Part shown: piece by piece, positions 1-64,000 of the stretch
How positions within the stretch are numbered: the stretch's first letter is position 1
Layout: every line of letters starts with the position of its first letter
Assembly (NCBI RefSeq): GCF_019029495.1
Contig: NZ_JAERQM010000011.1
Span: forward strand, 1 to 64,000
Source of the DNA: Falsiroseomonas oleicola
Lineage (GTDB): Bacteria; Pseudomonadota; Alphaproteobacteria; Acetobacterales; Acetobacteraceae
DNA: 64,000 nt
Reading direction: 5' to 3'
Notes under the pieces: model-generated
Database searches by the model: none
Told to the model about the DNA's origin: nothing
The model's input: only the letters and a program-made list of their open reading frames with translations
Translations under genes and position numbers: made by a program

Positions 1-2263
1 TGCCCAGCGTGCCACTGGTGCCGCCATCGCCCACCTGCACCGTGCCGGTCTGGATCGTCGTGCCACCGGAATAGCTGTTTGCGCCGGTCAGGATCAGTGC
101 GCCCGCGCCGTCCTGCGCCAGCGTGCCGCTGCCGGAAATGGCACCGCCGACCGTCACGGCATCGCTGCGATCAAACACAAGCGCCGCATTGTTCACCACC
201 GCGCCGCTGCCCAGCGTGCCCGTGGTGCCGCCATTGCCCACCTGCAGCGTGCCGGCATTGATGGTCGTGCCGCCGGAATAGGTATTGGCGCCGGTCAGGA
301 TCAGCGTGCCCGCGCCCGCCTGCGTCAGCGTGCCGCTGCCGGAGATGACATCCCCGAACGTCACCGCATCGCTGCGACTGAAGGCCAGCGTGCCATTGTT
401 CACTACCGCGCCGCCGCCCAGCCCGCCCGTGGTGCCGCCACTGCCAACCTGCAGCGTGCCACCCGTGATGGTCGTGCCGCCGGAATAGGTATTGGCGCCG
501 GTCAGGATCAGCGTGCCCGCGCCGATTTTCTCCAACTGCGCCGTGCCGGCGATCTCGCCGGCGAAATCACCCGCGCGGATATAGGTGACGCCCGTATTCG
601 TCAGCCGCCCGGCGCCGCGCAGGTCGTTGATGGCGAAGCTGGTTGTCGGTGTGTTGCCGTTCAGGTCGAAGGTGGCGCCGGCATCGATCGTGGTGGTGGT
701 GGCCAAGGCGCTGAGCTGGGCAATGTTGCCATTGCCACTGACCACTGTACCGCCAGCAATCCGCAGAGAGGGCCGCGACAGAGTATCGAGGGAAATCGAA
801 TTGAACTGCGCGATGATGGTGCCGGCATCGGCCAGGCTGCCGAAGACGAGCCCGGCCTGTTGGCCCAGCTGGACCTGGCCGGTGAGTGTCACCGTCTGGC
901 CCGTCAACGCGCTGACCGTGCCCTGGCCGGTGTTGGCGACAGCGAGGTTGTTGCTGAGCGTGCCCGTGACATTGCCGCGCAGCGTTCCGCCATCCAGGGT
1001 CACAAGGCCGGTGCCCAGGGCGCCGAAATCATCCAGCGCAAGAGTGCCAGCATTGATGGTCGTGCCACCCGAATAGGTATTGGCGCGGGTCAGGGTCAGC
1101 ACGCCGCTGCCATTCTGCGCCAGTGTGCCGCTGCCGGAGATCAGGTTGCCGACCGACACGGCATCGCTGCGGTCGAAGGCCAGCGCCGCATTGTTCACCA
1201 CCGATCCGCTGCCGAGCGTGCCCGCGGCGGCGCCATCGCCCACCTGCAAGGTGCCCGCGGTGATGGTCGTGGTGCCGGAATAGGTATTGGCGCCGTTCAG
1301 GACCAGCCTGCCCGTCCCCTCCTGTGTCAGCGTGCCGCTGCCGGAGATGGCGTTGCTGACGAGCGCTGTATCGGAACGGTCGAACACCAGCGCCGCATTG
1401 TTCACCACCGCGCCGTTGCCCAGCGTGCCCGTGGTACCGCCATCGCCCACCTGCAAGGTACCCGCGGTGATGGTCGTGACGCCGGTGTGGCTGTTGGCGC
1501 CCGTCAGGGTCAGCGTGCCGGTGCCGACCTTTTCCAGAAGGATCAGGCCGGCCTGACTCTGGACGATCTGCCCGGAAAAGGTGTCATTGGTATTGAGCCC
1601 GCCGACGCGAGCGGTGATGTCGTTGGCGGTCAGGCTCTGCAAAAGGCCGGTACCGCTGAGTGCACCCAGTGTGAGGCTGCGCGCATCGCCCATGAGCACG
1701 AGCCGGTTCGTGATGACGTACCGCGACTCCCCGCCCGGGGAGGTGTCACCAAGCGACATCTGGCCGACGAGCTGGTAGGTGACGTTGGTGCCCGTGGCGG
1801 ACGAACCCTGCATGAACAGCGTCTGTCCGGTGGGGACAACGATGATCTGTTCGACGCCGGAGTTGTTCACAACACTGGCGGAAAACTGCGCGAAGTCGCC
1901 GAGGGTCAGCGTGTAGGTCGGCGCGCCGGCCGCATAGGTGATGCCATCGAAGGTCGTATTGACACTGGTGGACAGGCTGGTCGGCCCGGTGTTCTGGAAA
2001 ATGGCCCCCCCGCCATCCGGCACGATGCCGGTGCTCCAGTTCGCCCCGGTGTTGAAATCCGTACCCGGTCCGATCCAGACCGGTTGCGCGGCGGCCGGTG
2101 CCGCCAGGCCGCACACGGCCGCGAAGGCGGCCGAGACCAGCACCGGGGAAGAACGCGGCACGCTTGTCAGCGCCGTGCCGCTACGCAGAGCCTCGCCATA
2201 GCCAGATGATCCAGACCGCACCGCTTTCTCCAACAAAACGCAAAACCGGGCAGATTCATGCAT
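1..2263 (-). CDS. Autotransporter-type repeat protein, 5' part (C-terminus outside window)
   Basis: Open minus-strand frame of about 754 codons, with no stop before the left edge. From ATG at 2263 the product has a long basic N-terminus, then a hydrophobic stretch ending in AAPAAAQ that looks like a Sec signal peptide, with the mature protein starting near QPVWIGPG. The rest is glycine- and threonine-rich beta-strand repeat. Units of about 69 residues carry NTYSGGTTI, GTLQVGDGG and AVVNNAALVFDRSDA motifs, as in passenger-associated beta-strand repeats of type V autotransporters. These form beta-helical passengers that are displayed or released at the cell surface. The barrel domain, if present, lies beyond position 1. 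The start is uncertain: no strong ribosome site precedes the ATG, and TTG or GTG codons a little downstream would shorten the leader. The substrate or adhesion target cannot be inferred. Confidence 0.8.
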   Translation of the reverse strand, partial: MHESARFCVLLEKAVRSGSSGYGEALRSGTALTSVPRSSPVLVSAAFAAVCGLAAPAAAQPVWIGPGTDFNTGANWSTGIVPDGGGAIFQNTGPTSLSTSVNTTFDGITYAAGAPTYTLTLGDFAQFSASVVNNSGVEQIIVVPTGQTLFMQGSSATGTNVTYQLVGQMSLGDTSPGGESRYVITNRLVLMGDARSLTLGALSGTGLLQSLTANDITARVGGLNTNDTFSGQIVQSQAGLILLEKVGTGTLTLTGANSHTGVTTITAGTLQVGDGGTTGTLGNGAVVNNAALVFDRSDTALVSNAISGSGTLTQEGTGRLVLNGANTYSGTTTITAGTLQVGDGAAAGTLGSGSVVNNAALAFDRSDAVSVGNLISGSGTLAQNGSGVLTLTRANTYSGGTTINAGTLALDDFGALGTGLVTLDGGTLRGNVTGTLSNNLAVANTGQGTVSALTGQTVTLTGQVQLGQQAGLVFGSLADAGTIIAQFNSISLDTLSRPSLRIAGGTVVSGNGNIAQLSALATTTTIDAGATFDLNGNTPTTSFAINDLRGAGRLTNTGVTYIRAGDFAGEIAGTAQLEKIGAGTLILTGANTYSGGTTITGGTLQVGSGGTTGGLGGGAVVNNGTLAFSRSDAVTFGDVISGSGTLTQAGAGTLILTGANTYSGGTTINAGTLQVGNGGTTGTLGSGAVVNNAALVFDRSDAVTVGGAISGSGTLAQDGAGALILTGANSYSGGTTIQTGTVQVGDGGTSGTLG
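40..1500 (-). repeat. Tandem ~207-bp coding repeats in autotransporter gene
   Basis: The Y-S-G-G-T-T-I core recurs on the minus strand near 65, 272 and 480, then near 1068, 1275 and 1483. This gives two runs of three units with a 207-208 bp period (69 codons), separated by about 590 bp of more diverged sequence. The period is a multiple of three, so copy changes preserve the frame. The repeats are protein-coding and are not a CRISPR array. Confidence 0.8.
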
Positions 2264-2365
2264 GTTCCGGAGCGTTACGAAACCCCGCCTTTCAAGTTCA
2301 GATAGCCGCGGCGGGCGCGGAATTCGGCCAGCTGCGCGCGCACCTCCTCGGCGGAGGGTGCGAAA

Positions 2366-3355
2366 TCAGCCGGCACGGATATCGGCCGCGCGGATCACCT
2401 CGCTCCAGCGCTGGCCGTCGCGCGCGATGCGCGCCTGGAACTCGCTGACCGGGCCGCCCAGGATCTGGATGCCGCTGGCGGTCATGCGGGCGCGCACCTG
2501 CGGATCGGCCAGCGCCTGTTGCAGCGCGACGTTCCAGGCCGTCAGGATCTGCGGCGGCAATCCGCCGGGGCCACAGAAGCCGAACCAGTTGCTGACGTCA
2601 TAATCCGGCAACCAATGCTTGATGAGCGGCAGGTCCGGCAGGTCCGGCGCCGCGGAACCGCCGCCGAAGGCCACGCCACGCAGCGCGCCAGCGCGGATCT
2701 GCGGCAGGAAGTCCGGCATATTGCCGATCATGAAGGCGATCCGCCCGGCCATCAGGTCGGTCATCGCCGGGGCGCCGCCGCGATAGGGCACATGGGTGAA
2801 CGCCACGCCGGCCATGCGGGCGAACAGCTCCGCCGCCAGATGCGGGCTGGAGCCGACGCCGGAGGAGCCATAGGCAATCGCCCCCGGATTGGCCTTCGCC
2901 CGCGCGATCAGCTCCGGCACCGTGCGGAAGGGCGCCTCCGGATAGGCGATCAGGATCTTGTAGATGCCGGCGACGGCGGCGATGGGCGTCAGGTCGCGCT
3001 CCACCGCGATCGGCAGGGTCATCCCCGGCAGGTTGGGCGAGATCGTCAGCATGCCCATGGTGGCGAGCACCGCCGTATGGCCATCGGGCGCCGCCCGCGC
3101 GCAGACCTCGGCGGAGATCATGCCGCCGGCGCCGGAGCGCGTCTCGACGATGACGGACTGGCCCCATTGGGCGCGGAGCGAATCGGCCGCCAGGCGGCAG
3201 ATCATGTCGCCGGCGCCACCGGGGGCGAAGCCGCAGATGATCCGCACGTCGCGGGAGGGTTTCCAGGCCGGCTGCGCCGCGGCCGGCGCGGCGGCGAGCA
3301 GGGCGGCGGAGGCAAGCAGGGTCCGGCGGGTCGGCTGCTGCGCGGCTTGGGACAT
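2366..3355 (-). CDS. Bug-family tripartite tricarboxylate transporter substrate-binding protein
   Basis: 329 aa periplasmic solute receptor. The N-terminus has a twin-arginine-like leader (TRRTLLASAALLAAAPAAAQ). It is followed by the Bug-family features: RIICGFAPGGAGDMICR near residue 38, a GSSGVGSSPHLAAELF segment and a THVPYRGGAPAMTDL segment. Length and motif order fit the family, in which two lobes close over a carboxylated ligand. No TctA/TctB membrane partner is nearby, as is common for orphan Bug receptors. It lies 191 bp downstream of the phnF-phnM pair on the same strand and has its own upstream inverted repeat at 3449-3462, so it may be a separate transcription unit. The ligand is unknown; a link to phosphonates is only positional. 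Confidence 0.9.
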   Translation of the reverse strand: MSQAAQQPTRRTLLASAALLAAAPAAAQPAWKPSRDVRIICGFAPGGAGDMICRLAADSLRAQWGQSVIVETRSGAGGMISAEVCARAAPDGHTAVLATMGMLTISPNLPGMTLPIAVERDLTPIAAVAGIYKILIAYPEAPFRTVPELIARAKANPGAIAYGSSGVGSSPHLAAELFARMAGVAFTHVPYRGGAPAMTDLMAGRIAFMIGNMPDFLPQIRAGALRGVAFGGGSAAPDLPDLPLIKHWLPDYDVSNWFGFCGPGGLPPQILTAWNVALQQALADPQVRARMTASGIQILGGPVSEFQARIARDGQRWSEVIRAADIRAG

Positions 3356-3448
3356 TCTGGCCTCCTTGGCTTGTCGTGGGGATTCCAGGGTCCGGCGCGC
3401 GCGACGGCGCCGGCCATGCTGGGCCAGTGATCGCGCAGCCTAGCTTCG

Positions 3449-3462
3449 GTATTCTAGGATAC
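3449..3462. promoter_or_regulatory. Imperfect palindrome upstream of Bug receptor
   Basis: GTATTCTAGGATAC is a 14-bp inverted repeat with two mismatched positions. It sits in the AT-richest part of the 191-bp gap, about 95 bp upstream of the Bug receptor start. Its shape (GTAT arms around CTAG) resembles operators of GntR-family repressors. It differs from the palindrome in front of phnG, so the cognate regulator is probably not PhnF. Confidence 0.4.
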
Positions 3463-3546
3463 AAGATACTTCTGGCGTCGCGCGGGCCATGCCGCGCAAC
3501 CCGCTGCCGGCTGCCGGCTGCCGGCTCCTGCGCCCGGCAGCCGGGG

Positions 3547-4689
3547 CTAGCCCACGCGCCCCGCCGCCTCCGCCGCCAGCCAGGCCAATTCACCCTCGCA
3601 GAAGGTGGCGACCGGCGCGCGCCGCGCCGCATCGACCACCACAACATCCCCCCGCAGCCCGGGCGCGATCCGCCCCCGGTCCTCCAGCCCCGCCGCGTCC
3701 GCCGGATTGGTGGAGACCAGCGCCCAGGCGGCCGGCAGGTCCAGCACGCCGCGGCCGACCATGACGAAGGCGGCTTCCAGCATCGCCGGCCAGTAGTAGT
3801 CCGAGGCCAGGATGGTCACGAGGCCCTGTTCGGCCATCGGCGCCGCCGAGCCCCAGCCCATATGGCTGCCGCCGCGCACCACATTCGGCGCGCCCATCAC
3901 CACATGCTCCCCGGCCTCCCGCGCCGCCTGGGCCACCGCTTCGGACATCGGGAACTCGCAGACCTTCGCACCCAGCGCCCGGAAGGCCGCGCGGGCTTCC
4001 GGCGTCGCATCGTCGTGGCTCAGCATCGGGATGCCTGCGGCGCGGGCTGCCTCGGCGAGGCGCGCCTGGGCGGCGGGAACCTCCGGCCGCCGGGCCATGG
4101 CGGCCTCTGCCAAAGCGGCGAATTCGGCCACCTTCACCCCACCGCGCTGGGCATAGGCGGCGGCCTTGGCGGCATCCGGCAGGCGCTTGACGATGCCGGG
4201 CGTGTGGTCGTTGAAGGCCAGCAGGGCGACGCGGCCGGCGGCGATGTCGGCCAGCAATTCCTCCATCACCTCCAGATTGTCGGCCTCGTGCCGGCAATGG
4301 ATGCGCAGGTCGCAGCCGCCCTGCCCGCGCAATGCCTCCACCGCCGCCAGCGTGGCCCGCCAGGCGGCGATGCCGCGCAGGCCCGGCTCCCAGGACAGGG
4401 TCACGCCGAGGCATGCGGTGGTGATGCCAGCGGCCAGCAACTGCGCCGCCGAATCGCGCATCCCCAGCGCGTGCGGAAAACCGATGCCGGGGCGCGGCTG
4501 CATCTGCCGCTCATGCGCATCGCCGTGGACGTCCACCAGCCCGGGCAGCACCAGCAGCCCCTCGGCGTCGAAGCGCCGCGCGCCCTCTGGCACGCCCTCC
4601 GCCACCAAGCCATCGGCCAGCGCCACCGGCGCCTTCCGCAACGCGCCGTCCAGCAGCGCGGTGCCGCGCTCGATCAACCAGGCTGTCAT
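3547..4689 (-). CDS. phnM: PhnM-like amidohydrolase (phosphonate metabolism), divergent paralogue
   Basis: 380 aa metal-dependent amidohydrolase of the PhnM family, which hydrolyses alpha-D-ribose 1-methylphosphonate 5-triphosphate to the 5-phosphate and pyrophosphate. Family landmarks are visible: PGLVDVHGDAHERQMQPRP near the N-terminal metal site, LAFNDHTPG, LSHDDATPE, and VMGAPNVVRGGSHMGWGSA toward the C-terminus. The metal-site motif reads HGDAHERQ rather than the HTDNLERQ of the second copy at 9967-11106, so this is a diverged paralogue and its exact substrate is uncertain. Its ATG overlaps the phnF stop by one base (TGATG), implying co-transcription and translational coupling with the regulator. 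Confidence 0.85.
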   Translation of the reverse strand: MTAWLIERGTALLDGALRKAPVALADGLVAEGVPEGARRFDAEGLLVLPGLVDVHGDAHERQMQPRPGIGFPHALGMRDSAAQLLAAGITTACLGVTLSWEPGLRGIAAWRATLAAVEALRGQGGCDLRIHCRHEADNLEVMEELLADIAAGRVALLAFNDHTPGIVKRLPDAAKAAAYAQRGGVKVAEFAALAEAAMARRPEVPAAQARLAEAARAAGIPMLSHDDATPEARAAFRALGAKVCEFPMSEAVAQAAREAGEHVVMGAPNVVRGGSHMGWGSAAPMAEQGLVTILASDYYWPAMLEAAFVMVGRGVLDLPAAWALVSTNPADAAGLEDRGRIAPGLRGDVVVVDAARRAPVATFCEGELAWLAAEAAGRVG

Positions 4690-5450
4690 CAGGATTCCAC
4701 CACAAGCTGTGCCCGTCCGGCGGCGTAGCGACCGGTGGAGACATCCACCACCTCGCCTTCCGGATCGGTGTTGATCGCCTCCGTCACCAGAACCGGCCGG
4801 TTGCGCGATTGCTGAAGCAGTTCCGCCTCCTCCGCACTCGGCATGCGGGCGGTGATGCGGGTGACGCGGCGGCGGTAATCCGGCACGCCGCAGGCGGCCA
4901 GCGCATCGGTGATCGAGGGATTCTGGCGCAGCAGCTCCGGCAGCCGGCCGAAGCGGGTTGCCGGGAAATGGTGGGTGCCGAGCACCAGCGGCCGGCCATC
5001 GGCCAGGCCCAGCCGCTCCACCACCACCACCGGCCGGCCGCGCCTGATGCCGAGCTGTTCCGCCAGCCCGGTCTCCGCCGCCATCTCCTGAATGCGCAGG
5101 ATGCGCCCGCCGGGTTCGCGGCTTTGCCGGCGGATGATCTCGGAGAATCGGGTGCGCGGGCCGAGGCGGTAATCGACCACATCCTCCGCCACGAAGCTGC
5201 CGCGGCCCTGTTCGATGCGGACCAGCCCGCGGCCTTCCAGCTCCTCCATCGCGCGGCGGACGGTGTGGCGGTTGACGCCGTATTGCCCGGCCAACTCGGC
5301 CTCTGTCGGCAGCCGGGCGCCGGGGGGGTGGGTGCCGCCGGCGATGTCACGCTCCAGCCGCTGGGCGATCTGGCGCCACAGCGCCACACCCTCACCGCGC
5401 GCGAGTGGAATACCGGGCAACGGGTCCCCCGCCTGGGGATCGTCATTCAT
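4689..5450 (-). CDS. phnF: PhnF-like GntR/HutC-family transcriptional regulator
   Basis: 253 aa. An N-terminal GntR winged helix (about residues 20-90: ALWRQIAQRLERDI, LPTEAELAGQYGVNRHTVRRA, GLVRIEQGRGSFV) is followed by a UTRA effector domain (about 95-250), the HutC/PhnF architecture. Its position, divergent from phnG and overlapping the phnM paralogue, identifies it as the likely local repressor of phosphonate genes. Members of this family usually bind short palindromes; a candidate lies at 5543-5564 between phnF and phnG. The ATG at 5450 is the natural start (MNDDPQAGD). The effector molecule is unknown. Confidence 0.88.
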   Translation of the reverse strand: MNDDPQAGDPLPGIPLARGEGVALWRQIAQRLERDIAGGTHPPGARLPTEAELAGQYGVNRHTVRRAMEELEGRGLVRIEQGRGSFVAEDVVDYRLGPRTRFSEIIRRQSREPGGRILRIQEMAAETGLAEQLGIRRGRPVVVVERLGLADGRPLVLGTHHFPATRFGRLPELLRQNPSITDALAACGVPDYRRRVTRITARMPSAEEAELLQQSRNRPVLVTEAINTDPEGEVVDVSTGRYAAGRAQLVVES

Positions 5451-5542
5451 GGCGGCTGCCGCCCTGCTCCGTGTGATGCGTCATGGAAACTTCAAACCTC
5501 TTCCGCTCGCTTCATGCGAGTTTTGCTTGACCTTATCGGGGC

Positions 5543-5564
5543 AGACGACTAGTCGTCTAGACAA
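5543..5564. promoter_or_regulatory. Candidate PhnF operator between phnF and phnG
   Basis: Two overlapping palindromes lie in the 126-bp divergent gap. AGACGACTAGTCGTCT (5543-5558) is a perfect 16-bp inverted repeat. TCGTCTAGACAA (5553-5564) contains perfect GTCTAGAC and matches the general HutC/GntR half-site pattern. They end 12 bp before the phnG ATG. A TTGACC hexamer at 5527-5532 would place a -10 region across the palindrome, consistent with repression by promoter occlusion. The regulator assignment is inference from position. Confidence 0.6.
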
Positions 5565-5576
5565 ATAGAGCATCCC

Positions 5577-6053
5577 ATGACCGACAGCCCCACCGATACC
5601 CCAAACGCTCCCTCCGATCCTCCCGCACGGCGCCGCTGGATGTCCATCCTGGCCAGGGCCCAAGCCGCGGAAATCGCCGAGCGCCTGGATGCCCTGCCCC
5701 CACCGCCGCCACATCGCCGGCTGCGCGGGCCCGAAACCGGGCTGGTGATGGTCCGCGGCCGCGCCGGCGGCGATGGCGCGCCCTTCAACCTCGGCGAGAT
5801 GACCGTCACCCGCTGCAGCCTGCGGCTGGAGGATGGCGTCGTCGGCCATGGCTATGTCGCCGGTCGCGATGCAAGGCAGGCGGAGCTGGCGGCGCTGGTC
5901 GATGCGCTGATGCAGAACCCGGCCCGGCGCCCGGCGCTGGAAGCGGCGGTGATCGCCCCGCTGGCCGAGGCCCAGGCCGCGCGGCGCGACGCCCAGGCCC
6001 GGCGCGCGGCGGCCACCCGCGTGGAGTTCTTCACCATGACCCAGATGCGATGA
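5577..6053 (+). CDS. phnG: Phosphonate C-P lyase system protein PhnG
   Basis: 158 aa, first gene of the C-P lyase operon. PhnG is a core subunit of the PhnGHIJ complex that, with the nucleosidase PhnI, converts methylphosphonate plus ATP into the ribose triphosphate intermediate. Recognisable features are RRWMSILARAQAAEI near the N-terminus, the central VMVRGRAGGDGAPFNLGEMT segment and RCSLRLEDGVVGHGYVAGRD. These match the family, as does the length. Its stop overlaps the phnH ATG (ATGA). It lies just downstream of the candidate PhnF operator. Confidence 0.92.
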   Translation: MTDSPTDTPNAPSDPPARRRWMSILARAQAAEIAERLDALPPPPPHRRLRGPETGLVMVRGRAGGDGAPFNLGEMTVTRCSLRLEDGVVGHGYVAGRDARQAELAALVDALMQNPARRPALEAAVIAPLAEAQAARRDAQARRAAATRVEFFTMTQMR

Positions 6054-6607
6054 CCACTTTCCCCGGCTTCGCCGACCCGGTCCTCGACGGTCAGGCCGCC
6101 TTTCGCGCCGTGCTCCAGGCGATGAGCCGTCCCGGCCTGGTGCAGCGCCTGCCGGTGCCGCCGGAGGCACCGCCTGGCCTGTCCCCCGCCGCCGCAGCGC
6201 TGCTGCTGACCCTGGTGGATGCCACCACGCCGCTCTGCCTGGATGCGGGGGCAGAGGCCGAGGCCTGGGTCCGCTTCCATTGCGGCGCGCCGCTCGCTGA
6301 GGTGGGCGCCGCCGATTTCGTACTGAATGCGCCGCTGCGCGCCCTTTCGCCGGGGAACGAGGAAGAACCGGAACGTGGCGCCACCCTGATCCTGGAGGTA
6401 TCGGCGCTGGAGGAAGGCGCCGGCTGGCGGCTGACCGGCCCTGGCATCGAGCATCTGCATCGCCTGCGCGTCGCCGGCGCGCCCGAAGGCTTCCTGGCCG
6501 ATTGGGCCGCCAATCGCCTGCGCGCGCCCTGCGGCGTGGATGTCATCCTCTGCGCCGGGGATGTCATCGCCGCTCTGCCGCGCAGCGTCGCGATCGAGGA
6601 AGGCTGA
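6050..6607 (+). CDS. phnH: Phosphonate C-P lyase system protein PhnH
   Basis: 185 aa. PhnH is a PLP-transferase-fold subunit without cofactor that binds PhnJ and PhnI in the C-P lyase core complex. The family opening GFADPVLDGQAAFRAVLQAM is followed by SRPGL, a LLLTLVDATTPLCLD helix and GAAEVGAADFVL-type core sequence. The end (CGVDVILCAGDVIAALPRS) is the usual PhnH terminus. It overlaps phnG by 4 bp and is separated from phnI by only 3 bp. Confidence 0.92.
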   Translation: MTTFPGFADPVLDGQAAFRAVLQAMSRPGLVQRLPVPPEAPPGLSPAAAALLLTLVDATTPLCLDAGAEAEAWVRFHCGAPLAEVGAADFVLNAPLRALSPGNEEEPERGATLILEVSALEEGAGWRLTGPGIEHLHRLRVAGAPEGFLADWAANRLRAPCGVDVILCAGDVIAALPRSVAIEEG

Positions 6608-6610
6608 GCC

Positions 6611-7681
6611 ATGTATGTCGCGACCAAGGGCGGCGAGCGCGCCATCGGCGCAGCCCATGCCTGGCTGGATGAAACCCGCCGTGGCGATACCAGCCTGCCG
6701 GAGATCACCGCGGCCCAGCTCGCCGAACAGCTCGGCCTGGCGGTAGACCGGGTGATGGCGGAGGGGTCCTGCCACGACCGGGGACTCGCCGCGCTGGCGG
6801 TGAAGCAGTCCAAGGGCGACCTGATCGAGGCCGCCTTCCTGCTGCGCGCCTATCGCACCACTCTGCCCCGCTTCGGCGCCAGCCTGCCGCTGGACACCGA
6901 CCGCATGGCCATCCAGCGCCGCATCAGCGCCACCTACAAGGATCTGCCCGGCGGCCAGGTGCTCGGCCCGACCTTCGACTACACCCACCGCCTTCTGGAT
7001 TTTTCCCTGGCTGCCGCGGGCGGGCCGCGCAGCGGGCCGCCTGAGGCCGAAGCGAGCGCGGAGGCCACGCCGCGCGTGACCGAGATGCTGGCGCGCGAAG
7101 GGCTGATGCAGCGGGAGGCTTCGATCGAGGCGGAGCCGGGCGACCTGACCCGCGAACCGCTCTCCTTCCCCGCCGACCGGCCGCTGCGCCTCCAGGCGCT
7201 TGCGCGCGGCGATGAGGGGTTCCTGCTGTCGCTCGGCTATTCCACCCAGCGCGGCTATGGCGGCAACCACCCCTTCGTCGGCGAGATCCGCATGGGCGAG
7301 GTGGCCGTCGAATTCACCCCGCCGGAGCTGGGCTTCGCCATCGACCTCGGCGACATCACCGTCACCGAATGCCAGATGGTGAACCAGTTCAAGGGCAGCC
7401 GCACGGAGCCGCCGCAATTCACCCGCGGCTATGGCCTGGTCTTCGGCCATGGCGAGCGCAAGGCCATGTCCATGGCCCTGGTCGACCGCGCTTTGCGCGC
7501 GCCGGAGCTCGGCGAGGCGTCCGACTCCCCCGCGCAGCAGCAGGAATTCGTGCTGTCCCATTGCGACAATGTCGAGGCCACCGGCTTCGTCGAGCATCTG
7601 AAGCTGCCGCATTACGTCGATTTCCAGTCGGAACTGGAAAGCGTGCGCACGATGCGTGCTTCGGTGGAGAAGACATCGTGA
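6611..7681 (+). CDS. phnI: Carbon-phosphorus lyase complex subunit PhnI
   Basis: 356 aa, close to the family length. PhnI is the nucleosidase of the C-P lyase core: it removes adenine from ATP and, with PhnG, PhnH and PhnL, attaches the phosphonate to ribose C1. The N-terminus MYVATKGGERAIGAAHAWL is diagnostic. Other conserved blocks are SQAEGSCHDRGLAALAVKQ-like (MAEGSCHDRGLAALA), GYSTQRGYGGNHPF and the C-terminal FVLSHCDNVEATGFVEHLK. The stop codon overlaps the GTG start of phnJ. Confidence 0.95.
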   Translation: MYVATKGGERAIGAAHAWLDETRRGDTSLPEITAAQLAEQLGLAVDRVMAEGSCHDRGLAALAVKQSKGDLIEAAFLLRAYRTTLPRFGASLPLDTDRMAIQRRISATYKDLPGGQVLGPTFDYTHRLLDFSLAAAGGPRSGPPEAEASAEATPRVTEMLAREGLMQREASIEAEPGDLTREPLSFPADRPLRLQALARGDEGFLLSLGYSTQRGYGGNHPFVGEIRMGEVAVEFTPPELGFAIDLGDITVTECQMVNQFKGSRTEPPQFTRGYGLVFGHGERKAMSMALVDRALRAPELGEASDSPAQQQEFVLSHCDNVEATGFVEHLKLPHYVDFQSELESVRTMRASVEKTS

Positions 7682-8520
7682 GCGGCTACAACTTCGCCTA
7701 TCTCGATGAGTCGACGAAGCGGATGATCCGCCGCGCCATCCTGAAGGCCGTCGCCATCCCCGGCCACCAGGTGCCCTTCGGATCGCGGGAGATGCCGCTG
7801 CCCTATGGCTGGGGCACGGGCGGCATCCAGGTGACCGCCGCCATCCTCGGCCCGGCCGATGTGCTGAAGGTGATCGACCAGGGCAGCGACGACACCACCA
7901 ATGCCGTCTCCATCCGCGCCTTCTTCCGCCGTACCGCCGGCATCGCGACGACCGAGAGCACGGCGGAGGCCAGCATCATCCAGACCCGCCACCGTATCCC
8001 CGAACGCGCGCTGCGGGAGGATCAGATCCTGGTCTACCAGGTGCCGATCCCGGAACCGCTGGGCCGGCTGGAACCCCGCATCGCGGAGACGCGGCGGATG
8101 CATGCCATGGCCGATTACGGGCTGATGCATGTGAAGCTCTATGAGGACATCGCCCGCCACGGCCACATCGCCACCAGCTACAGCTACCCGGTGATGGTGA
8201 ATGGTCGCTACCTGATGTCGCCCTCGCCCATTCCGGCCTTCGACAATCCGAAGATGGACCGGATGCCGGCGCTGCAATTGTTCGGCGCGGGGCGGGAGAA
8301 GCGCATCTATGCCGTGCCACCCTACACTTCGGTCAAAAGCCTGGACTTCGACGACCATCCCTTCCGGCCGATCCGCGCGCCGCATGCCTGCGAACTCTGC
8401 GGCTCGCGCGACACCTACCTGGACGAGGTGCTGACGGATGACGTCGGCGGCCGCATCTTCGTCTGCTCCGACACGGATTTCTGCGCCGAGCGGCAGGCGA
8501 TGAAGGAGGCGGCGGAATGA
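7678..8520 (+). CDS. phnJ: Alpha-D-ribose 1-methylphosphonate 5-phosphate C-P lyase PhnJ
   Basis: 280 aa radical-SAM-type enzyme that breaks the carbon-phosphorus bond, releasing the alkane and a cyclic ribose phosphate. The iron-sulfur cysteines are all present: C238-x2-C241-x21-C263-x5-C269, the same spacing as in Escherichia coli PhnJ. This includes the non-canonical cluster and the terminal cysteine used for thiyl radical chemistry. The start is GTG at 7678 (VSGYNFAYLDESTKRMIRRA), overlapping the phnI stop; no ATG start fits the conserved N-terminus. Because the cysteines are intact the operon is probably functional. Confidence 0.95.
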   Translation: MSGYNFAYLDESTKRMIRRAILKAVAIPGHQVPFGSREMPLPYGWGTGGIQVTAAILGPADVLKVIDQGSDDTTNAVSIRAFFRRTAGIATTESTAEASIIQTRHRIPERALREDQILVYQVPIPEPLGRLEPRIAETRRMHAMADYGLMHVKLYEDIARHGHIATSYSYPVMVNGRYLMSPSPIPAFDNPKMDRMPALQLFGAGREKRIYAVPPYTSVKSLDFDDHPFRPIRAPHACELCGSRDTYLDEVLTDDVGGRIFVCSDTDFCAERQAMKEAAE

Positions 8521-9275
8521 ACGCCCCCTTGTTGACGGCTCGGGACCTCACCCTCCGCTTCGGCCGCATCGCCGCGCTGGATGGCGTGGACCTCGAAATC
8601 CATCCCGGAGAGGTCGTCGCCATCGTCGGCGAATCCGGCAGCGGCAAGACCACGCTTCTCCGGGTCCTCTCCGGTCTGATGCGCCCGGATGGGGGTGAGG
8701 TTTCCTATCTCGGCCAGGACGTGCTGGGCATGTCGGAGGCCGCGCGGCGGCGCCTGATGCGCACGGAATGGGGTTTCGTCCATCAGAACCCGCGCGACGG
8801 GCTGCGCATGGCGGTCTCGGCCGGCGGCAATATCGGTGAGCGGCTGATGGCCACCGGCGCCCGCCACTACGGCAACATCCGCGAACAGGCCTCCCACTGG
8901 CTGACCCGGGTCGAGATCGACCCCGCCCGCATGGACGAGGTCCCCGCCAAATTCTCCGGCGGCATGCAGCAGCGTTTGCAGATCGCGCGGACCCTGGTGA
9001 CACTCCCAAAGCTGGTCTTCATGGACGAGCCGACCGGCGGCCTCGATGTCTCGGTCCAGGCCCGGCTGCTGGACCTGATCCGCGCCCTGGTGGCGGATCT
9101 GGGCCTCGCCGTGCTGATCGTGACGCATGACATCGCCGCCGCCCGGCTGCTGGCGCATCGGATGCTGGTGATGCGGCACGGCGTGGTGGTGGAAAGCGGG
9201 CTGACCGACCGGGTGCTGGACGATCCCCAGCACCCCTATACGCAACTCCTGGTCAGTTCGGTGCTGGCGGCATGA
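8517..9275 (+). CDS. phnK: Phosphonate C-P lyase system ATP-binding protein PhnK
   Basis: 252 aa ABC-type ATPase that docks on PhnJ in the C-P lyase core complex rather than on a membrane transporter. Walker A is GESGSGKTTLL (about residues 39-49), the signature is FSGGMQQRLQIART and Walker B with the catalytic glutamate is LVFMDEPTGGLD. The switch histidine follows in IVTHDIAAARLLAHR. It overlaps phnJ and phnL by 4 bp each. Confidence 0.93.
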   Translation: MNAPLLTARDLTLRFGRIAALDGVDLEIHPGEVVAIVGESGSGKTTLLRVLSGLMRPDGGEVSYLGQDVLGMSEAARRRLMRTEWGFVHQNPRDGLRMAVSAGGNIGERLMATGARHYGNIREQASHWLTRVEIDPARMDEVPAKFSGGMQQRLQIARTLVTLPKLVFMDEPTGGLDVSVQARLLDLIRALVADLGLAVLIVTHDIAAARLLAHRMLVMRHGVVVESGLTDRVLDDPQHPYTQLLVSSVLAA

Positions 9276-9970
9276 ACCACTCCCTGGTCACCGAGGGCCT
9301 TTCCAAGGTTTTTCGTCTGTTCCTGCAAGGCGATGTCCGCATCCCCGTGCTGGACAACGTGGATTTCAGCGTGGCGCCGGGTGAATGCGTGGCGCTGACC
9401 GGGCCTTCGGGCGCGGGAAAATCCACGCTGATGCGCTGCCTCTACGGCAATTACGGCGCCGGCGCGGGTCGCATCCTGATCCGCCATCGCGGCGCGATGG
9501 TCGACCTCGCAGCGGCGGACCCGCGGCTGGTGCGGGAGATCCGGCAGGAGACCCTGGGCTACGTCTCCCAGTTCCTGCGGGTCATCCCCCGCATCGGCGC
9601 CCGCGACATCGTGGCGGAGCCGTTGCGCGCGCGCGGCGTGCCGGCCGAGGCCGCGCAGGCCCGCGCTTCCGAATTGCTGACCCGCCTGAACCTGCCTGCC
9701 CGGCTGCACAACCTGCCGCCCGCCACCTTCTCCGGCGGCGAGCAGCAGCGTATCAACCTGGCGCGCGGCTTTGCCGCGGACTACCCCGTGCTGCTGCTGG
9801 ACGAGCCCACCGCCAGCCTCGACCCTGTCAACCGGCAGGTCGTCGTGGCCCTGATGGCGGAGGCCAAGGCCCGCGGCGCGGCGCTGATCGGCATCTTCCA
9901 CGACACCGAAATCCGCGACCAGGTGGCCGATCGCCTGTTCGAGGTTTTGCCAATCCAGGACGCCGCATGA
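9272..9970 (+). CDS. phnL: Phosphonate C-P lyase system protein PhnL
   Basis: 232 aa ABC ATPase, the second nucleotide-binding subunit of the C-P lyase system, which forms a dimer with PhnK on the core complex. Walker A GPSGAGKSTLMRC, signature FSGGEQQRINLARG and Walker B VLLLDEPTASLD are all present, with a GIFHDTEIRDQVADR switch region. It has the usual PhnL order KVFRLFLQGDVRIPVLDNV at the N-terminus. It overlaps both neighbours by 4 bp. Confidence 0.93.
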   Translation: MNHSLVTEGLSKVFRLFLQGDVRIPVLDNVDFSVAPGECVALTGPSGAGKSTLMRCLYGNYGAGAGRILIRHRGAMVDLAAADPRLVREIRQETLGYVSQFLRVIPRIGARDIVAEPLRARGVPAEAAQARASELLTRLNLPARLHNLPPATFSGGEQQRINLARGFAADYPVLLLDEPTASLDPVNRQVVVALMAEAKARGAALIGIFHDTEIRDQVADRLFEVLPIQDAA

Positions 9971-11106
9971 ATCCCGAAATGATCCTCACCAATGCCCAGC
10001 TCATCCTGCGGGACCAGGTGCTGCATGGCACGCTGGTGATCCGCGGCGACCGCATTGCCGAAATCCAGCCCGGCCGCAGCCACGCCCCCGGCGCCATCGA
10101 CCTGGATGGGGACCATCTGATCCCCGGCATCGTCGATGTGCATACCGACAATCTGGAACGCCAGGTGCAGCCGCGCGCGACGGCGCGCTGGCCGTCGCGT
10201 TCCGCCATGCTGGCGCATGACAGCCAGACGGCGGCGGCCGGCGTGACCACGGTGCTGGATGCGCTGTGCCTCGGCGACCTCGGCTTCGATGTCGGTCGCA
10301 CCCAGACCTTCGTGGAGGGTGTGAAGGACTTGGACGCGCTGGCCGGCACCGGCCTGCTGAAGTCGGACCATTTCCTCCATTTGCGCTGCGAAATCCCGGC
10401 CGCCGATATGCGCGAACTGGTGGAGATGGCGGCCGACCATCCGCTGGTGCGGATGGTCAGCTTCATGGACCACTCCCCGGGCGTCGGGCAGTACCGGGAC
10501 GTGGAGCGCTACCGGCAGATGCGCATCCGCAACGGCAAGACGGCCGAGCAGGTCGACAAGCGCATCACCGAACTGCTGGAACAGCGCGCCCAGTTGCTGG
10601 AGCCGAACCGTCGCTGGCTGCTGGATCGCATCGCCCATCGCAAGCTGCCACTGGCCAGCCATGACGATGACAGCCCGGAGGGCATCGCCCGCAACGCGGC
10701 GGATGGCATCACCATCAGCGAATTCCCGGTGACCCTGGAAGCCGCGCAGGCCGCGAAGAAGCTCGGCGTGCAGGTGATCGCCGGCGCGCCCAATATCGTC
10801 CGCGGCGGCAGCCATTCGGGCAATGTGGCGGTGTCCGACCTGATGCATGACCAGGCGGTGGATGTGCTGGCCAGCGACTATGTGCCGCCCGCCATGGTCG
10901 AGGCCGCCTGGCTCGCCGCCGGCCAGGGCCATGCGACGCTGCCGGCGGCCATCGCCATGATCACCGACACGGCCGCCCGCATGGCGGGTTTCACCGATCG
11001 TGGGCGGCTGGAGCCGGGGCTGCGCGCCGACCTGGTGCAGATCCGGCCGCATGAAGGACATGCGGTGGTTCGCAAGGTGTGGCGGGCCGGTGAGCGCATC
11101 GCGTGA
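9967..11106 (+). CDS. phnM: Alpha-D-ribose 1-methylphosphonate 5-triphosphate diphosphatase PhnM
   Basis: 379 aa amidohydrolase that removes pyrophosphate from the ribose-triphosphate intermediate, giving the PhnJ substrate. The canonical PhnM metal motif is present (PGIVDVHTDNLERQVQPRA), with LRCEIPAADMRELVEMAADH, FMDHSPGVGQYRD, LASHDDDSPEGI and VIAGAPNIVRGGSHSGNVA. It is the orthodox PhnM of this operon, in contrast to the diverged copy at 3547-4689. It overlaps phnL by 4 bp and ends in a TGATG overlap with the DUF1045 gene. Confidence 0.95.
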   Translation: MNPEMILTNAQLILRDQVLHGTLVIRGDRIAEIQPGRSHAPGAIDLDGDHLIPGIVDVHTDNLERQVQPRATARWPSRSAMLAHDSQTAAAGVTTVLDALCLGDLGFDVGRTQTFVEGVKDLDALAGTGLLKSDHFLHLRCEIPAADMRELVEMAADHPLVRMVSFMDHSPGVGQYRDVERYRQMRIRNGKTAEQVDKRITELLEQRAQLLEPNRRWLLDRIAHRKLPLASHDDDSPEGIARNAADGITISEFPVTLEAAQAAKKLGVQVIAGAPNIVRGGSHSGNVAVSDLMHDQAVDVLASDYVPPAMVEAAWLAAGQGHATLPAAIAMITDTAARMAGFTDRGRLEPGLRADLVQIRPHEGHAVVRKVWRAGERIA

Positions 11107-11777
11107 TGCGCGCCGCCATCTACTGGGCGCCGCGCATCGACGACCCGCTGCATCGCCTCGGCTCCCAATGGCTGGGCCGGGATACCGAGACCGGCGCCAC
11201 CCTGGCGCAGCCCACCCTTCCCGGCCTCGACATCGCCGAGATCACCCGCGATGCCCGCGGCTATGGCCTGCATGCCACGGTGAAGCCGCCCTTCCGCATC
11301 GCCACCTCCTGGGCCGCGCTGCGCGAGGACGCGATGGCGCTGGCGCTGCGCACCAGGCCCTTCGCCCTGCCGCCGCTCCAGGTCGCCGAGCATCACGGCT
11401 TCCTGGCGCTGCTGGAGACGGAGCGCTCGCCGGAATTGCAGGCCTTCGCCGATGCCTGCGTCGCTGGCCTCGACGCCCATCGCGTGCCGCCGACCGAGAC
11501 GGAAATCGCCCGCCGCAGGCCGGAACGCCTGACGGAGCGCCAGCGCGAAAACCTGCATCGCTGGGGCTACCACTACGTGTTCGAGGATTGGTGGTTCCAC
11601 GTCACCCTCTCCCGCCGCCTGAACGACGCGGAAATGGAGGTGGTGCGCCCCGCCGTCACCGCCTTCCTGGGCGAGGCCCCGTCCCTGCCCCGGCGTGTGA
11701 CGGAGCTGTGCCTGTTCACCCAGGCGGGGCCGGGTGCGCCCTTCCTGCTGGCCGAGCGTCTGCCGCTGCTCGGTTGA
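11106..11777 (+). CDS. DUF1045 phosphonate-cluster 2H phosphoesterase-like protein
   Basis: 223 aa member of the DUF1045 family that often accompanies C-P lyase operons. It has the two HxTx motifs of the 2H phosphoesterase superfamily: LHATVKPPF near residue 55 and FHVTLSRRL near residue 163. This predicts a cyclic phosphodiesterase, attractive because PhnJ yields a 1,2-cyclic ribose phosphate that must be opened; no phnP is visible here. That role is inference. ATG at 11106 overlaps the phnM stop; a GTG at 11103 would add one residue. The last 62 bp overlap the convergent phnN. Confidence 0.82.
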   Translation: MRAAIYWAPRIDDPLHRLGSQWLGRDTETGATLAQPTLPGLDIAEITRDARGYGLHATVKPPFRIATSWAALREDAMALALRTRPFALPPLQVAEHHGFLALLETERSPELQAFADACVAGLDAHRVPPTETEIARRRPERLTERQRENLHRWGYHYVFEDWWFHVTLSRRLNDAEMEVVRPAVTAFLGEAPSLPRRVTELCLFTQAGPGAPFLLAERLPLLG

Positions 11778-12294
11778 GCGCGGCCAGCACCCGCGCGGTG
11801 CCCTCAGCCACGGTCGAGTCATTCATCACGGTCTCGACCGGCAGGCCGGGGGGCAGCGCGGCCTCCCGCGCCAGGCGGGAGGCGATATCCGCCGCATCCT
11901 CCCGCCCCCGCGCCGCCAGCCGCGCGGCCAGCACCGGCAGCGGCGCGGTGATGTTCAGGATGCGCAGCGGGTAGCGCGCGGCCGCCTCTGCCAGCACGGT
12001 GCGGGACAGGTTGGCCACCACCACCCGGCCTTCCTCCAGCGCCTGCGCCGCGGCCATCGGAATGCCGTAGAGCAGCCCATGTGCGCGCCACCACAAGGCG
12101 AAGCCGCCGGCCTCGCGCAGGGCCTCGAATTCCGGCTCCGTCATCGGGCTGTGATCCTCGCCACCCGCTTCCGCAGGGCGGGTGATGCAGCGGCGGGCGA
12201 AGAGGAAGCGGGCATCGCCTTCCAGCGCGGCGCGCGCGCCCGCCATCAGCGTATCCTTGCCCGCCCCGGAGGGTCCGACCACTGGCACCAGCAT
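11716..12294 (-). CDS. phnN: Ribose 1,5-bisphosphate phosphokinase PhnN
   Basis: 192 aa guanylate-kinase-like enzyme that phosphorylates ribose 1,5-bisphosphate to PRPP, the last step of C-P lyase catabolism. The P-loop GPSGAGKDT starts at residue 7, followed by FARRCITRPAEAGGEDH and a base/ligand segment FALWWRAHGLLYGIP typical of PhnN. ATG 12294 is preferred; an upstream TTG at 12312 would add six residues. It is transcribed toward the main phn operon and overlaps the DUF1045 gene tail-to-tail, so antisense interference is possible. Its start lies 83 bp from the divergent gamma-glutamyltransferase gene. Confidence 0.9.
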   Translation of the reverse strand: MLVPVVGPSGAGKDTLMAGARAALEGDARFLFARRCITRPAEAGGEDHSPMTEPEFEALREAGGFALWWRAHGLLYGIPMAAAQALEEGRVVVANLSRTVLAEAAARYPLRILNITAPLPVLAARLAARGREDAADIASRLAREAALPPGLPVETVMNDSTVAEGTARVLAALNRAAADARPAGRAHPAPPG

Positions 12295-12377
12295 GCTTCT
12301 TGCGCACCGCAATATTGACCGTGACGCTTCTGCCTGCGCCTATCGCCGATCTCAAGCGCCAGACGGAAATACCCCGA

Positions 12378-14165
12378 ATGTTCACGACGCGCCCCGAAAT
12401 CGCCGGCACCTTTGGCGTTGTCGCCTCCACCCACTGGATCGCCTCCCAGGTCGGGATGGCGGTGTTGGAGCGGGGCGGCAATGCTTTTGATGCCGCGGTG
12501 GCCGCGGGCTTCACGCTTCAGGTGGCGGAGCCGCATCTGAACGGCCCGGGCGGCGACTGCCCCATCATCATCCATGACGCCAAGGCCGGCGCGCAGCGCG
12601 TGATCTGCGGCCAGGGCGTGGCGCCCGCCGGGCTGACCGTCGCCCATGTGAAGGGGGAGCTGGGGCTCGACCTGATCCCCGGCACCGGCTTCCTGCCGGC
12701 GATGATCCCCGGCGCCTTCGATGCCTGGGCGCTGATGCTGCGCGACTACGGCACCTGGTCGCTGCGCGACGTGCTGTCCTATGCCATCGGCTATGCCCAT
12801 CGCGGCATCCACTACGTGCCCCGCGTGGTCGCCACGCTGAACACCGTGAAGCCGCTGTTCGAATCCGAATGGCCGACTTCCGCCGAAATCTGGCTGCGCA
12901 ACGGCGGCCCGGTGGCCGGCGGCCTCTACGCCAACCCCACATTGGGGAAAACCTGGGAACGGGTGCTGCGGGAGGCGGAGGCGGCGGGCCATGACCGGGT
13001 CGCGCAGATCGATGCGGCGCGCAACGCCTGGTATGGCGGCTTCGTCGCCGAGGCCATCGGCGAGTTCTTCGCCAAGGACGCGCTGCTCGATTCTTCCGGC
13101 GAGCGCCACAAGGGCGTGCTGACGGCGCATGACATGTCGCATTGGCGCGCCAGCCAGGAAGCACCGCTGCGGCGCGATTATCGCGGCCACACCGTGCTGA
13201 AATGCGGCGTCTGGAGCCAGGGGCCGGCGATGCTGCAGACGCTGGCGCTGCTGGAGGGCTTCGATGTCGGCGCCATGGACCCGCTGGGCGAGCAATTCGC
13301 CCATACCGTCATCGAATGCATGAAGCTGGCCTTCGCGGACCGGGAGGCCTTCTACGGCGACCCCGATTTCGTCGATGTCCCCATCCACCACCTGCTGTCC
13401 GACGACTACGCCGCCGAGCGCCGCAAGCTGATCGGCGATGCGGCGAGCCTGGAACTCCGCCCCGGCACCCTGCCCGGCATGACCACCCCCTGGGTGGACC
13501 AGGACGCCGCCAGCCGCGTGGCGCTGCTGACCCGCGCGCCGGGGGCCGGGGAGCCGACCGTGGCGCGGCTCGGCGTTTCCAGCGCCGATACCTGCCACAT
13601 CGACATCATCGACAACCAGGGCAACATGGTCTCCGCCACACCCTCCGGCGGCTGGTTCCAGTCCTCGCCGGCGGTGCCGGGGCTGGGCTTCTGCCTGGGC
13701 ACGCGCGGGCAGATGTTCTGGCTGGATGAGTCGCTGCCGAACGGGCTGAAGCCCGGCAAGCGGCCGCGCACCACGCTGTCCCCGGCCATGGTGCTGAAGG
13801 AGGGTCGCCCCTGGATGGCCTTCGGCACGCCGGGCGGCGAGCAGCAGGACCAGTGGCAGCCCATCATGCTGTCGCGCATGATCGACCACGGGCTGAACAT
13901 CCAGCAGGCGATCGACGCGCCTTCCTTCCACACGGAGCACTGGCCTAGCAGCTTCTGGCCGCGCGTGGCCCGCCCGGGCAAGGCCGTGCTGGAAGGCCGC
14001 TACGCGCCGGAGGTGGCGCGGATGCTGATGGCGCGCGGCCATGTGGTGGATGTCGGCGGCGAATGGTCCGAGGGCCGGCTCAGCGGCGCGCGGCAGGAGG
14101 AGGACGGCCAGCTTTTCGCGGGCGCCAATCCGCGCGGCATGCAGGGCTACGCCGTCGGGCGGTGA
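12378..14165 (+). CDS. Gamma-glutamyltransferase family protein (cytoplasmic type)
   Basis: 595 aa Ntn-hydrolase of the gamma-glutamyltranspeptidase family, made as a proenzyme that self-cleaves before a threonine. T405, in SSADTCHIDIIDNQGN, aligns with the catalytic TTH motif of classical enzymes, although the next residue is Cys. The N-terminal VVASTHWIASQVGMAVLERG and GGNAFDAAVAAGFTLQV blocks and the PFGSPGG-like FGTPGGEQQDQWQ are present. No signal peptide is visible, so it may be a cytoplasmic acylase-type or oxamate-amidohydrolase-type member. ATG 12378 (MFTTRPEIAG) fits the family start. It ends just before the strong hairpin at 14181-14224. Confidence 0.85.
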   Translation: MFTTRPEIAGTFGVVASTHWIASQVGMAVLERGGNAFDAAVAAGFTLQVAEPHLNGPGGDCPIIIHDAKAGAQRVICGQGVAPAGLTVAHVKGELGLDLIPGTGFLPAMIPGAFDAWALMLRDYGTWSLRDVLSYAIGYAHRGIHYVPRVVATLNTVKPLFESEWPTSAEIWLRNGGPVAGGLYANPTLGKTWERVLREAEAAGHDRVAQIDAARNAWYGGFVAEAIGEFFAKDALLDSSGERHKGVLTAHDMSHWRASQEAPLRRDYRGHTVLKCGVWSQGPAMLQTLALLEGFDVGAMDPLGEQFAHTVIECMKLAFADREAFYGDPDFVDVPIHHLLSDDYAAERRKLIGDAASLELRPGTLPGMTTPWVDQDAASRVALLTRAPGAGEPTVARLGVSSADTCHIDIIDNQGNMVSATPSGGWFQSSPAVPGLGFCLGTRGQMFWLDESLPNGLKPGKRPRTTLSPAMVLKEGRPWMAFGTPGGEQQDQWQPIMLSRMIDHGLNIQQAIDAPSFHTEHWPSSFWPRVARPGKAVLEGRYAPEVARMLMARGHVVDVGGEWSEGRLSGARQEEDGQLFAGANPRGMQGYAVGR

Positions 14166-14180
14166 CCCGCGACGCTACGC

Positions 14181-14224
14181 ATGAAAAAGCCGCCAGGGTG
14201 GTGACACCCTGGCGGCTTTTTCAT
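14181..14224. terminator. Strong bidirectional rho-independent terminator
   Basis: Perfect 20-bp arms (14181-14200 and 14205-14224) enclose a GTGA loop. The stem core is GC-rich (GCCGCCAGGGTG) and flanked by AAAAA/TTTTT, so it works as an intrinsic terminator in both directions. It lies between the convergent gamma-glutamyltransferase and ThDP-enzyme genes. Confidence 0.93.
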
Positions 14225-14254
14225 GGAATAGGGACTTGGCTCAGCCCTATTGGA

Positions 14255-15952
14255 TCAGCCCTTTTGGGCCTGCGCCCGAAGCTGCTCGATGGTGGCGCGG
14301 TTGGTCACCTGTTCCGGGTTCATCCGCACCTCGATGATCGCCGCCTTGCCGCTCGCCTTGGCCCGCTGGAAGGCCGGCACCAACTCGTCGGTCGCTTCCA
14401 CCACCTCGCCATGCCCGCCGAAGGCCTCGATGAATCGCGCGAAATCGGGGTTGGTCAGCTTGGTGCCGGACACGCGGCCGGGATAGGTGCGCTCCTGGTA
14501 CATGCGGATGGTGCCGTACATCCCGTTGTTGAAGACCAGGATGATCGGCGCCGCATTGTGGTGGAAGCAAGTCGCCATTTCCTGGCCGGTCATCAAAGCT
14601 CCGCCATCGCCGACGAAGCAGACCACCGTGCGATCCGGGTGGGTGATGGCGGCGCCGATGGCGGCCGGGATGCCATAGCCCATGGCGCCATTGGTCGGGC
14701 CGAGAAAGTCCTGGCCCTCCCGCACATGCATGAAGCGGTTCGGCCAGGTGGCGAAGTTGCCGGCATCCGAGGTGTAGATCGTATCCGCCGGCAGGACTTT
14801 TTCGAGTTCCTGCAGGGCGATGGCGAGGTTCAGCGGACCGTCGTAGCTCGGCGGCTTGGCCTGGGCTTCCCGCGCGGCGCGCACGGCCTTGCGCCACGCG
14901 CCCCAGGCCGGCTGGGCGATGCGCGGCAGGGCGGCGGCGGCGGCCGCAAAAGCGTTGACATCGGCGGTGATGCCGAGCGCCACGCGATGTACGCGGCCGA
15001 TCTCCGCCTGGTCCTGGTGGACCTGAATGATCGGCTGCTTCCCGGCGAAGTCGAACAGGGTGTAGCCCTGGCTCACCGGCTCACCCAGCCGCGTGCCGAA
15101 GGCCAGGATAAGGTCGGATTCGCGGGCCTTGGCGACCAGCCCGGCATCTGCGCCGACGCCGAGATCGCCCGCATAATGGGCGGAAGTGCCATCGAACAGC
15201 CCCATCCGGCGGAAGGAGACACAGACGGGGATGTCGTTACCCACCAGGAAGTCGCGGATCGCGGCCTTGCCGTCCGGCGTCCATCCGCTGCCGCCGAGGA
15301 TCGCCAGCGGGCGTTCCGCCTTGCCCAGCATCTCCATCATGCGGTCCAGCGCGGCCGGCGCCGGATGGGCGGGCATCACCGCGCCCGGGCCGATATCCGG
15401 CACCTTGGCAAGGTCCTTCTGCATCTCCTCGCTCAGCGCCACCACCACCGGGCCGGGCCGGCCGCTGGTCGCGACATCGAAGGCATGGGCCATCAGTTCC
15501 GGAATGCGCGCCGCCTCGTCGATCTGCGTCACCCACTTGGCGATGGGGCCGAAGAAGCGGCGGTAGTCGACCTCCTGGAAGGTCTCCCGGTCCGTCTCGT
15601 TCATCGGGATCTGGCCGACCAGCAGCACCAGCGGGGTGCTGTCCTGGAAGGCGACATGGACGCCGATGGCGGCATGGCAGGCGCCGGGGCCGCGGGTGAC
15701 GATGGCGACGCCGGCCTTGCCGGTCAGCTTGCCATGGGCTTCCGCCATATGGACGGCGCCGGCCTCGAAGCGGCAGGTGACGAGCTCGATGCGGTTGCGC
15801 TGGTTGTACAGCCCGTCCAGCAGGTCGAGGTAGCTCTCGCCGGGCACGGCGAAGACATGGGTCGCGCCATTGGCGACCAGGGCATCGGCGAGCAATTGCC
15901 CGCCCGTGCGGGCCTCGATGCCATCGGAATGCTGAACTGCCGCATGCGCCAC
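14255..15952 (-). CDS. Thiamine-diphosphate-binding enzyme, acetolactate-synthase-like
   Basis: 565 aa enzyme with the three-domain ThDP fold: an N-terminal PYR domain with catalytic Glu63 in RFEAGAVHMAEAHGKLTGK, a central domain (about 195-330), and a C-terminal PP domain with the GDGGALM...NN cofactor motif near residue 430-460. It resembles the large subunit of acetolactate synthase and related 2-oxo-acid decarboxylases or carboligases (glyoxylate carboligase, oxalyl-CoA decarboxylase relatives). No small regulatory ilvH subunit is adjacent, so a catabolic or unassigned function is more likely than branched-chain synthesis. The terminator at 14181-14224 follows it. Confidence 0.85.
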   Translation of the reverse strand: MAHAAVQHSDGIEARTGGQLLADALVANGATHVFAVPGESYLDLLDGLYNQRNRIELVTCRFEAGAVHMAEAHGKLTGKAGVAIVTRGPGACHAAIGVHVAFQDSTPLVLLVGQIPMNETDRETFQEVDYRRFFGPIAKWVTQIDEAARIPELMAHAFDVATSGRPGPVVVALSEEMQKDLAKVPDIGPGAVMPAHPAPAALDRMMEMLGKAERPLAILGGSGWTPDGKAAIRDFLVGNDIPVCVSFRRMGLFDGTSAHYAGDLGVGADAGLVAKARESDLILAFGTRLGEPVSQGYTLFDFAGKQPIIQVHQDQAEIGRVHRVALGITADVNAFAAAAAALPRIAQPAWGAWRKAVRAAREAQAKPPSYDGPLNLAIALQELEKVLPADTIYTSDAGNFATWPNRFMHVREGQDFLGPTNGAMGYGIPAAIGAAITHPDRTVVCFVGDGGALMTGQEMATCFHHNAAPIILVFNNGMYGTIRMYQERTYPGRVSGTKLTNPDFARFIEAFGGHGEVVEATDELVPAFQRAKASGKAAIIEVRMNPEQVTNRATIEQLRAQAQKG

Positions 15953-16033
15953 GCCGGATTCTCCCCAGGAAATCTTCCCGGGGGATTTAGCCCGGCAGGA
16001 CGCCCGCGCCTACTCCGCCCGTCCCCCGCGAGG

Positions 16034-19000
16034 TCATTCGGCCGGGGCCGGGTGGTGCGGCGCGCGCTGGGCGTTTTCCAGCTCCGCCAGCTTCTGCGCG
16101 ATGGCGCCGATCGGCTTGGTGAAGGGCGCCAGCAGCAGATACAGCGCCGGTACGGCATAGAGCGTCAGGAAGGTGGAGAAGGTCACGCCGCCGACGATCA
16201 CCACGCCCAGCGCCTGCCGGCTTTCCGCCCCCGCCCCCGTCGCCATGGCCAGCGGCAGGGCACCGAAGGCGGTCGCGATGGAGGTCATCAGGATCGGCCG
16301 CAGCCGGGTGACGGAGGCCTCCAGCACCGCGTCATGCACCGTCAGCCCACGGTCGCGAAGCTGGTTGGCGAATTCCACCACCAGGATGCCGTTCTTCGCC
16401 ATCAGCCCGATCAGCAGCACCAGCCCGATCTGGCTGAAGATGTTCAGCGAAAGCCCGGTGAAATGCAGTGCCAGCAGACCACCCGTGACGGCCAGCGGCG
16501 TCGACATCAGGATGATGAGCGGGTGGATGAAGCTCTCGAACTGCGCCGCCAGCACCAGGAACACCACGAGCAGCGCCATGGCGAAGGTGACGTAGAGCGC
16601 GCTGGAGCTTTCCTTGAATTCCAGGCTCTGGCCGCGATAGCTGATGCGCGCCTCCGGCGGCAGCACCTCCCGCGCCACGCCTTCCATGAAGGCCAGCGCC
16701 TCGCCCAGCGTATAGCCCGGGGCGAGCGAGGCGCTGATGGTGATGGCGCGCACCCGATCCTCCCGCGCCAGGCTCTGCGGCCGGGCGCGTTCGGACAGCG
16801 TCACCACGTTCGACAGCGGCACCAGCCCACCCTGGGAGGAGCCGGCGCCGGCGATCAGGCCGAGCGCGCCGCCATTGCTGGTGCGGACGAAGATGTTCTG
16901 CAGGTCATAGGGGCTGGCGCGGTCTTCCTCCCGCGCCTGGAGCAGGATCTTGTACTCCTGCCCGCCCTGGACATAGGTCCCGACCTCCCGCGAGCCCAGC
17001 ATCGTCTCGATGGTGCGGCCCATGGACTGGATGGAGACGCCGAGCTCGGCGGCCTTGCGGCGGTCGATCTCGACGCGGATTTCGGGCTTGGTCTCGCGGT
17101 AGTTGCTGTCGAGGTTCAGCAGGCGGGGATTCTGCCGGGCACGTTCCAGGAAGGCGTTGCGCCATTCCACCAGCGTATCGTAGCTGGTGCCGCCGATGAC
17201 GAACTGCACAGGCGGCTGGAAGCCGCGCTGGCCGAGCGAGGGGGGGTTCAGGGCGAAGGCCCGCACGCCGGGAATGCCGAGCAGCCCCGGCATCATCTCC
17301 GCCGCGATCACCTGCTGCTTGCGCGACCGCTCATGCCAGGGGGCCAGGCGCATGAAGATATTGGCCTGGTTGGCCTGCGCCGGGCGCTGGAAGCCGCCGA
17401 CGGTCGCGAACAGGGAGGCGATCTCCCCATTGTCGACGAAGGGCTGAAGCACCCGCTCCACCCGCTCCACATGCTCCTGCGTATAGGTGAAGGAGGCACC
17501 CTCGGGGCCGGTGGTCGGAATGATGATGACGCCGCGATCCTCGGTCGGCGCGAATTCCTTCGGCAGGATGGCGAACAGCAGCACCGCCAGCCCGGTCAGC
17601 GCCGCGACGGCGCCCATGGTCAGCACCGGCGCGGCCAGCGCCCGGCGCAGGGTGGTCCGCAGCAGCCAGTTCATGCCGAGGAAGAAGGGCTCGGTCCAGC
17701 GCACCAGCCGGCTATCGCCCTCATGCGCGCGCAGCAGCTTGGAGCACATCATCGGCGTCAGCGTCAGCGCGATGAGGCCGGAGAACAGCACGGAGGCCGC
17801 CAGGGCGAAGCCGAATTCGGTGAACAGCCGCCCGGTATTGCCGCCCATGAAGGACAGCGGCACGAAGACCGCGATCAGCACCAGCGTGGTTGCGATGACC
17901 GCGAAGGCGATCTCCCGCGCGCCGCGGATGGAGGCGAGCAGCGGCGCCTCCCCCTCCTCGATCCGCCGGTGGATGTTCTCCAGCACCACGATGGCATCGT
18001 CGACCACCAGGCCGATCGCCAGCACCAGCCCCAGCAGGGTCAGCACATTCAGCGAGAAGCCCAGCGCCGACAGAGCGATGAAGGAGGCGATGATGGAGAC
18101 CGGGATGGCGACGGCCGGGATGATGGTGGCGCGCCAGGACCGCAGGAAGAAGAAGATCACGACGACCACGAGGATCAGCGCGATCATCAGCGCGTGCTGC
18201 ACCTCATAGATCGACTGGGCGATGAAGGTGCTCTCGTCATAGCCGATCACCACCTCGACGCCGTCCGGGATGGAGGCGCGGATGCGCTCCACCTCCGCCT
18301 TCACGCCATCGGCGACCGACAGCGTATTGGCGGTGGACTGCCGCAGGATGCCGAGGCCGACGCCCGGCCGGCCGTTGATGCGATAGCCGCCGCGCGTATC
18401 CTCCGGCGCCACCTCCACCCGCGCCACATCGCCCAGCAGCACCTGCCCGCCGCCGGAACGCGCCAGCACCACCTGGCGGAACTGGTCCGGATGGCTGATG
18501 CGGGTGTCGGTGCGCACCGTCAGCTCGCGCGCCGTGCCCTCGATGCGGCCGCCCGGCAGCTCGATATTCTCGCGGCGGATCGCATCCTCGACGTCCTGCA
18601 CGGTCAGGCCGCGCGCGGCCAGCGCCTGGCGGTCCAGCCAGATGCGCATCGACGGCTTGCGTTCGCCCAGCACCAGCACCTGGGCCACGCCCTCGACGAT
18701 GGCGAGCTGGTCGGCGAAGCGGCGGCGGGCGACCTCGGTCAGCTCCATGCCGTTGAGCTGGTCGGAGGTCAGCGCCACCCAGAGGATCGGCCGCGCATCG
18801 CCATCCACCTTCTGCACGACGGGCGTATCCGCCTGGTCCGGCAGCCGCGCCAGGGCGCGGGCCACACGGTCGCGCACATCGTTGGAGGCGGCATCGACAT
18901 CCCGGGAGAGCTGGAATTCGATGGTGACCTGGCTACGCTCGTCGCGGGAGAAGGAGGTCATCACCTTGATGCCCTCGATCCCCGCCACCGCCGCCTCGAT

Positions 19001-19198
19001 GATCTCCGTGATCTGGGTGTCCACCACCCCCGCGGAAGCGCCGAGATAGGTGGTGGTGATGGAGACCACCGGCGGGTCGATCGCGGGATATTCGCGGATC
19101 GGCAACTTCATCAGCGCGGCGAGGCCGAGCACGATCAGCATCAGGCTGATGACCATGGCGAAGACCGGTCGCTTGATCGAAACGTCCGAGAGCACCAT
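16034..19198 (-). CDS. RND efflux pump inner-membrane permease (HAE1 type)
   Basis: 1054 aa, the usual size for an AcrB/MexB-like proton antiporter. The start is MVLSDVSIKRPVFAMVISLM and TM4 holds the paired aspartates (LAIGLVVDDAIVVLENIHRR) used for proton relay. Two large periplasmic loops separate the TM bundles. It works as a trimer with the adaptor encoded at 19332-20447 and an outer-membrane channel. No TolC-type gene and no TetR-type regulator is adjacent, so the channel is probably shared or encoded elsewhere. The substrate is not predictable from sequence; the nearest described relatives export drugs or solvents. Confidence 0.93.
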   Translation of the reverse strand: MVLSDVSIKRPVFAMVISLMLIVLGLAALMKLPIREYPAIDPPVVSITTTYLGASAGVVDTQITEIIEAAVAGIEGIKVMTSFSRDERSQVTIEFQLSRDVDAASNDVRDRVARALARLPDQADTPVVQKVDGDARPILWVALTSDQLNGMELTEVARRRFADQLAIVEGVAQVLVLGERKPSMRIWLDRQALAARGLTVQDVEDAIRRENIELPGGRIEGTARELTVRTDTRISHPDQFRQVVLARSGGGQVLLGDVARVEVAPEDTRGGYRINGRPGVGLGILRQSTANTLSVADGVKAEVERIRASIPDGVEVVIGYDESTFIAQSIYEVQHALMIALILVVVVIFFFLRSWRATIIPAVAIPVSIIASFIALSALGFSLNVLTLLGLVLAIGLVVDDAIVVLENIHRRIEEGEAPLLASIRGAREIAFAVIATTLVLIAVFVPLSFMGGNTGRLFTEFGFALAASVLFSGLIALTLTPMMCSKLLRAHEGDSRLVRWTEPFFLGMNWLLRTTLRRALAAPVLTMGAVAALTGLAVLLFAILPKEFAPTEDRGVIIIPTTGPEGASFTYTQEHVERVERVLQPFVDNGEIASLFATVGGFQRPAQANQANIFMRLAPWHERSRKQQVIAAEMMPGLLGIPGVRAFALNPPSLGQRGFQPPVQFVIGGTSYDTLVEWRNAFLERARQNPRLLNLDSNYRETKPEIRVEIDRRKAAELGVSIQSMGRTIETMLGSREVGTYVQGGQEYKILLQAREEDRASPYDLQNIFVRTSNGGALGLIAGAGSSQGGLVPLSNVVTLSERARPQSLAREDRVRAITISASLAPGYTLGEALAFMEGVAREVLPPEARISYRGQSLEFKESSSALYVTFAMALLVVFLVLAAQFESFIHPLIILMSTPLAVTGGLLALHFTGLSLNIFSQIGLVLLIGLMAKNGILVVEFANQLRDRGLTVHDAVLEASVTRLRPILMTSIATAFGALPLAMATGAGAESRQALGVVIVGGVTFSTFLTLYAVPALYLLLAPFTKPIGAIAQKLAELENAQRAPHHPAPAE

Positions 19199-19331
19199 CG
19201 CACGGCTTCCCTGGGCTGTCCTGGCACGGGCCGCATCGCTGGCGTCCCGGAATGGCAGGCTGCTGAAAACGGAGGCGTTCTGTCACCGATCCGGGCGCCG
19301 ATCCGAGGATCAGGCCCGGATCAGGCGGGGA

Positions 19332-20447
19332 TCAGGACGTTGGGCGGGTCATCGTCTCGGTGATGCGCACCGGCGCGTCGTTGCGCAGGCGCTGGATGCC
19401 GCGCACCACCACCGGCTCCCCGGCCTCGACGCCCGAAAGCACCTCCACCTCGCCGCGCAGCCGCTGGCCCAGCCGGACCTCCACGCGCTTGGCACGGTTG
19501 TCGCGGATGACATAGACGAAGCTGCGGTCGCCCAGCGGGTCGATCGCCTCCTCCGGCATCAGCAGGGCATTCGTGCGGGTGGCGAGTACCAGCTCCACCG
19601 TCATGAACAGGCCGGGCTTCAGCGCCTCATCCGCATTGTCGAATTCGCTGATGACGCGGACGGTGCGGGTGGTGGTGTCGATGCGGGTGTCGATGACGGA
19701 GACGGTGCCGGTGAAGGCGCGGTCGCCGAAGGCCGCGCTGCGGGCGGTGACCGTGCTGCCGACACGCACCCGGGCCAGGAACACCTCCGGCACCGAGAAT
19801 TCCACGCGGACCTTGGCGATGTCGTCCAGCGTGGTCACCACCGTGCCCGGCTGCACCAGGGCGCCGACGCTGACCTGGCGCAGGCCGACGCGGCCGGCGA
19901 AGGGGGCGGCGATGCGCGCTTCCTCAAGCCTCGCGGCGGTCTGGCGCACCCGGCCCTCGGCCTGGCGGGCCTGGGCTTCCAGGGTTTCCAGGCGCTGCGC
20001 GGCGATCGACTGGCCCGGCTGCAACTGCCGGGCACGGGCGGCCTGGCTGCGGGCGTCGTCATACTGGGCGCGGGCCTGGTCCAGCTCCGCGCGCAGCGCC
20101 GCCGCCTCCAGGTCCACGAGCTGGTCGCCGGCGGCGACGCGCTGGCCTTCCTCGAAGCGGATATTGGTGACGATGCCGCCGACCTTGGCGGTGATGGTCA
20201 CCGCGTTGCGCGCCCGGACGGTGCCGACCGATTCGGTGCGGTCCACCACCTGCCCGGTCCGAACCGGTGCGACCGCGACGCCGACCGGACCACCCGGGCC
20301 GCCGCGCTGCTGTGCCGTCGGCGCGGCCGCTTCCAGCCCGACCAGGGCCAGCGGCCGAGGCAGGCCGAATTGCTCGCCGTAGATGTGCCACGCCGCTCCG
20401 GCCCCGACGATCAGGGCCATCACGGCGAGCTGGGAGGATGTGCGCAT
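19332..20447 (-). CDS. RND efflux periplasmic adaptor (membrane fusion protein)
   Basis: 371 aa HlyD/AcrA-type adaptor that links the RND permease to an outer-membrane channel. It begins MRTSSQLAVMALIVGAG with an N-terminal membrane anchor. The order is barrel strand (RTGQVVDRTESVGTVRARN), lipoyl half-motif (GGIVTNIRFEEGQRVAAGD), a hairpin coiled coil (about 120-190), second lipoyl half (IAAPFAGRVGLRQVSVG) and C-terminal barrel. ATG 20447 is chosen because longer in-frame starts only add a basic extension. It is 133 bp upstream of the permease on the same strand, so they form an operon. Confidence 0.9.
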   Translation of the reverse strand: MRTSSQLAVMALIVGAGAAWHIYGEQFGLPRPLALVGLEAAAPTAQQRGGPGGPVGVAVAPVRTGQVVDRTESVGTVRARNAVTITAKVGGIVTNIRFEEGQRVAAGDQLVDLEAAALRAELDQARAQYDDARSQAARARQLQPGQSIAAQRLETLEAQARQAEGRVRQTAARLEEARIAAPFAGRVGLRQVSVGALVQPGTVVTTLDDIAKVRVEFSVPEVFLARVRVGSTVTARSAAFGDRAFTGTVSVIDTRIDTTTRTVRVISEFDNADEALKPGLFMTVELVLATRTNALLMPEEAIDPLGDRSFVYVIRDNRAKRVEVRLGQRLRGEVEVLSGVEAGEPVVVRGIQRLRNDAPVRITETMTRPTS

Positions 20448-20603
20448 GCGACCCCGATTCTCGCCAGGCTTGCTTCTCCCCCGGCGCCATCCGCCGGGAA
20501 AGACTCCGTTACCCTTCGTCACCGACAGCGAGATCACGGCGACGGGATGGCCCGCTCGCCAGATGACCCACGATCCGGAATTTTACAAGCTGTCGTCGAC
20601 GAA

Positions 20604-20622
20604 TGCATGCCCCTGGCATGCA
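20604..20622. promoter_or_regulatory. Inverted repeat in the efflux/SIAM divergent gap
   Basis: TGCATGCC-CCT-GGCATGCA is a perfect 8-bp inverted repeat with a 3-bp centre, in the 257-bp gap between the divergent adaptor gene and the Lrp-like gene. A further ATGTCATGCC copy follows at once. It could be an operator for either gene. No regulator gene is adjacent. Confidence 0.35.
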
Positions 20623-20704
20623 AATGTCATGCCTTCCGCCGCACCCCTTCCCGAGAGGCCCGCGCCGCGCCAATCTCCCGCCCTCAGGGGCAGGAGTGAA
20701 GCCG

Positions 20705-20959
20705 ATGCGTGCCATCTTCGTCATGGTGAAATGCGAGATGGGCCAGGCCTATCGCGTGGCGCGGGAAATGGCGGATGGCATTCCGGAATTGTCGGAAATG
20801 CACTCCACCAGCGGGCAGTACGACCTGCTGGGGAAATTCTACCTGGAACCGGACCAGGATATCGGCCTGTTCGTGGTGGAGCGGGTGCAGAGCGTGCCGG
20901 GGGTGAAGGACACCTACACCCTTCAGACCTTCAACGCCTTTTCCAGCGGCAAGGGCTGA
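20705..20959 (+). CDS. Stand-alone Lrp/AsnC ligand-binding (RAM) domain protein
   Basis: 84 aa. The whole protein is a RAM/Lrp-AsnC effector domain (MRAIFVMVKCEMGQAYRVA ... ELSEMHSTSGQYDLLGKF ... VPGVKDTYTLQTFNAF) with no helix-turn-helix. Such SIAM proteins form decamer-like rings and may bind amino acids or other small ligands, modulating full-length regulators; the role is inferred from the family. ATG 20705 has an AGGAG ribosome site about 9 bp upstream; a GTG at 20696 is less likely. It is divergent from the efflux adaptor. Confidence 0.85.
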   Translation: MRAIFVMVKCEMGQAYRVAREMADGIPELSEMHSTSGQYDLLGKFYLEPDQDIGLFVVERVQSVPGVKDTYTLQTFNAFSSGKG

Positions 20960-21083
20960 ACCGGGGGGCAAGGGGGCGCGGGACTCGAAACCATTCGAAA
21001 CATCCGCCCCACCCGCGACACAAAGTGGCCCTTCGCCCGCCGTGGAAGATGACCATATTGCAAGGCGTCGGAGGAATCACACC

Positions 21084-21344
21084 ATGCGCGTACTTCCTGC
21101 CCTTGCCCTCGCTTCCGCCCTGATGGTCGGCGCCTGCCAGAATCCGGACGGGTCGGTGAACGTCCCCGCCTCCATCGCCCTCGGCGCGGGCGCGGCGCTG
21201 GGCGTTGCAGCCATCGCCTCGGCGAACAACAACAACAACCATGGCCATTACGGCCATCGCGGCGGCTATTACGGCCGCCCCTCCTATGGCTATTCGCGGC
21301 CCTATTACGGCGGCGGCTACAATCGCGGCTACCGCCGCTGGTGA
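21084..21344 (+). CDS. Small Gly/Tyr-rich lipoprotein
   Basis: 86 aa. The lipobox LMVGAC follows a short hydrophobic signal (MRVLPALALASA), so the protein is probably lipid-anchored at the new N-terminal cysteine (C18). After a hydrophobic glycine/alanine stretch (ASIALGAGAALGVAAI) the C-terminal third is low complexity: NNNNNHGHYGHRGGYYG followed by Tyr-Gly-Arg repeats. No enzymatic motif is visible. The GGAGG ribosome site lies about 9 bp upstream of ATG. The function is unknown; histidine and tyrosine content could suit metal or surface interaction, but that is speculation. Confidence 0.75.
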   Translation: MRVLPALALASALMVGACQNPDGSVNVPASIALGAGAALGVAAIASANNNNNHGHYGHRGGYYGRPSYGYSRPYYGGGYNRGYRRW

Positions 21345-21377
21345 AAGGGCCTGGGGCGCCTCAGCCCCAGCTTGGGA

Positions 21378-22901
21378 TCAGCCCCAGGTGCGGAAATGCG
21401 GCATGCCGGAAATCGGCGGCGCCGCCTTCAGCGCCGCGATGTCCGGCACCGGGCGCATCAGGCTGGCATCGCCCGCCACGGCGGCCTCGATGGCGGCAGC
21501 CACCGCCATCACCTTGGCGTCGCCACCGCGCGGACCCACGATCTGCAGGCCGAAGGGCATGCCGGCCTCATCCACGCCCAGCGGCAGGCTGATGGCGGGA
21601 TGGCCCACCAGCGTCACCGCATAGGCCAGCGACAGCCAGTGGAAATAGGTGCGGGTCGGCTGGCCGTCGATCTCGGCCGGATACAGCTCCGTCCAGGGAC
21701 GCGGGCTGATGGTGATGGCCGGGCTGATGATGACGTCGTGGTCCTGGAAGAACTGCTGCCAGATCCGGTAGATGCGGGTCTGCTCGCTGGCGGCGCGGGC
21801 ATAGTCGGCCAGGCTGTAGCGCAACCCCTCCTCCACATTGGCGATGACATTGGGGCCGACATCCTGCGGCCGGGTCCGCACCTTCTCGGCATGGCTGGCG
21901 ATGAAGCTGGCGGCGCGCAGGATCTCGAAGGCCTCGTCGGTGCCACGGCAATCGGGGGTGGCTTCCTCCACCCGGCCAAATAGCGGGCTCAGCGCGGCGA
22001 CGCGGCTGGCGAAGACGCGGCGGATATGCTGCTCGGTGGGCGCGAAGCCGAAATCGGGCGTCGCGGCGACGCGCAGGCTGCCGAGGTCGACGCCCATCGG
22101 CGGATACAGGTCGCGGTCGCCGCCGCGCACCCGGCGGCCCGGCAGGGTATAGGCCAGCGGGTCCAGCGCATCGTCATCCGCCATGGCCGAGAGCAGCAGC
22201 GCCGCATCGGTGGCCGTCCGCGCCATCGGGCCGAGCACCGGCAGCGCCGACCAGCCATGGCCGCGCCGTTCCGCCGGAACCAGGCCGGGCGAGGGCCGAT
22301 AGCCGACGATGCCGTTGAAGGCGGCCGGATTGCGGAGCGAGCCGCCGGTGTCGCTGCCCGAGCAGATCGGGAACATGCCGCAGGCCAGCGCGACCGCGGA
22401 GCCACCGGAGGAGCCGGCCGCGGAGCGCGTCGGGTCGAAGGCATTGCCCGTGGCGCCATAGACGATGTTGCGCGTATTGGCGCCCGCGCCGAATTCGGGC
22501 GTGTTGGTCTTGGCCGTGACGATGGCACCCGCCGCGCGGATGTTCGTCACCATCGCCTCATCCCGCGTCGGGATATGGTCCTTGAAGATCGGGCTGCCCC
22601 AGGTGGTGCGCAGGCCCTTGGTCTCCTCCAGGTCCTTGATGCCGATCGGCAGGCCATGCAGCGGGCCCAGCTTCTGGCCGGACATGACGGCCGCCTCGGC
22701 CTCCTTGGCGGCGGCGCGGGCGCGGTCCTCATCGAGCGCCACGACCGCATTCACCGCATGATTCACCGCCGCGATCCGGCCGAGGCAGCTTTCCAGCAGT
22801 TCCACCGGCGAGAGCTTGCGGATACCGATCAGGCGGCGGGCTTCGACGGCAGTGAAGTCGCAGGGTTCGGTCAAGATCAAAAAACTCCCGATTCGCCGCA
22901 C
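21378..22901 (-). CDS. Amidase (amidase signature family)
   Basis: 507 aa. The Ser-cisSer-Lys catalytic set is visible: Lys in GLPIGIKDLEETKGL, the cis-serine region AAGSSGGSAVALACGMF, and the nucleophile region GSDTGGSLRNPAAFNGIVG. Such enzymes hydrolyse a carboxylic amide to acid and ammonia. Substrate specificity is not evident; relatives include 6-aminohexanoate cyclic dimer and aryl-acylamide hydrolases. The N-terminal start is uncertain: GTG 22901 gives the longest form, but a TTG a few codons later (ILTEPCDFTAVEARR) follows a GGGAG site and fits the family better. The upstream sequence is unusually AT-rich. Confidence 0.88.
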   Translation of the reverse strand: MRRIGSFLILTEPCDFTAVEARRLIGIRKLSPVELLESCLGRIAAVNHAVNAVVALDEDRARAAAKEAEAAVMSGQKLGPLHGLPIGIKDLEETKGLRTTWGSPIFKDHIPTRDEAMVTNIRAAGAIVTAKTNTPEFGAGANTRNIVYGATGNAFDPTRSAAGSSGGSAVALACGMFPICSGSDTGGSLRNPAAFNGIVGYRPSPGLVPAERRGHGWSALPVLGPMARTATDAALLLSAMADDDALDPLAYTLPGRRVRGGDRDLYPPMGVDLGSLRVAATPDFGFAPTEQHIRRVFASRVAALSPLFGRVEEATPDCRGTDEAFEILRAASFIASHAEKVRTRPQDVGPNVIANVEEGLRYSLADYARAASEQTRIYRIWQQFFQDHDVIISPAITISPRPWTELYPAEIDGQPTRTYFHWLSLAYAVTLVGHPAISLPLGVDEAGMPFGLQIVGPRGGDAKVMAVAAAIEAAVAGDASLMRPVPDIAALKAAPPISGMPHFRTWG

Positions 22902-23105
22902 TCACCGCTTACCAAATCGATTAAGCAATGAATGGCAGACATCAAATTTCCGTGTAGACCACTAAGTATCTGTATGCCCTGTGCTTTCAAGTATCTTCTT
23001 GACGGCTCAATGGCCACCGCTCTCGTTTGCCATTGATTATTGCATCGAGTTTTTGCACGCGGTCACAGAGTATCTGGACGACCACCCAAGCGAAAGGTGG
23101 TCCCG
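22902..23105. other. AT-rich intergenic segment of atypical composition
   Basis: About 200 bp with roughly balanced GC, well below its surroundings, between the amidase and a small hypothetical ORF. It contains ATCGATTAAG, several short AT tracts and no tRNA, terminator or repeat that I can recognise. It probably holds the promoters of both flanking genes. Together with 23106-23351 it looks like transferred sequence or the scar of an excised element. Confidence 0.45.
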
Positions 23106-23351
23106 ATGAGTGCCCCGAATCCCAAGCACAACCGCAAATCCAGCAAGCCAGTCCTCAAGGCGGTGACTAAGCCCGACGTCTGGGCAAAGGCCCGGAGCGT
23201 GATAGCGCTGGTGCGCGAACTCCTCCTCCTGGCAACGCTCATCTTGTCGCTGTTGTCCGGACGCACTTCACGTCCGGACTCTGAGTCCCAACAGGCCAAC
23301 CTACTTCGCGAAACCTGTAACCAGCAGGAATGTGGCGTTGAACTTGAGTGA
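23106..23351 (+). CDS. Small single-pass membrane protein, unknown function
   Basis: 81 aa. A basic N-terminus (MSAPNPKHNRKSSKP) precedes one hydrophobic helix (about residues 34-50, LVRELLLLATLILSLLSG). A short polar tail with two cysteines (LRETCNQQECGVELE) follows. An AAAGGTGG ribosome site sits about 6 bp upstream of ATG. The codon usage is less GC-biased than that of its neighbours and I recognise no family. The ORF ends 1 bp before the stop of the convergent gamma-glutamyltransferase gene. It may be a recent acquisition or not a real gene. Confidence 0.5.
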   Translation: MSAPNPKHNRKSSKPVLKAVTKPDVWAKARSVIALVRELLLLATLILSLLSGRTSRPDSESQQANLLRETCNQQECGVELE

Positions 23352-23352
23352 C

Positions 23353-24960
23353 TCAGTAGCCCATCGCGCAGCCATCCTTGCGCGGGTCGGAGCCACCGAC
23401 CAGACAGCCGCGGGCGCGGTCGATCAGGATGGCCTGGCCGCCGCCATGCGGCTTGTCGATCAGCGCCACCTCATGGCCCAGGCGGTTCAGCCGGTCGATG
23501 ACGCTGGCCGGGATGCCGCGCTCCACCTGCACCTTGCCCTGGTAGGGGAAGAGGCGCGGCGCATCGAGGCTTTCCTGCACGTCCAGGCCGTATTCGAAAT
23601 GGTTGGCCAGGAACATGGACTGGCCCATCGGCTGGTAGTGCCCGCCCATCACGCCATAGGGCATGATCGCCTCGCCATTCTTCATCACCATGCCGGGGAT
23701 GATGGTGTGCATCGGGCGCTTGTCCGGCGCGATGCAGTTCGGGTGACCTTCCTGGAGGCGGAAGCCGAAGCCGCGGTTCTGCAGCATGACGCCGGCCTTC
23801 TCGGCGAAGATTCCGGACCCGAAACCCTCAAACAGCGAGTTGATGAAGGAGCAGGCATTGCCGTCGCGGTCGACCACCGAGAGGTAGACCGTGTCCTTGT
23901 GCTTCTGCCAGTCGGCATGGCCGGCCTCCGGCAGTTCCGCCATCGCCTTCTCGTCGCGGATCAGCTTGGCCAGGTCGGTGATGTAGTTTTCGGACAGCAG
24001 CTTCGCCAAAGGCACCTCGACCTGGGACGGATCGGCCAGGAAGGCGTCGCGGTCGCGATAGGCGAGGCGCGCGGCCTCGATATGGCGGTGGAAGCGCTCG
24101 ACGCTGAGCGGGCCCTGCTCGACGGTACCGAGCTTCTCGATCATGCCGAGGATCATCAGCACCAGCAGGCCGCTGCCGTTCGGCGGGCACTGGAACACCT
24201 CCATGCCGCGCCAGGCCCGGCTGATCGGGTCGACGAATTCGGCGACGGTGGCGCCGCGGGCGAAATCCGCCTCGGTATGGGTGCCACCGGCGGCGCGGAG
24301 GGTCGCGACCATGTCGGCCGCGATGGCGCCCTCATAGAAGGCCTTGGCGCCATGCTTGCCGATGGCGCGCATGGTGGCGCCGAGCATCGGGTTGGTGAAC
24401 TTGTCGCCCAGCTTCGGCGCCGCGCCGTCCTTCAGGAAGTATCTGGCCGCGCCGGGGTGCTTCGCCAGCTTGCCGACCGAGGACTCCCAATCCACGGAGA
24501 CGCGGCCGGACAGGAAAAAGCCTTCCTCGGCGTAGCGGATGGCCGGCGCCAGGATTTCCTCCAGGCTCTTGCGGCCATGCGCCTTGTTCAGCGTCTCCCA
24601 GGCCGAGATCGCGCCGGGCACGGTCACCGAATGGGCGGAGGTCGGCACCATCGCCGTCAGCCCCGCCGCCCGCAGCGCCTCCGGCGTCGCACCCATCGGC
24701 GCGCGGCCGGAGCCGTTCAGCGCGATGACCTTGCCGGTGCCGGCCGGGGCATACAGACAGAAACAGTCGCCGCCGATGCCGGTCGATTGCGGCTCCACCA
24801 CGCCGAGCACGGCGCAGGCGGCGATCGCCGCATCCAGCGCATTGCCGCCCGACCGCAGGATATCCAGCGCGGCGAGCGTCGCCTGCGGCATGGAGGTGGC
24901 GGCCATGCCATTGGCGGCATAGACGGCGCTGCGGCCGGGGGCGTGGAAATCGCGCTTCAT
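23353..24960 (-). CDS. Gamma-glutamyltransferase family protein (cytoplasmic type)
   Basis: 535 aa Ntn-hydrolase proenzyme. T357, in KHKDTVYLSVVDRDGNACSF, matches the autocatalytic Thr of the small subunit. The N-terminal SMPQATLAALDILRSGGNAL and GGDCFCLYA blocks and the small-subunit MGGHYQPMGQS segment are family-typical. It lacks a signal peptide and is shorter than the copy at 12378-14165, so it may act on an intracellular gamma-glutamyl or acyl substrate. The next gene upstream on the same strand is an SDR oxidoreductase 82 bp away, possibly co-transcribed. The specific reaction is not evident. Confidence 0.87.
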   Translation of the reverse strand: MKRDFHAPGRSAVYAANGMAATSMPQATLAALDILRSGGNALDAAIAACAVLGVVEPQSTGIGGDCFCLYAPAGTGKVIALNGSGRAPMGATPEALRAAGLTAMVPTSAHSVTVPGAISAWETLNKAHGRKSLEEILAPAIRYAEEGFFLSGRVSVDWESSVGKLAKHPGAARYFLKDGAAPKLGDKFTNPMLGATMRAIGKHGAKAFYEGAIAADMVATLRAAGGTHTEADFARGATVAEFVDPISRAWRGMEVFQCPPNGSGLLVLMILGMIEKLGTVEQGPLSVERFHRHIEAARLAYRDRDAFLADPSQVEVPLAKLLSENYITDLAKLIRDEKAMAELPEAGHADWQKHKDTVYLSVVDRDGNACSFINSLFEGFGSGIFAEKAGVMLQNRGFGFRLQEGHPNCIAPDKRPMHTIIPGMVMKNGEAIMPYGVMGGHYQPMGQSMFLANHFEYGLDVQESLDAPRLFPYQGKVQVERGIPASVIDRLNRLGHEVALIDKPHGGGQAILIDRARGCLVGGSDPRKDGCAMGY

Positions 24961-25042
24961 GCTGGGTGACCTGTGCGAATTGTTGACAGTGTTTTGACGC
25001 CGGAGCGGCCGCCCGGCAAGACAGAGGGGGGCAAGCCAGGCC

Positions 25043-25804
25043 CTATTGGGTCAGGAAGCCGCCATCGATGACCAGGCTGGTGCCGGTGACCATGGCGCTG
25101 GCGGGGCTGGCCAGGAAGACGATGGCGCCCATGATGTCCTCGACCGTCATGATCCGGCCGAGCGGCATGCGGCGGATCTGGCTGGTGCGGATTTTCTCAT
25201 CGGCCAGGAAGGCCTGGGTCAGCGGCGTCTCGACGAAGCCGGGCGCCACGGCATTCACCCGGATGCCCTTGGGGCCGAGCTCGAAGGCCATGGCCTTGGT
25301 CAGCCCCTCGATGGCGTGCTTGGTGGCGGTGTAGACGCTGCGATTGGCGCCGGCGACATGGCCGTTGACCGAGGACAGGTTGATGATGGCGCCGCCTTTG
25401 CCCTGCTCGGCCATGCCCCTGGCCACGGCCTGCGCCACGGTGAACATGGCGCGGATGTTGAGGTCCAGCAGCCGGTCCAGCGACTCATCCGGCACGTCCA
25501 GGAACGGCTCCCGGATATTGGTGCCGGCATTGTTCAGCAGGATGTCGAAGGGGCCCGAGGCCTCGACCAAAGCGCGCACCGCGTCCCGGTCCGTCACGTC
25601 GAGCTGCGCGGCGCGGGCGGCATGGCCGGCCTCCCCGACTGCGGTCGCCGTCTCCTCCAACTCATCCAGGCTGCGGGCGGCCAGCACCACATCGGCGCCT
25701 GCGGCGGCCAGGGCCACGGCGCCGGCGCGGCCGATGCCCTTGCTGGCCCCGGTGACCAGGGCGCGCAGCCCATCCAGGCGGAAGCTGGGGGTGACAGGGA
25801 GCAT
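25043..25804 (-). CDS. SDR-family NAD(P)-dependent oxidoreductase
   Basis: 253 aa classical short-chain dehydrogenase. The cofactor motif TGASKGIG lies at residues 18-25, NNAG near 91-94, and the active-site serine and YxxxK in NLSSVNGH ... YTATK. The PGFVETPL segment and the C-terminal TGTSLVIDGGF are typical. Many relatives are sugar or 3-oxoacyl reductases; the substrate cannot be set here. It is followed on the same strand by the gamma-glutamyltransferase gene. Confidence 0.9.
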   Translation of the reverse strand: MLPVTPSFRLDGLRALVTGASKGIGRAGAVALAAAGADVVLAARSLDELEETATAVGEAGHAARAAQLDVTDRDAVRALVEASGPFDILLNNAGTNIREPFLDVPDESLDRLLDLNIRAMFTVAQAVARGMAEQGKGGAIINLSSVNGHVAGANRSVYTATKHAIEGLTKAMAFELGPKGIRVNAVAPGFVETPLTQAFLADEKIRTSQIRRMPLGRIMTVEDIMGAIVFLASPASAMVTGTSLVIDGGFLTQ

Positions 25805-25919
25805 CTTGAGGCCTCCTCGGACGCATGCTTATGCCCCAGCCCATGCGCCGGCCGCCCGGATCGCGCAAGACCCAGCAACCCGCCCTTCCCCGCCCCCACG
25901 CCACACTGTAGGAATGGGC

Positions 25920-26258
25920 ATGGACCAGATCACCTATGCCGATTTCGAGAAGCTCGACATCCGCGTCGGGACCATCATCGATGCGCAGCCCTTTCCGGAG
26001 GCGCGCAAGCCCGCGATCAAGCTGTGGGTCGAATTCGGCCCGGGGATCGGGGTGAAGACCTCCTCCGCCCAGCTCACCGTGCATTATTCGCCGGACCGGC
26101 TGATCGGCCGCCAGGTGATGGCCGTGGTGAACTTCCCGCCCCGCCGCATCGGCGGCTTCGAGAGCGAGATCCTCGTGCTCGGCGTGCCGGATGAAAATGG
26201 CGCGGTGGTGCTGCTGAAGCCTGATCTGAAGGCGCCCGACGGCGGGCGGATGTTCTGA
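25920..26258 (+). CDS. csaA: CsaA-like tRNA-binding protein
   Basis: 112 aa, a single OB-fold tRNA-binding domain of the CsaA/Trbp111 type (DFEKLDIRVGTIIDAQPFPEARKPAIKLWVEFG near the start, then VKTSSAQLTVHYSPDRLIGRQVMAVVNFPPRRIGGFESE). CsaA dimers bind tRNA and have been reported as secretion-related chaperones. Length and motif order fit exactly. Two in-frame ATGs are possible, 25914 and 25920; the second has an AGGAA site at proper distance. gpt follows 30 bp downstream. Confidence 0.9.
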   Translation: MDQITYADFEKLDIRVGTIIDAQPFPEARKPAIKLWVEFGPGIGVKTSSAQLTVHYSPDRLIGRQVMAVVNFPPRRIGGFESEILVLGVPDENGAVVLLKPDLKAPDGGRMF

Positions 26259-26288
26259 CCAACCCTATGCCTGCAGGAAAATGAGAGA

Positions 26289-26774
26289 ATGGCGCCGCGC
26301 TACTACACGGTGACCTGGGACCAGCTGCACCGCGACGCCAAGGCCCTCGCCTGGCGGCTGGTGGAGCTTGGCCCCTGGAAAGGCATGGTCGCCATCACCC
26401 GGGGCGGCCTGATCCCGGCCGCGATCATCGCCCGCGAGCTGGATTGCCGGCTGATCGAGACGGTGTCCGTGGTGACCTATGACGAGGAGCATCGTGGCCA
26501 GCCCCAGGTGGTGAAGCCCCCCGCCGCCGCGCTGGACAGCCAGGGCGAGGGCTGGTTGCTGGTGGACGACCTGGTCGATACCGGCACCACCGCGCGGCTG
26601 GTGCGCGCCATGCTGCCGAAGGCGCATTTCGCGACGGTCTATGCCAAGCCCGCCGGCAACCCGACGGTGGACACCTTCATCACGGAAGTGTCGCAGGACA
26701 CCTGGATCCTGTTCCCCTGGGACACGGAGCCGCAGTTCATCGCGCCGATCGCCAAGGCGCATGCCGGGAAGTAG
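26289..26774 (+). CDS. gpt: Xanthine-guanine phosphoribosyltransferase
   Basis: 161 aa type I phosphoribosyltransferase that salvages xanthine and guanine with PRPP. The PRPP loop [19 protein letters not shown] is intact, preceded by the [17 protein letters not shown] segment. The C-terminal WILFPWDTE matches the XGPRT purine-binding region. Size agrees with Escherichia coli Gpt. Its last 38 bp overlap the convergent AraC-family gene. Confidence 0.92.
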
Positions 26775-27657
26775 CCTCTTCCGGGCGGGCGCGTAGCGCC
26801 CGGATATCCCGACCGGGTGGCTGTCCGAACAGCCGGCCATATTCGCGGGTGAACTGCGGCACGCTCTCATAGCCCACCGCGAAGGCCGCATGGGCGATCG
26901 TATCGCCCTCCGACACCAGCCGGCGCCGCGCCTCGATCAGGCGCAGCTGCTTCTGGAACTGCAGGGGCGTCAGGCTGGTGGCCGCGCGGAAATGCGCGTG
27001 GAAGGCGGAAAGGCTCATCCCCGCCGCCTCGGCCAGTGCCTCCACCCGCAGCACACCGGCATAACCCGCCCGGATCACGGCGACGGCGCGGGCGATGCGC
27101 CGCGCAGGCCCGTCCGGCAGGCCAAGCGCGCGGATCGCCCCGCCATGGCGGCCCGACAGCAGCCAGAAATGCAGCTCCCGCATCAGCGATGGCGCCAGGA
27201 TGGGCAGGGCCGACGGGCGCTCCAGCAGGCGCATCAGGCGCAGCGCCGCCTCCGCCACCTCGGCTTCCGTGGCATCCACCGAGACCTTCCGGCCAGCCTG
27301 GCCCGGAGCCGGGCCCATCTCCGAGACCAGCGCCGCGATCATCGCCAGGTCGAGGTCCACGACCAGGGACAGGTAGGGCATGCGGGCGGAGGCCCGCGTC
27401 ACCTGGCTGACCGTCGGCACATCCGCCGTGATGAGCAGCGATTCCCCCGCGCCGAAGTCGAAGCTGCTGCCGCCCATCGTCACGCGCTTGTCCCCCTGCA
27501 GCACGATCGCGACCAAGGGGTTGGAGATGGCGTATTGCAGCGCCGTCGGCTGCATCTCGCGCAGCACGGTGAGGCCGGGCATCGCGATCCGCGCGATGCC
27601 GTCCCGGCCATGGCGCTCCGCATGCGACCGCGCGGCCGCGACCAGGCTGTCGATCAT
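26737..27657 (-). CDS. AraC-family transcriptional regulator
   Basis: 306 aa. An N-terminal AraC_N-type cupin-like domain ([35 protein letters not shown]) is followed by a C-terminal pair of helix-turn-helices (about 200-295: [45 protein letters not shown]). Regulators of this type commonly control a divergent dehydrogenase or reductase gene; here the neighbour is an SDR at 27843. Three copies of a TCGGGCAAG-like motif, two of them 21 bp apart, lie between the genes and are candidate binding sites. The ligand is unknown. Confidence 0.9.
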
Positions 27658-27685
27658 CCTGGGACCCTAGGCCCGGCGCGCATCT

Positions 27686-27779
27686 TCGGGCAAGCCATCC
27701 ATACGATCAGGAACCTATACCGGCGCATCGGCGGAGCAGATCGGGAGAATCAGGCAAGACTGTGCGAGCATCGGGCAAG
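27686..27779. promoter_or_regulatory. Phased direct repeats, candidate AraC-type binding sites
   Basis: TCGGGCAAG occurs at 27686-27694 and 27771-27779, and TCAGGCAAG at 27750-27758. The last two are 21 bp apart, two helical turns, which is the usual AraC half-site phasing; the first lies 64 bp further away, about three such units. A weaker CCGGGCAAC follows at 27789-27797. They are in the 185-bp gap between the AraC gene and the SDR gene. Confidence 0.5.
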
Positions 27780-27842
27780 TCGCGATGGCCGGGCAACGGC
27801 ATATCTCGGGCCGCCACATCACCCACTGCATGGAGCCTTCCG

Positions 27843-28598
27843 ATGCCCGCCATTACCCTCGTCACCGGCGCCAGCCGCGGCCTCGGCCGCAACACCGCCA
27901 TCAGCCTCGCGCGCCGGGGCGGCGACGTGATCCTGACCTATCGCGGCGGGGCCGAGGCCGCGCAGGCGGTCGTGGCCGAGATCGAGGCGCTGGGCCGCCG
28001 CGCCGTCGCGCTCCAACTCGACGTCACCGACATCGCGGGCTTCGCCGGCTTCGCACAGACCCTGCGCGCCGCGCTGCGCGACATCTGGGGCCGGGACAGC
28101 TTCGACCACCTGGTGAACAATGCCGGCCAGGGCGAGATGGGCAGCCTGGCGGAGACCACGGAAGCGCAGTTCGACGCGCTGTTTGCCACCCATGTCAAAG
28201 GCGTGTTCTTCCTGACCCAGGCGCTGCTGCCCCTGCTGGCGGATGGCGGGAGGATCGTGAACTTCTCCTCCGGCCTCACCCGGGTCTCCTTCCCCGGCTT
28301 CTCCGCCTACGCGGCGGCCAAGGGCGCGGTGGAGGTGCTCAGCCTCTATATGGCCAAGGAGCTCGGGGCGCGCGGCATCGCGGTGAATACCGTGGCGCCC
28401 GGCGCCATCGAGACCGATTTCCTCGGCGGCGCCGTGCGCGACATGCCGGACCTCAACCGCGAATTCGCGGCGATGACCGCGCTCGGCCGCGTCGGCGTGC
28501 CGGACGACATCGGGCCGATGGTCGCCAGCCTGCTCGGCCCGGACCATCGCTGGGTCAATGCGCAGCGCATCGAGGTCTCGGGCGGTCAGAGCATCTGA
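27843..28598 (+). CDS. SDR-family NAD(P)-dependent oxidoreductase
   Basis: 251 aa classical SDR with TGASRGLG at residues 8-15, VNNAGQGEMG near 94, the active-site block NFSSGLTRVSFPGFSAYAAAKG and PGAIETDFLGGAVRDM. The C-terminal RWVNAQRIEVSGGQSI is a common ending in this clade. Divergent from an AraC-family regulator across a gap with phased repeats, so expression is probably inducible by that regulator. Substrate unknown; it differs clearly from the SDR at 25043-25804. Confidence 0.9.
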   Translation: MPAITLVTGASRGLGRNTAISLARRGGDVILTYRGGAEAAQAVVAEIEALGRRAVALQLDVTDIAGFAGFAQTLRAALRDIWGRDSFDHLVNNAGQGEMGSLAETTEAQFDALFATHVKGVFFLTQALLPLLADGGRIVNFSSGLTRVSFPGFSAYAAAKGAVEVLSLYMAKELGARGIAVNTVAPGAIETDFLGGAVRDMPDLNREFAAMTALGRVGVPDDIGPMVASLLGPDHRWVNAQRIEVSGGQSI

Positions 28599-28629
28599 GC
28601 GCGGCCCCCCATGCGTTAGGACAGATGCG

Positions 28630-29940
28630 TCAGAAGGAGGGAATCTCCTCCTTCGCCACCAGCACCTTGTCGACGCGGCGGCCGTCCATATCCACCACCT
28701 CGAAGCGCCAGCCGGACCAGGAGATGCGGTCTCCCTCCTTCGGGATGCGCTGCAGCAGCGCCAGCATCAGCCCGGCGACGGTATGATAGGTGCCCTCCTG
28801 CGGCAGATCCGGCAGGTCGAGCCGCGCCTTCAATTCGTCGGAGGGCATCATCCCCTCCAGCAGCAGGCTGCCGTCGTGGCGCACCACGGTCGGATGGTCG
28901 GAATCGTGCTGCGGCGCGCCCAGCTCGCCGACGATGGCCTCCAGCAGGTCGGAGGCGGTGACCACCCCCTCGAAGCTGCCATATTCGTCCATCACCAGCG
29001 CCATGCCGATCGGGTCGCCGCGCAGCCGTTCCAGCGCATCGAGCGCCGAGAGCGTGTCCGGCAGCACCCGGGCCTGGCGCAGCGCACGCGCCACCGACAT
29101 CGGCGCGCCTTCCAGCAACTGGTCGAGCAGATCCTTGGCGGCGACCACGCCAACCACATTGTCCACCCGCCGGTCGGCGACGACAAAACGGGTGACGGAG
29201 GAAGCGCGCAGGCGGGCGGCGATATCCTCGGGGGAGGCCGTGCGGTCCAGCCATTCCAGCTCGTTGCGCGGCGTCATCAGCGCACGCACCGGCTTGTCGG
29301 CCAGGCGCAGCACACGCTCGATCATCTGGCGCTCCTCGGCCTCGATGGCGCCGGAGGTCGCGCCTTCCGCCACCACGGCCTTCACCTCCTCCTCCGTGAT
29401 CTGGTTGGCGCTGACATCGTGCTTGCCGAACAGGCGCAGCACGAAGGCGGAGGAGTTGGAGAGCAGCCAGATCACCGGGCTGGTGATCTTCGACAGGCTG
29501 GAAAGCGGGCGCGCGACGAGCACGGCGACGCGTTCCGGATTGCGCAGCGCGAGCTGCTTCGGCACCAGCTCGCCCAGGATCAGGCTGAGATAGGTGATGG
29601 CCATCACCACCAGGGCGAAGGCCACTTCCCCGGCCGCCGTGCCGATCATCGGGATTTGCGCCAGCACTTCCGCCAGCACCGCGGCCAGGCGGGCGCCACC
29701 GAAGGCGCCGGCGAGGATGCCGACCAGGGTGATGCCGACCTGCACGGTGGGCAGGAAGCGCTGCGGATCATCGGCCAGGGCCTGGGCCGCCGTGGCACCC
29801 TTGTGGCCGCGGCGCGCCATGGCGCTGAGGCGCATGCGGCGCGAGGAGACGATCGCCAACTCGCTCATCGCGAAAAGGCCGTTGAGCAGGACCAGCAGCA
29901 GGATCAGCAGCACTTCGAGGCCGATGGCCATCTCGTTCAT
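28630..29940 (-). CDS. CNNM/CorC-type hemolysin-family membrane protein
   Basis: 436 aa. Order: an N-terminal CNNM (DUF21) transmembrane domain (LLILLLVLLNGLFAMSELAIVSSRRMR, then two or three further TM segments to about 170), a pair of CBS domains (about 210-330), and the C-terminal CorC/HlyC domain (about 350-435). Proteins of this class are Mg2+/Co2+ transporters or regulators of divalent cation efflux; the hemolysin name is historical. ATG 29940 (MNEMAIGLEVLLILL) is preferred over upstream in-frame ATGs, which would add a non-conserved basic extension. Confidence 0.9.
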   Translation of the reverse strand: MNEMAIGLEVLLILLLVLLNGLFAMSELAIVSSRRMRLSAMARRGHKGATAAQALADDPQRFLPTVQVGITLVGILAGAFGGARLAAVLAEVLAQIPMIGTAAGEVAFALVVMAITYLSLILGELVPKQLALRNPERVAVLVARPLSSLSKITSPVIWLLSNSSAFVLRLFGKHDVSANQITEEEVKAVVAEGATSGAIEAEERQMIERVLRLADKPVRALMTPRNELEWLDRTASPEDIAARLRASSVTRFVVADRRVDNVVGVVAAKDLLDQLLEGAPMSVARALRQARVLPDTLSALDALERLRGDPIGMALVMDEYGSFEGVVTASDLLEAIVGELGAPQHDSDHPTVVRHDGSLLLEGMMPSDELKARLDLPDLPQEGTYHTVAGLMLALLQRIPKEGDRISWSGWRFEVVDMDGRRVDKVLVAKEEIPSF

Positions 29941-30144
29941 GTTCTCCGGATGCGGGGCGAGGTGGTGATGTAGCGCCCGCGTGGCACCAACGAAACCGTT
30001 GATGATGGGGCGACTCGCGCCTGGGGCACGCCCAATCATGGCAAAATCGTGGCGCGCAATGAACGGTCTCAAAAAAATTTGTGTTGTGTTAATAATTGGA
30101 TTTGTTAAGGTCCTGGCAATACCTTCCCGCTTTGGAGGCAATCC
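29941..30144. other. Divergent intergenic region with AT-rich promoter segment
   Basis: 204 bp between the CNNM/CorC gene and the small ORF at 30145. The right 80 bp are AT-rich for this genome (AAAAAAATTTG, TTAATAATTGGATTTG) and probably carry the promoters. I could not fit a confident -35/-10 pair. Confidence 0.5.
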
Positions 30145-30456
30145 ATGCGCCAAGATGAATCGACCCTCGCCAGCCTGCCCCAGGGCGATGCCGCGATCCT
30201 TCCTTTCCCGAACAGCGCCGAGCGCCGTTTGCGCGTTGCACTACGCAATCTGGAGGCCGCACTCGCCGAGCAGCGGGCCGCCATCGCCAGCTTCCGGCAT
30301 GAGCTTTCCGCCCTCGGCACCGCCGTCGCCGGCCTTGGCGACAGCACCCAGGCCTTGCAGGACCGCCTGCATGACACGGCCGAGGATACCGCGCTGGCCC
30401 GCGAGGCCGCGCTGCGCCTGCAGACCACCGCCGATGCGATGATGCGGGTGAATTGA
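30145..30456 (+). CDS. Small coiled-coil protein, unknown function
   Basis: 103 aa, alanine- and glutamate-rich. Residues 26-100 are predicted to be one long helix with heptad-like spacing (RRLRVALRNLEAALAEQRA, ALQDRLHDTAEDTALAREA). There are no TM segments and no cysteines. A GGAGG ribosome site lies 8 bp upstream of the ATG, supporting a real gene. Its promoter region is AT-rich. The neighbour downstream is hexR, 74 bp away and with its own operator, so it is probably a separate unit. I do not recognise a family. Confidence 0.6.
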   Translation: MRQDESTLASLPQGDAAILPFPNSAERRLRVALRNLEAALAEQRAAIASFRHELSALGTAVAGLGDSTQALQDRLHDTAEDTALAREAALRLQTTADAMMRVN

Positions 30457-30497
30457 GGCTTCCGCCGAAACGGCGCTTGCCGCCAAGCTCCGGCGGA

Positions 30498-30514
30498 TTG
30501 TAGTAAAGCTACAA
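30498..30514. promoter_or_regulatory. HexR operator upstream of hexR-eda-kdgK
   Basis: TTGTAGTAAAGCTACAA is a 17-bp palindrome with perfect 6-bp arms (TTGTAG/CTACAA) and a 5-bp AT-rich centre. It matches the published HexR consensus form TGTARTWWWAYTACA almost exactly. It ends 16 bp before the hexR start, so binding would block the ribosome or promoter region, as expected for autoregulation. Confidence 0.85.
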
Positions 30515-30530
30515 TTCAACGGAGGACAGG

Positions 30531-31367
30531 GTGCGCGACCGGATCGCCCACCTGCTGGACCGGCTCAGCCCGGCCGAACGCAAGGTTGCGGAACTGGTCA
30601 CCGCCGATCCGGCGGCGACCATGAACGCGACCCTTGCCACCCTGGCGCGCAATGCCGGGGTCTCCGAGCCCACCGTCATCCGCTTCTGCCGCTCCCTCGG
30701 CCTCGATGGCTTCGCCGATCTGCGCATGGCCCTGGCGCGGGCGGAGGGTGTCGGCACGACCCGCATGCACCGCCGAATCGGTCCGGGCACCCCGGTGCCG
30801 GAAGCCGCCAGCGCCGTCTTCGACACCGCCATCCTCGCCTTGGGCGAGGTGCGGGACCGCATGGATGTGGCGGCGATCGAGCGCGCCGCCCTCGCCTTGG
30901 TCCGCGCCGCCCGGGTCGAGATCTGGGGCTATGGCGCCTCCGCCGCCGTGGCGCAGGACCTGGCGCACAAGCTGTTCCGCATCTGCCGCGGCGTCGTCGC
31001 CCGCGCCGATCCGCACATGCAGGCCATGGCCGCCGCCACGCTGGATGGCGATGCCGTCGCACTCTGCATCTCCCATACCGGGCGGAGCCGGGAGATCGTG
31101 GAGGTCGCGGTGCTGGCCGCCGCCGCCGGCGCCACCGTCATCGCCCTCACCCATCCGGGATCGCCTCTGGCCAGCCACGCCACGCTCGTGATCGGCTGCG
31201 AGGTGGATGAGGATACGGCGCTGCACACGCCCATGGTCTCCCGCCTCGCGCACCTCGTGCTGGGCGACGCGCTGTCCGTCGCCGCCGCACTGCTCTCGCC
31301 GCCGGCGGCGGGGGAGCGGCTGGGGCGCATGAAGGCCGCCTTGCAGCAGCGGCGGATCGCGCCGTGA
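30531..31367 (+). CDS. hexR: RpiR/HexR-family transcriptional regulator
   Basis: 278 aa. An N-terminal RpiR helix-turn-helix (about 1-77: LSPAERKVAELVTADP, LATLARNAGVSEPTVIRFCR) is followed by a SIS sugar-phosphate domain (about 105-245, with CISHTGRSREIVEVA). HexR represses Entner-Doudoroff and related genes and is released by KDPG. Its operator at 30498-30514 and the downstream eda and sugar kinase support the HexR identity over generic RpiR. The start is GTG 30531 (VRDRIAHLLDRL), preceded by a GGAGG site about 6 bp upstream. Confidence 0.9.
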   Translation: MRDRIAHLLDRLSPAERKVAELVTADPAATMNATLATLARNAGVSEPTVIRFCRSLGLDGFADLRMALARAEGVGTTRMHRRIGPGTPVPEAASAVFDTAILALGEVRDRMDVAAIERAALALVRAARVEIWGYGASAAVAQDLAHKLFRICRGVVARADPHMQAMAAATLDGDAVALCISHTGRSREIVEVAVLAAAAGATVIALTHPGSPLASHATLVIGCEVDEDTALHTPMVSRLAHLVLGDALSVAAALLSPPAAGERLGRMKAALQQRRIAP

Positions 31368-31395
31368 AGCCGCCAGCCAACCGGGAGACACAGCC

Positions 31396-32028
31396 ATGAC
31401 GACCCATCCTCTTCTGCCAATGCTGCGTGCGGCGCGCGTCATTCCCGTGGTGCGGACCACGGATTCCCGACTGGCGGCACTCGCCATCGAATGGCTGCGC
31501 GGCGCCGGGCTGACCATCTTCGAGATCACCATGACGGTGCCCGACGCCACCGGCCTGATCCGCGCGCTCTCCGCCGACCCGGCGCTGACCATCGGTGCCG
31601 GCACGGTGCCGGACCGCGCGACGGCGGAGGCCTGCCTCGCCGCCGGGGCGCGCTTCCTGGTCTCGCCCTGGGTCGATGCGGAGGTCGCGGCGGCGGCGCG
31701 GGCGGCCGGCGCGGCCTCCATGCTCGGGGCGATGACGCCGACCGAGGTGCGCGCCGCGCTGGCGGCCGGCGCCGATGTGGTGAAGGTGTTTCCGGCCAGT
31801 TCCGCCGGCGGCCCCGGCCATGTGAAGGCTTTGCGCTCGGTCTTCCCGGATGTCGCCTTCTGCCCGACAGGCGGCGTCGATGCCCGCAACGCGCCGGACT
31901 ACCTGGCGGCCGGCGCCGCCTTTGTCGGCATCGGCGGCCGGCTGGTGGATGAGGCGCTGCTGGCGCGCGGCGACCGCGCCGCGGTGGAGGCCGCGGCGCG
32001 CGACGTGCTCGGCCTGCAACAGGCCTGA
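31396..32028 (+). CDS. eda: 2-dehydro-3-deoxyphosphogluconate/4-hydroxy-2-oxoglutarate aldolase
   Basis: 210 aa class I aldolase that splits KDPG into pyruvate and glyceraldehyde 3-phosphate, or acts on 4-hydroxy-2-oxoglutarate. The Schiff-base lysine is K130 (ADVVKVFPAS) and the catalytic acid is E43 (TIFEITMTVP). The position corresponding to Arg49 of Escherichia coli Eda, which holds the pyruvate carboxylate, is Thr47 here, as in some related aldolases. The remaining PTGGVDA and IGGRLVDE segments are typical. It is 28 bp downstream of hexR and 14 bp upstream of the kinase, so it is part of one operon. Confidence 0.9.
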   Translation: MTTHPLLPMLRAARVIPVVRTTDSRLAALAIEWLRGAGLTIFEITMTVPDATGLIRALSADPALTIGAGTVPDRATAEACLAAGARFLVSPWVDAEVAAAARAAGAASMLGAMTPTEVRAALAAGADVVKVFPASSAGGPGHVKALRSVFPDVAFCPTGGVDARNAPDYLAAGAAFVGIGGRLVDEALLARGDRAAVEAAARDVLGLQQA

Positions 32029-32042
32029 GGAGGCTGACCGCC

Positions 32043-32972
32043 ATGCCCGACATTCTCTGCCTCGGCGAGCCCATGCTGGAATTCAACCAGCAGCCCGGCG
32101 GCCCCGATGGCCGCAGCCTGTACCTGGAGGGGCATGGTGGCGACACCTCCAACGCCGCGATCGCCGCCGCGCGCAGCGGCGCGGAGGTCGGCATGATCGC
32201 CCATATGGGGCAGGACCGGCCCGGCCAGAGCTTCGCCGAGCTCTGGGCGATGGAAGGCGTCGATACCGCCTGCGTGCAGACTGACCCGGAGGCGCCGACG
32301 GGCATCTATTTCGTCAGCCACGGGCCACAGGGCCACGACTTCACCTTCTACCGCAAGGGCAGCGCCGCCAGCCGCATGCGGGTGCGGGACGTGCCGGAGG
32401 AGGCGATCCGGCAGGCGCGGATCCTGCATCTGTCGGGCATCAGCCTCGGCATTTCCGAAAGCGCCTGCGACGCCGCCTTCCACGCCATCCAGGTGGCGCG
32501 GAAGGCGGGGGTCAGCGTGTCCTTCGACACCAATCTGCGCCTGCGCCTATGGCCGCTGCGCCGCGCCTCCGCCTGCATCCATACCGCGGTCGGCATGGCC
32601 GACATGGTCTTCCCCTCCTATGACGATGCGGTGCTGCTGACCGGGCTGAAGGATGCGGAGGCGATCGCGGATTTCTACCTGCGGCTCTGCCCGCTGGTGC
32701 TGCTGAAGCTGGGGGCGGAGGGGCTGCTGGTGGCGACGCGGGAAAGCCGGGCGCGCGTGCTGGGCTTTCCGGTCCGGGCGGTGGATGCGACCGGCGCGGG
32801 CGACACGCTGGCCGGCGCCTTCATGGCGCGGATCGTGGCCGGCGACGATGTGTGGGAAGCGGCCCGCTACGCCAATGCCGCCGCCGCCCTGTCCACCACC
32901 GGCTATGGCGCCGTCGCGCCGATCCCCACGGCGGCGGAGGTCCTGGCCTTCCTGGAGATGCAGCGGAACTGA
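32043..32972 (+). CDS. kdgK: PfkB-family sugar kinase, probable 2-dehydro-3-deoxygluconokinase
   Basis: 309 aa. PfkB signatures are present: GGDTSNAAIAAARSGAEVG near the N-terminus and DATGAGDTLAGAF at the C-terminus, the second with the anion-hole and catalytic base residues. The middle HLSGISLGIS and FDTNLRLRLW blocks match KDG kinases. It would phosphorylate 2-keto-3-deoxygluconate to KDPG, the Eda substrate encoded just upstream. The symbol rests on this pairing; another deoxy-sugar acid is possible. Confidence 0.85.
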   Translation: MPDILCLGEPMLEFNQQPGGPDGRSLYLEGHGGDTSNAAIAAARSGAEVGMIAHMGQDRPGQSFAELWAMEGVDTACVQTDPEAPTGIYFVSHGPQGHDFTFYRKGSAASRMRVRDVPEEAIRQARILHLSGISLGISESACDAAFHAIQVARKAGVSVSFDTNLRLRLWPLRRASACIHTAVGMADMVFPSYDDAVLLTGLKDAEAIADFYLRLCPLVLLKLGAEGLLVATRESRARVLGFPVRAVDATGAGDTLAGAFMARIVAGDDVWEAARYANAAAALSTTGYGAVAPIPTAAEVLAFLEMQRN

Positions 32973-32988
32973 GCCGGGCCTCGCGCTA

Positions 32989-33150
32989 GGGCCTGTGGAC
33001 AGTTGGGGCCGTGATGCGGCCGGCGAGGGGTTTTTCGTGCTGGGAAGGAAGCCAGCGGAGCCGATGGCTATCCATCGGCGAGCATGGCTGACGAACCCAG
33101 CGCGGAAAAGCACCGCCGGACGCGCCCGCAACCCAACTGTCCACAGGTCC
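32989..33150. mobile_element. 162-bp foldback MITE-like element with TA target duplication
   Basis: The ends are inverted repeats: GGGCCTGTGGACAGTTGGG reading in from 32989, and GGACCTGTGGACAGTTGGG reading in from 33150, with one mismatch in 19. A TA dinucleotide flanks each side (32987-32988 and 33151-33152). The inner sequence also folds back along its whole length, around a perfect GCCGATGG-CTAT-CCATCGGC hairpin at 33060-33079. No ORF lies inside. The structure fits a non-autonomous element moved by an IS630- or IS427-like transposase. The right end supplies the third base of the neighbouring GNAT stop codon. Confidence 0.85.
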
Positions 33151-33599
33151 TAAACCCCGATCATCGGCAGAACATGGGTGGCGGACTTCTCCCCCACCGC
33201 GCGCAGGAAGCCGCAGCGCTCATAGAAGGCGAAGGCAGAAACCGGCGCCCTGACGCGCAGCCGCGCATAGCAGAAGGCGCCGGCCTGGAGCGCGACCGCA
33301 TCCAGCAGCGCCCGACCGACTCCGCCCCTTCGCCCCGGGCGCAGCACATAGAGCCGGCGCACCCGTCCGACATGGTCCTGCGGCAGGTAGGGGTCCGCCG
33401 TCAGCCCGCAAATGCCGCGCAGCGCCGGACCCGCATAGGCGGCGAACAGCGCCTGGCCTGCGCCCTCGAAACGCAGCGCATCCTGCTGCCAGTCCTCCCG
33501 CAGCACTTCCAGCATACGCTGTCCGTCACCGAGGGCATCGGCCGCCAATTGTTCGAAATCATCGGGAAGGTGCGCGATTCGCTCGATGCGAATCGGCAC
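33150..33599 (-). CDS. GNAT-family N-acetyltransferase
   Basis: 149 aa from GTG 33599 (VPIRIERIAHLPDDF). A TTG at 33638 would add 13 residues but gives a less typical start. The acetyl-CoA loop is R-P-G-R-R-G-G-V-G-R-A-L-L-D (motif A), preceded by GRVRRLYV, and followed by the AFAFYERCGF motif B region. The acyl acceptor cannot be predicted. Its stop codon TAG consists of the TA target duplication plus the first base of the element at 32989-33150, so the insertion lies exactly at the gene end and may have replaced the original C-terminus. Confidence 0.82.
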   Translation of the reverse strand: MPIRIERIAHLPDDFEQLAADALGDGQRMLEVLREDWQQDALRFEGAGQALFAAYAGPALRGICGLTADPYLPQDHVGRVRRLYVLRPGRRGGVGRALLDAVALQAGAFCYARLRVRAPVSAFAFYERCGFLRAVGEKSATHVLPMIGV

Positions 33600-33711
33600 G
33601 CGTGTGGCGCCCCCAAGGGGTCGGAGTTGGCTGAGCAACGGGGAGGTCGCCTCCAGCGGGGTGCGCCCGCTTCATAGGCGGGCACCGCCCCAGGCGCCAG
33701 TCCCGTTGCCG

Positions 33712-35214
33712 TTACAGGGTCCTGCGATTGTCCCCCGGCCGCAGCCGCAGGCCGGGGCGCAATTTGGTGAAAGGCAGCGTTGCCGGATCGGCCACCACTG
33801 GCCCGGGCGCGGCGACCACCAGCACCGCCTCCGCGATCGGCTGGAAATCCGCGCGGAAATGGACGCTGGATTTCAGCGCCAGGATGCGCTGGGCGGAGGG
33901 CTCGATGCCGACATGGCGGAACAGCGCCTGGTCATAGGCCTGCATCTTCCGCGATGTGACAATCACGCGAATGCCCGGCTGCGGGCTGATGAGCGCCGTG
34001 GGACCGAGGTCGGCGATATTGCCGCCGGCCATCGGGCCGGTGCAGGTGAAATGGCCATCGGTCAGCGTCAGCACCCGCGCGGTGACGGCCAGCGGCGCGC
34101 CATCGGATTTGCCGCCGAGGCTGAGCGTGACCACCGCCCCCTCCCCGGCCGCATGGCAGGCGGCGGCGCTTTCGGCGTCGTTGATCAGCGCCAGCACGGC
34201 GCCTTCCGCCTTCTGGCGGATCAGTTCCGCCAGCAGGCCCGTGGTGTCGCCATGGCCGCCGCCGCCGGGATTGTCCTGGGTATCCGCCATCACTACCGGG
34301 CGATCCGACGTCATCGCCAGCGCGATGGCCTTGGCGACGCCGGCATCGGCCTCATGGATATCCGGCGCGAAGGCGGATTCGCGCGCGGCGAGATCGGCCA
34401 GCAGCGCCTCCGCCGCCGCATCGGCGCTGTCCTGGTCGGCCGCGAAGGCGGCGAAGCCGGCGCCGCAATCGGCGAAGTCGGCATAGGGGAAGCCGAAGCA
34501 CAGGCCGAGTTCGGCGACGCCCGTGCGCGCCGCGATCTCCGCCCGCGCCGCCATGGCATCGGCCATCGGCGGCACCAGCGTGCATTGCCCGGTGATGGGG
34601 ATCAGGTAGTCCAACTGGCGGAACGCCTTCGCGAAGGGCCGGCCGAGCGCGATGCGGTCGAACAGCAACTGCATGGCCCGCGCGCCGGCCTCCTTCATGT
34701 CGACATGCGGATAGGTGCGGAAGGGCGCCAGCGCGTCGGCATGCTGCACCATCGCCGCCGTCAGGTTGCAATGCGGGTCGAGGCTGGCGGTGATCGGCAC
34801 GTCCGGGCCGAGGATCGCGCGCGCGCGGCGCAGCAGTTCGCCTTCCGCATCCGGAAAATGCTCCGCCACCATGGCGCCGTGCAGGTCGAGATAGAGGCCA
34901 TCCAGCGGCCCTTCATCGAGTGCCGCCTGAAGGTCGTGGAAGATCAGCGCGGCGAGACGCTCAAAGGCCTCCGCCGTGACCGGGCCGGCCGGATTCGCAA
35001 AACCCCAGGACAGCGGGGCGATGGTGACGCCCGCTTCCTCCGCCACGCGGATGGCGCCGGCGGCGGGCACGGCGGAGGGGCGCAGCGTGTCCAGCAATGT
35101 CGCCGGGCGTTGCACCGCGGGCCAGCCGCCGGGCGCGAGAAAATCCGCCCAGCGCGTCGGGATCGGGGCGAAGGAATGGCTTTCATGCAGGAAGCCGCCG
35201 ATGGCGATGCGCAT
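33712..35214 (-). CDS. M81-family metallopeptidase (MlrC-like)
   Basis: 500 aa, similar in domain order to MlrC of microcystin-degrading sphingomonads: a DUF1485 N-terminal domain (about 1-290) and an MlrC C-terminal domain (about 300-480). Probable zinc ligands are visible in FLHESHSF, YLDLHGAMV and SLDPHCN. Homologues are widespread in bacteria that never meet microcystin, so the natural substrate is unknown, probably a short linear peptide or amidated compound. ATG 35214 (MRIAIGGFLHESHSF) starts the conserved sequence. It is divergent from the alpha/beta hydrolase across 109 bp. Confidence 0.88.
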   Translation of the reverse strand: MRIAIGGFLHESHSFAPIPTRWADFLAPGGWPAVQRPATLLDTLRPSAVPAAGAIRVAEEAGVTIAPLSWGFANPAGPVTAEAFERLAALIFHDLQAALDEGPLDGLYLDLHGAMVAEHFPDAEGELLRRARAILGPDVPITASLDPHCNLTAAMVQHADALAPFRTYPHVDMKEAGARAMQLLFDRIALGRPFAKAFRQLDYLIPITGQCTLVPPMADAMAARAEIAARTGVAELGLCFGFPYADFADCGAGFAAFAADQDSADAAAEALLADLAARESAFAPDIHEADAGVAKAIALAMTSDRPVVMADTQDNPGGGGHGDTTGLLAELIRQKAEGAVLALINDAESAAACHAAGEGAVVTLSLGGKSDGAPLAVTARVLTLTDGHFTCTGPMAGGNIADLGPTALISPQPGIRVIVTSRKMQAYDQALFRHVGIEPSAQRILALKSSVHFRADFQPIAEAVLVVAAPGPVVADPATLPFTKLRPGLRLRPGDNRRTL

Positions 35215-35323
35215 GGGCTTGGAGAACTCCGAACAGCGAGGCGTGAAGCCTGCCAGCCCCAAGGCTGAGTGGGAAGGCGGGCCGGGCTGCGGCATGCTGC
35301 GCGGCGATTCGAGGAGAATGCCG

Positions 35324-36136
35324 ATGTCCGACGATGCGCTGCGCCAACCCCTGCCGACGCAGGTGCCCGCCCCGCTGCGCGATGTGCCCGTGCCGGGCGG
35401 CAGCCTGGCCTGCTGGGACACGGGCGGCGACGGGCCGGCGGTGATCCTGCTGCATCCGGGCACCGGCAGCCATGCGGTCTGGCCCTATCAGCAGCCGGTG
35501 CTGGCGGCGGCGGGTTATCGCGTCATCGCCTATTCCCGGCGCAGCCATCTGGGGTCCCCCGCCACCGAGGACCCCGGCTGCGCGGCCGAGGACCTGGCGA
35601 TTCTCATGGATGCGCTGGACCTGGCGCGGGCGCATCTTGTGGGCTGCGCGGCGGGCGCCATCGTCGCCTGGGATTTCGCGCTGGGCTTTCCGGAGCGTGT
35701 CGGCCGGATGGTACTGGCCTGCACCCATATGGGGCTGGAGGATCCGGACTACGCCGCGCTCAGCGCCAGCCTGCGGCCCGCCGGCTTCGCGCAGATGCCG
35801 GGCCATTTCCGCGAGGTCGGGCCGAGCTACCGCGCCGCGAACCCCGAGGGCACCGCCGCCTGGCTGGCGCTGGAACATGCGGCGATTCCGGGCAAGCGGC
35901 AGGAGCAGCGCCGCATGCACCGGCTGGACATTTCCGGGTTGGGCCGGCTGGTGCCACCGGTTCTCTTGATCGGCGGCGATGCCGATCTGTGGGCGCCGCC
36001 CTCCGTCTTCCGGATCTTCGCGCGGGCGATTCCCGGAAGTGAGTTGGTTATTCTGTCCGAGTGCGGCCATGCGGCGCAGTGGGAGCAGCCGCAGGCCTTC
36101 AACGCGGCGGTGCTGGGGTTTTTTGGGAGGGAGTAG
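35324..36136 (+). CDS. Alpha/beta hydrolase fold protein lacking the nucleophile serine
   Basis: 270 aa with a full alpha/beta-hydrolase topology. The oxyanion segment VILLHPGTGSHAVWPYQQ and the acid and base regions (GGDADLWAP; LSECGHAAQWEQP) are present. The elbow that normally reads G-x-S-x-G is GCAAG, so Ala109 replaces the nucleophile. This pattern is known from RutD-type aminoacrylate hydrolases, which also have Ala there and use the His and an activated water. It could therefore be active on a labile substrate or be a binding protein. ATG 35324 is preferred to 35318 because of the GAGGAG site spacing. Confidence 0.8.
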   Translation: MSDDALRQPLPTQVPAPLRDVPVPGGSLACWDTGGDGPAVILLHPGTGSHAVWPYQQPVLAAAGYRVIAYSRRSHLGSPATEDPGCAAEDLAILMDALDLARAHLVGCAAGAIVAWDFALGFPERVGRMVLACTHMGLEDPDYAALSASLRPAGFAQMPGHFREVGPSYRAANPEGTAAWLALEHAAIPGKRQEQRRMHRLDISGLGRLVPPVLLIGGDADLWAPPSVFRIFARAIPGSELVILSECGHAAQWEQPQAFNAAVLGFFGRE

Positions 36137-36198
36137 GTCCCAAACCACCCGGCGCCTCACGCGTTGCCCCCGGAAAGGCTGAGAGGGACGCTGCCGGC

Positions 36199-36555
36199 AT
36201 GACGAAGACGGATGGGCACGACGCCTATATTGCCGCCGCACCGGCGCCGTTCCGCGCCGCGCTGGTCGCGCTGCGTGCACAGCTATCGCAGGCCCTGCCG
36301 GACGCCGAGGAAGTCATCAAGTACGACATGCCCGGCTTTCAGATCGAAGACAAAATCATCGCGGGCTATGCGGCATTCACCAGGCAATGTGGACTGTATG
36401 TCGACGCGGGTGCCATCGCCGCCCATGTCGACGAGATCGCTTCCGAGAAGCTCAAGGCCACCAAGACCGGGGTTACCTTCTCGGCCAGCAGGCCAATCAG
36501 CGGTGAACTGGTTGCCAAACTGGCAGCCAGTTCGCGCAGCCTGAATGGTTTTTAG
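36199..36555 (+). CDS. DUF1801/YdhG-like domain protein
   Basis: 118 aa, one DUF1801 domain of the YdhG type (AYIAAAPAPFRAALVALRAQLSQALPDAEEVIKYDMPGFQ, then IIAGYAAFTRQCGLYV and KATKTGVTFSASRPI). Such proteins have been linked to iron handling in Bacillus (Fra/YdhG), but no reaction is established. It ends 4 bp inside the convergent M20 hydrolase gene, overlapping its stop. Probably cytoplasmic. Confidence 0.8.
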   Translation: MTKTDGHDAYIAAAPAPFRAALVALRAQLSQALPDAEEVIKYDMPGFQIEDKIIAGYAAFTRQCGLYVDAGAIAAHVDEIASEKLKATKTGVTFSASRPISGELVAKLAASSRSLNGF

Positions 36556-37790
36556 CGCTTCGCCACACCCGCCGTCGCCAGCACCGCATCGGCCACCACC
36601 AGCAGCCCGGCCTCCGCCCATTCCGGCGTGATGCTCTCCGCCTCGTTGTGGCTGATGCCGCCATGGCAGGGGGTGAAGACCATCACCGTCGGTACGCGCC
36701 GCGCGCAATAGACGGCGTCATGGCCGATGGCGGTCGGCATTTCCTGATACGCGATCTTCCGCGCCACGGCCGAGTCCCGCAGCCGGTCCACCAGCGGCGT
36801 GGCGAAGGGCGTGGCGGGCGAGATCCAGAAGTCCTCCACCGCCACCGTCACGCCGCGCCGCGCGCCGATCGCCGCCGCCTCCCCACGCAGCACCGCCGCC
36901 AGGGCGGCCAGCTTGTGCTCGTCGTCATGGCGCGTATCCAGGCTGAACCACACCTGGTCCGGCACCACGTTGCGGCTGTCCGGATGCACGGTCAGGCGGC
37001 CGACCGTGGCACGCGCGCCGGCCGACAGCGCGGCTTTCTCGATGGCGAGGATCATCTCGGCCGCCCCCATCATGGCGTCGCGCCGCCCGGCCATGACGCT
37101 GCCGCCATGCGCGTTCTCGCCGGTGACCGTCACCTCGAACCAGTGCTGCGCGAGCGCATGGGTGACGATGCCGATATCCAGGCCGAGCTTTTCGAGTTGC
37201 GGCCCCTGCTCGATATGCACCTCGAAATAGGCTTCGAGCTCCTGCAAGACGGCGGGATCGGCCGACCCCGCCCAGCCAATTCGCGAAAGCTCCGCGCCGA
37301 ATACGGCGCCGGCGCTGTCGGTCTTCGCCAGCACTTCGGCCTCCGGAAAGATGCCCATCGCCGCGCCGCTGCCCATCATGGGCGGGGAGAAGCGCGCGCC
37401 TTCCTCATTGGTCCAGTTGATGAGCATGACGGGCGCCTCCGTCTCGATCCCCGCCTCCTCCAGCGCGCGCAGGATTTCGAGGCCGACCAGCACGCCCAGC
37501 ACGCCGTCGAATTTTCCTCCAGTAGGCTGCGTGTCGAGATGGCTGCCGATGGCAACCGGCTTGCGCGACGGATCGCGCCCCGGCCGCGTCAGCGCCATGT
37601 TGCCGACGCGGTCGAGCACCAGCGTCGCGCCCGCCGCCTCCGCCTGGCGTTGCAGCAGCGCCCGCGCCTCCCCGTCCAGATCCGTCAGCGTCTGCCGATT
37701 GTTGCCGCCCTTGGCCGTGGCGCCAATTCGAGAAAATTCCATCAGGCTGTCCCACAGCCGGGCGCCGGAGGGTTTGAAATTGCTGGTCAT
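36552..37790 (-). CDS. Zn-dependent amidase/hydantoinase-type carbamoylase (M20 family)
   Basis: 412 aa member of the M20 allantoate amidohydrolase / N-carbamoyl-L-amino acid hydrolase / beta-ureidopropionase group. Metal ligands are visible in IGSHLDTQPTGGKFDGVLG, NEEGARF and the C-terminal GHDA and PCHGGISHNEAE segments. The insertion lid HIEQGPQLE is also present. It would hydrolyse an N-carbamoyl or ureido group. Start ATG 37790 overlaps the upstream M20 stop (ATGA), so the two are co-translated. The exact substrate is unknown. Confidence 0.88.
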   Translation of the reverse strand: MTSNFKPSGARLWDSLMEFSRIGATAKGGNNRQTLTDLDGEARALLQRQAEAAGATLVLDRVGNMALTRPGRDPSRKPVAIGSHLDTQPTGGKFDGVLGVLVGLEILRALEEAGIETEAPVMLINWTNEEGARFSPPMMGSGAAMGIFPEAEVLAKTDSAGAVFGAELSRIGWAGSADPAVLQELEAYFEVHIEQGPQLEKLGLDIGIVTHALAQHWFEVTVTGENAHGGSVMAGRRDAMMGAAEMILAIEKAALSAGARATVGRLTVHPDSRNVVPDQVWFSLDTRHDDEHKLAALAAVLRGEAAAIGARRGVTVAVEDFWISPATPFATPLVDRLRDSAVARKIAYQEMPTAIGHDAVYCARRVPTVMVFTPCHGGISHNEAESITPEWAEAGLLVVADAVLATAGVAKR

Positions 37791-39076
37791 GCTGACGCCT
37801 CCACGCCACACCATTCGGCCATGGTGATCGCGATGGTCCGGGTGATGTCGTGCATCGAATCCATGCCGACGCTTTCGTCGATGCCGTGGATGTCCTGCGC
37901 ATCCGGCCCGAAGCAGGCCACGGGCGTGTCCTGGTACAGGGCGAAGAAGCGCCCATCGGTGAGCCCGGTCGCGGGATACTTGCGCAGTTCATGGCCGGTG
38001 AGATCGGCAAAGTTCGTCATCGACGCCTGCACGATCTCCGCCTGCATGTCGAAGACGCAGGGATCGGCCATGAAGCCCTTGAATTCGAGCTTCACCTTGG
38101 CGCCCTTCAGCGCGCCATCGCCGCGCGCCGATTCCACGATGCGCTCGATATCCGCACGCACGCTGGCCGCTGTATTGCCCATCATCACGCCGACCCGCAG
38201 GCCGAGCGTGGCGCGCGTCGGCACCGAGGAATTCCACTCGCCGCCCGTGAAGGTGCCCAGGTTGACGTTCACCGGGTGGTTCACGCCGCGAAAGCTGGGA
38301 TGGATCAGCTCGCCCCGATTCATGTCGCGCTCATAGGCTTCGAAGCGGGTCCAGATGGACATCGCCGCCTCCACCGCATTCACACCCGCCTGCTTGTCCC
38401 GCACATGCGCAGGCCGCCCCGTGACGGTGACCCAGGCCCAGACCACGCCGACCTCCGCGCTGTACATCGCCGGCAGGCCGGGGCCGGGCTCGGGGATGAT
38501 GACGGCATCCGTCTTCGGCATCGCCAGCATGCAGGCCAGCGCGCCATTGCCGGTGCATTCCTCCTCGATCACCGACTGCATCTGCACCTCCGCCGCCGGC
38601 TGCAGCCCGGCGAGCTTCAGCGCGCGGAAGGCGGTGACATACGAAAGAATACCGGCCTTCATGTCGCCGGCGCCGCGGCCATACATGCGGCCGCCGCGAA
38701 TCTCCGGCGCATAGGGCGGCGTGGTCCATTCATCCTCGGCGCCTTCCGGCACCACATCGACATGGCCCTGCAAGGCCAGCGACCGTCCCTTCACGGCGCG
38801 CGGCCGGTGAACGGCCACGACATTGTCGCGCCCCTCATAGCCGATCAGCGGCGGCGAGAAGCCGGGATGGCCGGCGAGCGCGGCGGGGTCCGTCGGCACG
38901 CGCTGCGGCGTGAGGCCCAGACTCTCATAGACCCGCGCCATCTCGTTCAAGGCGGAGGCCTCGTTGCCGAGGGTGGAGGGGCAGCGCACCAGGCGCATCA
39001 GCCCCTGCTCACCCTCCCCGCGCAGCGCGTCACAGGCATCCAGGATGGCGCGGCGGGCGCCCGGGTCGAGTGTCAT
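37787..39076 (-). CDS. M20-family deacylase (ArgE/DapE-like)
   Basis: 429 aa. Zinc-site motifs of acetylornithine deacetylase and succinyl-diaminopimelate desuccinylase relatives are clear: LALQGHVDVVPEG, GRGAGDMKAG, EEECTGNG and a C-terminal FGPDAQDIHGIDE with the dimerisation-domain histidine. The substrate is unknown. ATG 39076 (MTLDPGARRAILDACDALR) is preceded by a GAGGT site; ATG 39091 is an alternative. Coupled by a 4-bp overlap to the carbamoylase-like gene, suggesting two successive deacylation steps on one N-substituted amino acid. It is divergent from the deacetylase gene. Confidence 0.86.
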   Translation of the reverse strand: MTLDPGARRAILDACDALRGEGEQGLMRLVRCPSTLGNEASALNEMARVYESLGLTPQRVPTDPAALAGHPGFSPPLIGYEGRDNVVAVHRPRAVKGRSLALQGHVDVVPEGAEDEWTTPPYAPEIRGGRMYGRGAGDMKAGILSYVTAFRALKLAGLQPAAEVQMQSVIEEECTGNGALACMLAMPKTDAVIIPEPGPGLPAMYSAEVGVVWAWVTVTGRPAHVRDKQAGVNAVEAAMSIWTRFEAYERDMNRGELIHPSFRGVNHPVNVNLGTFTGGEWNSSVPTRATLGLRVGVMMGNTAASVRADIERIVESARGDGALKGAKVKLEFKGFMADPCVFDMQAEIVQASMTNFADLTGHELRKYPATGLTDGRFFALYQDTPVACFGPDAQDIHGIDESVGMDSMHDITRTIAITMAEWCGVEASA

Positions 39077-39124
39077 GCATACCTCAGCCATGTTGCGGCG
39101 GAGTCGAGCCGCTTCCGCGCCGGC

Positions 39125-39166
39125 TGTCCAGCCGCGCATGGACAAGCGCGCATGGACAAGCGCGCA
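39125..39166. promoter_or_regulatory. Tandem 14-bp repeats in M20/deacetylase promoter gap
   Basis: CGCGCATGGACAAG is repeated exactly at 39133-39146 and 39147-39160, with a partial third copy CGCGCA. An upstream TGTCCA at 39125-39130 forms an inverted repeat with TGGACA at 39139-39144. They fill most of the 113-bp gap between the divergent genes. They are candidate operator sites or a small tandem duplication. Confidence 0.45.
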
Positions 39167-39189
39167 CCGGCACCCCTACCGTTCCCGCC

Positions 39190-40221
39190 ATGAAGAGCTT
39201 CGCCGATCCCGCCCAGGCCCTGCACGCGCCGCGCTTCTTCCTCCAGCGCGGCCAGCTCCGCGCGAATTTCGAGGTGCCGGGGCGCGCCGCCTCCCTGCTC
39301 GCAGGGCTGCGGCGCCTCGGCCTCGATCCCGCCACGCCCCCGCCCGCCTCCCGCGCGGCGCTGGAGGCGGTGCACCCCGCCGCCTATCTCGATTTCCTCC
39401 GCGACTCGCATGCGGAATGGCAGGCGCTGCCGAATGCGGGGGCGGAGGTCGTCGCCAATATCCACCCCAGCCCGGAAATGCTGGCCCAGGGCGCGCCCGT
39501 GCCAACCGGGCTGGTCGGCCGTGTCGGGTGGTACACGGCGGATACGAGCTGCCCGATCAGCGCCGGCACCTGGGAGGCCTCGATCGGCGCCGCCGCCTGC
39601 GCCATCGCCGCGGCCGGGGAGGCCAGCGCCGGCCGCAGCGCCTATGCCCTGTGCCGCCCGCCGGGCCACCACACCTACGCCGCGCGCGCCGGCGGCCATT
39701 GCTACCTGAACAACGCCGCCATCGCGGTGGAGACGCTGAAGCGCGCCGGCGCTGCCCGCGTCGCGGTGCTCGACATCGACAGCCATCACGGCAACGGCAC
39801 CCAGGGCATCTTCTGGGATTCGCCGAGCGTCCTGACCGTGTCCGTCCACGGCGACCCCTCCGGCTATTACCCTTGGTATGTGGGCCATGCAGGGGAACGC
39901 GGCGGGGGGCTGGGCATCGGCTGCAACCTGAACCTGCCGCTGGCCCAGGGCAGCGGCGATGCGCCCTGGCTCGCCGCGATCGGCACCGGCCTGACCGCCA
40001 TCCAGAACTTTGGCGCGGATGCGCTGGTGGTCTCGCTCGGCTTCGATGCCAGCGAGCACGAGCCGCTGAATTTTCTCAGTGTCACCGCGGATGGATTTGC
40101 CGAGGCCGGGCGGATGATCTCGGGCGCCGGCCTGCCGGCGGCGATCATCCAGGAGGGCGGCTACAACGTCGATCTGCTGGGGACGCTGCTGGAACGCTTC
40201 CTGACCGGCTGGGGCGGTTGA
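39190..40221 (+). CDS. Histone-deacetylase-family amidohydrolase
   Basis: 343 aa zinc amidohydrolase of the histone deacetylase / acetylpolyamine amidohydrolase superfamily. The metal and catalytic residues are in CRPPGHHTYAARAGGHCYLNN, DIDSHHGNGTQ and SLGFDASEHEP, with the transition-state tyrosine in IIQEGGYN. Bacterial homologues deacetylate polyamines or other small acetylated amines; histones are not implied. ATG 39190 is 8 bp after a CCC-rich stretch without a clear ribosome site. It is divergent from two M20 hydrolases, possibly sharing their repeat-containing promoter region. Confidence 0.88.
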   Translation: MKSFADPAQALHAPRFFLQRGQLRANFEVPGRAASLLAGLRRLGLDPATPPPASRAALEAVHPAAYLDFLRDSHAEWQALPNAGAEVVANIHPSPEMLAQGAPVPTGLVGRVGWYTADTSCPISAGTWEASIGAAACAIAAAGEASAGRSAYALCRPPGHHTYAARAGGHCYLNNAAIAVETLKRAGAARVAVLDIDSHHGNGTQGIFWDSPSVLTVSVHGDPSGYYPWYVGHAGERGGGLGIGCNLNLPLAQGSGDAPWLAAIGTGLTAIQNFGADALVVSLGFDASEHEPLNFLSVTADGFAEAGRMISGAGLPAAIIQEGGYNVDLLGTLLERFLTGWGG

Positions 40222-40252
40222 TTTAGGACCGAAAAGAATCAACCCTGGATGC

Positions 40253-41770
40253 GTGAGTTCCATCGCCCGCATCCAGACCTTCGCCTTCGCCGGCATCGAG
40301 GCTGTTCCCGTCGAGGTCCAGGTGCAGATCGCCCCAGGCCTGCCTGCCTTTTTGGTGGTCGGCCTGCCCGACAAGGCGGTGGGCGAATCCCGCGAAAGGG
40401 TGCGTGCGGCGCTGACCGCCATCGGCCTGTCGCTGCCACCCAAGCGCGTCCTGGTGAACATGGCCCCCGCCGACCTGGCGAAGGAGGGCAGCCATTTCGA
40501 CCTGCCCATCGCCATCGCCGTCCTCGCTGCCATGGATGTGCTGCCGCGCGATGAGCTGCACGACTTCGCCGCGCTGGGCGAACTCGGGCTGGACGGCGCG
40601 CTGGCGCCGGTGGCCGGCGTGCTGCCCGCCGCCATGGCCGCCTCGGCGCGGGAGCTGGGGCTGGTCTGCCCGGCGCCACAGGGGCCGGAGGCCGCCTGGG
40701 CCGGGCGCATCCAGGTGCTGGCACCGCCCGACCTCCCCTCCCTCATCAACCATTTCCGGGGCATCCAGACCCTGGCCCAGCCGGTGCCGCCGGTGCTGGA
40801 GGATGGTCCCTGGGCCGGCCCCTGCCTCAGCCAGGTGCGCGGCCAGGAAAGCGCCAAGCGGGCGCTGGAGATCGCGGCGGCCGGCAACCACAATCTGCTG
40901 ATGGTGGGACCTCCGGGGGCCGGCAAATCCATGCTCGCCGCGCGGCTGCCCGGGTTGCTGCCAGACCTCACCCCGGCCGAGGCGCTGGAGATTTCGCTGG
41001 TGCATTCGGTGGCCGGCATGCTGGTGGAGGGCCGGCTGCTGAAGCGCCCGCCCTTCCGGGACCCGCATCACTCGGCCTCCGTCCCCTCCCTCGTGGGCGG
41101 CGGCCATCGGGCGCGGCCGGGGGAGATTTCGCTGGCCCATCTTGGCGTGCTGTTCCTCGACGAATGGCCCGAATTCCCCCGCGCGGCGCTGGAGGCGCTG
41201 CGCCAGCCGATGGAAACCGGCCGCACCACCATCAGCCGCGCCAATGCCCATGTGACCTATCCGGCGCGCTTCCAATGCGTTGCCGCCATGAACCCCTGCC
41301 GCTGTGGCTATCTCGGGGAGCCGGTGCGCGAATGCGCACGCGCGCCGGGCTGCGGCCAGGACTACCAGCAGCGCCTGTCCGGCCCGCTGCTGGACCGCAT
41401 GGATGTGACCATCGAGGTGCAGCCGATCTCCCCCGCCGAACTCACCCGCGCCCCGCCCGGCGAGCGGACGGAGGTGGTCGCCGCCCGCGTCGCCGCCGCC
41501 CGCGACCGCCAGCGCGCCCGCCAGGGCCAGACCGCCGCCCGCTGCAATGCGGAGGCGGAGTGGGAGGCATTGCAGCCCCTGGCTGAGGCGGAAGCCCTGG
41601 CGCTGCTGGAGACCGCCGCCACCCGCCTGCGCCTGTCCACACGCGGCCAGGTGCGCAGCCTGCGCGTGGCGCGGACCATCGCGGATCTCGCCGGCGCCGC
41701 CCAGGTGGCCCGCGCCCATGTGGCGGAGGCGCTGGCCTTCCGGCACCGCATGCCGGGGCGGGGCGGGTAG
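40253..41770 (+). CDS. comM: ComM/YifB-family Mg-chelatase-like AAA+ ATPase
   Basis: 505 aa. Order: N-terminal ChlI-like domain (about 20-140), AAA+ Mg-chelatase domain with Walker A GPPGAGKSMLAARL near 220-233 and Walker B LGVLFLDEWPEF, and a C-terminal helical domain (about 400-500). The zinc-ribbon-like CGYLGEPVRECARAPGC segment is also typical. ComM is a hexameric branch-migration helicase that extends homologous integration of DNA during natural transformation. The start is GTG 40253 (VSSIARIQTFAFAGIEAV). It lies 31 bp after the deacetylase gene. Confidence 0.92.
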   Translation: MSSIARIQTFAFAGIEAVPVEVQVQIAPGLPAFLVVGLPDKAVGESRERVRAALTAIGLSLPPKRVLVNMAPADLAKEGSHFDLPIAIAVLAAMDVLPRDELHDFAALGELGLDGALAPVAGVLPAAMAASARELGLVCPAPQGPEAAWAGRIQVLAPPDLPSLINHFRGIQTLAQPVPPVLEDGPWAGPCLSQVRGQESAKRALEIAAAGNHNLLMVGPPGAGKSMLAARLPGLLPDLTPAEALEISLVHSVAGMLVEGRLLKRPPFRDPHHSASVPSLVGGGHRARPGEISLAHLGVLFLDEWPEFPRAALEALRQPMETGRTTISRANAHVTYPARFQCVAAMNPCRCGYLGEPVRECARAPGCGQDYQQRLSGPLLDRMDVTIEVQPISPAELTRAPPGERTEVVAARVAAARDRQRARQGQTAARCNAEAEWEALQPLAEAEALALLETAATRLRLSTRGQVRSLRVARTIADLAGAAQVARAHVAEALAFRHRMPGRGG

Positions 41771-41780
41771 GACTCTACCC
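41765..41780. terminator. Short symmetric hairpin at convergent stops
   Basis: GGGTAG-GACT-CTACCC forms a 6-bp stem containing the TAG stop of comM on one strand and the TAG stop of the secreted-protein gene on the other. It lacks a long T-tract, so it is at best a weak bidirectional terminator. Confidence 0.35.
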
Positions 41781-42464
41781 CTTGGGCTGGCCCAGGCCCG
41801 GTGCGGGCCTCGGCGCCGGCACAGGATCGGGTCCCGGCCCCGGCGCTGTCGGGTCCAGCCCTCCACCCGGCGGCACCGGGCGCGCGCTTGGGTCCAACGC
41901 GCCGGGGTCCCTCGCGCTGGGGTCCATATCGAAGCCGCCGCCATTGCGCTGGCGCATCTCGGAAACACAGGCGGCCATATGCGCCAGGCTGGCCCGGGTG
42001 CCGCGCAGGCCGACGGCCCAGTTGACGCCACTGGCAAAGCGGATTTCGGCCGAGGTCGCCCGGGCGAAGGCCTCGATGAAGCCGCGCATGGCACGGGACT
42101 CGGCGGTGATGACCCCGGCGGCGCCACCCAGATTGGTGCGCGCGTTGAAATCCCCGAAGGTGAAGGTCACAGGATAGGCCTGCCCGCCCACCACCACCGC
42201 CGCCCGCTGCCCGCGCAGCCGGTCCAGCCGCATGTCCGGCGCGCCGATGAACAGGTGCAGCCCGCGATTGTTCAGCATGAAGGAGACGGTGCGGCGGGAC
42301 GTCTGGAAGCGGGTGTCCCAGGAACACCAGGCGCGGTCGCCCTGGGCCTGGAACAGCTTCACCGTCCATTGCCCGCTGACCCTGCTCCATATCTGATTGG
42401 CCTCCGCGGCCGGCGCCAGCCCCAGGCCCAGCACCAGGCCGACCAGCCATCCCCGCAACCGCAT
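41775..42464 (-). CDS. Secreted protein with proline-rich tail, unknown function
   Basis: 229 aa from ATG 42464. The signal peptide MRLRGWLVGLVLGLGLAPAAEA is clear, so it is exported to the periplasm or beyond. The mature part (about 24-175) starts NQIWSRVSGQWTVKLFQ and is mixed alpha/beta, with cysteines at two places. The last 45 residues are rich in Pro, Asp and Gly (LDPSARPVPPGGGLDPTAPG) and probably disordered. I do not recognise a family; the globular part has a vague resemblance to invasion-associated locus B proteins. It is divergent from panC by 163 bp. Confidence 0.7.
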   Translation of the reverse strand: MRLRGWLVGLVLGLGLAPAAEANQIWSRVSGQWTVKLFQAQGDRAWCSWDTRFQTSRRTVSFMLNNRGLHLFIGAPDMRLDRLRGQRAAVVVGGQAYPVTFTFGDFNARTNLGGAAGVITAESRAMRGFIEAFARATSAEIRFASGVNWAVGLRGTRASLAHMAACVSEMRQRNGGGFDMDPSARDPGALDPSARPVPPGGGLDPTAPGPGPDPVPAPRPAPGLGQPKG

Positions 42465-42627
42465 CCCGGCGTCTCCTCCGTTGCTTGAGATGGGACGGTA
42501 GGGCGAAGCTGACCCGCCTGTCATCCGCCCGCCATGCCGCCGCGATGTTCCTGGAATGCGGCGGATGGGCTTGCCCTGGCGCCCGGCCTCCCGCAATCGA
42601 GGGGCCGATCCGGGAAAGGGCCAGGCC

Positions 42628-43455
42628 ATGAAGATCATCCGCGACCTCGCCGCCCTGCGCGCAACCAGCGCGGAATCGCGCCAGAATGGCCGCAGGCTGG
42701 CGCTGGTGCCGACCATGGGGGCGCTGCATGCGGGGCATCTGGCCCTGGTCGCCGCGGCGCGGCAGGCGGCGGAAACCGTGGCCGTGTCCATCTTCGTCAA
42801 CCCGTTGCAATTCCTCGCGAGTGAGGACCTCAGCCGCTATCCGCGCGACGAGGCCGGCGACCTCGCCAAGCTATCAGCCGCCGGCTGCGACCTGGTCTGG
42901 ATGCCGGAGGTGGCGACCATGTACCCGGACGGCGCCGCCACCACGGTCGAGGTCGCCGGCCCCGCGGAGGGCTATGAGGGCAGCGCCCGCCCCGGCCATT
43001 TCCGCGGCGTCGCGACGGTCTGCACCAAGCTGTTCAGCCAGACCGGCGCCGATGTGGCGGTGTTCGGGGAGAAGGACTGGCAGCAATTGCAGGTGGTGCG
43101 CCGCTTCGTCGCCGATCTCGACCTGCCCATCCGGATCCAGGCCCATGCCACGGTGCGGGAGGCGGATGGCCTGGCCATGTCCTCCCGCAATGTCCGCCTC
43201 AGCGAGGCGGAACGCGCGGTGGCGCCGACGCTGCCGCGGGTGATGCAGTCCGTGCTTGGCGCGATCCGCGGCGGCGCGCCGCTGGCGCCGACGCTGGCGC
43301 ATGGCATGGCCACGCTGCGGGAGGCCGGCTTCGCGCCCGACTATCTCGACCTCGTGCAGCCGGAGACGCTGCGCCCCTGGGAATCCGGCCCGGGCCGGCT
43401 GCTGGCGGCGGCGAAGCTGGGCGATGTGCGGCTGCTGGACAACATGGCCCTATAG
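42628..43455 (+). CDS. panC: Pantoate--beta-alanine ligase
   Basis: 275 aa, the final enzyme of pantothenate synthesis: it joins pantoate and beta-alanine with ATP. The cytidylyltransferase HIGH-like site is H34-x-x-H37 (VPTMGALHAGHLALV). The KMSKS-like site is LAMSSRNVRLS, preceded by the ATP-binding FGEKDWQQLQVVRRFV. Length and motif order are standard. panB is not adjacent. Its end overlaps the convergent 2'-5' RNA ligase-like gene by 6 bp. Confidence 0.94.
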   Translation: MKIIRDLAALRATSAESRQNGRRLALVPTMGALHAGHLALVAAARQAAETVAVSIFVNPLQFLASEDLSRYPRDEAGDLAKLSAAGCDLVWMPEVATMYPDGAATTVEVAGPAEGYEGSARPGHFRGVATVCTKLFSQTGADVAVFGEKDWQQLQVVRRFVADLDLPIRIQAHATVREADGLAMSSRNVRLSEAERAVAPTLPRVMQSVLGAIRGGAPLAPTLAHGMATLREAGFAPDYLDLVQPETLRPWESGPGRLLAAAKLGDVRLLDNMAL

Positions 43456-43956
43456 CGGGCCGCGACCCAACACGCGGGCGGGCGGGAAGCGCACCAACTC
43501 CACCGCCACGGGCGTGACCGGGCATGGCCCGTCCCAGGCCTCCAGCGCCGCCGCCAGCGCCGGCGCGGCGCCCTCGGCCAGGGTCACATGCGGTACCCAG
43601 GCGCCCGGGCGGGTATGCGGGTGGACCTCCACGTCCGGCAGCGCCGCCACCAGCGCGGCCTGGAATGCCAGCAGCCCCGGCGTGACCACGGGCGCGAGGA
43701 ACAGAATCGGCGGCGGGCCAGGAAACAGGCCGAAGCCCGACAGCATCAGCGTCGCGGCGAGGCGCGGCAGGTCGGATAGCCGCTCGGCGAGCACCGGCTC
43801 TGCCGCCGCGTCTTCCACCCGCAGCAGGGTGATGTGGGGCGGATAGCCGGTCTGCCGGCTGGCGGAAGCGAAGCCTGCGGCGGCAAGGGCGGTCTCGAAG
43901 CGCGCCAGCCGGGCTTCCGCCGCCGCATCGAAGCGCAGGGTCAAGGCGAGCGGCAT
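43450..43956 (-). CDS. 2'-5' RNA ligase / cyclic phosphodiesterase family protein
   Basis: 168 aa 2H phosphoesterase with the two catalytic motifs PPHITLLRVED (about residue 39) and VPHVTLAEGAA (about 121). ThpR-like enzymes open 2',3'-cyclic phosphates in tRNA fragments or form 2'-5' linkages. It is the second 2H-type protein in the window, the first being the DUF1045 protein at 11106. It is followed on the same strand, upstream by 3 bp, by yraN. Its substrate cannot be fixed. Confidence 0.85.
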   Translation of the reverse strand: MPLALTLRFDAAAEARLARFETALAAAGFASASRQTGYPPHITLLRVEDAAAEPVLAERLSDLPRLAATLMLSGFGLFPGPPPILFLAPVVTPGLLAFQAALVAALPDVEVHPHTRPGAWVPHVTLAEGAAPALAAALEAWDGPCPVTPVAVELVRFPPARVLGRGPL

Positions 43957-43959
43957 GGC

Positions 43960-44331
43960 TCAGCCCGCCCGCAGCGCATCGGCGATGCGGCGCACCCGCC
44001 CCGCCGCATCCACCAGCAGAACATCGAAGCGCACGCCCTCCGCGCCCTGATCCGGATTCGCCGCCATCCAGGCCTCGCCCGCCGCCATCAGCCGCGCCTG
44101 CTGGCGCGGGCCGAGGGCGAAGGCGGCGTCGCCCAGCGTGGCGCGGGCCTTCACCTCGACGAAGACCAGCAGCCCACCCCGCGCCACCACCAGGTCGATC
44201 TCCCCCGCACCCGTGCGGACCCTTCGGGCGAGCGTCACGAAACCTTCCGCCGCCAGCGCTGCCTCCGCCCGCCCTTCCGCATGCCGGCCCCGTGCTTCAG
44301 AGGCACGGCGCGTGGCGGTCGCATCACGCAT
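43960..44331 (-). CDS. yraN: YraN/UPF0102-family putative endonuclease
   Basis: 123 aa, UPF0102 nuclease-like protein of the Holliday-junction resolvase-like fold. The conserved restriction-endonuclease core is visible: GRHAEGRAEAALAAEGF, the catalytic GEIDLVVARGGLLVFVEVKAR (Asp, Glu-x-Lys) and RFDVLLVD. Its cellular role is not established; it may process recombination intermediates. The usual neighbours of yraN (rsmI, gshB) are missing here. Confidence 0.88.
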   Translation of the reverse strand: MRDATATRRASEARGRHAEGRAEAALAAEGFVTLARRVRTGAGEIDLVVARGGLLVFVEVKARATLGDAAFALGPRQQARLMAAGEAWMAANPDQGAEGVRFDVLLVDAAGRVRRIADALRAG

Positions 44332-44365
44332 GGCCTAGGCTCGGTGCCGGCTGATGGTGGATCTC

Positions 44366-46039
<1,674 letters not shown>

Positions 46040-46051
46040 AGGAAACGACCG

Positions 46052-46516
46052 ATGAAGCGCCTGCTCGCCTGCCTGCTGCTGCTGGCCGCCACCCCCGCCA
46101 TCGCCGAGGAGACGCGGGAGATCGGCCATGTGAACACGGCCATCACCAATCTCGGCCTGACCCGCAGCCACCGCGTGGTGGTGGAGCGCTTCACCGATCC
46201 GGAGGTGCGCGGCGTGTCCTGCTACATCAGCCAGGCCCGCACCGGCGGCCTTTCCGGCATGCTGGGCGTGGCCGAGGACCCGGCCCGCTTCGCCCTGAAC
46301 TGCACCGCGACCGGCCCTGTGGAAGTGCAACCCGGCGCCCGGCGCGGGGAGCGTGGCGAGGTGGTGTTCGAAAGCAGCACCAGCCTGTTCTTCAAGGAAA
46401 CCCGCGTGCACCGCTTCGTCGATGAGGAGCGCAACGCGGTTGTCTATCTGGCCTGGTCCACCCGGCTGATCGATGGCTCGCCCTACAATGCGGTCTCTGC
46501 CGTGCCGATGCGGTAG
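46052..46516 (+). CDS. creA: CreA-family protein
   Basis: 154 aa with an N-terminal signal sequence (MKRLLACLLLLAATPAIA). The body matches CreA: EIGHVNTAITNLGLTRSHRVVVERFTDPEVRGVSCYISQARTGG and SSTSLFFKETRVHRFVDEER. The two cysteines (SCYIS, ALNCTATG) may form a disulfide in the periplasm. No function is known for CreA beyond its conservation next to creBCD in Escherichia coli; creBCD is not present here. It is probably in an operon with the secreted gamma-glutamyltransferase. Confidence 0.85.
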   Translation: MKRLLACLLLLAATPAIAEETREIGHVNTAITNLGLTRSHRVVVERFTDPEVRGVSCYISQARTGGLSGMLGVAEDPARFALNCTATGPVEVQPGARRGERGEVVFESSTSLFFKETRVHRFVDEERNAVVYLAWSTRLIDGSPYNAVSAVPMR

Positions 46517-46624
46517 GCGCCGCCCCCCAGCCCCTGCGCATCATTCGCATGGAAACTGATGCGCCATGGTGACCAGCCGCCGTGATGGGGCTGGTCGTGG
46601 TGACGTGGGAAGGGAAACGCGACG

Positions 46625-47827
46625 CTACGCCCGGCTTTCCCGCACCGCCGCGCGCTTGCGCGTATCCGGCTGAAGCTTCGTCCCCAGCCCCGGCCCTTGC
46701 ATCGGCAGGCAGAAGCCCTTCTCCAGCCGGGGCAGTTCCGTCACCAGGTCGCGGTACCAGGTCGCCAGCGTCGCCCGCACCACCTCCTGGAATATGGCCG
46801 TCGCCGCATGCAGGGCGAAATGCAGGCTGGCCACCAGGGTCACCGGGCCGGTGCAGTCATGCGGCGCGACGGGCCGCGCCCAGGCCTCGGCCAACGCCGC
46901 GATTTTCCGAGCTTCGGTCAGCCCGCCGCACCACGTCAGGTCCACCATCACCACATCGGTGGCGCCGGCCACCAGCAGGTCGCGGAAGGCGACCTTGCCG
47001 CCCAGGGTTTCGCTGGCGCAGATCGGCATGCCGGGCACGGCGCGCCGCAATTCCACCAGCGCCGCCGTGTCGTCCATCTTGCCGATCGGGTCCTCCACCC
47101 AGAAGGGCTGGATCGGCGCCAGCGCCTGGCAGATGCGGGTGGCCGCGGGCAGCGAGAAGATGGAGTGCAGCTCCGCCATCACCTCCATCTTGTCGCCCAC
47201 GGCTTTTCTTATTTTCTCAAAGGGTTCCATGCCCTTCTTCAGGTCTTCCAGGTTCATCACCTGGCCGCCGGAGGCCGGCGCATAGACGTCGAAGGGCCAG
47301 ATCTTCATGGCCGTGAAGCCCTCCTCCAGCAGCGAATGCGCCAACTCGTCGGCGCGCTGCATGAAGGCCACCTGGTCGTCATAGGGACCGACCGCATTCT
47401 CCCCGGCCCGCACATCCCGCCGGTCCCGGGCGCTGTTGTAGTCGTAGCCGGCGCAGGTGTTGTAGGCGCGGATGCGGTCGCGGCTCAGCCCGCCCAGCGC
47501 CTCATGCACCGGCACGCCCAGCCGCTGCCCCATCAGGTCCCAGAGCGCGATATCCACCGCCGAGGCCGCCCGCATCTCGGCGGAAGAAGCGCCGAAGCCG
47601 ACATAGGGCGTCATCAGATGCCGATGGATTCGCTCGATGTTTCGCGAGTCCTGGCCCAGCAGGTAGGGGGCCACCAGCTCGTGGATCTGGCCCTCCACCG
47701 CCGCCGCCCCGCGAAAGCTCTCACCGAGGCCGGTCAGCCCTTCCGCCGTCTCGATCTCGACCCACAGGATATTGGCGCGTTCGGGCACCCGCAGGGTGCG
47801 GACGCAGGTGATGGTCGAGGGTGTCAT
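46625..47827 (-). CDS. Mandelate racemase/muconate lactonizing enzyme-family protein
   Basis: 400 aa enolase-superfamily enzyme. The capping domain is residues 1-130. The barrel has a lysine motif FTAMKIWPFD, metal ligands in ELHSIFS, VEDPIG and ASETLGG, and a C-terminal base in VAPHDCTGPVTL. This fits the mandelate-racemase or sugar-acid dehydratase subgroup, which dehydrates or epimerises hydroxy acids; the substrate is unknown. It overlaps the Bug receptor stop by 4 bp (ATGA), so receptor and enzyme probably serve the same organic-acid substrate. Confidence 0.9.
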   Translation of the reverse strand: MTPSTITCVRTLRVPERANILWVEIETAEGLTGLGESFRGAAAVEGQIHELVAPYLLGQDSRNIERIHRHLMTPYVGFGASSAEMRAASAVDIALWDLMGQRLGVPVHEALGGLSRDRIRAYNTCAGYDYNSARDRRDVRAGENAVGPYDDQVAFMQRADELAHSLLEEGFTAMKIWPFDVYAPASGGQVMNLEDLKKGMEPFEKIRKAVGDKMEVMAELHSIFSLPAATRICQALAPIQPFWVEDPIGKMDDTAALVELRRAVPGMPICASETLGGKVAFRDLLVAGATDVVMVDLTWCGGLTEARKIAALAEAWARPVAPHDCTGPVTLVASLHFALHAATAIFQEVVRATLATWYRDLVTELPRLEKGFCLPMQGPGLGTKLQPDTRKRAAVRESRA

Positions 47828-48804
47828 TCGGCGCGGATTCCCTGGCGGCGGACCACATCGGCCCAGCGGGCGACTTCCGCCCGCACATGCGTCCCCATCG
47901 CCTCCGGCGTACCGCCCAGCGGCGCCACGGCAAGCTCCGCCATGCGGGACCGCACGCGGGGGTCGGACAGGGCCTGGTTGAAGGCGGCGTTCAGCGCGGC
48001 GATGGCGGCCGGCGGCGTGCGGGCCGGGGCCATGAAGCCGAACCAGCTATCGATGGCCATGCCCTGCACGCCCTGTTCGGCGAAGGTCGGCACATCCGGC
48101 AGTTCGGCCAGACGCTCGGCGCTGACCGCCGCCAGGGCCCGCACCGTGCCGGCGCGGAGATGCGGCAGGATGGAGGGAAGGTTGTCGAAGAACACGTCGA
48201 TCCGCCCGGCCACAAGGTCGGTGATGGCGGGGCCGGAGCCGCGATAGGGCACATGCACCATCTCGATCCCCGTCACCGCGCGCAGCAGCTCCGGACCCAG
48301 GTGGTTGGAGGCGCCGACGCCGGAGGAGCCGAAGCTGACCCCGCCGCTCTGGCTGCGGGCCAGCGCCAGGAATTCGGTGACGTTCCGCGCCGGCAACTCG
48401 CGCCGCACCGCCATCACATTGCGCACCGCGCCGGTCAGGATGACGGGGGCGAAGTCGTTCAGCAGGTCGTAGCCCGGATTGGCATAGAGCGCCGGATTGG
48501 CGCCACAGGGGCCGAAGGCGCATTGCAGCAGCAGCGTGCCATCCGTGGGGCCGCGCGCCACCTCCGCCGCGCCGATATTGCCGCCTGCGCCGGCCTTGTT
48601 CTCCACCACCGCGCCGCGCGGCAGATGGGCGGAAGCCGCCTCCGCCAGCACGCGGGCAACGATGTCGCTGGTGCCGCCGGGCGCATAGGGCACCAGGATG
48701 CGCACCGGCCGGTCCGGCAGATCGGCCCCGATGGCCGGCAGGGCCACCAGGCTGGCGACCGCCAAGGCCGGCAGCAGCCGGCGCAGCATTTCGTGAATCC
48801 GCAT
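47824..48804 (-). CDS. Bug-family tripartite tricarboxylate transporter substrate-binding protein
   Basis: 326 aa from ATG 48804 (a GTG at 48813 would add three residues). The signal peptide RRLLPALAVASLVALPAIGA is present. Bug motifs follow in order: RILVPYAPGGTSDIVARV, AAQPTDGTLL-like (RGPTDGTLLLQ), GSSGVGASNHLGPELL and MVHVPYRGSGPAITDLVAGR. It is the second Bug receptor of the window and overlaps the enolase-superfamily gene, so it is likely to bind that enzyme's carboxylic-acid substrate. TctA/TctB genes are missing. Confidence 0.9.
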   Translation of the reverse strand: MRIHEMLRRLLPALAVASLVALPAIGADLPDRPVRILVPYAPGGTSDIVARVLAEAASAHLPRGAVVENKAGAGGNIGAAEVARGPTDGTLLLQCAFGPCGANPALYANPGYDLLNDFAPVILTGAVRNVMAVRRELPARNVTEFLALARSQSGGVSFGSSGVGASNHLGPELLRAVTGIEMVHVPYRGSGPAITDLVAGRIDVFFDNLPSILPHLRAGTVRALAAVSAERLAELPDVPTFAEQGVQGMAIDSWFGFMAPARTPPAAIAALNAAFNQALSDPRVRSRMAELAVAPLGGTPEAMGTHVRAEVARWADVVRRQGIRAE

Positions 48805-48938
48805 CTTCCCCACCCCATCCCGACTCTTCTTGTGGCGAAAGGTTAGGCGCGGCGGCGCGGCCTGCGGAACCCCGTCGGGCGACGGCGAGGCTCACACGGC
48901 TTGATTCCCGGGCGTTCCGGGACAAAAGTCACGGAACC

Positions 48939-49541
48939 ATGATCCTCCTGATCGACAACTACGACAGTTTTACCTTCAATCTCTACCACTTCCTGGGCGA
49001 CCTTGGAGCGGTGGTTGAGGTTCGGCGCAATGATTCCCTCTCGGTGGAGGGCGCGCTCGCCTTGCAGCCGGAGGCCATCGTGCTCTCGCCCGGCCCCTGT
49101 ACGCCGAATGAGGCGGGCATCTGCCTCGACCTGATCGCGGCGGCGGCGGAACGGCGCCTGCCGCTGATGGGGGTGTGCCTCGGCCACCAGGCCATCGGCC
49201 AGGCCTTTGGCGCGCGGGTGGTGCGGGCGCCGGAGCCGGTGCATGGCAAGGTCTGGGATGTGACCCATGGCGGCACCGATATTTTTGCCGGCGTCCCCTC
49301 CCCGTTCCGCGCCACGCGCTACCATTCGCTGGTGGTGGAGGATCTGCCCGAGACGCTGATCCCCACCGCGCGCACGTCGGACGGCTTGGTCATGGGCTTG
49401 GCCCATCGCGACCTGCCCATCTGGGGCGTGCAATTCCACCCCGAAAGCATCGCCAGCGACCACGGCCACGACATCCTCCGCAACTTCCTCGCCCTCTCCA
49501 CCCGCAGAAACACCTTCCCAGCCACGACCGCGGCAGCATGA
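48939..49541 (+). CDS. trpG: Anthranilate synthase glutamine amidotransferase subunit
   Basis: 200 aa class I glutaminase that supplies ammonia to TrpE. The catalytic triad is visible: Cys80 in [13 protein letters not shown], His167 and Glu169 in [27 protein letters not shown] is the usual start. It is the first gene of a trpG-trpD-trpC-moaC-moeA operon with 4- or 1-bp overlaps. trpE, normally upstream in alphaproteobacteria, is not in this window; the divergent Bug gene occupies that place. Confidence 0.94.
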
Positions 49542-50569
49542 AAAAGATATTGGCGAGGTTGGCGGCGGGGGAGCGGCTGGCGGAGAGCGAGGCGGAGGTT
49601 GCTTTCGGCCTCATCATGGCCGGGGAGGCCACGCCGGCGCAGATCGCCGGGATGCTGATGGCGATGCGGGTGCGCGGGGAGACGGTGGCGGAGATGACCG
49701 GCGCCGTCCGGGCCATGCGCGCGCGGATGATCGCGGTGGAGGCGCCGCCGGGGGCCATGGATATCGTCGGCACCGGCGGGGATGCCGCCGGCACGCTGAA
49801 CATCTCGACCGCCGCGGCGCTGGTCGTGGCCGGCTGCGGGGTGAAGGTCGCCAAGCATGGCAACCGGGCGCTGTCCTCCCGCTCGGGGGCGGCCGATGCG
49901 CTCTCGGCCCTGGGCATCCCTGTGATGGAAACGCCGCTGGAGGCGCTGCCGCGGGTGCTGGCGGAGGCCGGCATGGTGTTCCTGATGGCGCCCCGCCACC
50001 ATGCGGCGCTGCGCCACGCCGCCGGGCCGCGGATGGAACTCGGCACGCGGACCATCTTCAACCTGCTGGGACCGCTGGCCAATCCGGCCCGGGTGACGCG
50101 GCAGATGACCGGCGCCTTCGCCCCCGAATGGCTGCGCCCGATGGCCGAGACGCTGGCGCGGCTGGGCACCGAACGGGCCTGGCTGGTGCATGGCATGGGC
50201 CTCGACGAGCTGACGCTGGCCGGCCCCTCCCAGGTGGTGGAATTGCGCGACGGGCGCATTCATGAATTCCAGGTGACGCCGGAGGAGGCGGGACTGCCCC
50301 GCGCGCCGGAATCGGCCATCCGTGGCGGCGATCCGGCGGAGAATGCGGCGGCGCTGCTGGCGTTGCTGGAGGGTGCGCCGGGCGCCTATCGCGATTGCGT
50401 GCTGCTGAATGCGGCCGCCGCCCTTGTCGTGGCGGGCCGGGTGGACGACATCCGCGCCGGCGTGCCCATCGCCGCCCAGGCCATCGACAGTGGCGCGGCG
50501 CTCACCGTGCTGAACCGGCTGCGCGCCGCCGCGGCGCCTCCCCCCGTATCCGAGTCATCGCCCGTATGA
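49538..50569 (+). CDS. trpD: Anthranilate phosphoribosyltransferase
   Basis: 343 aa enzyme that transfers ribose phosphate from PRPP to anthranilate. The PRPP-binding motif [19 protein letters not shown] (about 77-95), [19 protein letters not shown] and LGPLANPA are canonical. ATG 49538 overlaps the trpG stop (ATGA) and gives the standard N-terminus [14 protein letters not shown]. It overlaps trpC by 4 bp. Confidence 0.95.
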
Positions 50570-51381
50570 ATGTTTCCGCCCCCGTCATTTCCGACACACT
50601 GGCCCGCATCCTGGCCGATAAATATGAGGAGGTGCGCCAGCGGTCGGAGGCCATGCCGCTCTCCGAGGTCGAGAGCCAGGCCCGCCACGCCGCCCCACCG
50701 CGCGATTTCACCGGGGCGCTCTGCGCCGCCGTGGCCGATGGGCGGGTCGGGCTGATCGCCGAAATCAAGCGCGCCTCGCCCTCCGGCGGGCTGATCCGCG
50801 AGCCCTTCGAGCCGGCCGAGCTGGCGCGGGCCTATGAGGCGGCGGGCGCCGCCTGCCTCTCCGTACTGACCGACGCGCCATGGTTCCAGGGCGATCTCGG
50901 CCATATGGTCCAGGCGCGCGCCGCCTGTTCCCTGCCGGTGCTGCGCAAGGATTTCATGGTGCATCCCTGGCAGGTCTTCGAGGCCCGGGCGATGGGCGCG
51001 GATGCCATCCTGCTGATCCTGGCCGCGCTGAGCGACGAGCAGGCGCATGAGTTGGAGGATGTGGCGCGGTCGCTCGACATGGCCATCCTGGCGGAGGTGC
51101 ATGACCAGCGGGAGCTGGAGCGCGCCCTGGCGCTGGAGACACGGCTGATCGGCGTGAACAATCGCAATCTCAAGACCTTGGTGACCGATCTTGGCACCTC
51201 GGATGAGCTGATCCCGCAGATCCCCGCCGACCGCATCCCGGTGGGCGAAAGCGGCATCCGCACGCCGGAGGATGTGCGCCGCATCTGCCGCGCCGGCGCC
51301 CGCTGCCTGCTGGTGGGTGAGCATCTGCTGCGCCAGGCGGATGTGACGGCGGCGGCCCGCGAACTCATCAACGCCATCTGA
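50566..51381 (+). CDS. trpC: Indole-3-glycerol phosphate synthase
   Basis: 271 aa TIM barrel that closes the indole ring. Conserved segments: [15 protein letters not shown], the catalytic lysine region [24 protein letters not shown] and [13 protein letters not shown] long N-terminal helix ([19 protein letters not shown]) is typical. ATG 50566 overlaps the trpD stop, and the TGA stop shares one base with the moaC ATG. Confidence 0.95.
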
Positions 51382-51860
51382 TGACCGAACCCCGCCTGAC
51401 CCATTTCGACGCCGCCGGCGCGGCGGCCATGGTCGATGTCTCGGACAAGGCGGCCACCCACCGGATCGCCGTGGCGCGTGGGCGGGTGGTTATGGCGCCG
51501 GAGACGCTGGCGCTGATCCGGCAGGGCACGGTGGGCAAGGGCGACGTGCTGGGCATCGCGCGCATCGCCGGCATCATGGCGGCCAAGCGCACCAGCGACC
51601 TGATTCCGCTGTGCCACCCGCTGGCCCTGAGCAAGGTCACGGTGGATCTGAGCATCGCCGAGCCGGATTCGGTGGAGATCGAGGCCCTGGCCAAGGTCAC
51701 CGGCCAGACCGGGGTGGAGATGGAGGCGCTGACGGCGGTCAGCGTGGCGGCGCTGACTATCTATGACATGTGCAAGGCCGCCGATCGCGGCATGCGCATC
51801 GAGGCGATACGGCTGGTACATAAATCCGGCGGAAAATCCGGAGTTTACGAGGCGACCTGA
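51381..51860 (+). CDS. moaC: Cyclic pyranopterin monophosphate synthase MoaC
   Basis: 159 aa. MoaC converts the 3',8-cyclo intermediate to cyclic pyranopterin monophosphate in molybdenum cofactor synthesis. Motifs are intact: [40 protein letters not shown] and the C-terminal [18 protein letters not shown]. It shares one base with the trpC stop and with the moeA start, so translation is coupled. Confidence 0.95.
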
Positions 51861-53065
51861 TGATCCCGCTGGAAGACGCGCGCGCCCGCATCCTGGAGGC
51901 TCTGCGCCCCACCGCGGCGGAGACGGTGGCGCTCGCGGAGGGCTGGAACCGCGTCCTGGCGCGGCCCGTGCTGGCGCGGCTGACCCAGCCGCCGGCGGAT
52001 GTCTCGGCCATGGACGGCTATGCGGTGCGCGCCGCCGATGCGGGGCTGGGCACCCGGCTGCGGCTGATCGGGGCGGCGCCGGCCGGGCATCCCTTCGACC
52101 AGCAGGTCGGGCCGGGCGAGGCGGTTCGGATCTTCACGGGGGGCTTCGTGCCGGCGGGGGCCGACGGCATCCTGCTTCAGGAGGATGCGACGGAGTCCGA
52201 GGGCACGGTCGAGGTGCGGGAGGCGGTGCAGCCGAACCGCTGGATTCGCCGCCGCGGCCTGGATTTTGCTGAAGGCGAGGCGCTGCTGCCTGCAGGCCGG
52301 CGGCTTTCCGCGCGCGACATTGGCCTGGCGGCGGCCAGCAACCATCCCTGGCTGGCGGTCCATCGCCGGCCGCGCATCGGCATCCTGGCGACCGGCGACG
52401 AGATCGCCCTGCCGGGCGAGCCGATTCCGCCCGGTGGCATCGTCAGCTCCAATGCCCATGCTTTGGCGGCCCTCGTGCGGGCCGGCGGCGGCGATCCGCT
52501 GGTGCTGCCGATCGTGGCGGATGACCGGGACGCCATCGCGGCGGCCGCGGCGGCGGCGCGGGGCTGCGACCTGCTGGTGACCACGGGCGGCGCCAGCGTG
52601 GGCGAGCACGACCTGATCCAGGCGGCGCTCGGCCAAGACGGGTTCAGCCTGGACTTCTGGAAGATTGCCATGCGGCCGGGCAAGCCGCTGATCTGGGGCA
52701 GGCTGGGTGCGACGCCGGTGCTGGGGCTACCGGGCAATCCGGTCTCCGCCTTGGTCTGCGGCGTGCAGTTCCTGCTGCCGGCGCTGGCGGTGCTTTCGGG
52801 GCTGCCGGCCGCGGCGCCACCCACCATCCTGGTGCGCGCGGGCGCCGCGCTGCCGGCCAATGACCGCCGATTCGACCATCTGCGGGCCACTTTGCGCATC
52901 GATTCGGCCGGCCACACCGTCGCCACCCCCTTCCCGCAGCAGGACAGTTCGATGCTGGCCAACCTGGCGCGGGCGGAGGCGCTGATTCTCAGGCGAGCCC
53001 TGGCCCCGGCGCTGCCGGAGGGGGCGGAAGTGCCGGCCATTCCGCTCGGCCAGTTCGGGATCTGA
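51860..53065 (+). CDS. moeA: Molybdopterin molybdenumtransferase MoeA
   Basis: 401 aa, inserts molybdenum into adenylated molybdopterin. Recognised by PPADVSAMDGYAVRAADA near residue 40, the TGDEI motif, SSNAHALAAL, TTGGASVGEHDL and the PGNPVSALVCGVQFL pocket near the C-terminus. It ends the trp-moa operon; lexA follows after 138 bp with its own promoter and SOS boxes. Confidence 0.94.
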   Translation: MIPLEDARARILEALRPTAAETVALAEGWNRVLARPVLARLTQPPADVSAMDGYAVRAADAGLGTRLRLIGAAPAGHPFDQQVGPGEAVRIFTGGFVPAGADGILLQEDATESEGTVEVREAVQPNRWIRRRGLDFAEGEALLPAGRRLSARDIGLAAASNHPWLAVHRRPRIGILATGDEIALPGEPIPPGGIVSSNAHALAALVRAGGGDPLVLPIVADDRDAIAAAAAAARGCDLLVTTGGASVGEHDLIQAALGQDGFSLDFWKIAMRPGKPLIWGRLGATPVLGLPGNPVSALVCGVQFLLPALAVLSGLPAAAPPTILVRAGAALPANDRRFDHLRATLRIDSAGHTVATPFPQQDSSMLANLARAEALILRRALAPALPEGAEVPAIPLGQFGI

Positions 53066-53124
53066 GAACCGTTTCTGTCCCGATTTTCGTCGGAAGTGGC
53101 GGAAAACGTTTGACGTCCCGCCGG

Positions 53125-53139
53125 GAACCTACATAGAAC
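53125..53139. promoter_or_regulatory. LexA (SOS) box, perfect alphaproteobacterial form
   Basis: GAAC-CTACATA-GAAC is the reverse complement of GTTC-N7-GTTC, the LexA operator of alphaproteobacteria. It sits 65 bp upstream of the lexA ATG. Confidence 0.9.
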
Positions 53140-53149
53140 ATCCATACCG

Positions 53150-53164
53150 GTTGCTTGTTTGTTC
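53150..53164. promoter_or_regulatory. Second, degenerate LexA box
   Basis: GTTG-CTTGTTT-GTTC differs from GTTC-N7-GTTC by one base. It begins 25 bp after the start of the perfect box and 54 bp before the lexA start. The pair suggests cooperative autorepression. Confidence 0.7.
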
Positions 53165-53203
53165 GGGGTCCACTGGCCCCGGAGGCCGGTGCTGGAGAAA
53201 GCC

Positions 53204-53926
53204 ATGCTCACGCGCAAGCAGCACGAATTGCTGATGTTCATCGACAAGCATCTGCGCGCGACCGGCTTCTCCCCCTCCTTCGAGGAGATGAAGGAGGCGC
53301 TGCGGCTGAAGTCGAAGTCCGGCATTCATCGCCTGATCACGGCGCTGGAGGAGCGCGGCTTCCTCAAGCGCCGCGCGCATCGCGCCCGCGCCCTGGAAGT
53401 GGTGCGGCTGCCGGAGAATGTCGCGCCGCGCCGTGCCGCGGAAACCCCGCCGCCCGCGGCCGCACAGCCGGCCTTCACACCCAATGTCATCCGCGGGCAT
53501 TTCGCGCCGGGTCTCGCCGGCGTGCAGAAGCCGGCGAATGAGGCGGGATCGGTCGCCCTGCCGCTCTATGGCCGCATCGCCGCCGGCATGCCGATCGAGG
53601 CGACGCGGGATACCGCGATGGTCGATGTGCCCGCGGCGCTGCTGGCCGGCGGCGAACATTACGCGCTGGAAGTGGCGGGTGATTCGATGATGGAGGCCGG
53701 CATCCTGGATGGCGACACCGTCATCATCCGGCGCGGCGACACGGCCGATAACGGCGCGATCGTGGTGGCGCTGGTGGATGACCAGGAGGTGACGCTGAAG
53801 CGGTTGCGGCGACGGGGCAATTCCGTGGCGCTGGAACCCGCGAACCGGGCCTTCGAAACCCGCATCTTCGGACCGGACCGCGTGCGGGTGCAGGGGAAGC
53901 TGGTGGGCCTGCTGCGTCGCTATTGA
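53204..53926 (+). CDS. lexA: SOS repressor LexA
   Basis: 240 aa, a little longer than Escherichia coli LexA because of an alanine/proline linker (about 75-110). The N-terminal winged helix ([41 protein letters not shown]) is typical of the alphaproteobacterial type. The self-cleavage site is A-G in RIAAGMP, the nucleophile is S161 (GDSMMEAG) and the general base is K199 (VTLKRL). ATG 53204 follows a GGAGAAA site. Two SOS boxes upstream indicate autoregulation. Confidence 0.95.
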
Positions 53927-53930
53927 GGCC

Positions 53931-54047
53931 TCAATAGGGGTCCCATTCCTGGGCACGGCTCGCACGCCAGGCGTTCAGGCGTTGCCAGATAGCCATCGCC
54001 GTGGCGCCCGTGGCCAGCCCGGCACAGAGCATGATGGCCGCGGTCAT
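53931..54047 (-). CDS. Very small single-pass membrane protein (38 aa)
   Basis: 38-codon frame below the size usually reported. MTAAIMLCAGLATGATAMAI is a hydrophobic helix, followed by a basic, amphipathic tail ending EWDPY. A GAGGAAACAGGA ribosome site precedes the ATG at 54047. It lies between the convergent lexA and the comEC gene on the same strand, 64 bp downstream of comEC. Its function is unknown. It may be an unannotated small membrane protein; sequence conservation would decide. Confidence 0.55.
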   Translation of the reverse strand: MTAAIMLCAGLATGATAMAIWQRLNAWRASRAQEWDPY

Positions 54048-54111
54048 TTCCTGTTTCCTCCTCTCGGGCCTCGATCTGAACGCATTCTGTCGTGTGAAAG
54101 TTCAAGGAAGG

Positions 54112-56310
54112 TTAATCGATCACAAGATCGAGAGACGCAATCGGCAATGTTTCGGGGCGCCCCGGCATCGGTTCGGCCGGCACCCAGGGCCTGTCGCCGC
54201 GCCAGTCGCGGTCGCTGCGGCGTGTCGCGCCTTCCCGCTGAAGCCAGACCGCCTGGGCGCCATCCCGCCACATGTCGAAACGGTCCAGCGTTGGACCGCA
54301 GCGCCCCGCCACCGGTGCCACCGCAACAATCATGGCGACCGTGCCGCAGGCGTCGCCCGGCGCCAGGGACGGGCTGCGCTGGCCGCGCGGCATTGGCGGC
54401 GACCGCAGCAGCAGCGCCCCCACGCCATCCGGATGCGGCCGGAAGCGGCAGGCGCCGGGCGTGCAGGCAATGGCGCCGCCGGCCACCTCCCCCCGGTCCG
54501 GCAGGTCCTGCCCTGTCTCCGCGCCCAGAGCGCGCAGCATGTTCTCCCGCACGAAGGCGCGGGCGCCGGGCAGGCGGTGCAGATACACCCCCTCCCCGGT
54601 CCGCAGCGCCACCAGCCGCGCATCGGCAGAGACCAGCAGGTCCGGCGGCGGGCTGAGCTGGCCGCCGGCCAGCCCGGCCAGGATCACCGGTACGGCCGGC
54701 AGGCGCAGCGCGCCCCGCCAAAGGCACAGCCAACAGAAGCCGATGCCCGCCAGCGCCAAGCCCCATGCCGGCAGCGGCGGCAGCGCGGGCGCCGCGCCGG
54801 GCCAGCCGGCGACCGTCCCCGCCGCCAGCAGGATGCCCTCCACCCCCCAGCCCATGACCCGGAGCGGCCATTCCGAGAGACCGAGCGGCAGGGCCAGCAT
54901 GGCGACCAGCCCCGCCGGCATCACCAACAGCGAGGTCAGTGGCACCGCCACCGCATTGGCCAGGATGCCGAACAGTTGCAGCCGTCCGAAATGGTGCAGC
55001 CCGATCGGTGCCGTGGCCGCCCCCGCCAAAGCCGAGGTCAGCACCAGCCCGAGCCCGAACAGCATCGGCCGGCGCCACCAGGCCGGCCGGCCGCGCAACC
55101 GCGCCAGGGCGGGCCGCAACGCGTCATGCCCGGCCACCAGCGCCAGCACCGCCGCGAAGGACATCTGGAAGGACGGGCCGAGCAGCTCCGCCGGCGCCAC
55201 CGCCAGCACCAGCGCGGCCGCGATGGCCAGGGCGCGCAGCGTCAGCGCCCGTCTCCCGGCCAGCAGCGCCAGCGTCACCAGCGCGGCCATGGCCAGGCAA
55301 CGCTGCATCGGCACCTGCGCCCCGGTCAGCAGCATGTAGAAGGCCCCCGCCCCCAGGGCGCCCAGCGCCGCCAGCGCCTTCACCGGCAGGCGCAGCGCCA
55401 GGAAGGGGACCAGCGCGAGGCTGAAGCGCAGCACCGCGAAGACCAGCCCCATGACGATGGTCATGTGCAGGCCCGAGACGGCGAGCAGATGCGCCAGCCC
55501 GGAATCGCGCATCGCCGCCATGGTGGCGGCCGGAATGGCGCTGCGCGTGCCGGTCATCAGCGCCGCGGCGACGGCACCCGCCGCGCCCGGGATCGCCGCC
55601 GCCACCTCCCGCTCCAGCCGCACCCGCAGCCCGGCCAGCCAGGCTGTGCCGGCCGGGCCCGGCGACAGCGCCGCCGGCCCCAGCGCGAAGCCCGATCCGC
55701 CGAGGCCGGAGAACCAGGCGGCGCGCTGGAAGTCGTAGCCGCCGGGCACCACCGGCGACCCCGGCTCCCGCACCAGGGCGCGCAGGCGGATCCGGTCGCC
55801 GGGCATCGGCTCGGCCGGATCGGTGGCGCGCAGCCGCAGGCGCAGATGGCGCGGCAGCGGCGGCCCGTCATCGAGGCGCGGCGCGCCGATCGTCACCCGG
55901 CGACCCTCCGGCAGGCGCTCCACCACCGTGACCACGCCCTCCACCACCACGGCGCCGAAGGGCAGTGCCAGCGCGGCGGGCTGCCGGGTGGCGTGGAAGG
56001 CGCCCAGGCCCGCGCCGAGCAGCAGCGCGGCCAGCAGCCCGACCCCCCAGCCCATCAGCGGCCAGCGCCGTGCAAGTGCCAGGGCCAGCGCGACCAGGGG
56101 CGGCACCAGCCAGAGCGGCTGCGTCACCGGCTCCTCCGCCAGGCTGAAATACCACAGCACGCCGATGCCCATGGCGACCGCCAGCCAGGGCGCGAAGCGG
56201 CCATGCTGCGTGCCGGCAAGCCCCGCCAGCGCGGCCGCGACCCGCGCGGCCACGCCGCCGGGCACCGAGGGGGAAATGGCCAGGGACATCTCAACCCATG
56301 GTGGGGTCAT
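54112..56310 (-). CDS. comEC: ComEC/Rec2-family competence DNA-uptake channel
   Basis: 732 aa polytopic membrane protein. The N-terminal region has two or three TM helices and an OB-fold-like periplasmic domain (about 95-200). The competence domain follows (about 230-500; SGLAHLLAVSGLHMTIVMGLVF is diagnostic), with roughly ten TM segments. A C-terminal soluble beta-lactamase-like domain (about 560-720) is reduced: I see no full HxHxDH metal site, so the nuclease may be inactive. ComEC imports single-stranded DNA across the inner membrane. With comM this gives two transformation genes in the window. Confidence 0.9.
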   Translation of the reverse strand: MTPPWVEMSLAISPSVPGGVAARVAAALAGLAGTQHGRFAPWLAVAMGIGVLWYFSLAEEPVTQPLWLVPPLVALALALARRWPLMGWGVGLLAALLLGAGLGAFHATRQPAALALPFGAVVVEGVVTVVERLPEGRRVTIGAPRLDDGPPLPRHLRLRLRATDPAEPMPGDRIRLRALVREPGSPVVPGGYDFQRAAWFSGLGGSGFALGPAALSPGPAGTAWLAGLRVRLEREVAAAIPGAAGAVAAALMTGTRSAIPAATMAAMRDSGLAHLLAVSGLHMTIVMGLVFAVLRFSLALVPFLALRLPVKALAALGALGAGAFYMLLTGAQVPMQRCLAMAALVTLALLAGRRALTLRALAIAAALVLAVAPAELLGPSFQMSFAAVLALVAGHDALRPALARLRGRPAWWRRPMLFGLGLVLTSALAGAATAPIGLHHFGRLQLFGILANAVAVPLTSLLVMPAGLVAMLALPLGLSEWPLRVMGWGVEGILLAAGTVAGWPGAAPALPPLPAWGLALAGIGFCWLCLWRGALRLPAVPVILAGLAGGQLSPPPDLLVSADARLVALRTGEGVYLHRLPGARAFVRENMLRALGAETGQDLPDRGEVAGGAIACTPGACRFRPHPDGVGALLLRSPPMPRGQRSPSLAPGDACGTVAMIVAVAPVAGRCGPTLDRFDMWRDGAQAVWLQREGATRRSDRDWRGDRPWVPAEPMPGRPETLPIASLDLVID

Positions 56311-56414
56311 CCTGCCGCCACCGCAACGGAGACCTGTCGCCCGCGCTTTGGCGGCCAGGGCGATCCGCGCTAGACAGGCAGGCCATCACTCCCCTGTCCA
56401 GGACACGGAACACC

Positions 56415-57818
56415 ATGTCGGTCCGCACGCGCTTCGCGCCCTCGCCCACGGGCTATCTGCATATCGGTGGCGCGCGCACCGCCTTGTTCAACTACCTGTT
56501 CGCCCGCCACCATGGCGGCCAGTACCTGCTGCGCATCGAGGACACCGACAAGGCGCGCAGCACGCAGCAGGCGGTGGACCAGATCCTCGAAAGCCTGGAC
56601 TGGCTTGGCCTGAGCCCGGACGAGCCCCCCGTCCTGCAGACCAGCCGCGAGGCCCGCCATGCCGAGGTGGCGCGGGAACTGCTGGCCGCCGGCAAGGCCT
56701 ATCTCGCCTATGACACGCCGGAGGAGCTGGCGACGATGCGGGCGGAAGCGGAGGCCAGCAAGCGCCCCTTCAAATACGATGGCAGCCGCTGGATCGACCT
56801 CGACCCGAAGGATGCGCCGGCGCTTCCCGCCGTCATCCGCATCAAGGCACCGAGGGAGGGGGAGACGGTGGTGCCCGACCTGGTGCAGGGCGAGGTGCGC
56901 GTGGCGGCGTCCGAACTCGACGACATGATCATCCTGCGCTCCGACGGCACGCCCACCTATCTGCATGCCGTGGTGGTGGACGACCACGACATGGGCATCA
57001 CCCATGTCATCCGCGGCGACGACCACCTGACGAACACTTTTCGGCAGTGCATGGTCTATGACGCGATGGGCTGGTTCCGGCCGCATTTCGCGCATATCCC
57101 GCTGATCCATGGCGCGGATGGCGCGAAGCTGTCCAAGCGCCATGGCGCCGTCGGTGCGCTGGAATTCGCCGAGCGCGGCTTCCTGCCGGAGGCGCTGTGC
57201 AACTACCTGCTGCGCCTCGGCTGGGGCCATGGGGATGAGGAGATCATCCCGCGCGACCGCGCCATCGAGCTGTTCGACCTCAAGGATGTCGGCCGCGCCG
57301 CCTCCCGCATGGACTACACCAAGCTGACCCATCTGAACGGCGTCTATATCCGCGAGGCGGATGACGACCGCCTGCTGCGGGAGGTGATGGCCCGCTACAG
57401 CCAGCGCGGCATCGGCTTCGGCACCGATGCCGCGGCCCGAATCCGCGCCCTGATGCCCGACCTGAAGGCGCGGGCGAAGACGCTGCTGGAACTGGCCGAC
57501 GCGGCGATGTTCGCGGTGGCCGAGGGCGCGCCGGAGCCGGATGCGAAGGCCGCGGCGCTGCTGACGCCCGAGGCCCGCGAGCGCCTCGCCAATCTGGCGG
57601 AATTCCTGGCCGCGGCGCCGTGGGAGCGGGCGGATCTGGAGCAATGGCTGCGCGACTATGCCGAGGTGAAGGGCGTCAAGCTCGGCCAGGTGGCACAGCC
57701 GCTGCGCGTGGCGCTGACCGGCAGCACGCAGAGCCCGCCCATCGACGCGGTGCTGGTGGCGCTCGGCCGGGAAGAGTCGCTGGCGCGCATCACGGCGGCG
57801 GCCGAAGCCGCGATCTGA
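56415..57818 (+). CDS. gltX: Glutamyl-tRNA synthetase
   Basis: 467 aa class Ic synthetase. The HIGH-type site is FAPSPTGYLHIGGARTAL (residues 7-24, HIGG) and the KMSKS-type site is GAKLSKRHGAVG near residue 240. DDHDMGITHVIRGDDHLTNT and the ATP-contacting RIEDTD segments are canonical. Many alphaproteobacteria have two GltX forms, with one acting on tRNA-Gln; which one this is cannot be decided here. ATG 56415 gives the standard MSVRTRFAPSP start. Confidence 0.95.
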   Translation: MSVRTRFAPSPTGYLHIGGARTALFNYLFARHHGGQYLLRIEDTDKARSTQQAVDQILESLDWLGLSPDEPPVLQTSREARHAEVARELLAAGKAYLAYDTPEELATMRAEAEASKRPFKYDGSRWIDLDPKDAPALPAVIRIKAPREGETVVPDLVQGEVRVAASELDDMIILRSDGTPTYLHAVVVDDHDMGITHVIRGDDHLTNTFRQCMVYDAMGWFRPHFAHIPLIHGADGAKLSKRHGAVGALEFAERGFLPEALCNYLLRLGWGHGDEEIIPRDRAIELFDLKDVGRAASRMDYTKLTHLNGVYIREADDDRLLREVMARYSQRGIGFGTDAAARIRALMPDLKARAKTLLELADAAMFAVAEGAPEPDAKAAALLTPEARERLANLAEFLAAAPWERADLEQWLRDYAEVKGVKLGQVAQPLRVALTGSTQSPPIDAVLVALGREESLARITAAAEAAI

Positions 57819-57834
57819 CCCGGCAGGGTCCCCA

Positions 57835-57871
57835 GGCACGACGCCGGCCTTCACCCGGCGGCGTTCGTGCC
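57835..57871. terminator. Possible bidirectional hairpin between gltX and ycjF
   Basis: GGCACGACGCCG and CGGCGTTCGTGCC pair in a 12-bp stem with a one-base bulge and a 12-nt loop. It lies between the convergent gltX and ycjF stops. There is no T-tract, so termination may need Rho or be inefficient. Confidence 0.4.
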
Positions 57872-57882
57872 CGGCCCATCGC

Positions 57883-58761
57883 TCAGCGCGGCACCACGAT
57901 CCGGCAGGCGCGGGCCGTGGCCCGGGACAGCAGCAGCATCCGCCGCGCCGCCACCGCCCCGGTCGCGGCATCGCCGACGACGGAGGCGACCAGCGGGTTG
58001 GTCGTCACCGCCGTCACCGCCGCATTGATGGCGACATCGGCGGCGGCCACCGCCCCCGCCTCGAACAGGGTCCGCCGCAGCAGCTTCAGCGTGCCGAGCA
58101 GGCCGGGCCGCAGCCCGTGGATCGCCGCCACCTCCCGCACAAGCCGCAATCCGCGCCAGGCAATGAACAACCCATCCAGCGCCGGGGATGGCACGATGGC
58201 GGTGGCCGCCAGGGATTGCAGCGCGGCGGCCCGGCCGGCGGAGACGGCGGCGCGGTCCAGCGTCGCCAGCGGCCCGGCCTCCAGCAGCGCCAACAGTGTC
58301 GGCAGGTCCGGCGCCTTGCGCAGCGCGGGCAGCATGGCCTGCGCCTCCGGCAGGCGTGCCGCCCAGTCCAGCACGGCGGCGCGGCTGGCGGCGAAATCGC
58401 CACGCGCCACCGCCGCCCGGCCGCGCTCCACCGTGCCGAGGCCGGCCAGGCCGCGCAGTTCGCGCAGGAAGGCGGCTGCGATCAGCCCGTAGCCGGCCGT
58501 GGCCACGCCCAGCGTCAGCCAGCCAAGCCAGGGCGCCCGGATGAACTGGTCCGCGACATAGCCGCCGACATCGATGGCGGAGAGGCCCAGCAGCAGCACG
58601 GCAATGCCGCCGGCAGCCAGGCTCACCGCCGACCAGGCCCCGCGTGGTGGCGGCGGTACGGCCACTGGCGCCACGGCCTGGTCCCAGCCGAAATCGAGCC
58701 GCGGCGCGGGCGCGAGCGACTCCTCCGTCAGAATGCGCGGGCCGCGCGGCGCATCGCTCAC
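57883..58761 (-). CDS. ycjF: YcjF/TIGR01620-like inner-membrane protein (DUF697)
   Basis: 292 aa. Two TM segments (about 45-65 and 80-100) are followed by a soluble DUF697-like helical region (about 190-285, LDGLFIAWRGLRLVREVAAIHGLRPG ... GAVAAADVAINAAVTAVTTNP). In enterobacteria ycjX-ycjF lie next to the phage shock genes, but no pspABC is seen here. Its start overlaps the ycjX stop (ATGA), so the pair is co-expressed. The molecular role is unknown. Confidence 0.82.
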   Translation of the reverse strand: MSDAPRGPRILTEESLAPAPRLDFGWDQAVAPVAVPPPPRGAWSAVSLAAGGIAVLLLGLSAIDVGGYVADQFIRAPWLGWLTLGVATAGYGLIAAAFLRELRGLAGLGTVERGRAAVARGDFAASRAAVLDWAARLPEAQAMLPALRKAPDLPTLLALLEAGPLATLDRAAVSAGRAAALQSLAATAIVPSPALDGLFIAWRGLRLVREVAAIHGLRPGLLGTLKLLRRTLFEAGAVAAADVAINAAVTAVTTNPLVASVVGDAATGAVAARRMLLLSRATARACRIVVPR

Positions 58762-60155
58762 AGCAGGTCTCCGATCAGGGATGCCAGCATCCGGTCCAGG
58801 CCGAGATGGGGCATCCCGGCCAGCCCGTCACCGGCCAGGCGCGGCGGGCGGAAGACCGGCATGCGGAATTCGCCGCTGCGCCAGAAATCGTGACCCGGTC
58901 GGCGGTCCGGCACCTCCCCGGGATAGATCCTTGCGCTGCGCCCGCCTTCCAGCAGCACGCCGCGCACCGCCTGCACATCGCGCCCATCGACGCGGGCCAT
59001 GTCGTCCTGGGTGCAGCGGAGGGAGGCGATGGCGTGGACGGAGGTGGTGGCCGCCCCCGGCCCCGCCGTGCCCGGCCCGATCAGATCGCCCAGCAGCCCG
59101 ACCAGCGCGTCGCGCGACCCGGCCGGCACATGGTCCGCCTTGGTGGCGGCGAAGCCCACATGCTGCACGCCCTGCCCGGTCAGCAGGTTCAGCCAGCCGC
59201 CGCCGCGCCGCAGCGCCTGGGCGATGGCCGAGAGCGCCGCGGCGGTGTCGTCGAAGGCTTCCTCCCCGGCATGCAGCGCGCCCAGCGCATCCACCAGAAC
59301 GGCCTGGCGGCGGAAGCGGCGGAAGAAGGGTTCGAAGAAGGCGGTGCGCTGATCCGCCAGATAGGCGGTATGGCGCCGCGCCAGCAGCCGGCCAAGATCG
59401 CCCATCTCCCCACTCGGCAGCGGGAAGAACCACAGCAGCGGCGCCTCCCCGCGCGGCCCCGGATTCAGCGCGCGCCCGGGCTGGAGGAAACGAAAACCCA
59501 GCTCGTCCCGGCAGCGCAGCAGCGCCGCGCGGTACAGACGAAAGCCCTGCCGGGCCAGCGCCTCGTCATCCCGCGCCTGGGCCGGCAGCGCATCGACAAA
59601 TTGCAGAAAATCCGCCGCCGCCGCGGCCCGCCGCCCCTGCCGCAACCGCGACAGGGTCTGGCGCGACCAGTCGCTGTAGGACTGGTCCAGCATCGGCAGG
59701 TCCAGCAGCCATTCGCCCGGATAGTCCAGCAGTTCGAGCGTGACGCGGCGTTCCCCCGCCACCCAGCCGCGCGCCTGGCCGAGCCAGGAGGCCGGCGCCA
59801 GGTCCAGCGCGATCTCCAGGGTGGAGAGGTCCTCGGTGCGTTCCGGCCAACGCGGCGGGTCGGCGGCCAGCGCCTCCAGATGCGCGGCCGCGTCGAAGCG
59901 CGGCGTCGCCTCGATGCCCGGCGGCACCAGCCGCGCCCGGCGCAGCCGGTTGCCGGAGGCGGCGGCCAAGGCCGGCAGGGTATTCACCCCTGCCCCGGCC
60001 GCCAGGAGATTGGCCACCAGGGAGGTCAGGAACACCGTCTTGCCAGCCCGGGAAAGGCCGGTGACGGCCAGTCGCACCCTCTCCCGCCCCGCCAGCGCCC
60101 GCGCCGCATCCGTCATGCCCGCGAGGGCATCCTCCAGCGGCGTCAGGATCGCCAT
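58758..60155 (-). CDS. ycjX: YcjX-family P-loop GTPase-like protein (DUF463)
   Basis: 465 aa. A P-loop GLSRAGKTVFLTSLVANLL lies at residues 33-51, and a switch-like LELLDYPGEWLLDLPML around 175-190 resembles the DxPG motif of GTPases. YcjX proteins bind GTP or GDP and are linked to envelope stress in enterobacteria. It is coupled to ycjF downstream and begins 11 bp after the end of the gloA gene. The pair occupies the place where lpxB and gltA are common in this synteny block. Confidence 0.87.
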   Translation of the reverse strand: MAILTPLEDALAGMTDAARALAGRERVRLAVTGLSRAGKTVFLTSLVANLLAAGAGVNTLPALAAASGNRLRRARLVPPGIEATPRFDAAAHLEALAADPPRWPERTEDLSTLEIALDLAPASWLGQARGWVAGERRVTLELLDYPGEWLLDLPMLDQSYSDWSRQTLSRLRQGRRAAAAADFLQFVDALPAQARDDEALARQGFRLYRAALLRCRDELGFRFLQPGRALNPGPRGEAPLLWFFPLPSGEMGDLGRLLARRHTAYLADQRTAFFEPFFRRFRRQAVLVDALGALHAGEEAFDDTAAALSAIAQALRRGGGWLNLLTGQGVQHVGFAATKADHVPAGSRDALVGLLGDLIGPGTAGPGAATTSVHAIASLRCTQDDMARVDGRDVQAVRGVLLEGGRSARIYPGEVPDRRPGHDFWRSGEFRMPVFRPPRLAGDGLAGMPHLGLDRMLASLIGDLL

Positions 60156-60165
60156 GACCCGGCGG

Positions 60166-60561
60166 CTACTTCCGCTCGATCAGCTCGATCTTGTAGCCGT
60201 CCGGGTCCTCGACGAAGGCGATGACCGTGGTGCCGAATTTTACGGGTCCCGGCTCCCGGGTGATCTTCGCCCCGCCGGCGCGCAGCTTGTCGCAGGTGGC
60301 GTAGATGTCAGGCACGCCGACGGCCAGGTGGCCGAAGGCGTTGCCCATCTCATACTGCTCGGTGCCGTAGTTGTAGGTCAGCTCCACCACGGCGGCGCCG
60401 GTCGATTCCTCGGCATAGCCCACGAAGACCAGCGTGTACTTGCCGTCCGGCACGTCGCGTCGGCGCAGTTCCTTCATGCCGAGCAGCTTCGTGTAGAAAT
60501 CCACGCTGCGGTCGAGATTGCCGACGCGGATCATGGTGTGCAGCAGCGAGCCCTGGCTCAT
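60166..60561 (-). CDS. gloA: Lactoylglutathione lyase (glyoxalase I)
   Basis: 131 aa. The four metal ligands of Escherichia coli GloA (H5, E56, H74, E122) align as H8, E59, H77 and E125, all with the same offset. Two betaalphabetabetabeta modules form a dimer that turns methylglyoxal-glutathione hemithioacetal into lactoylglutathione. The acidic [11 protein letters not shown] end is typical. Its ATG overlaps the lpxI stop by 4 bp, an unusual partner for gloA. Confidence 0.95.
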
Positions 60562-61427
60562 GCGTTCTCTCCTTGGTTCAAAACCTGGTCGGCATCCATC
60601 GCCAGCAGGAACAGCCCCGCGGCGTTGGCCTCCGATATGGTGACGTCGCGGTCGAGAACGATGGTGCCGACATGACCGTTCCGCGCCTCTACCGCCACGC
60701 CGCGCAGCCCGGCGGCGGCGGCGGCGCGGATGGTGTCCGGCCCGATCACGGGCAGGTCGACAAGCTTGCTCTGGGAGGGTTTCACCAGCTTCACCAGCAC
60801 CCCGCCCGGGCCTTCCCGCGCCAGATCGGCGCAGCGCGCCAGCATGGCATCGGTGCCCTCGATGGCCTCCACCGCCAGCACCAGCCCCTGCTGCACCACG
60901 CAGCCCTGGCCGGCATCGGCCTGGCCAAGCTGCCGCGCGACGGAAATGCCGCGCCGGATATCGGCCATGGCATCGGCATCCGGCCGGGCGCGGGTCGGGC
61001 AGCCGCCCTCGATCAGCAAATCGGCAAACACCTGCTGGGCGCCGAGGGGATCGAAGCCCTCCTCCCGCAGCACATCGACCACGGCGCGGAGCAGCGCGTC
61101 GTCGCCGCCGAAGATCGCCTTGCGGCCCACCTTGGCCGCCAGCCGCACCCCTTCCCCATCCAGCCGCAGCGAGAGGAAGGAGGGGCGCTTCACCCGGCCG
61201 GCCAGCACCAGTTGCCGCACGCGGTTGCGCCGCAGCGCCGCGAACAGCGCGCCGACGGCACCCAGCCGCACCACCTCATGCGGCCAGGCCGTGAAATCGC
61301 GCGGATCGGCGAAGCCCTCGATCAGTGCGGCGAAGACGGGGCGTCCGGCCCGGCTGGCGGCATCGGCGACGCGCAGCGGCATCACCCCGCCGCCGGCGAT
61401 CAGGCCGAGCGGCTCCGGCGCCGTCAC
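60558..61427 (-). CDS. lpxI: UDP-2,3-diacylglucosamine pyrophosphatase LpxI
   Basis: 289 aa, DUF1009/LpxI. It hydrolyses UDP-2,3-diacylglucosamine to lipid X in lipid A synthesis, the alphaproteobacterial substitute for LpxH. N-terminal [18 protein letters not shown], the central [16 protein letters not shown] and the C-terminal [23 protein letters not shown] with the acidic end [10 protein letters not shown] are diagnostic. It overlaps lpxA by 4 bp. Confidence 0.93.
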
Positions 61428-62284
61428 GAAGCCTCCCCGCCTTCGTCCTCCTCCGTCACCCGGCCGAAGGGGATCAGGCCGTGGCGGCCGCGGTTGCGGG
61501 CGAAGGCGAGCATTTCCTCGACCAGCGCATTGCCGGGATGGGCCGCGGCCACCGCCGCGATCGCCTCATCCGGGCGGCCGCCGCGATAGAGGTCGTGCAC
61601 CGCGCGCGCCACCGTCACCACCTGTTCCTTGCTGAGGCCAAGGCGCCGGCGCATGGCGATGGTGTTGAGACCCGCCAGCTTGGCGCGATAGCCCTTGGCG
61701 CGGCCATAGGGCAGCACGTTGCGCTCCACCCCCGACATGCCGGCGACCATCGCCATGCGGCCGATGCGGACGAACTGCTGGATGGCGGCGCCGCCCTGCA
61801 CCACGGCGAAATCGCCGATCTCGACATGGCCGGCGAGCATCACGTTGTTCACCAGGATCACGCCATCGCCGATGCGGCAGTCATGCCCGACATGGGCGAC
61901 GCACATCACCAGCCCGTCGGCGCCGATCCGGGTGACGCCGTCGCCGCCGGTGCTGCCGCGATGGATGGTGGCGTGTTCGCGAATCTGCGTCCGCGCGCCG
62001 ATCACCACGGAGGTCGGCTGGCCCTTGTACTTCAGGTCCTGCGGCGGCAGGCCGATGGTGGCGAAGGGAAACACCTTCACCCCGGCGCCGAGATGCACCC
62101 GGCCATCCAGCACGACATGGGCGACCAGTTCGACACCCTCATCCAGCACCGATTCGGCGCTGACGACGCAGCCCGGGCCGATGCGGCAGCCTGCGCCGAT
62201 CTGGGCCCCGGCCGCCACATGGGCAGCGGGGTGGATGAAGGCTGGCATGGGTTCGGCATCCACCTGGAGGACGGCTTCGCTCAC
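61424..62284 (-). CDS. lpxA: UDP-N-acetylglucosamine acyltransferase LpxA
   Basis: 286 aa left-handed beta-helix with hexapeptide repeats (IGAGCRIGPGC, HLGAGVKVFPF, IGDGVILVNN). It performs the first, thioester-dependent acylation of UDP-GlcNAc. The catalytic histidine is H134 in MCVAHVGHDCRIGD, at the HxxH pair matching H122/H125 of Escherichia coli. The helical C-terminal cap (about 200-275) is present. The start overlaps fabZ by 4 bp. Confidence 0.95.
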   Translation of the reverse strand: MSEAVLQVDAEPMPAFIHPAAHVAAGAQIGAGCRIGPGCVVSAESVLDEGVELVAHVVLDGRVHLGAGVKVFPFATIGLPPQDLKYKGQPTSVVIGARTQIREHATIHRGSTGGDGVTRIGADGLVMCVAHVGHDCRIGDGVILVNNVMLAGHVEIGDFAVVQGGAAIQQFVRIGRMAMVAGMSGVERNVLPYGRAKGYRAKLAGLNTIAMRRRLGLSKEQVVTVARAVHDLYRGGRPDEAIAAVAAAHPGNALVEEMLAFARNRGRHGLIPFGRVTEEDEGGEAS

Positions 62285-62757
62285 TTGTCGAGGATCATGG
62301 CGGCGTAGGACGCCTCGGCCACCACCTTGCCGTCCACCTTCGCCTCGGCGGTGAACTTCCAGATGTTGCCGCGCTGCTTTTCCTTGACGACATGCACGCG
62401 CATCTGGTCGCCCGGCACCACCGGCTTACGGAACTTGGCGCTGTCCACGGTCATGAAATAGACCAGCTTGCCCTGCGCCGAGGGTCCCAGCGTTTCCACC
62501 ACCAGCACGGCGGCGGTCTGGGCCATGCTCTCGATGATCAGCACGCCCGGGAAGACCGGGTGCTGCGGGAAATGGCCCTGGAAGAAATTCTCGTTGATGG
62601 TGACGTTCTTGATGCCGACGGCGGAGACATTGGGGACGATGTCCACCACCCGATCGACCAGCAGGAAGGGAAAACGATGCGGGATCGCCTGCATGATGCG
62701 GGCGATGTCATAGGGTTCCACCGTTGCGGCCGGTGTGTTCTCGGGGCTCGAATCCAT
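62281..62757 (-). CDS. fabZ: 3-hydroxyacyl-ACP dehydratase FabZ
   Basis: 158 aa hot-dog dehydratase of fatty acid synthesis. The catalytic His and Glu are in FFQGHFPQHPVFPGVLIIESMAQTAAVL. RIMQAIPHRFPFLLVDRVVD is the usual N-terminus. ATG 62757 (MDSSPENTPAATVEPYDI) is preceded by an AGGAC site; a GTG upstream would add eight residues. It competes with lpxA for hydroxyacyl-ACP, so the cluster may balance lipid A and phospholipid supply. Confidence 0.95.
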   Translation of the reverse strand: MDSSPENTPAATVEPYDIARIMQAIPHRFPFLLVDRVVDIVPNVSAVGIKNVTINENFFQGHFPQHPVFPGVLIIESMAQTAAVLVVETLGPSAQGKLVYFMTVDSAKFRKPVVPGDQMRVHVVKEKQRGNIWKFTAEAKVDGKVVAEASYAAMILDK

Positions 62758-62814
62758 CGTCCTGTCTTCCGTTGGCACCACTGAAAATCGAATGAAAATC
62801 GACCTGGGGCGCAG

Positions 62815-63846
62815 TCAGCCCGGGCGGCCGGCAGGCTTGGCCAGGCGGCGCAGGGTGGCGAAGGCACGCAGGGTCTCCCGCATCGGCCAGGCCGGCGACC
62901 CGCCAACCACCTCGCTTACCCCAACATCGGACATCACCCCGGACTGGGCCGCGATCTGGGCCCTGTCACCGATCTCAAGATGACCGGCGGTGCCGGACTG
63001 CCCGCCCATCTGCACCCCATGGCCAAGATGGGTGGAGCCGGCGAGGCCGACCTGGGCGACCAATACGCAACCCTTCCCAGTGCGGACATTGTGGCCGATC
63101 TGGACCAGATTGTCGAGGCGCGTGCCCGCGCCCAGCACCGTATCCGTCTGGCTGCCGCGATCGACGCAGGCATTGGCGCCCACCTCCACCGCATCCTCCA
63201 GGATCACGCGGCCAAGCTGGGGCATGGTCTCGAACCGGCCTTCCGGGGTGACCGCGAAGCCGAAGCCTTCCTGGCCGGTGCGCGCCCCGGGGTGCAGCAC
63301 CACGCCCCGGCCGGCGATGGTGTGGCTGAGGCTGGCATGGGCGCCGATGCGGCAACCCTCCCCCAGCACCACGCCGGCGCCGATCACGGCATGCGGGCCG
63401 ATGATGCAGCCCGGCCCGATCTCCGCATCCGCCTCGATCACCACGAAGGGGCCGATCTCGCTGCCGGCGCCGATGCGGGCGGTGGGATCGATGACGGCGG
63501 TGGGGTGGATGCCCGGCCGTGCCGATGGCACCGGATGCAGCGCCCGGGCGATGCGCCCGAAGCCGAGATAGGGCTGCTTCGTGACGATCGCGACCCGCCC
63601 CTCGGGCAGCCGCGCCAGCAGTTCCGGTGCGATGACAATGGCCGCCGCCTGGCTGTCCAGCGCCTGCGGCAGGTAGCGCCGGTTGTCGAGGAAGCTGACC
63701 TCCGCCGCGCCTGCGGCCTGCAGGGGACCGACACCGGTGATGCGCAGGGCGGCATCGCCGCCCCGCAATTCGCCACCGGCCAGGGTCGCGGCCTCGGCCA
63801 GGGTCAGCGCGGACCCCGCCGGGAAGAAGCGGGGATCCGCCGCCAT
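62815..63846 (-). CDS. lpxD: UDP-3-O-acylglucosamine N-acyltransferase LpxD
   Basis: 343 aa. An N-terminal uridine-binding domain (about 1-100: EVSFLDNRRYLPQAL) precedes a left-handed beta-helix (about 100-310: IGPHAVIGAGVVLGEGCRIG, IGHNVRTGKGCVLVAQVG with the catalytic histidine). It adds the amide-linked acyl chain to the glucosamine. ATG 63846 (MAADPRFFPAGSALTL) starts the family sequence; an upstream in-frame start would add an Arg-rich stretch that is antisense to the neighbouring coding end. Confidence 0.94.
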   Translation of the reverse strand: MAADPRFFPAGSALTLAEAATLAGGELRGGDAALRITGVGPLQAAGAAEVSFLDNRRYLPQALDSQAAAIVIAPELLARLPEGRVAIVTKQPYLGFGRIARALHPVPSARPGIHPTAVIDPTARIGAGSEIGPFVVIEADAEIGPGCIIGPHAVIGAGVVLGEGCRIGAHASLSHTIAGRGVVLHPGARTGQEGFGFAVTPEGRFETMPQLGRVILEDAVEVGANACVDRGSQTDTVLGAGTRLDNLVQIGHNVRTGKGCVLVAQVGLAGSTHLGHGVQMGGQSGTAGHLEIGDRAQIAAQSGVMSDVGVSEVVGGSPAWPMRETLRAFATLRRLAKPAGRPG

Positions 63847-63850
63847 TGGC

Positions 63851-64000
63851 TCAGTTCCGTCGCGCGGGCGCTGCCGGGGCGGGCGGCGGCGGCGGCGGAG
63901 GGGCATCGCCGGCCGGCGCGGCGGCGGGCGCGCCGGCGGCGGGGGCCTCGGTCGGCGCCGCGCCCTCGGCCGGCAGGTTCACGCTGCGCAGCACGCGGTT
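63851..64000 (-). CDS. OmpH/Skp-family periplasmic chaperone, C-terminal fragment
   Basis: 49 codons of a minus-strand frame, continuing beyond the right edge. NRVLRSVNLPAEGAAP resembles the C-terminal strand of alphaproteobacterial OmpH/Skp proteins. It is followed by a low-complexity Ala/Pro tail (APAGDAPPPPPPPAPAAP) and RRN. Its place just upstream of lpxD fits the standard bamA-ompH-lpxD order. It cannot be confirmed without the remainder. Confidence 0.6.
   Translation of the reverse strand, partial: NRVLRSVNLPAEGAAPTEAPAAGAPAAAPAGDAPPPPPPPAPAAPARRN

Follow-up and report, generated by a model that had tools for sequence, protein, structure and literature searches.

The window, a stretch of 64,000 nucleotides from Falsiroseomonas oleicola (contig NZ_JAERQM010000011.1, positions 1–64,000), contains two convergent genes with a short foldback element placed between them. 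On the left, the gene of a PfkB-family sugar kinase (32043–32972, + strand), identified by its open reading frame, the codon model and profile matches, ends in TGA 14 bp ahead of the TA dinucleotide that flanks the element; on the right, the open reading frame of a GNAT acetyltransferase (33150–33638, − strand) starts at position 33599 according to codon usage, and its product matches Pfam GNAT domains (best E 1e-8). The element itself (32989–33150, + strand) is 162 bp long, which, as translation of its frames confirms, is too short for a transposase gene; its G+C content is 67%, in a host genome of 70% G+C. Neither promoter-like nor terminator-like sites were found in the region 32800–33300.

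The terminal inverted repeats of the element, GGGCCTGTGGACAGTTGGG (32989–33007, + strand) and, inverted, GGACCTGTGGACAGTTGGG (33132–33150, − strand), are 19 bp long with one mismatch; if the TA on either side is counted in, the imperfect inversion comprises 39 nt at 77%. The TA target duplication, supported by the flanks of 26 copies, occupies positions 32987–32988 and 33151–33152, with the right copy doubling as the TA of the GNAT stop codon. A perfect hairpin with an 8-bp stem and a 4-nt loop, GCCGATGG-CTAT-CCATCGGC, lies in the center (33060–33079), and complementarity continues along the whole length. The predicted fold of the single-stranded DNA has an energy of −63.6 kcal/mol vs. −33.5 (sd 3.3) in 200 shuffled sequences, none of which folds as well (z −9.05), and for the − strand RNA z is −8.27. 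The element was also considered as an RNA gene and rejected, the only Rfam match, MIR1437, scoring 36.7 bits at a gathering score of 168 and corresponding to a generic long hairpin.

The earlier note, made from the sequence of the window, had described this 162-bp foldback with its 19-bp ends, central hairpin and bilateral TA as MITE-like and had suggested searching the genome and its relatives for the repeat. Both the structure and the identification as a non-autonomous MITE hold, as the repeat occurs many times rather than once, with terminal inverted repeats, TA flanks and insertion sequences (ISs) with related ends. Five further full copies with 92–96% identity are found in the same genome (5.6 Mb, 30 contigs), and thus the element is not a chance structure; in addition, a deletion copy is located at C26:96916–97004. 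Across the genus, the listing comprises 28 copies of full or nearly full length from seven out of 15 genomes, the genome of the window included. Among 34 matching rows, five belong to another repeat family, one is a deleted copy, and two are nearly full but have no locus, leaving 26 copies for the analysis; these were split by eye into three subfamilies, with the window element in the alpha subfamily. The insertion sites are unrelated: the proteins encoded next to the copies reveal one shared locus (L057/L066), the remaining matches being 24–48% identical. Many copies, unrelated sites and a duplicated target are what is expected from a MITE.

The flanks of the 26 copies are TA on both sides in 12 cases, TA on one side and CA (TG on the complementary strand) on the other in nine, and other combinations in five. 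In the nine mixed copies, the TA at the stop codon side is TA by definition, and the recurrence of the TA/CA change in unrelated copies looks too frequent for simple decay. In copy B, an extra inverted end-like piece (ggcctgtggacag) adjoins the element at L048:2166–2185, being perhaps a remnant of another copy.

An alignment of 24 out of 26 copies (L057 and L081 were left out) supports a hairpin of 50 pairs, with 97.4% of the cells paired vs. at most 42.7% if the structure is slid, although this comparison favors the structure, which was itself deduced from these aligned copies, over its slid versions. Changes on both sides are observed in 15 of the 50 pairs, seven belonging to the end helix and eight to the interior; the stem pairs of the central hairpin (helix 6) also vary on both sides. 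Such changes, along with the level of pairing and the fact that the core of the element is common to a second family with other ends (see below), would be compatible with co-option, that is, with copies being kept since a hairpin after the stop codon shields the ends of mRNAs or keeps convergent transcripts apart. However, further pair types, 35 vs. 32.2 in shuffled alignments, are barely above expectation, with 19 out of 500 shuffles as high, and hairpins may be perfected by mutation without selection. The inner pairs suggest either that the hairpin matters or that it is perfected by mutation. Moreover, the region around the window element contains no terminator-like site, the 87 bases past the GNAT stop codon show no element end in the 12 relatives with a visible gene end, and an orientation bias toward the gene was rejected, as the copies, once oriented, count as right in eight cases, left in eight, both in three, and none in seven. 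Co-option of the hairpins therefore seems rather unlikely to us.

The ends allow one to name a source family, which the earlier note had held to be impossible from the window. Scanning of the genome with the end motif yielded 13 places, of which 12 are ends of MITEs and one, on contig C8, is an IS end; a weak point is that the reversed control pattern likewise has one match in this genome. The C8 end, TAGGTTCTGTGGACACTT, adjoins a DDE_Tnp_1 transposase and belongs to an IS of 847 bp, whose left end coincides with that of the MITE at 13 out of 16 bases (three differences, counted by hand); apart from the MITEs themselves, no IS end closer than three mismatches was found in this genome. Two overlapping open reading frames of the C8 IS match DUF4096 (PF13340) and DDE_Tnp_1 (PF01609). 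The search for full-length ISs with related ends, also proposed earlier, further retrieved two ISs with GGGCCTGTnGACAtT ends, L096 (848 bp) and L121 (843 bp); of these GGGCCTGTnGACA-ended ISs, L121 is from a Rhizobiaceae record, and L096, from a genome of the family. The NCBIfam IS5 model NF033580 scores 153.6 bits for L096 and 110 bits for the C8 piece, exactly at the cut-off of 110. All three ISs have TA on both sides, and TAGG-type inverted ends are present at seven out of 22 transposase loci of the genus.

A DDE transposase, a length of about 830–865 bp, two overlapping open reading frames and a 2-bp direct repeat were thus observed, as in the IS427 group of the IS5 family, listed with lengths of 832–865 bp, two overlapping open reading frames in some members, and direct repeats of mostly 2 bp (PMC3281130). 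Given this fit of sizes, reading frames and ends to the group as listed there, the source of the ends of the window element is likely the IS427 group of the IS5 family, and a transposase of this group presumably moves the MITE. The window element resembles the group in its related ends and 2-bp TA flanks, while the IS relatives found here are 843–848 bp long, those tested having two overlapping reading frames as listed in PMC3281130, and the element is a 162-bp foldback with no room for a transposase gene.

The IS630 family, considered as another source, seems less likely, as the ISs tested with these ends (C8 and L096) are of the IS5 type; two DDE_3 (IS630-type) pieces are present at C2:5077–5492, and none of the 13 end matches is on C2. 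In the family-wide scan of 200 genomes, 12 match the end within three mismatches, and the reversed control matches once in each of seven; more than one match is observed only in G000, G007, G086, and G210, and single matches mean little. The C8 IS also contains, on the transposase strand near the overlap of its reading frames (the L053:438–444 region), seven A followed by G, which we take from the motif to be a likely frameshift site.

According to gene calls from a home-made codon-usage model trained on the window, in 19 out of 26 copies the TAG stop codon of a neighboring gene is composed of TA and the first G of the element, at both ends in three copies, giving 22 stop codons in total. Seven copies occupy a stop codon located 2–117 bp from the start of the next gene. 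When the empty sites are rebuilt, the corresponding codon is TAG in 16 cases, TAA in four, and TAC in two, the latter being L057, which has lost its left end so that no rebuilding is possible, and L061. L061 as a newly made stop codon was rejected, since the element-free genomes G006 and G009 carry TAG at that codon. Similarly, in a comparison of copy A with 13 orthologs, TAG is present at the same codon without the element in G007, G011, and G014 (91–92% identity, 339 residues, which is the length of the gene itself), and the other ten have TGA. Among the ISs of the group, three out of 12 examined are at stop codons (C8 was read from coordinates, and gene calls for L121 were empty).

The window element is one of these cases. 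As had been read from the sequence, the GNAT gene stops at a TAG (33150–33152, − strand) in which the right TA is followed by the terminal base of the element, and it had been suggested that the insertion may have created a new C-terminus. The use of an element base by the stop codon and the prevalence of other stop codons in the relatives might be regarded as indications that the protein was cut or extended: the GNAT gene has a match in 13 relatives (one genome lacks it), and out of 12 with a visible end, ten have TGA and two have TAG in other sequence. However, GCGC-TA-AACC, the reconstructed empty site of the window copy, is read on the − strand as GTT TAG, with TAG at the same codon, and the two closest orthologs, in G014 and G011, both with TGA, end 0 and 2 residues away from the end of the GNAT open reading frame. 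Taking into account the rebuilt TAG and the TAG that some element-free relatives carry at the corresponding codon of copies A and L061, the idea of a new C-terminus is unsupported and, in our opinion, extremely improbable. In the proposed comparison with relatives, the empty-site junction of the window copy was seen in none of the 12 with a visible GNAT end.

The alternative offered by the earlier note, a preferred harmless site, is supported by enrichment over the 26 copies. For the background, five genomes were sampled in 40 stretches of 20 kb each, all of these stretches being free of alpha-type ends; among 304 YTAR sites there, 53 are at stop codons, 73 are coding, and 178 are intergenic. 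Out of 26 alpha-type copies, 19 are at stop codons, four are within 30 bp of a gene 3′ end, three are at other intergenic positions, and none is coding (the near-3′-end class was defined as 36 bp for copies and 30 bp for the background, but all four cases are within 30 bp). The excess at stop codons, 19/26 copies vs. 53/231 non-coding YTAR sites, is significant (Fisher p 5.6e-7) and similar at stricter gene cut-offs; with flank G+C of at least 0.7 it is weaker but still present (15/20 vs. 29/87, p 9e-4). If sites at and near the 3′ end are contrasted with other non-coding sites, p is 2.6e-8, and for stop codons vs. near-3′-end sites (19:4 in copies, 53:21 in the background) it is 0.41. Hence, the copies are biased toward the 3′ ends of genes, and the stop codon is used because the target motif lies in it.

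We suggest that a transposase of the IS5 family, IS427 group, recognizing ends of the type GGnnCTGTgGACA, moves the MITE in trans and inserts it into YTAR, mostly CTAR, with duplication of TA. In a genome of 70% G+C, few YTAR sites would lie within genes, and comparatively many would coincide with the stop codons TAG and TAA. As G is the first base of the element at both ends, TA + G would rebuild TAG in either orientation, leaving the gene length unchanged. Insertions inside genes and near promoters would be removed by selection, and the survivors would be those that occupy a stop codon or lie no more than about 30 bp from a gene 3′ end; the GNAT gene of the window would have kept its TAG. 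We assign this whole account, with an IS427-moved MITE, the YTAR target, the restored stop codon and the loss of harmful insertions, a probability of about 0.83. The acting transposase and the role of selection rather than active targeting are what we infer from the data, and the 3′-end bias is explained most simply by selective loss of insertions in coding regions and promoters.

Several observations do not fit this account easily. TA is present on both sides in only 12 out of 26 copies, the ISs are at stop codons less often than the MITEs, and, as mentioned above, no empty site for the window copy was seen in the relatives and the closest IS ends in the genome are three mismatches away. YTAR combined with the lack of coding insertions predicts 23% of copies at stop codons vs. 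73% observed; either selection at promoters has to be added, as we do, or active targeting, in which the transposition machinery would prefer stop codons or 3′ ends beyond YTAR, for instance via the termination of transcription or a broader sequence environment. The excess over non-coding YTAR sites, retained at high flank G+C, is what such targeting would produce, and the seven copies at stop codons 2–117 bp from the start of the next gene agree with it, but the stop codon itself is not preferred among the sites at or near 3′ ends, and the bias is less pronounced in the ISs. We hold active targeting for a possible but doubtful explanation, on which a second family of elements also bears.

This family, delta, was found through partial matches to the window element. 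Its members are mostly 161–162 bp long, with GAGACCGTTTGAGAA ends and a flanking TNA, which is the same left and right in 28 out of 65 copies, and share with the window element a core at positions 33023–33111 (+ strand; 80%, E 3.9e-14). The delta query matches 13 out of 15 genomes, but some rows contain only the shared core, including two out of four in the genome of the window, in which two delta copies are located at C23:437040 and C29:6494. The core also recurs at the delta loci L059, L060, L068, L078, and L215–L284. A clean empty site is provided by G001, gggcTGA-element-TGAagcTCAGCGCC, vs. G006, gggcTGAgcgTCAGCGCC.

Out of 70 delta loci, five whose ends were not located and two having repeated flanks were excluded; the 63 used, diverged orthologs included, comprise 33 copies at stop codons, six close to a 3′ end, and 24 at other positions. 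The excess at stop codons is marked relative to all TNA sites (p 8e-6), as active targeting would have it, but disappears against the non-coding CTNAG background (104 stop, 18 near, 66 other; n = 188; p 0.77), this target having been read by eye from the outer C (46/65, left) and G (49/65, right) and being stop-enriched itself, so that the control is partly circular. The 27 copies with identical TNA flanks (19, 5, and 3, respectively) lean to 3′ ends even against CTNAG (p 0.014). The CTNAG target alone may suffice for the placement of delta at stop codons. Another observation consistent with active targeting comes from a single orthologous gene end (L200, L201, L205), where three genomes, G009, G007, and G001, carry different elements (beta, delta, and alpha) at the stop codon; in the other 12 of the 15 genomes, no element is seen in 67 bases past the stop. 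The beta and alpha copies at this gene end are 71% identical to each other and 93–98% identical to their own nearest kin, which speaks for separate insertions.

Both target motifs, TA for the IS427-type ends and TNA for the other ends, overlap stop codons and would deliver elements to 3′ ends. One may speculate that the hairpin core of about 89 bp is carried by two transposition systems as an exchangeable genus-wide 3′-end module kept because of a role at mRNA ends, which we find distinctly improbable; the occurrence of one core behind two sets of ends in any case bears on the origin of MITE families.

Coming back to transposition into YTAR with selection, its components have precedents. Bacterial MITEs such as RUP and Correia/NEMIS are described as being shorter than 200 bp, with terminal inverted repeats, TA ends, a hairpin and multiple copies (PMC2229807), and the window element shares all these features. 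It differs from them in being GC-rich (67%), most MITEs being described as A+T-rich in that paper, and in the measured association of its family with stop codons; the ends are of the IS5 type here and, from what is reported of RUP, of the IS630 type there. Restoration of the stop codon has been described for TnRErm46/ISRe46 of the IS481 family, which targets CTAG, TAG being the stop codon of some uninterrupted target genes and of its own transposase (PMC6794481). The similarity consists in stop-restoring insertion at CTAG, and the differences, in the IS family, the large size of the transposon and the hexanucleotide NCTAGN repeats; the account of these insertions in PMC6794481 is not known to include a comparison with a genomic background. 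Our literature search returned no title on MITEs of Roseomonas or Acetobacteraceae, nor on the statistics of MITEs at stop codons. Thus, stop-restoring CTAG elements and TA-ended MITEs are already known, and the stop codon statistics and the shared core are added here. The resulting rule for small mobile elements in compact GC-rich genomes is testable: a target motif coinciding with stop codons, combined with ends that begin with G, makes insertions at the final codon nearly harmless.

Elements of other sizes and groups were also encountered. Elements of about 265 bp with GGGCCTGTGGACA ends (L115, L118, L119) are present in records of Roseospira and other Rhodospirillales/Alphaproteobacteria, and their scanned ends form a stop codon in L115 and L118, but not in L119. 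In L144, L145, and L148, which belong to another IS5-type group with ends GGTCGCGTGGACAAA and alike, the flanking target TAG is the stop codon of the transposase-side open reading frame.
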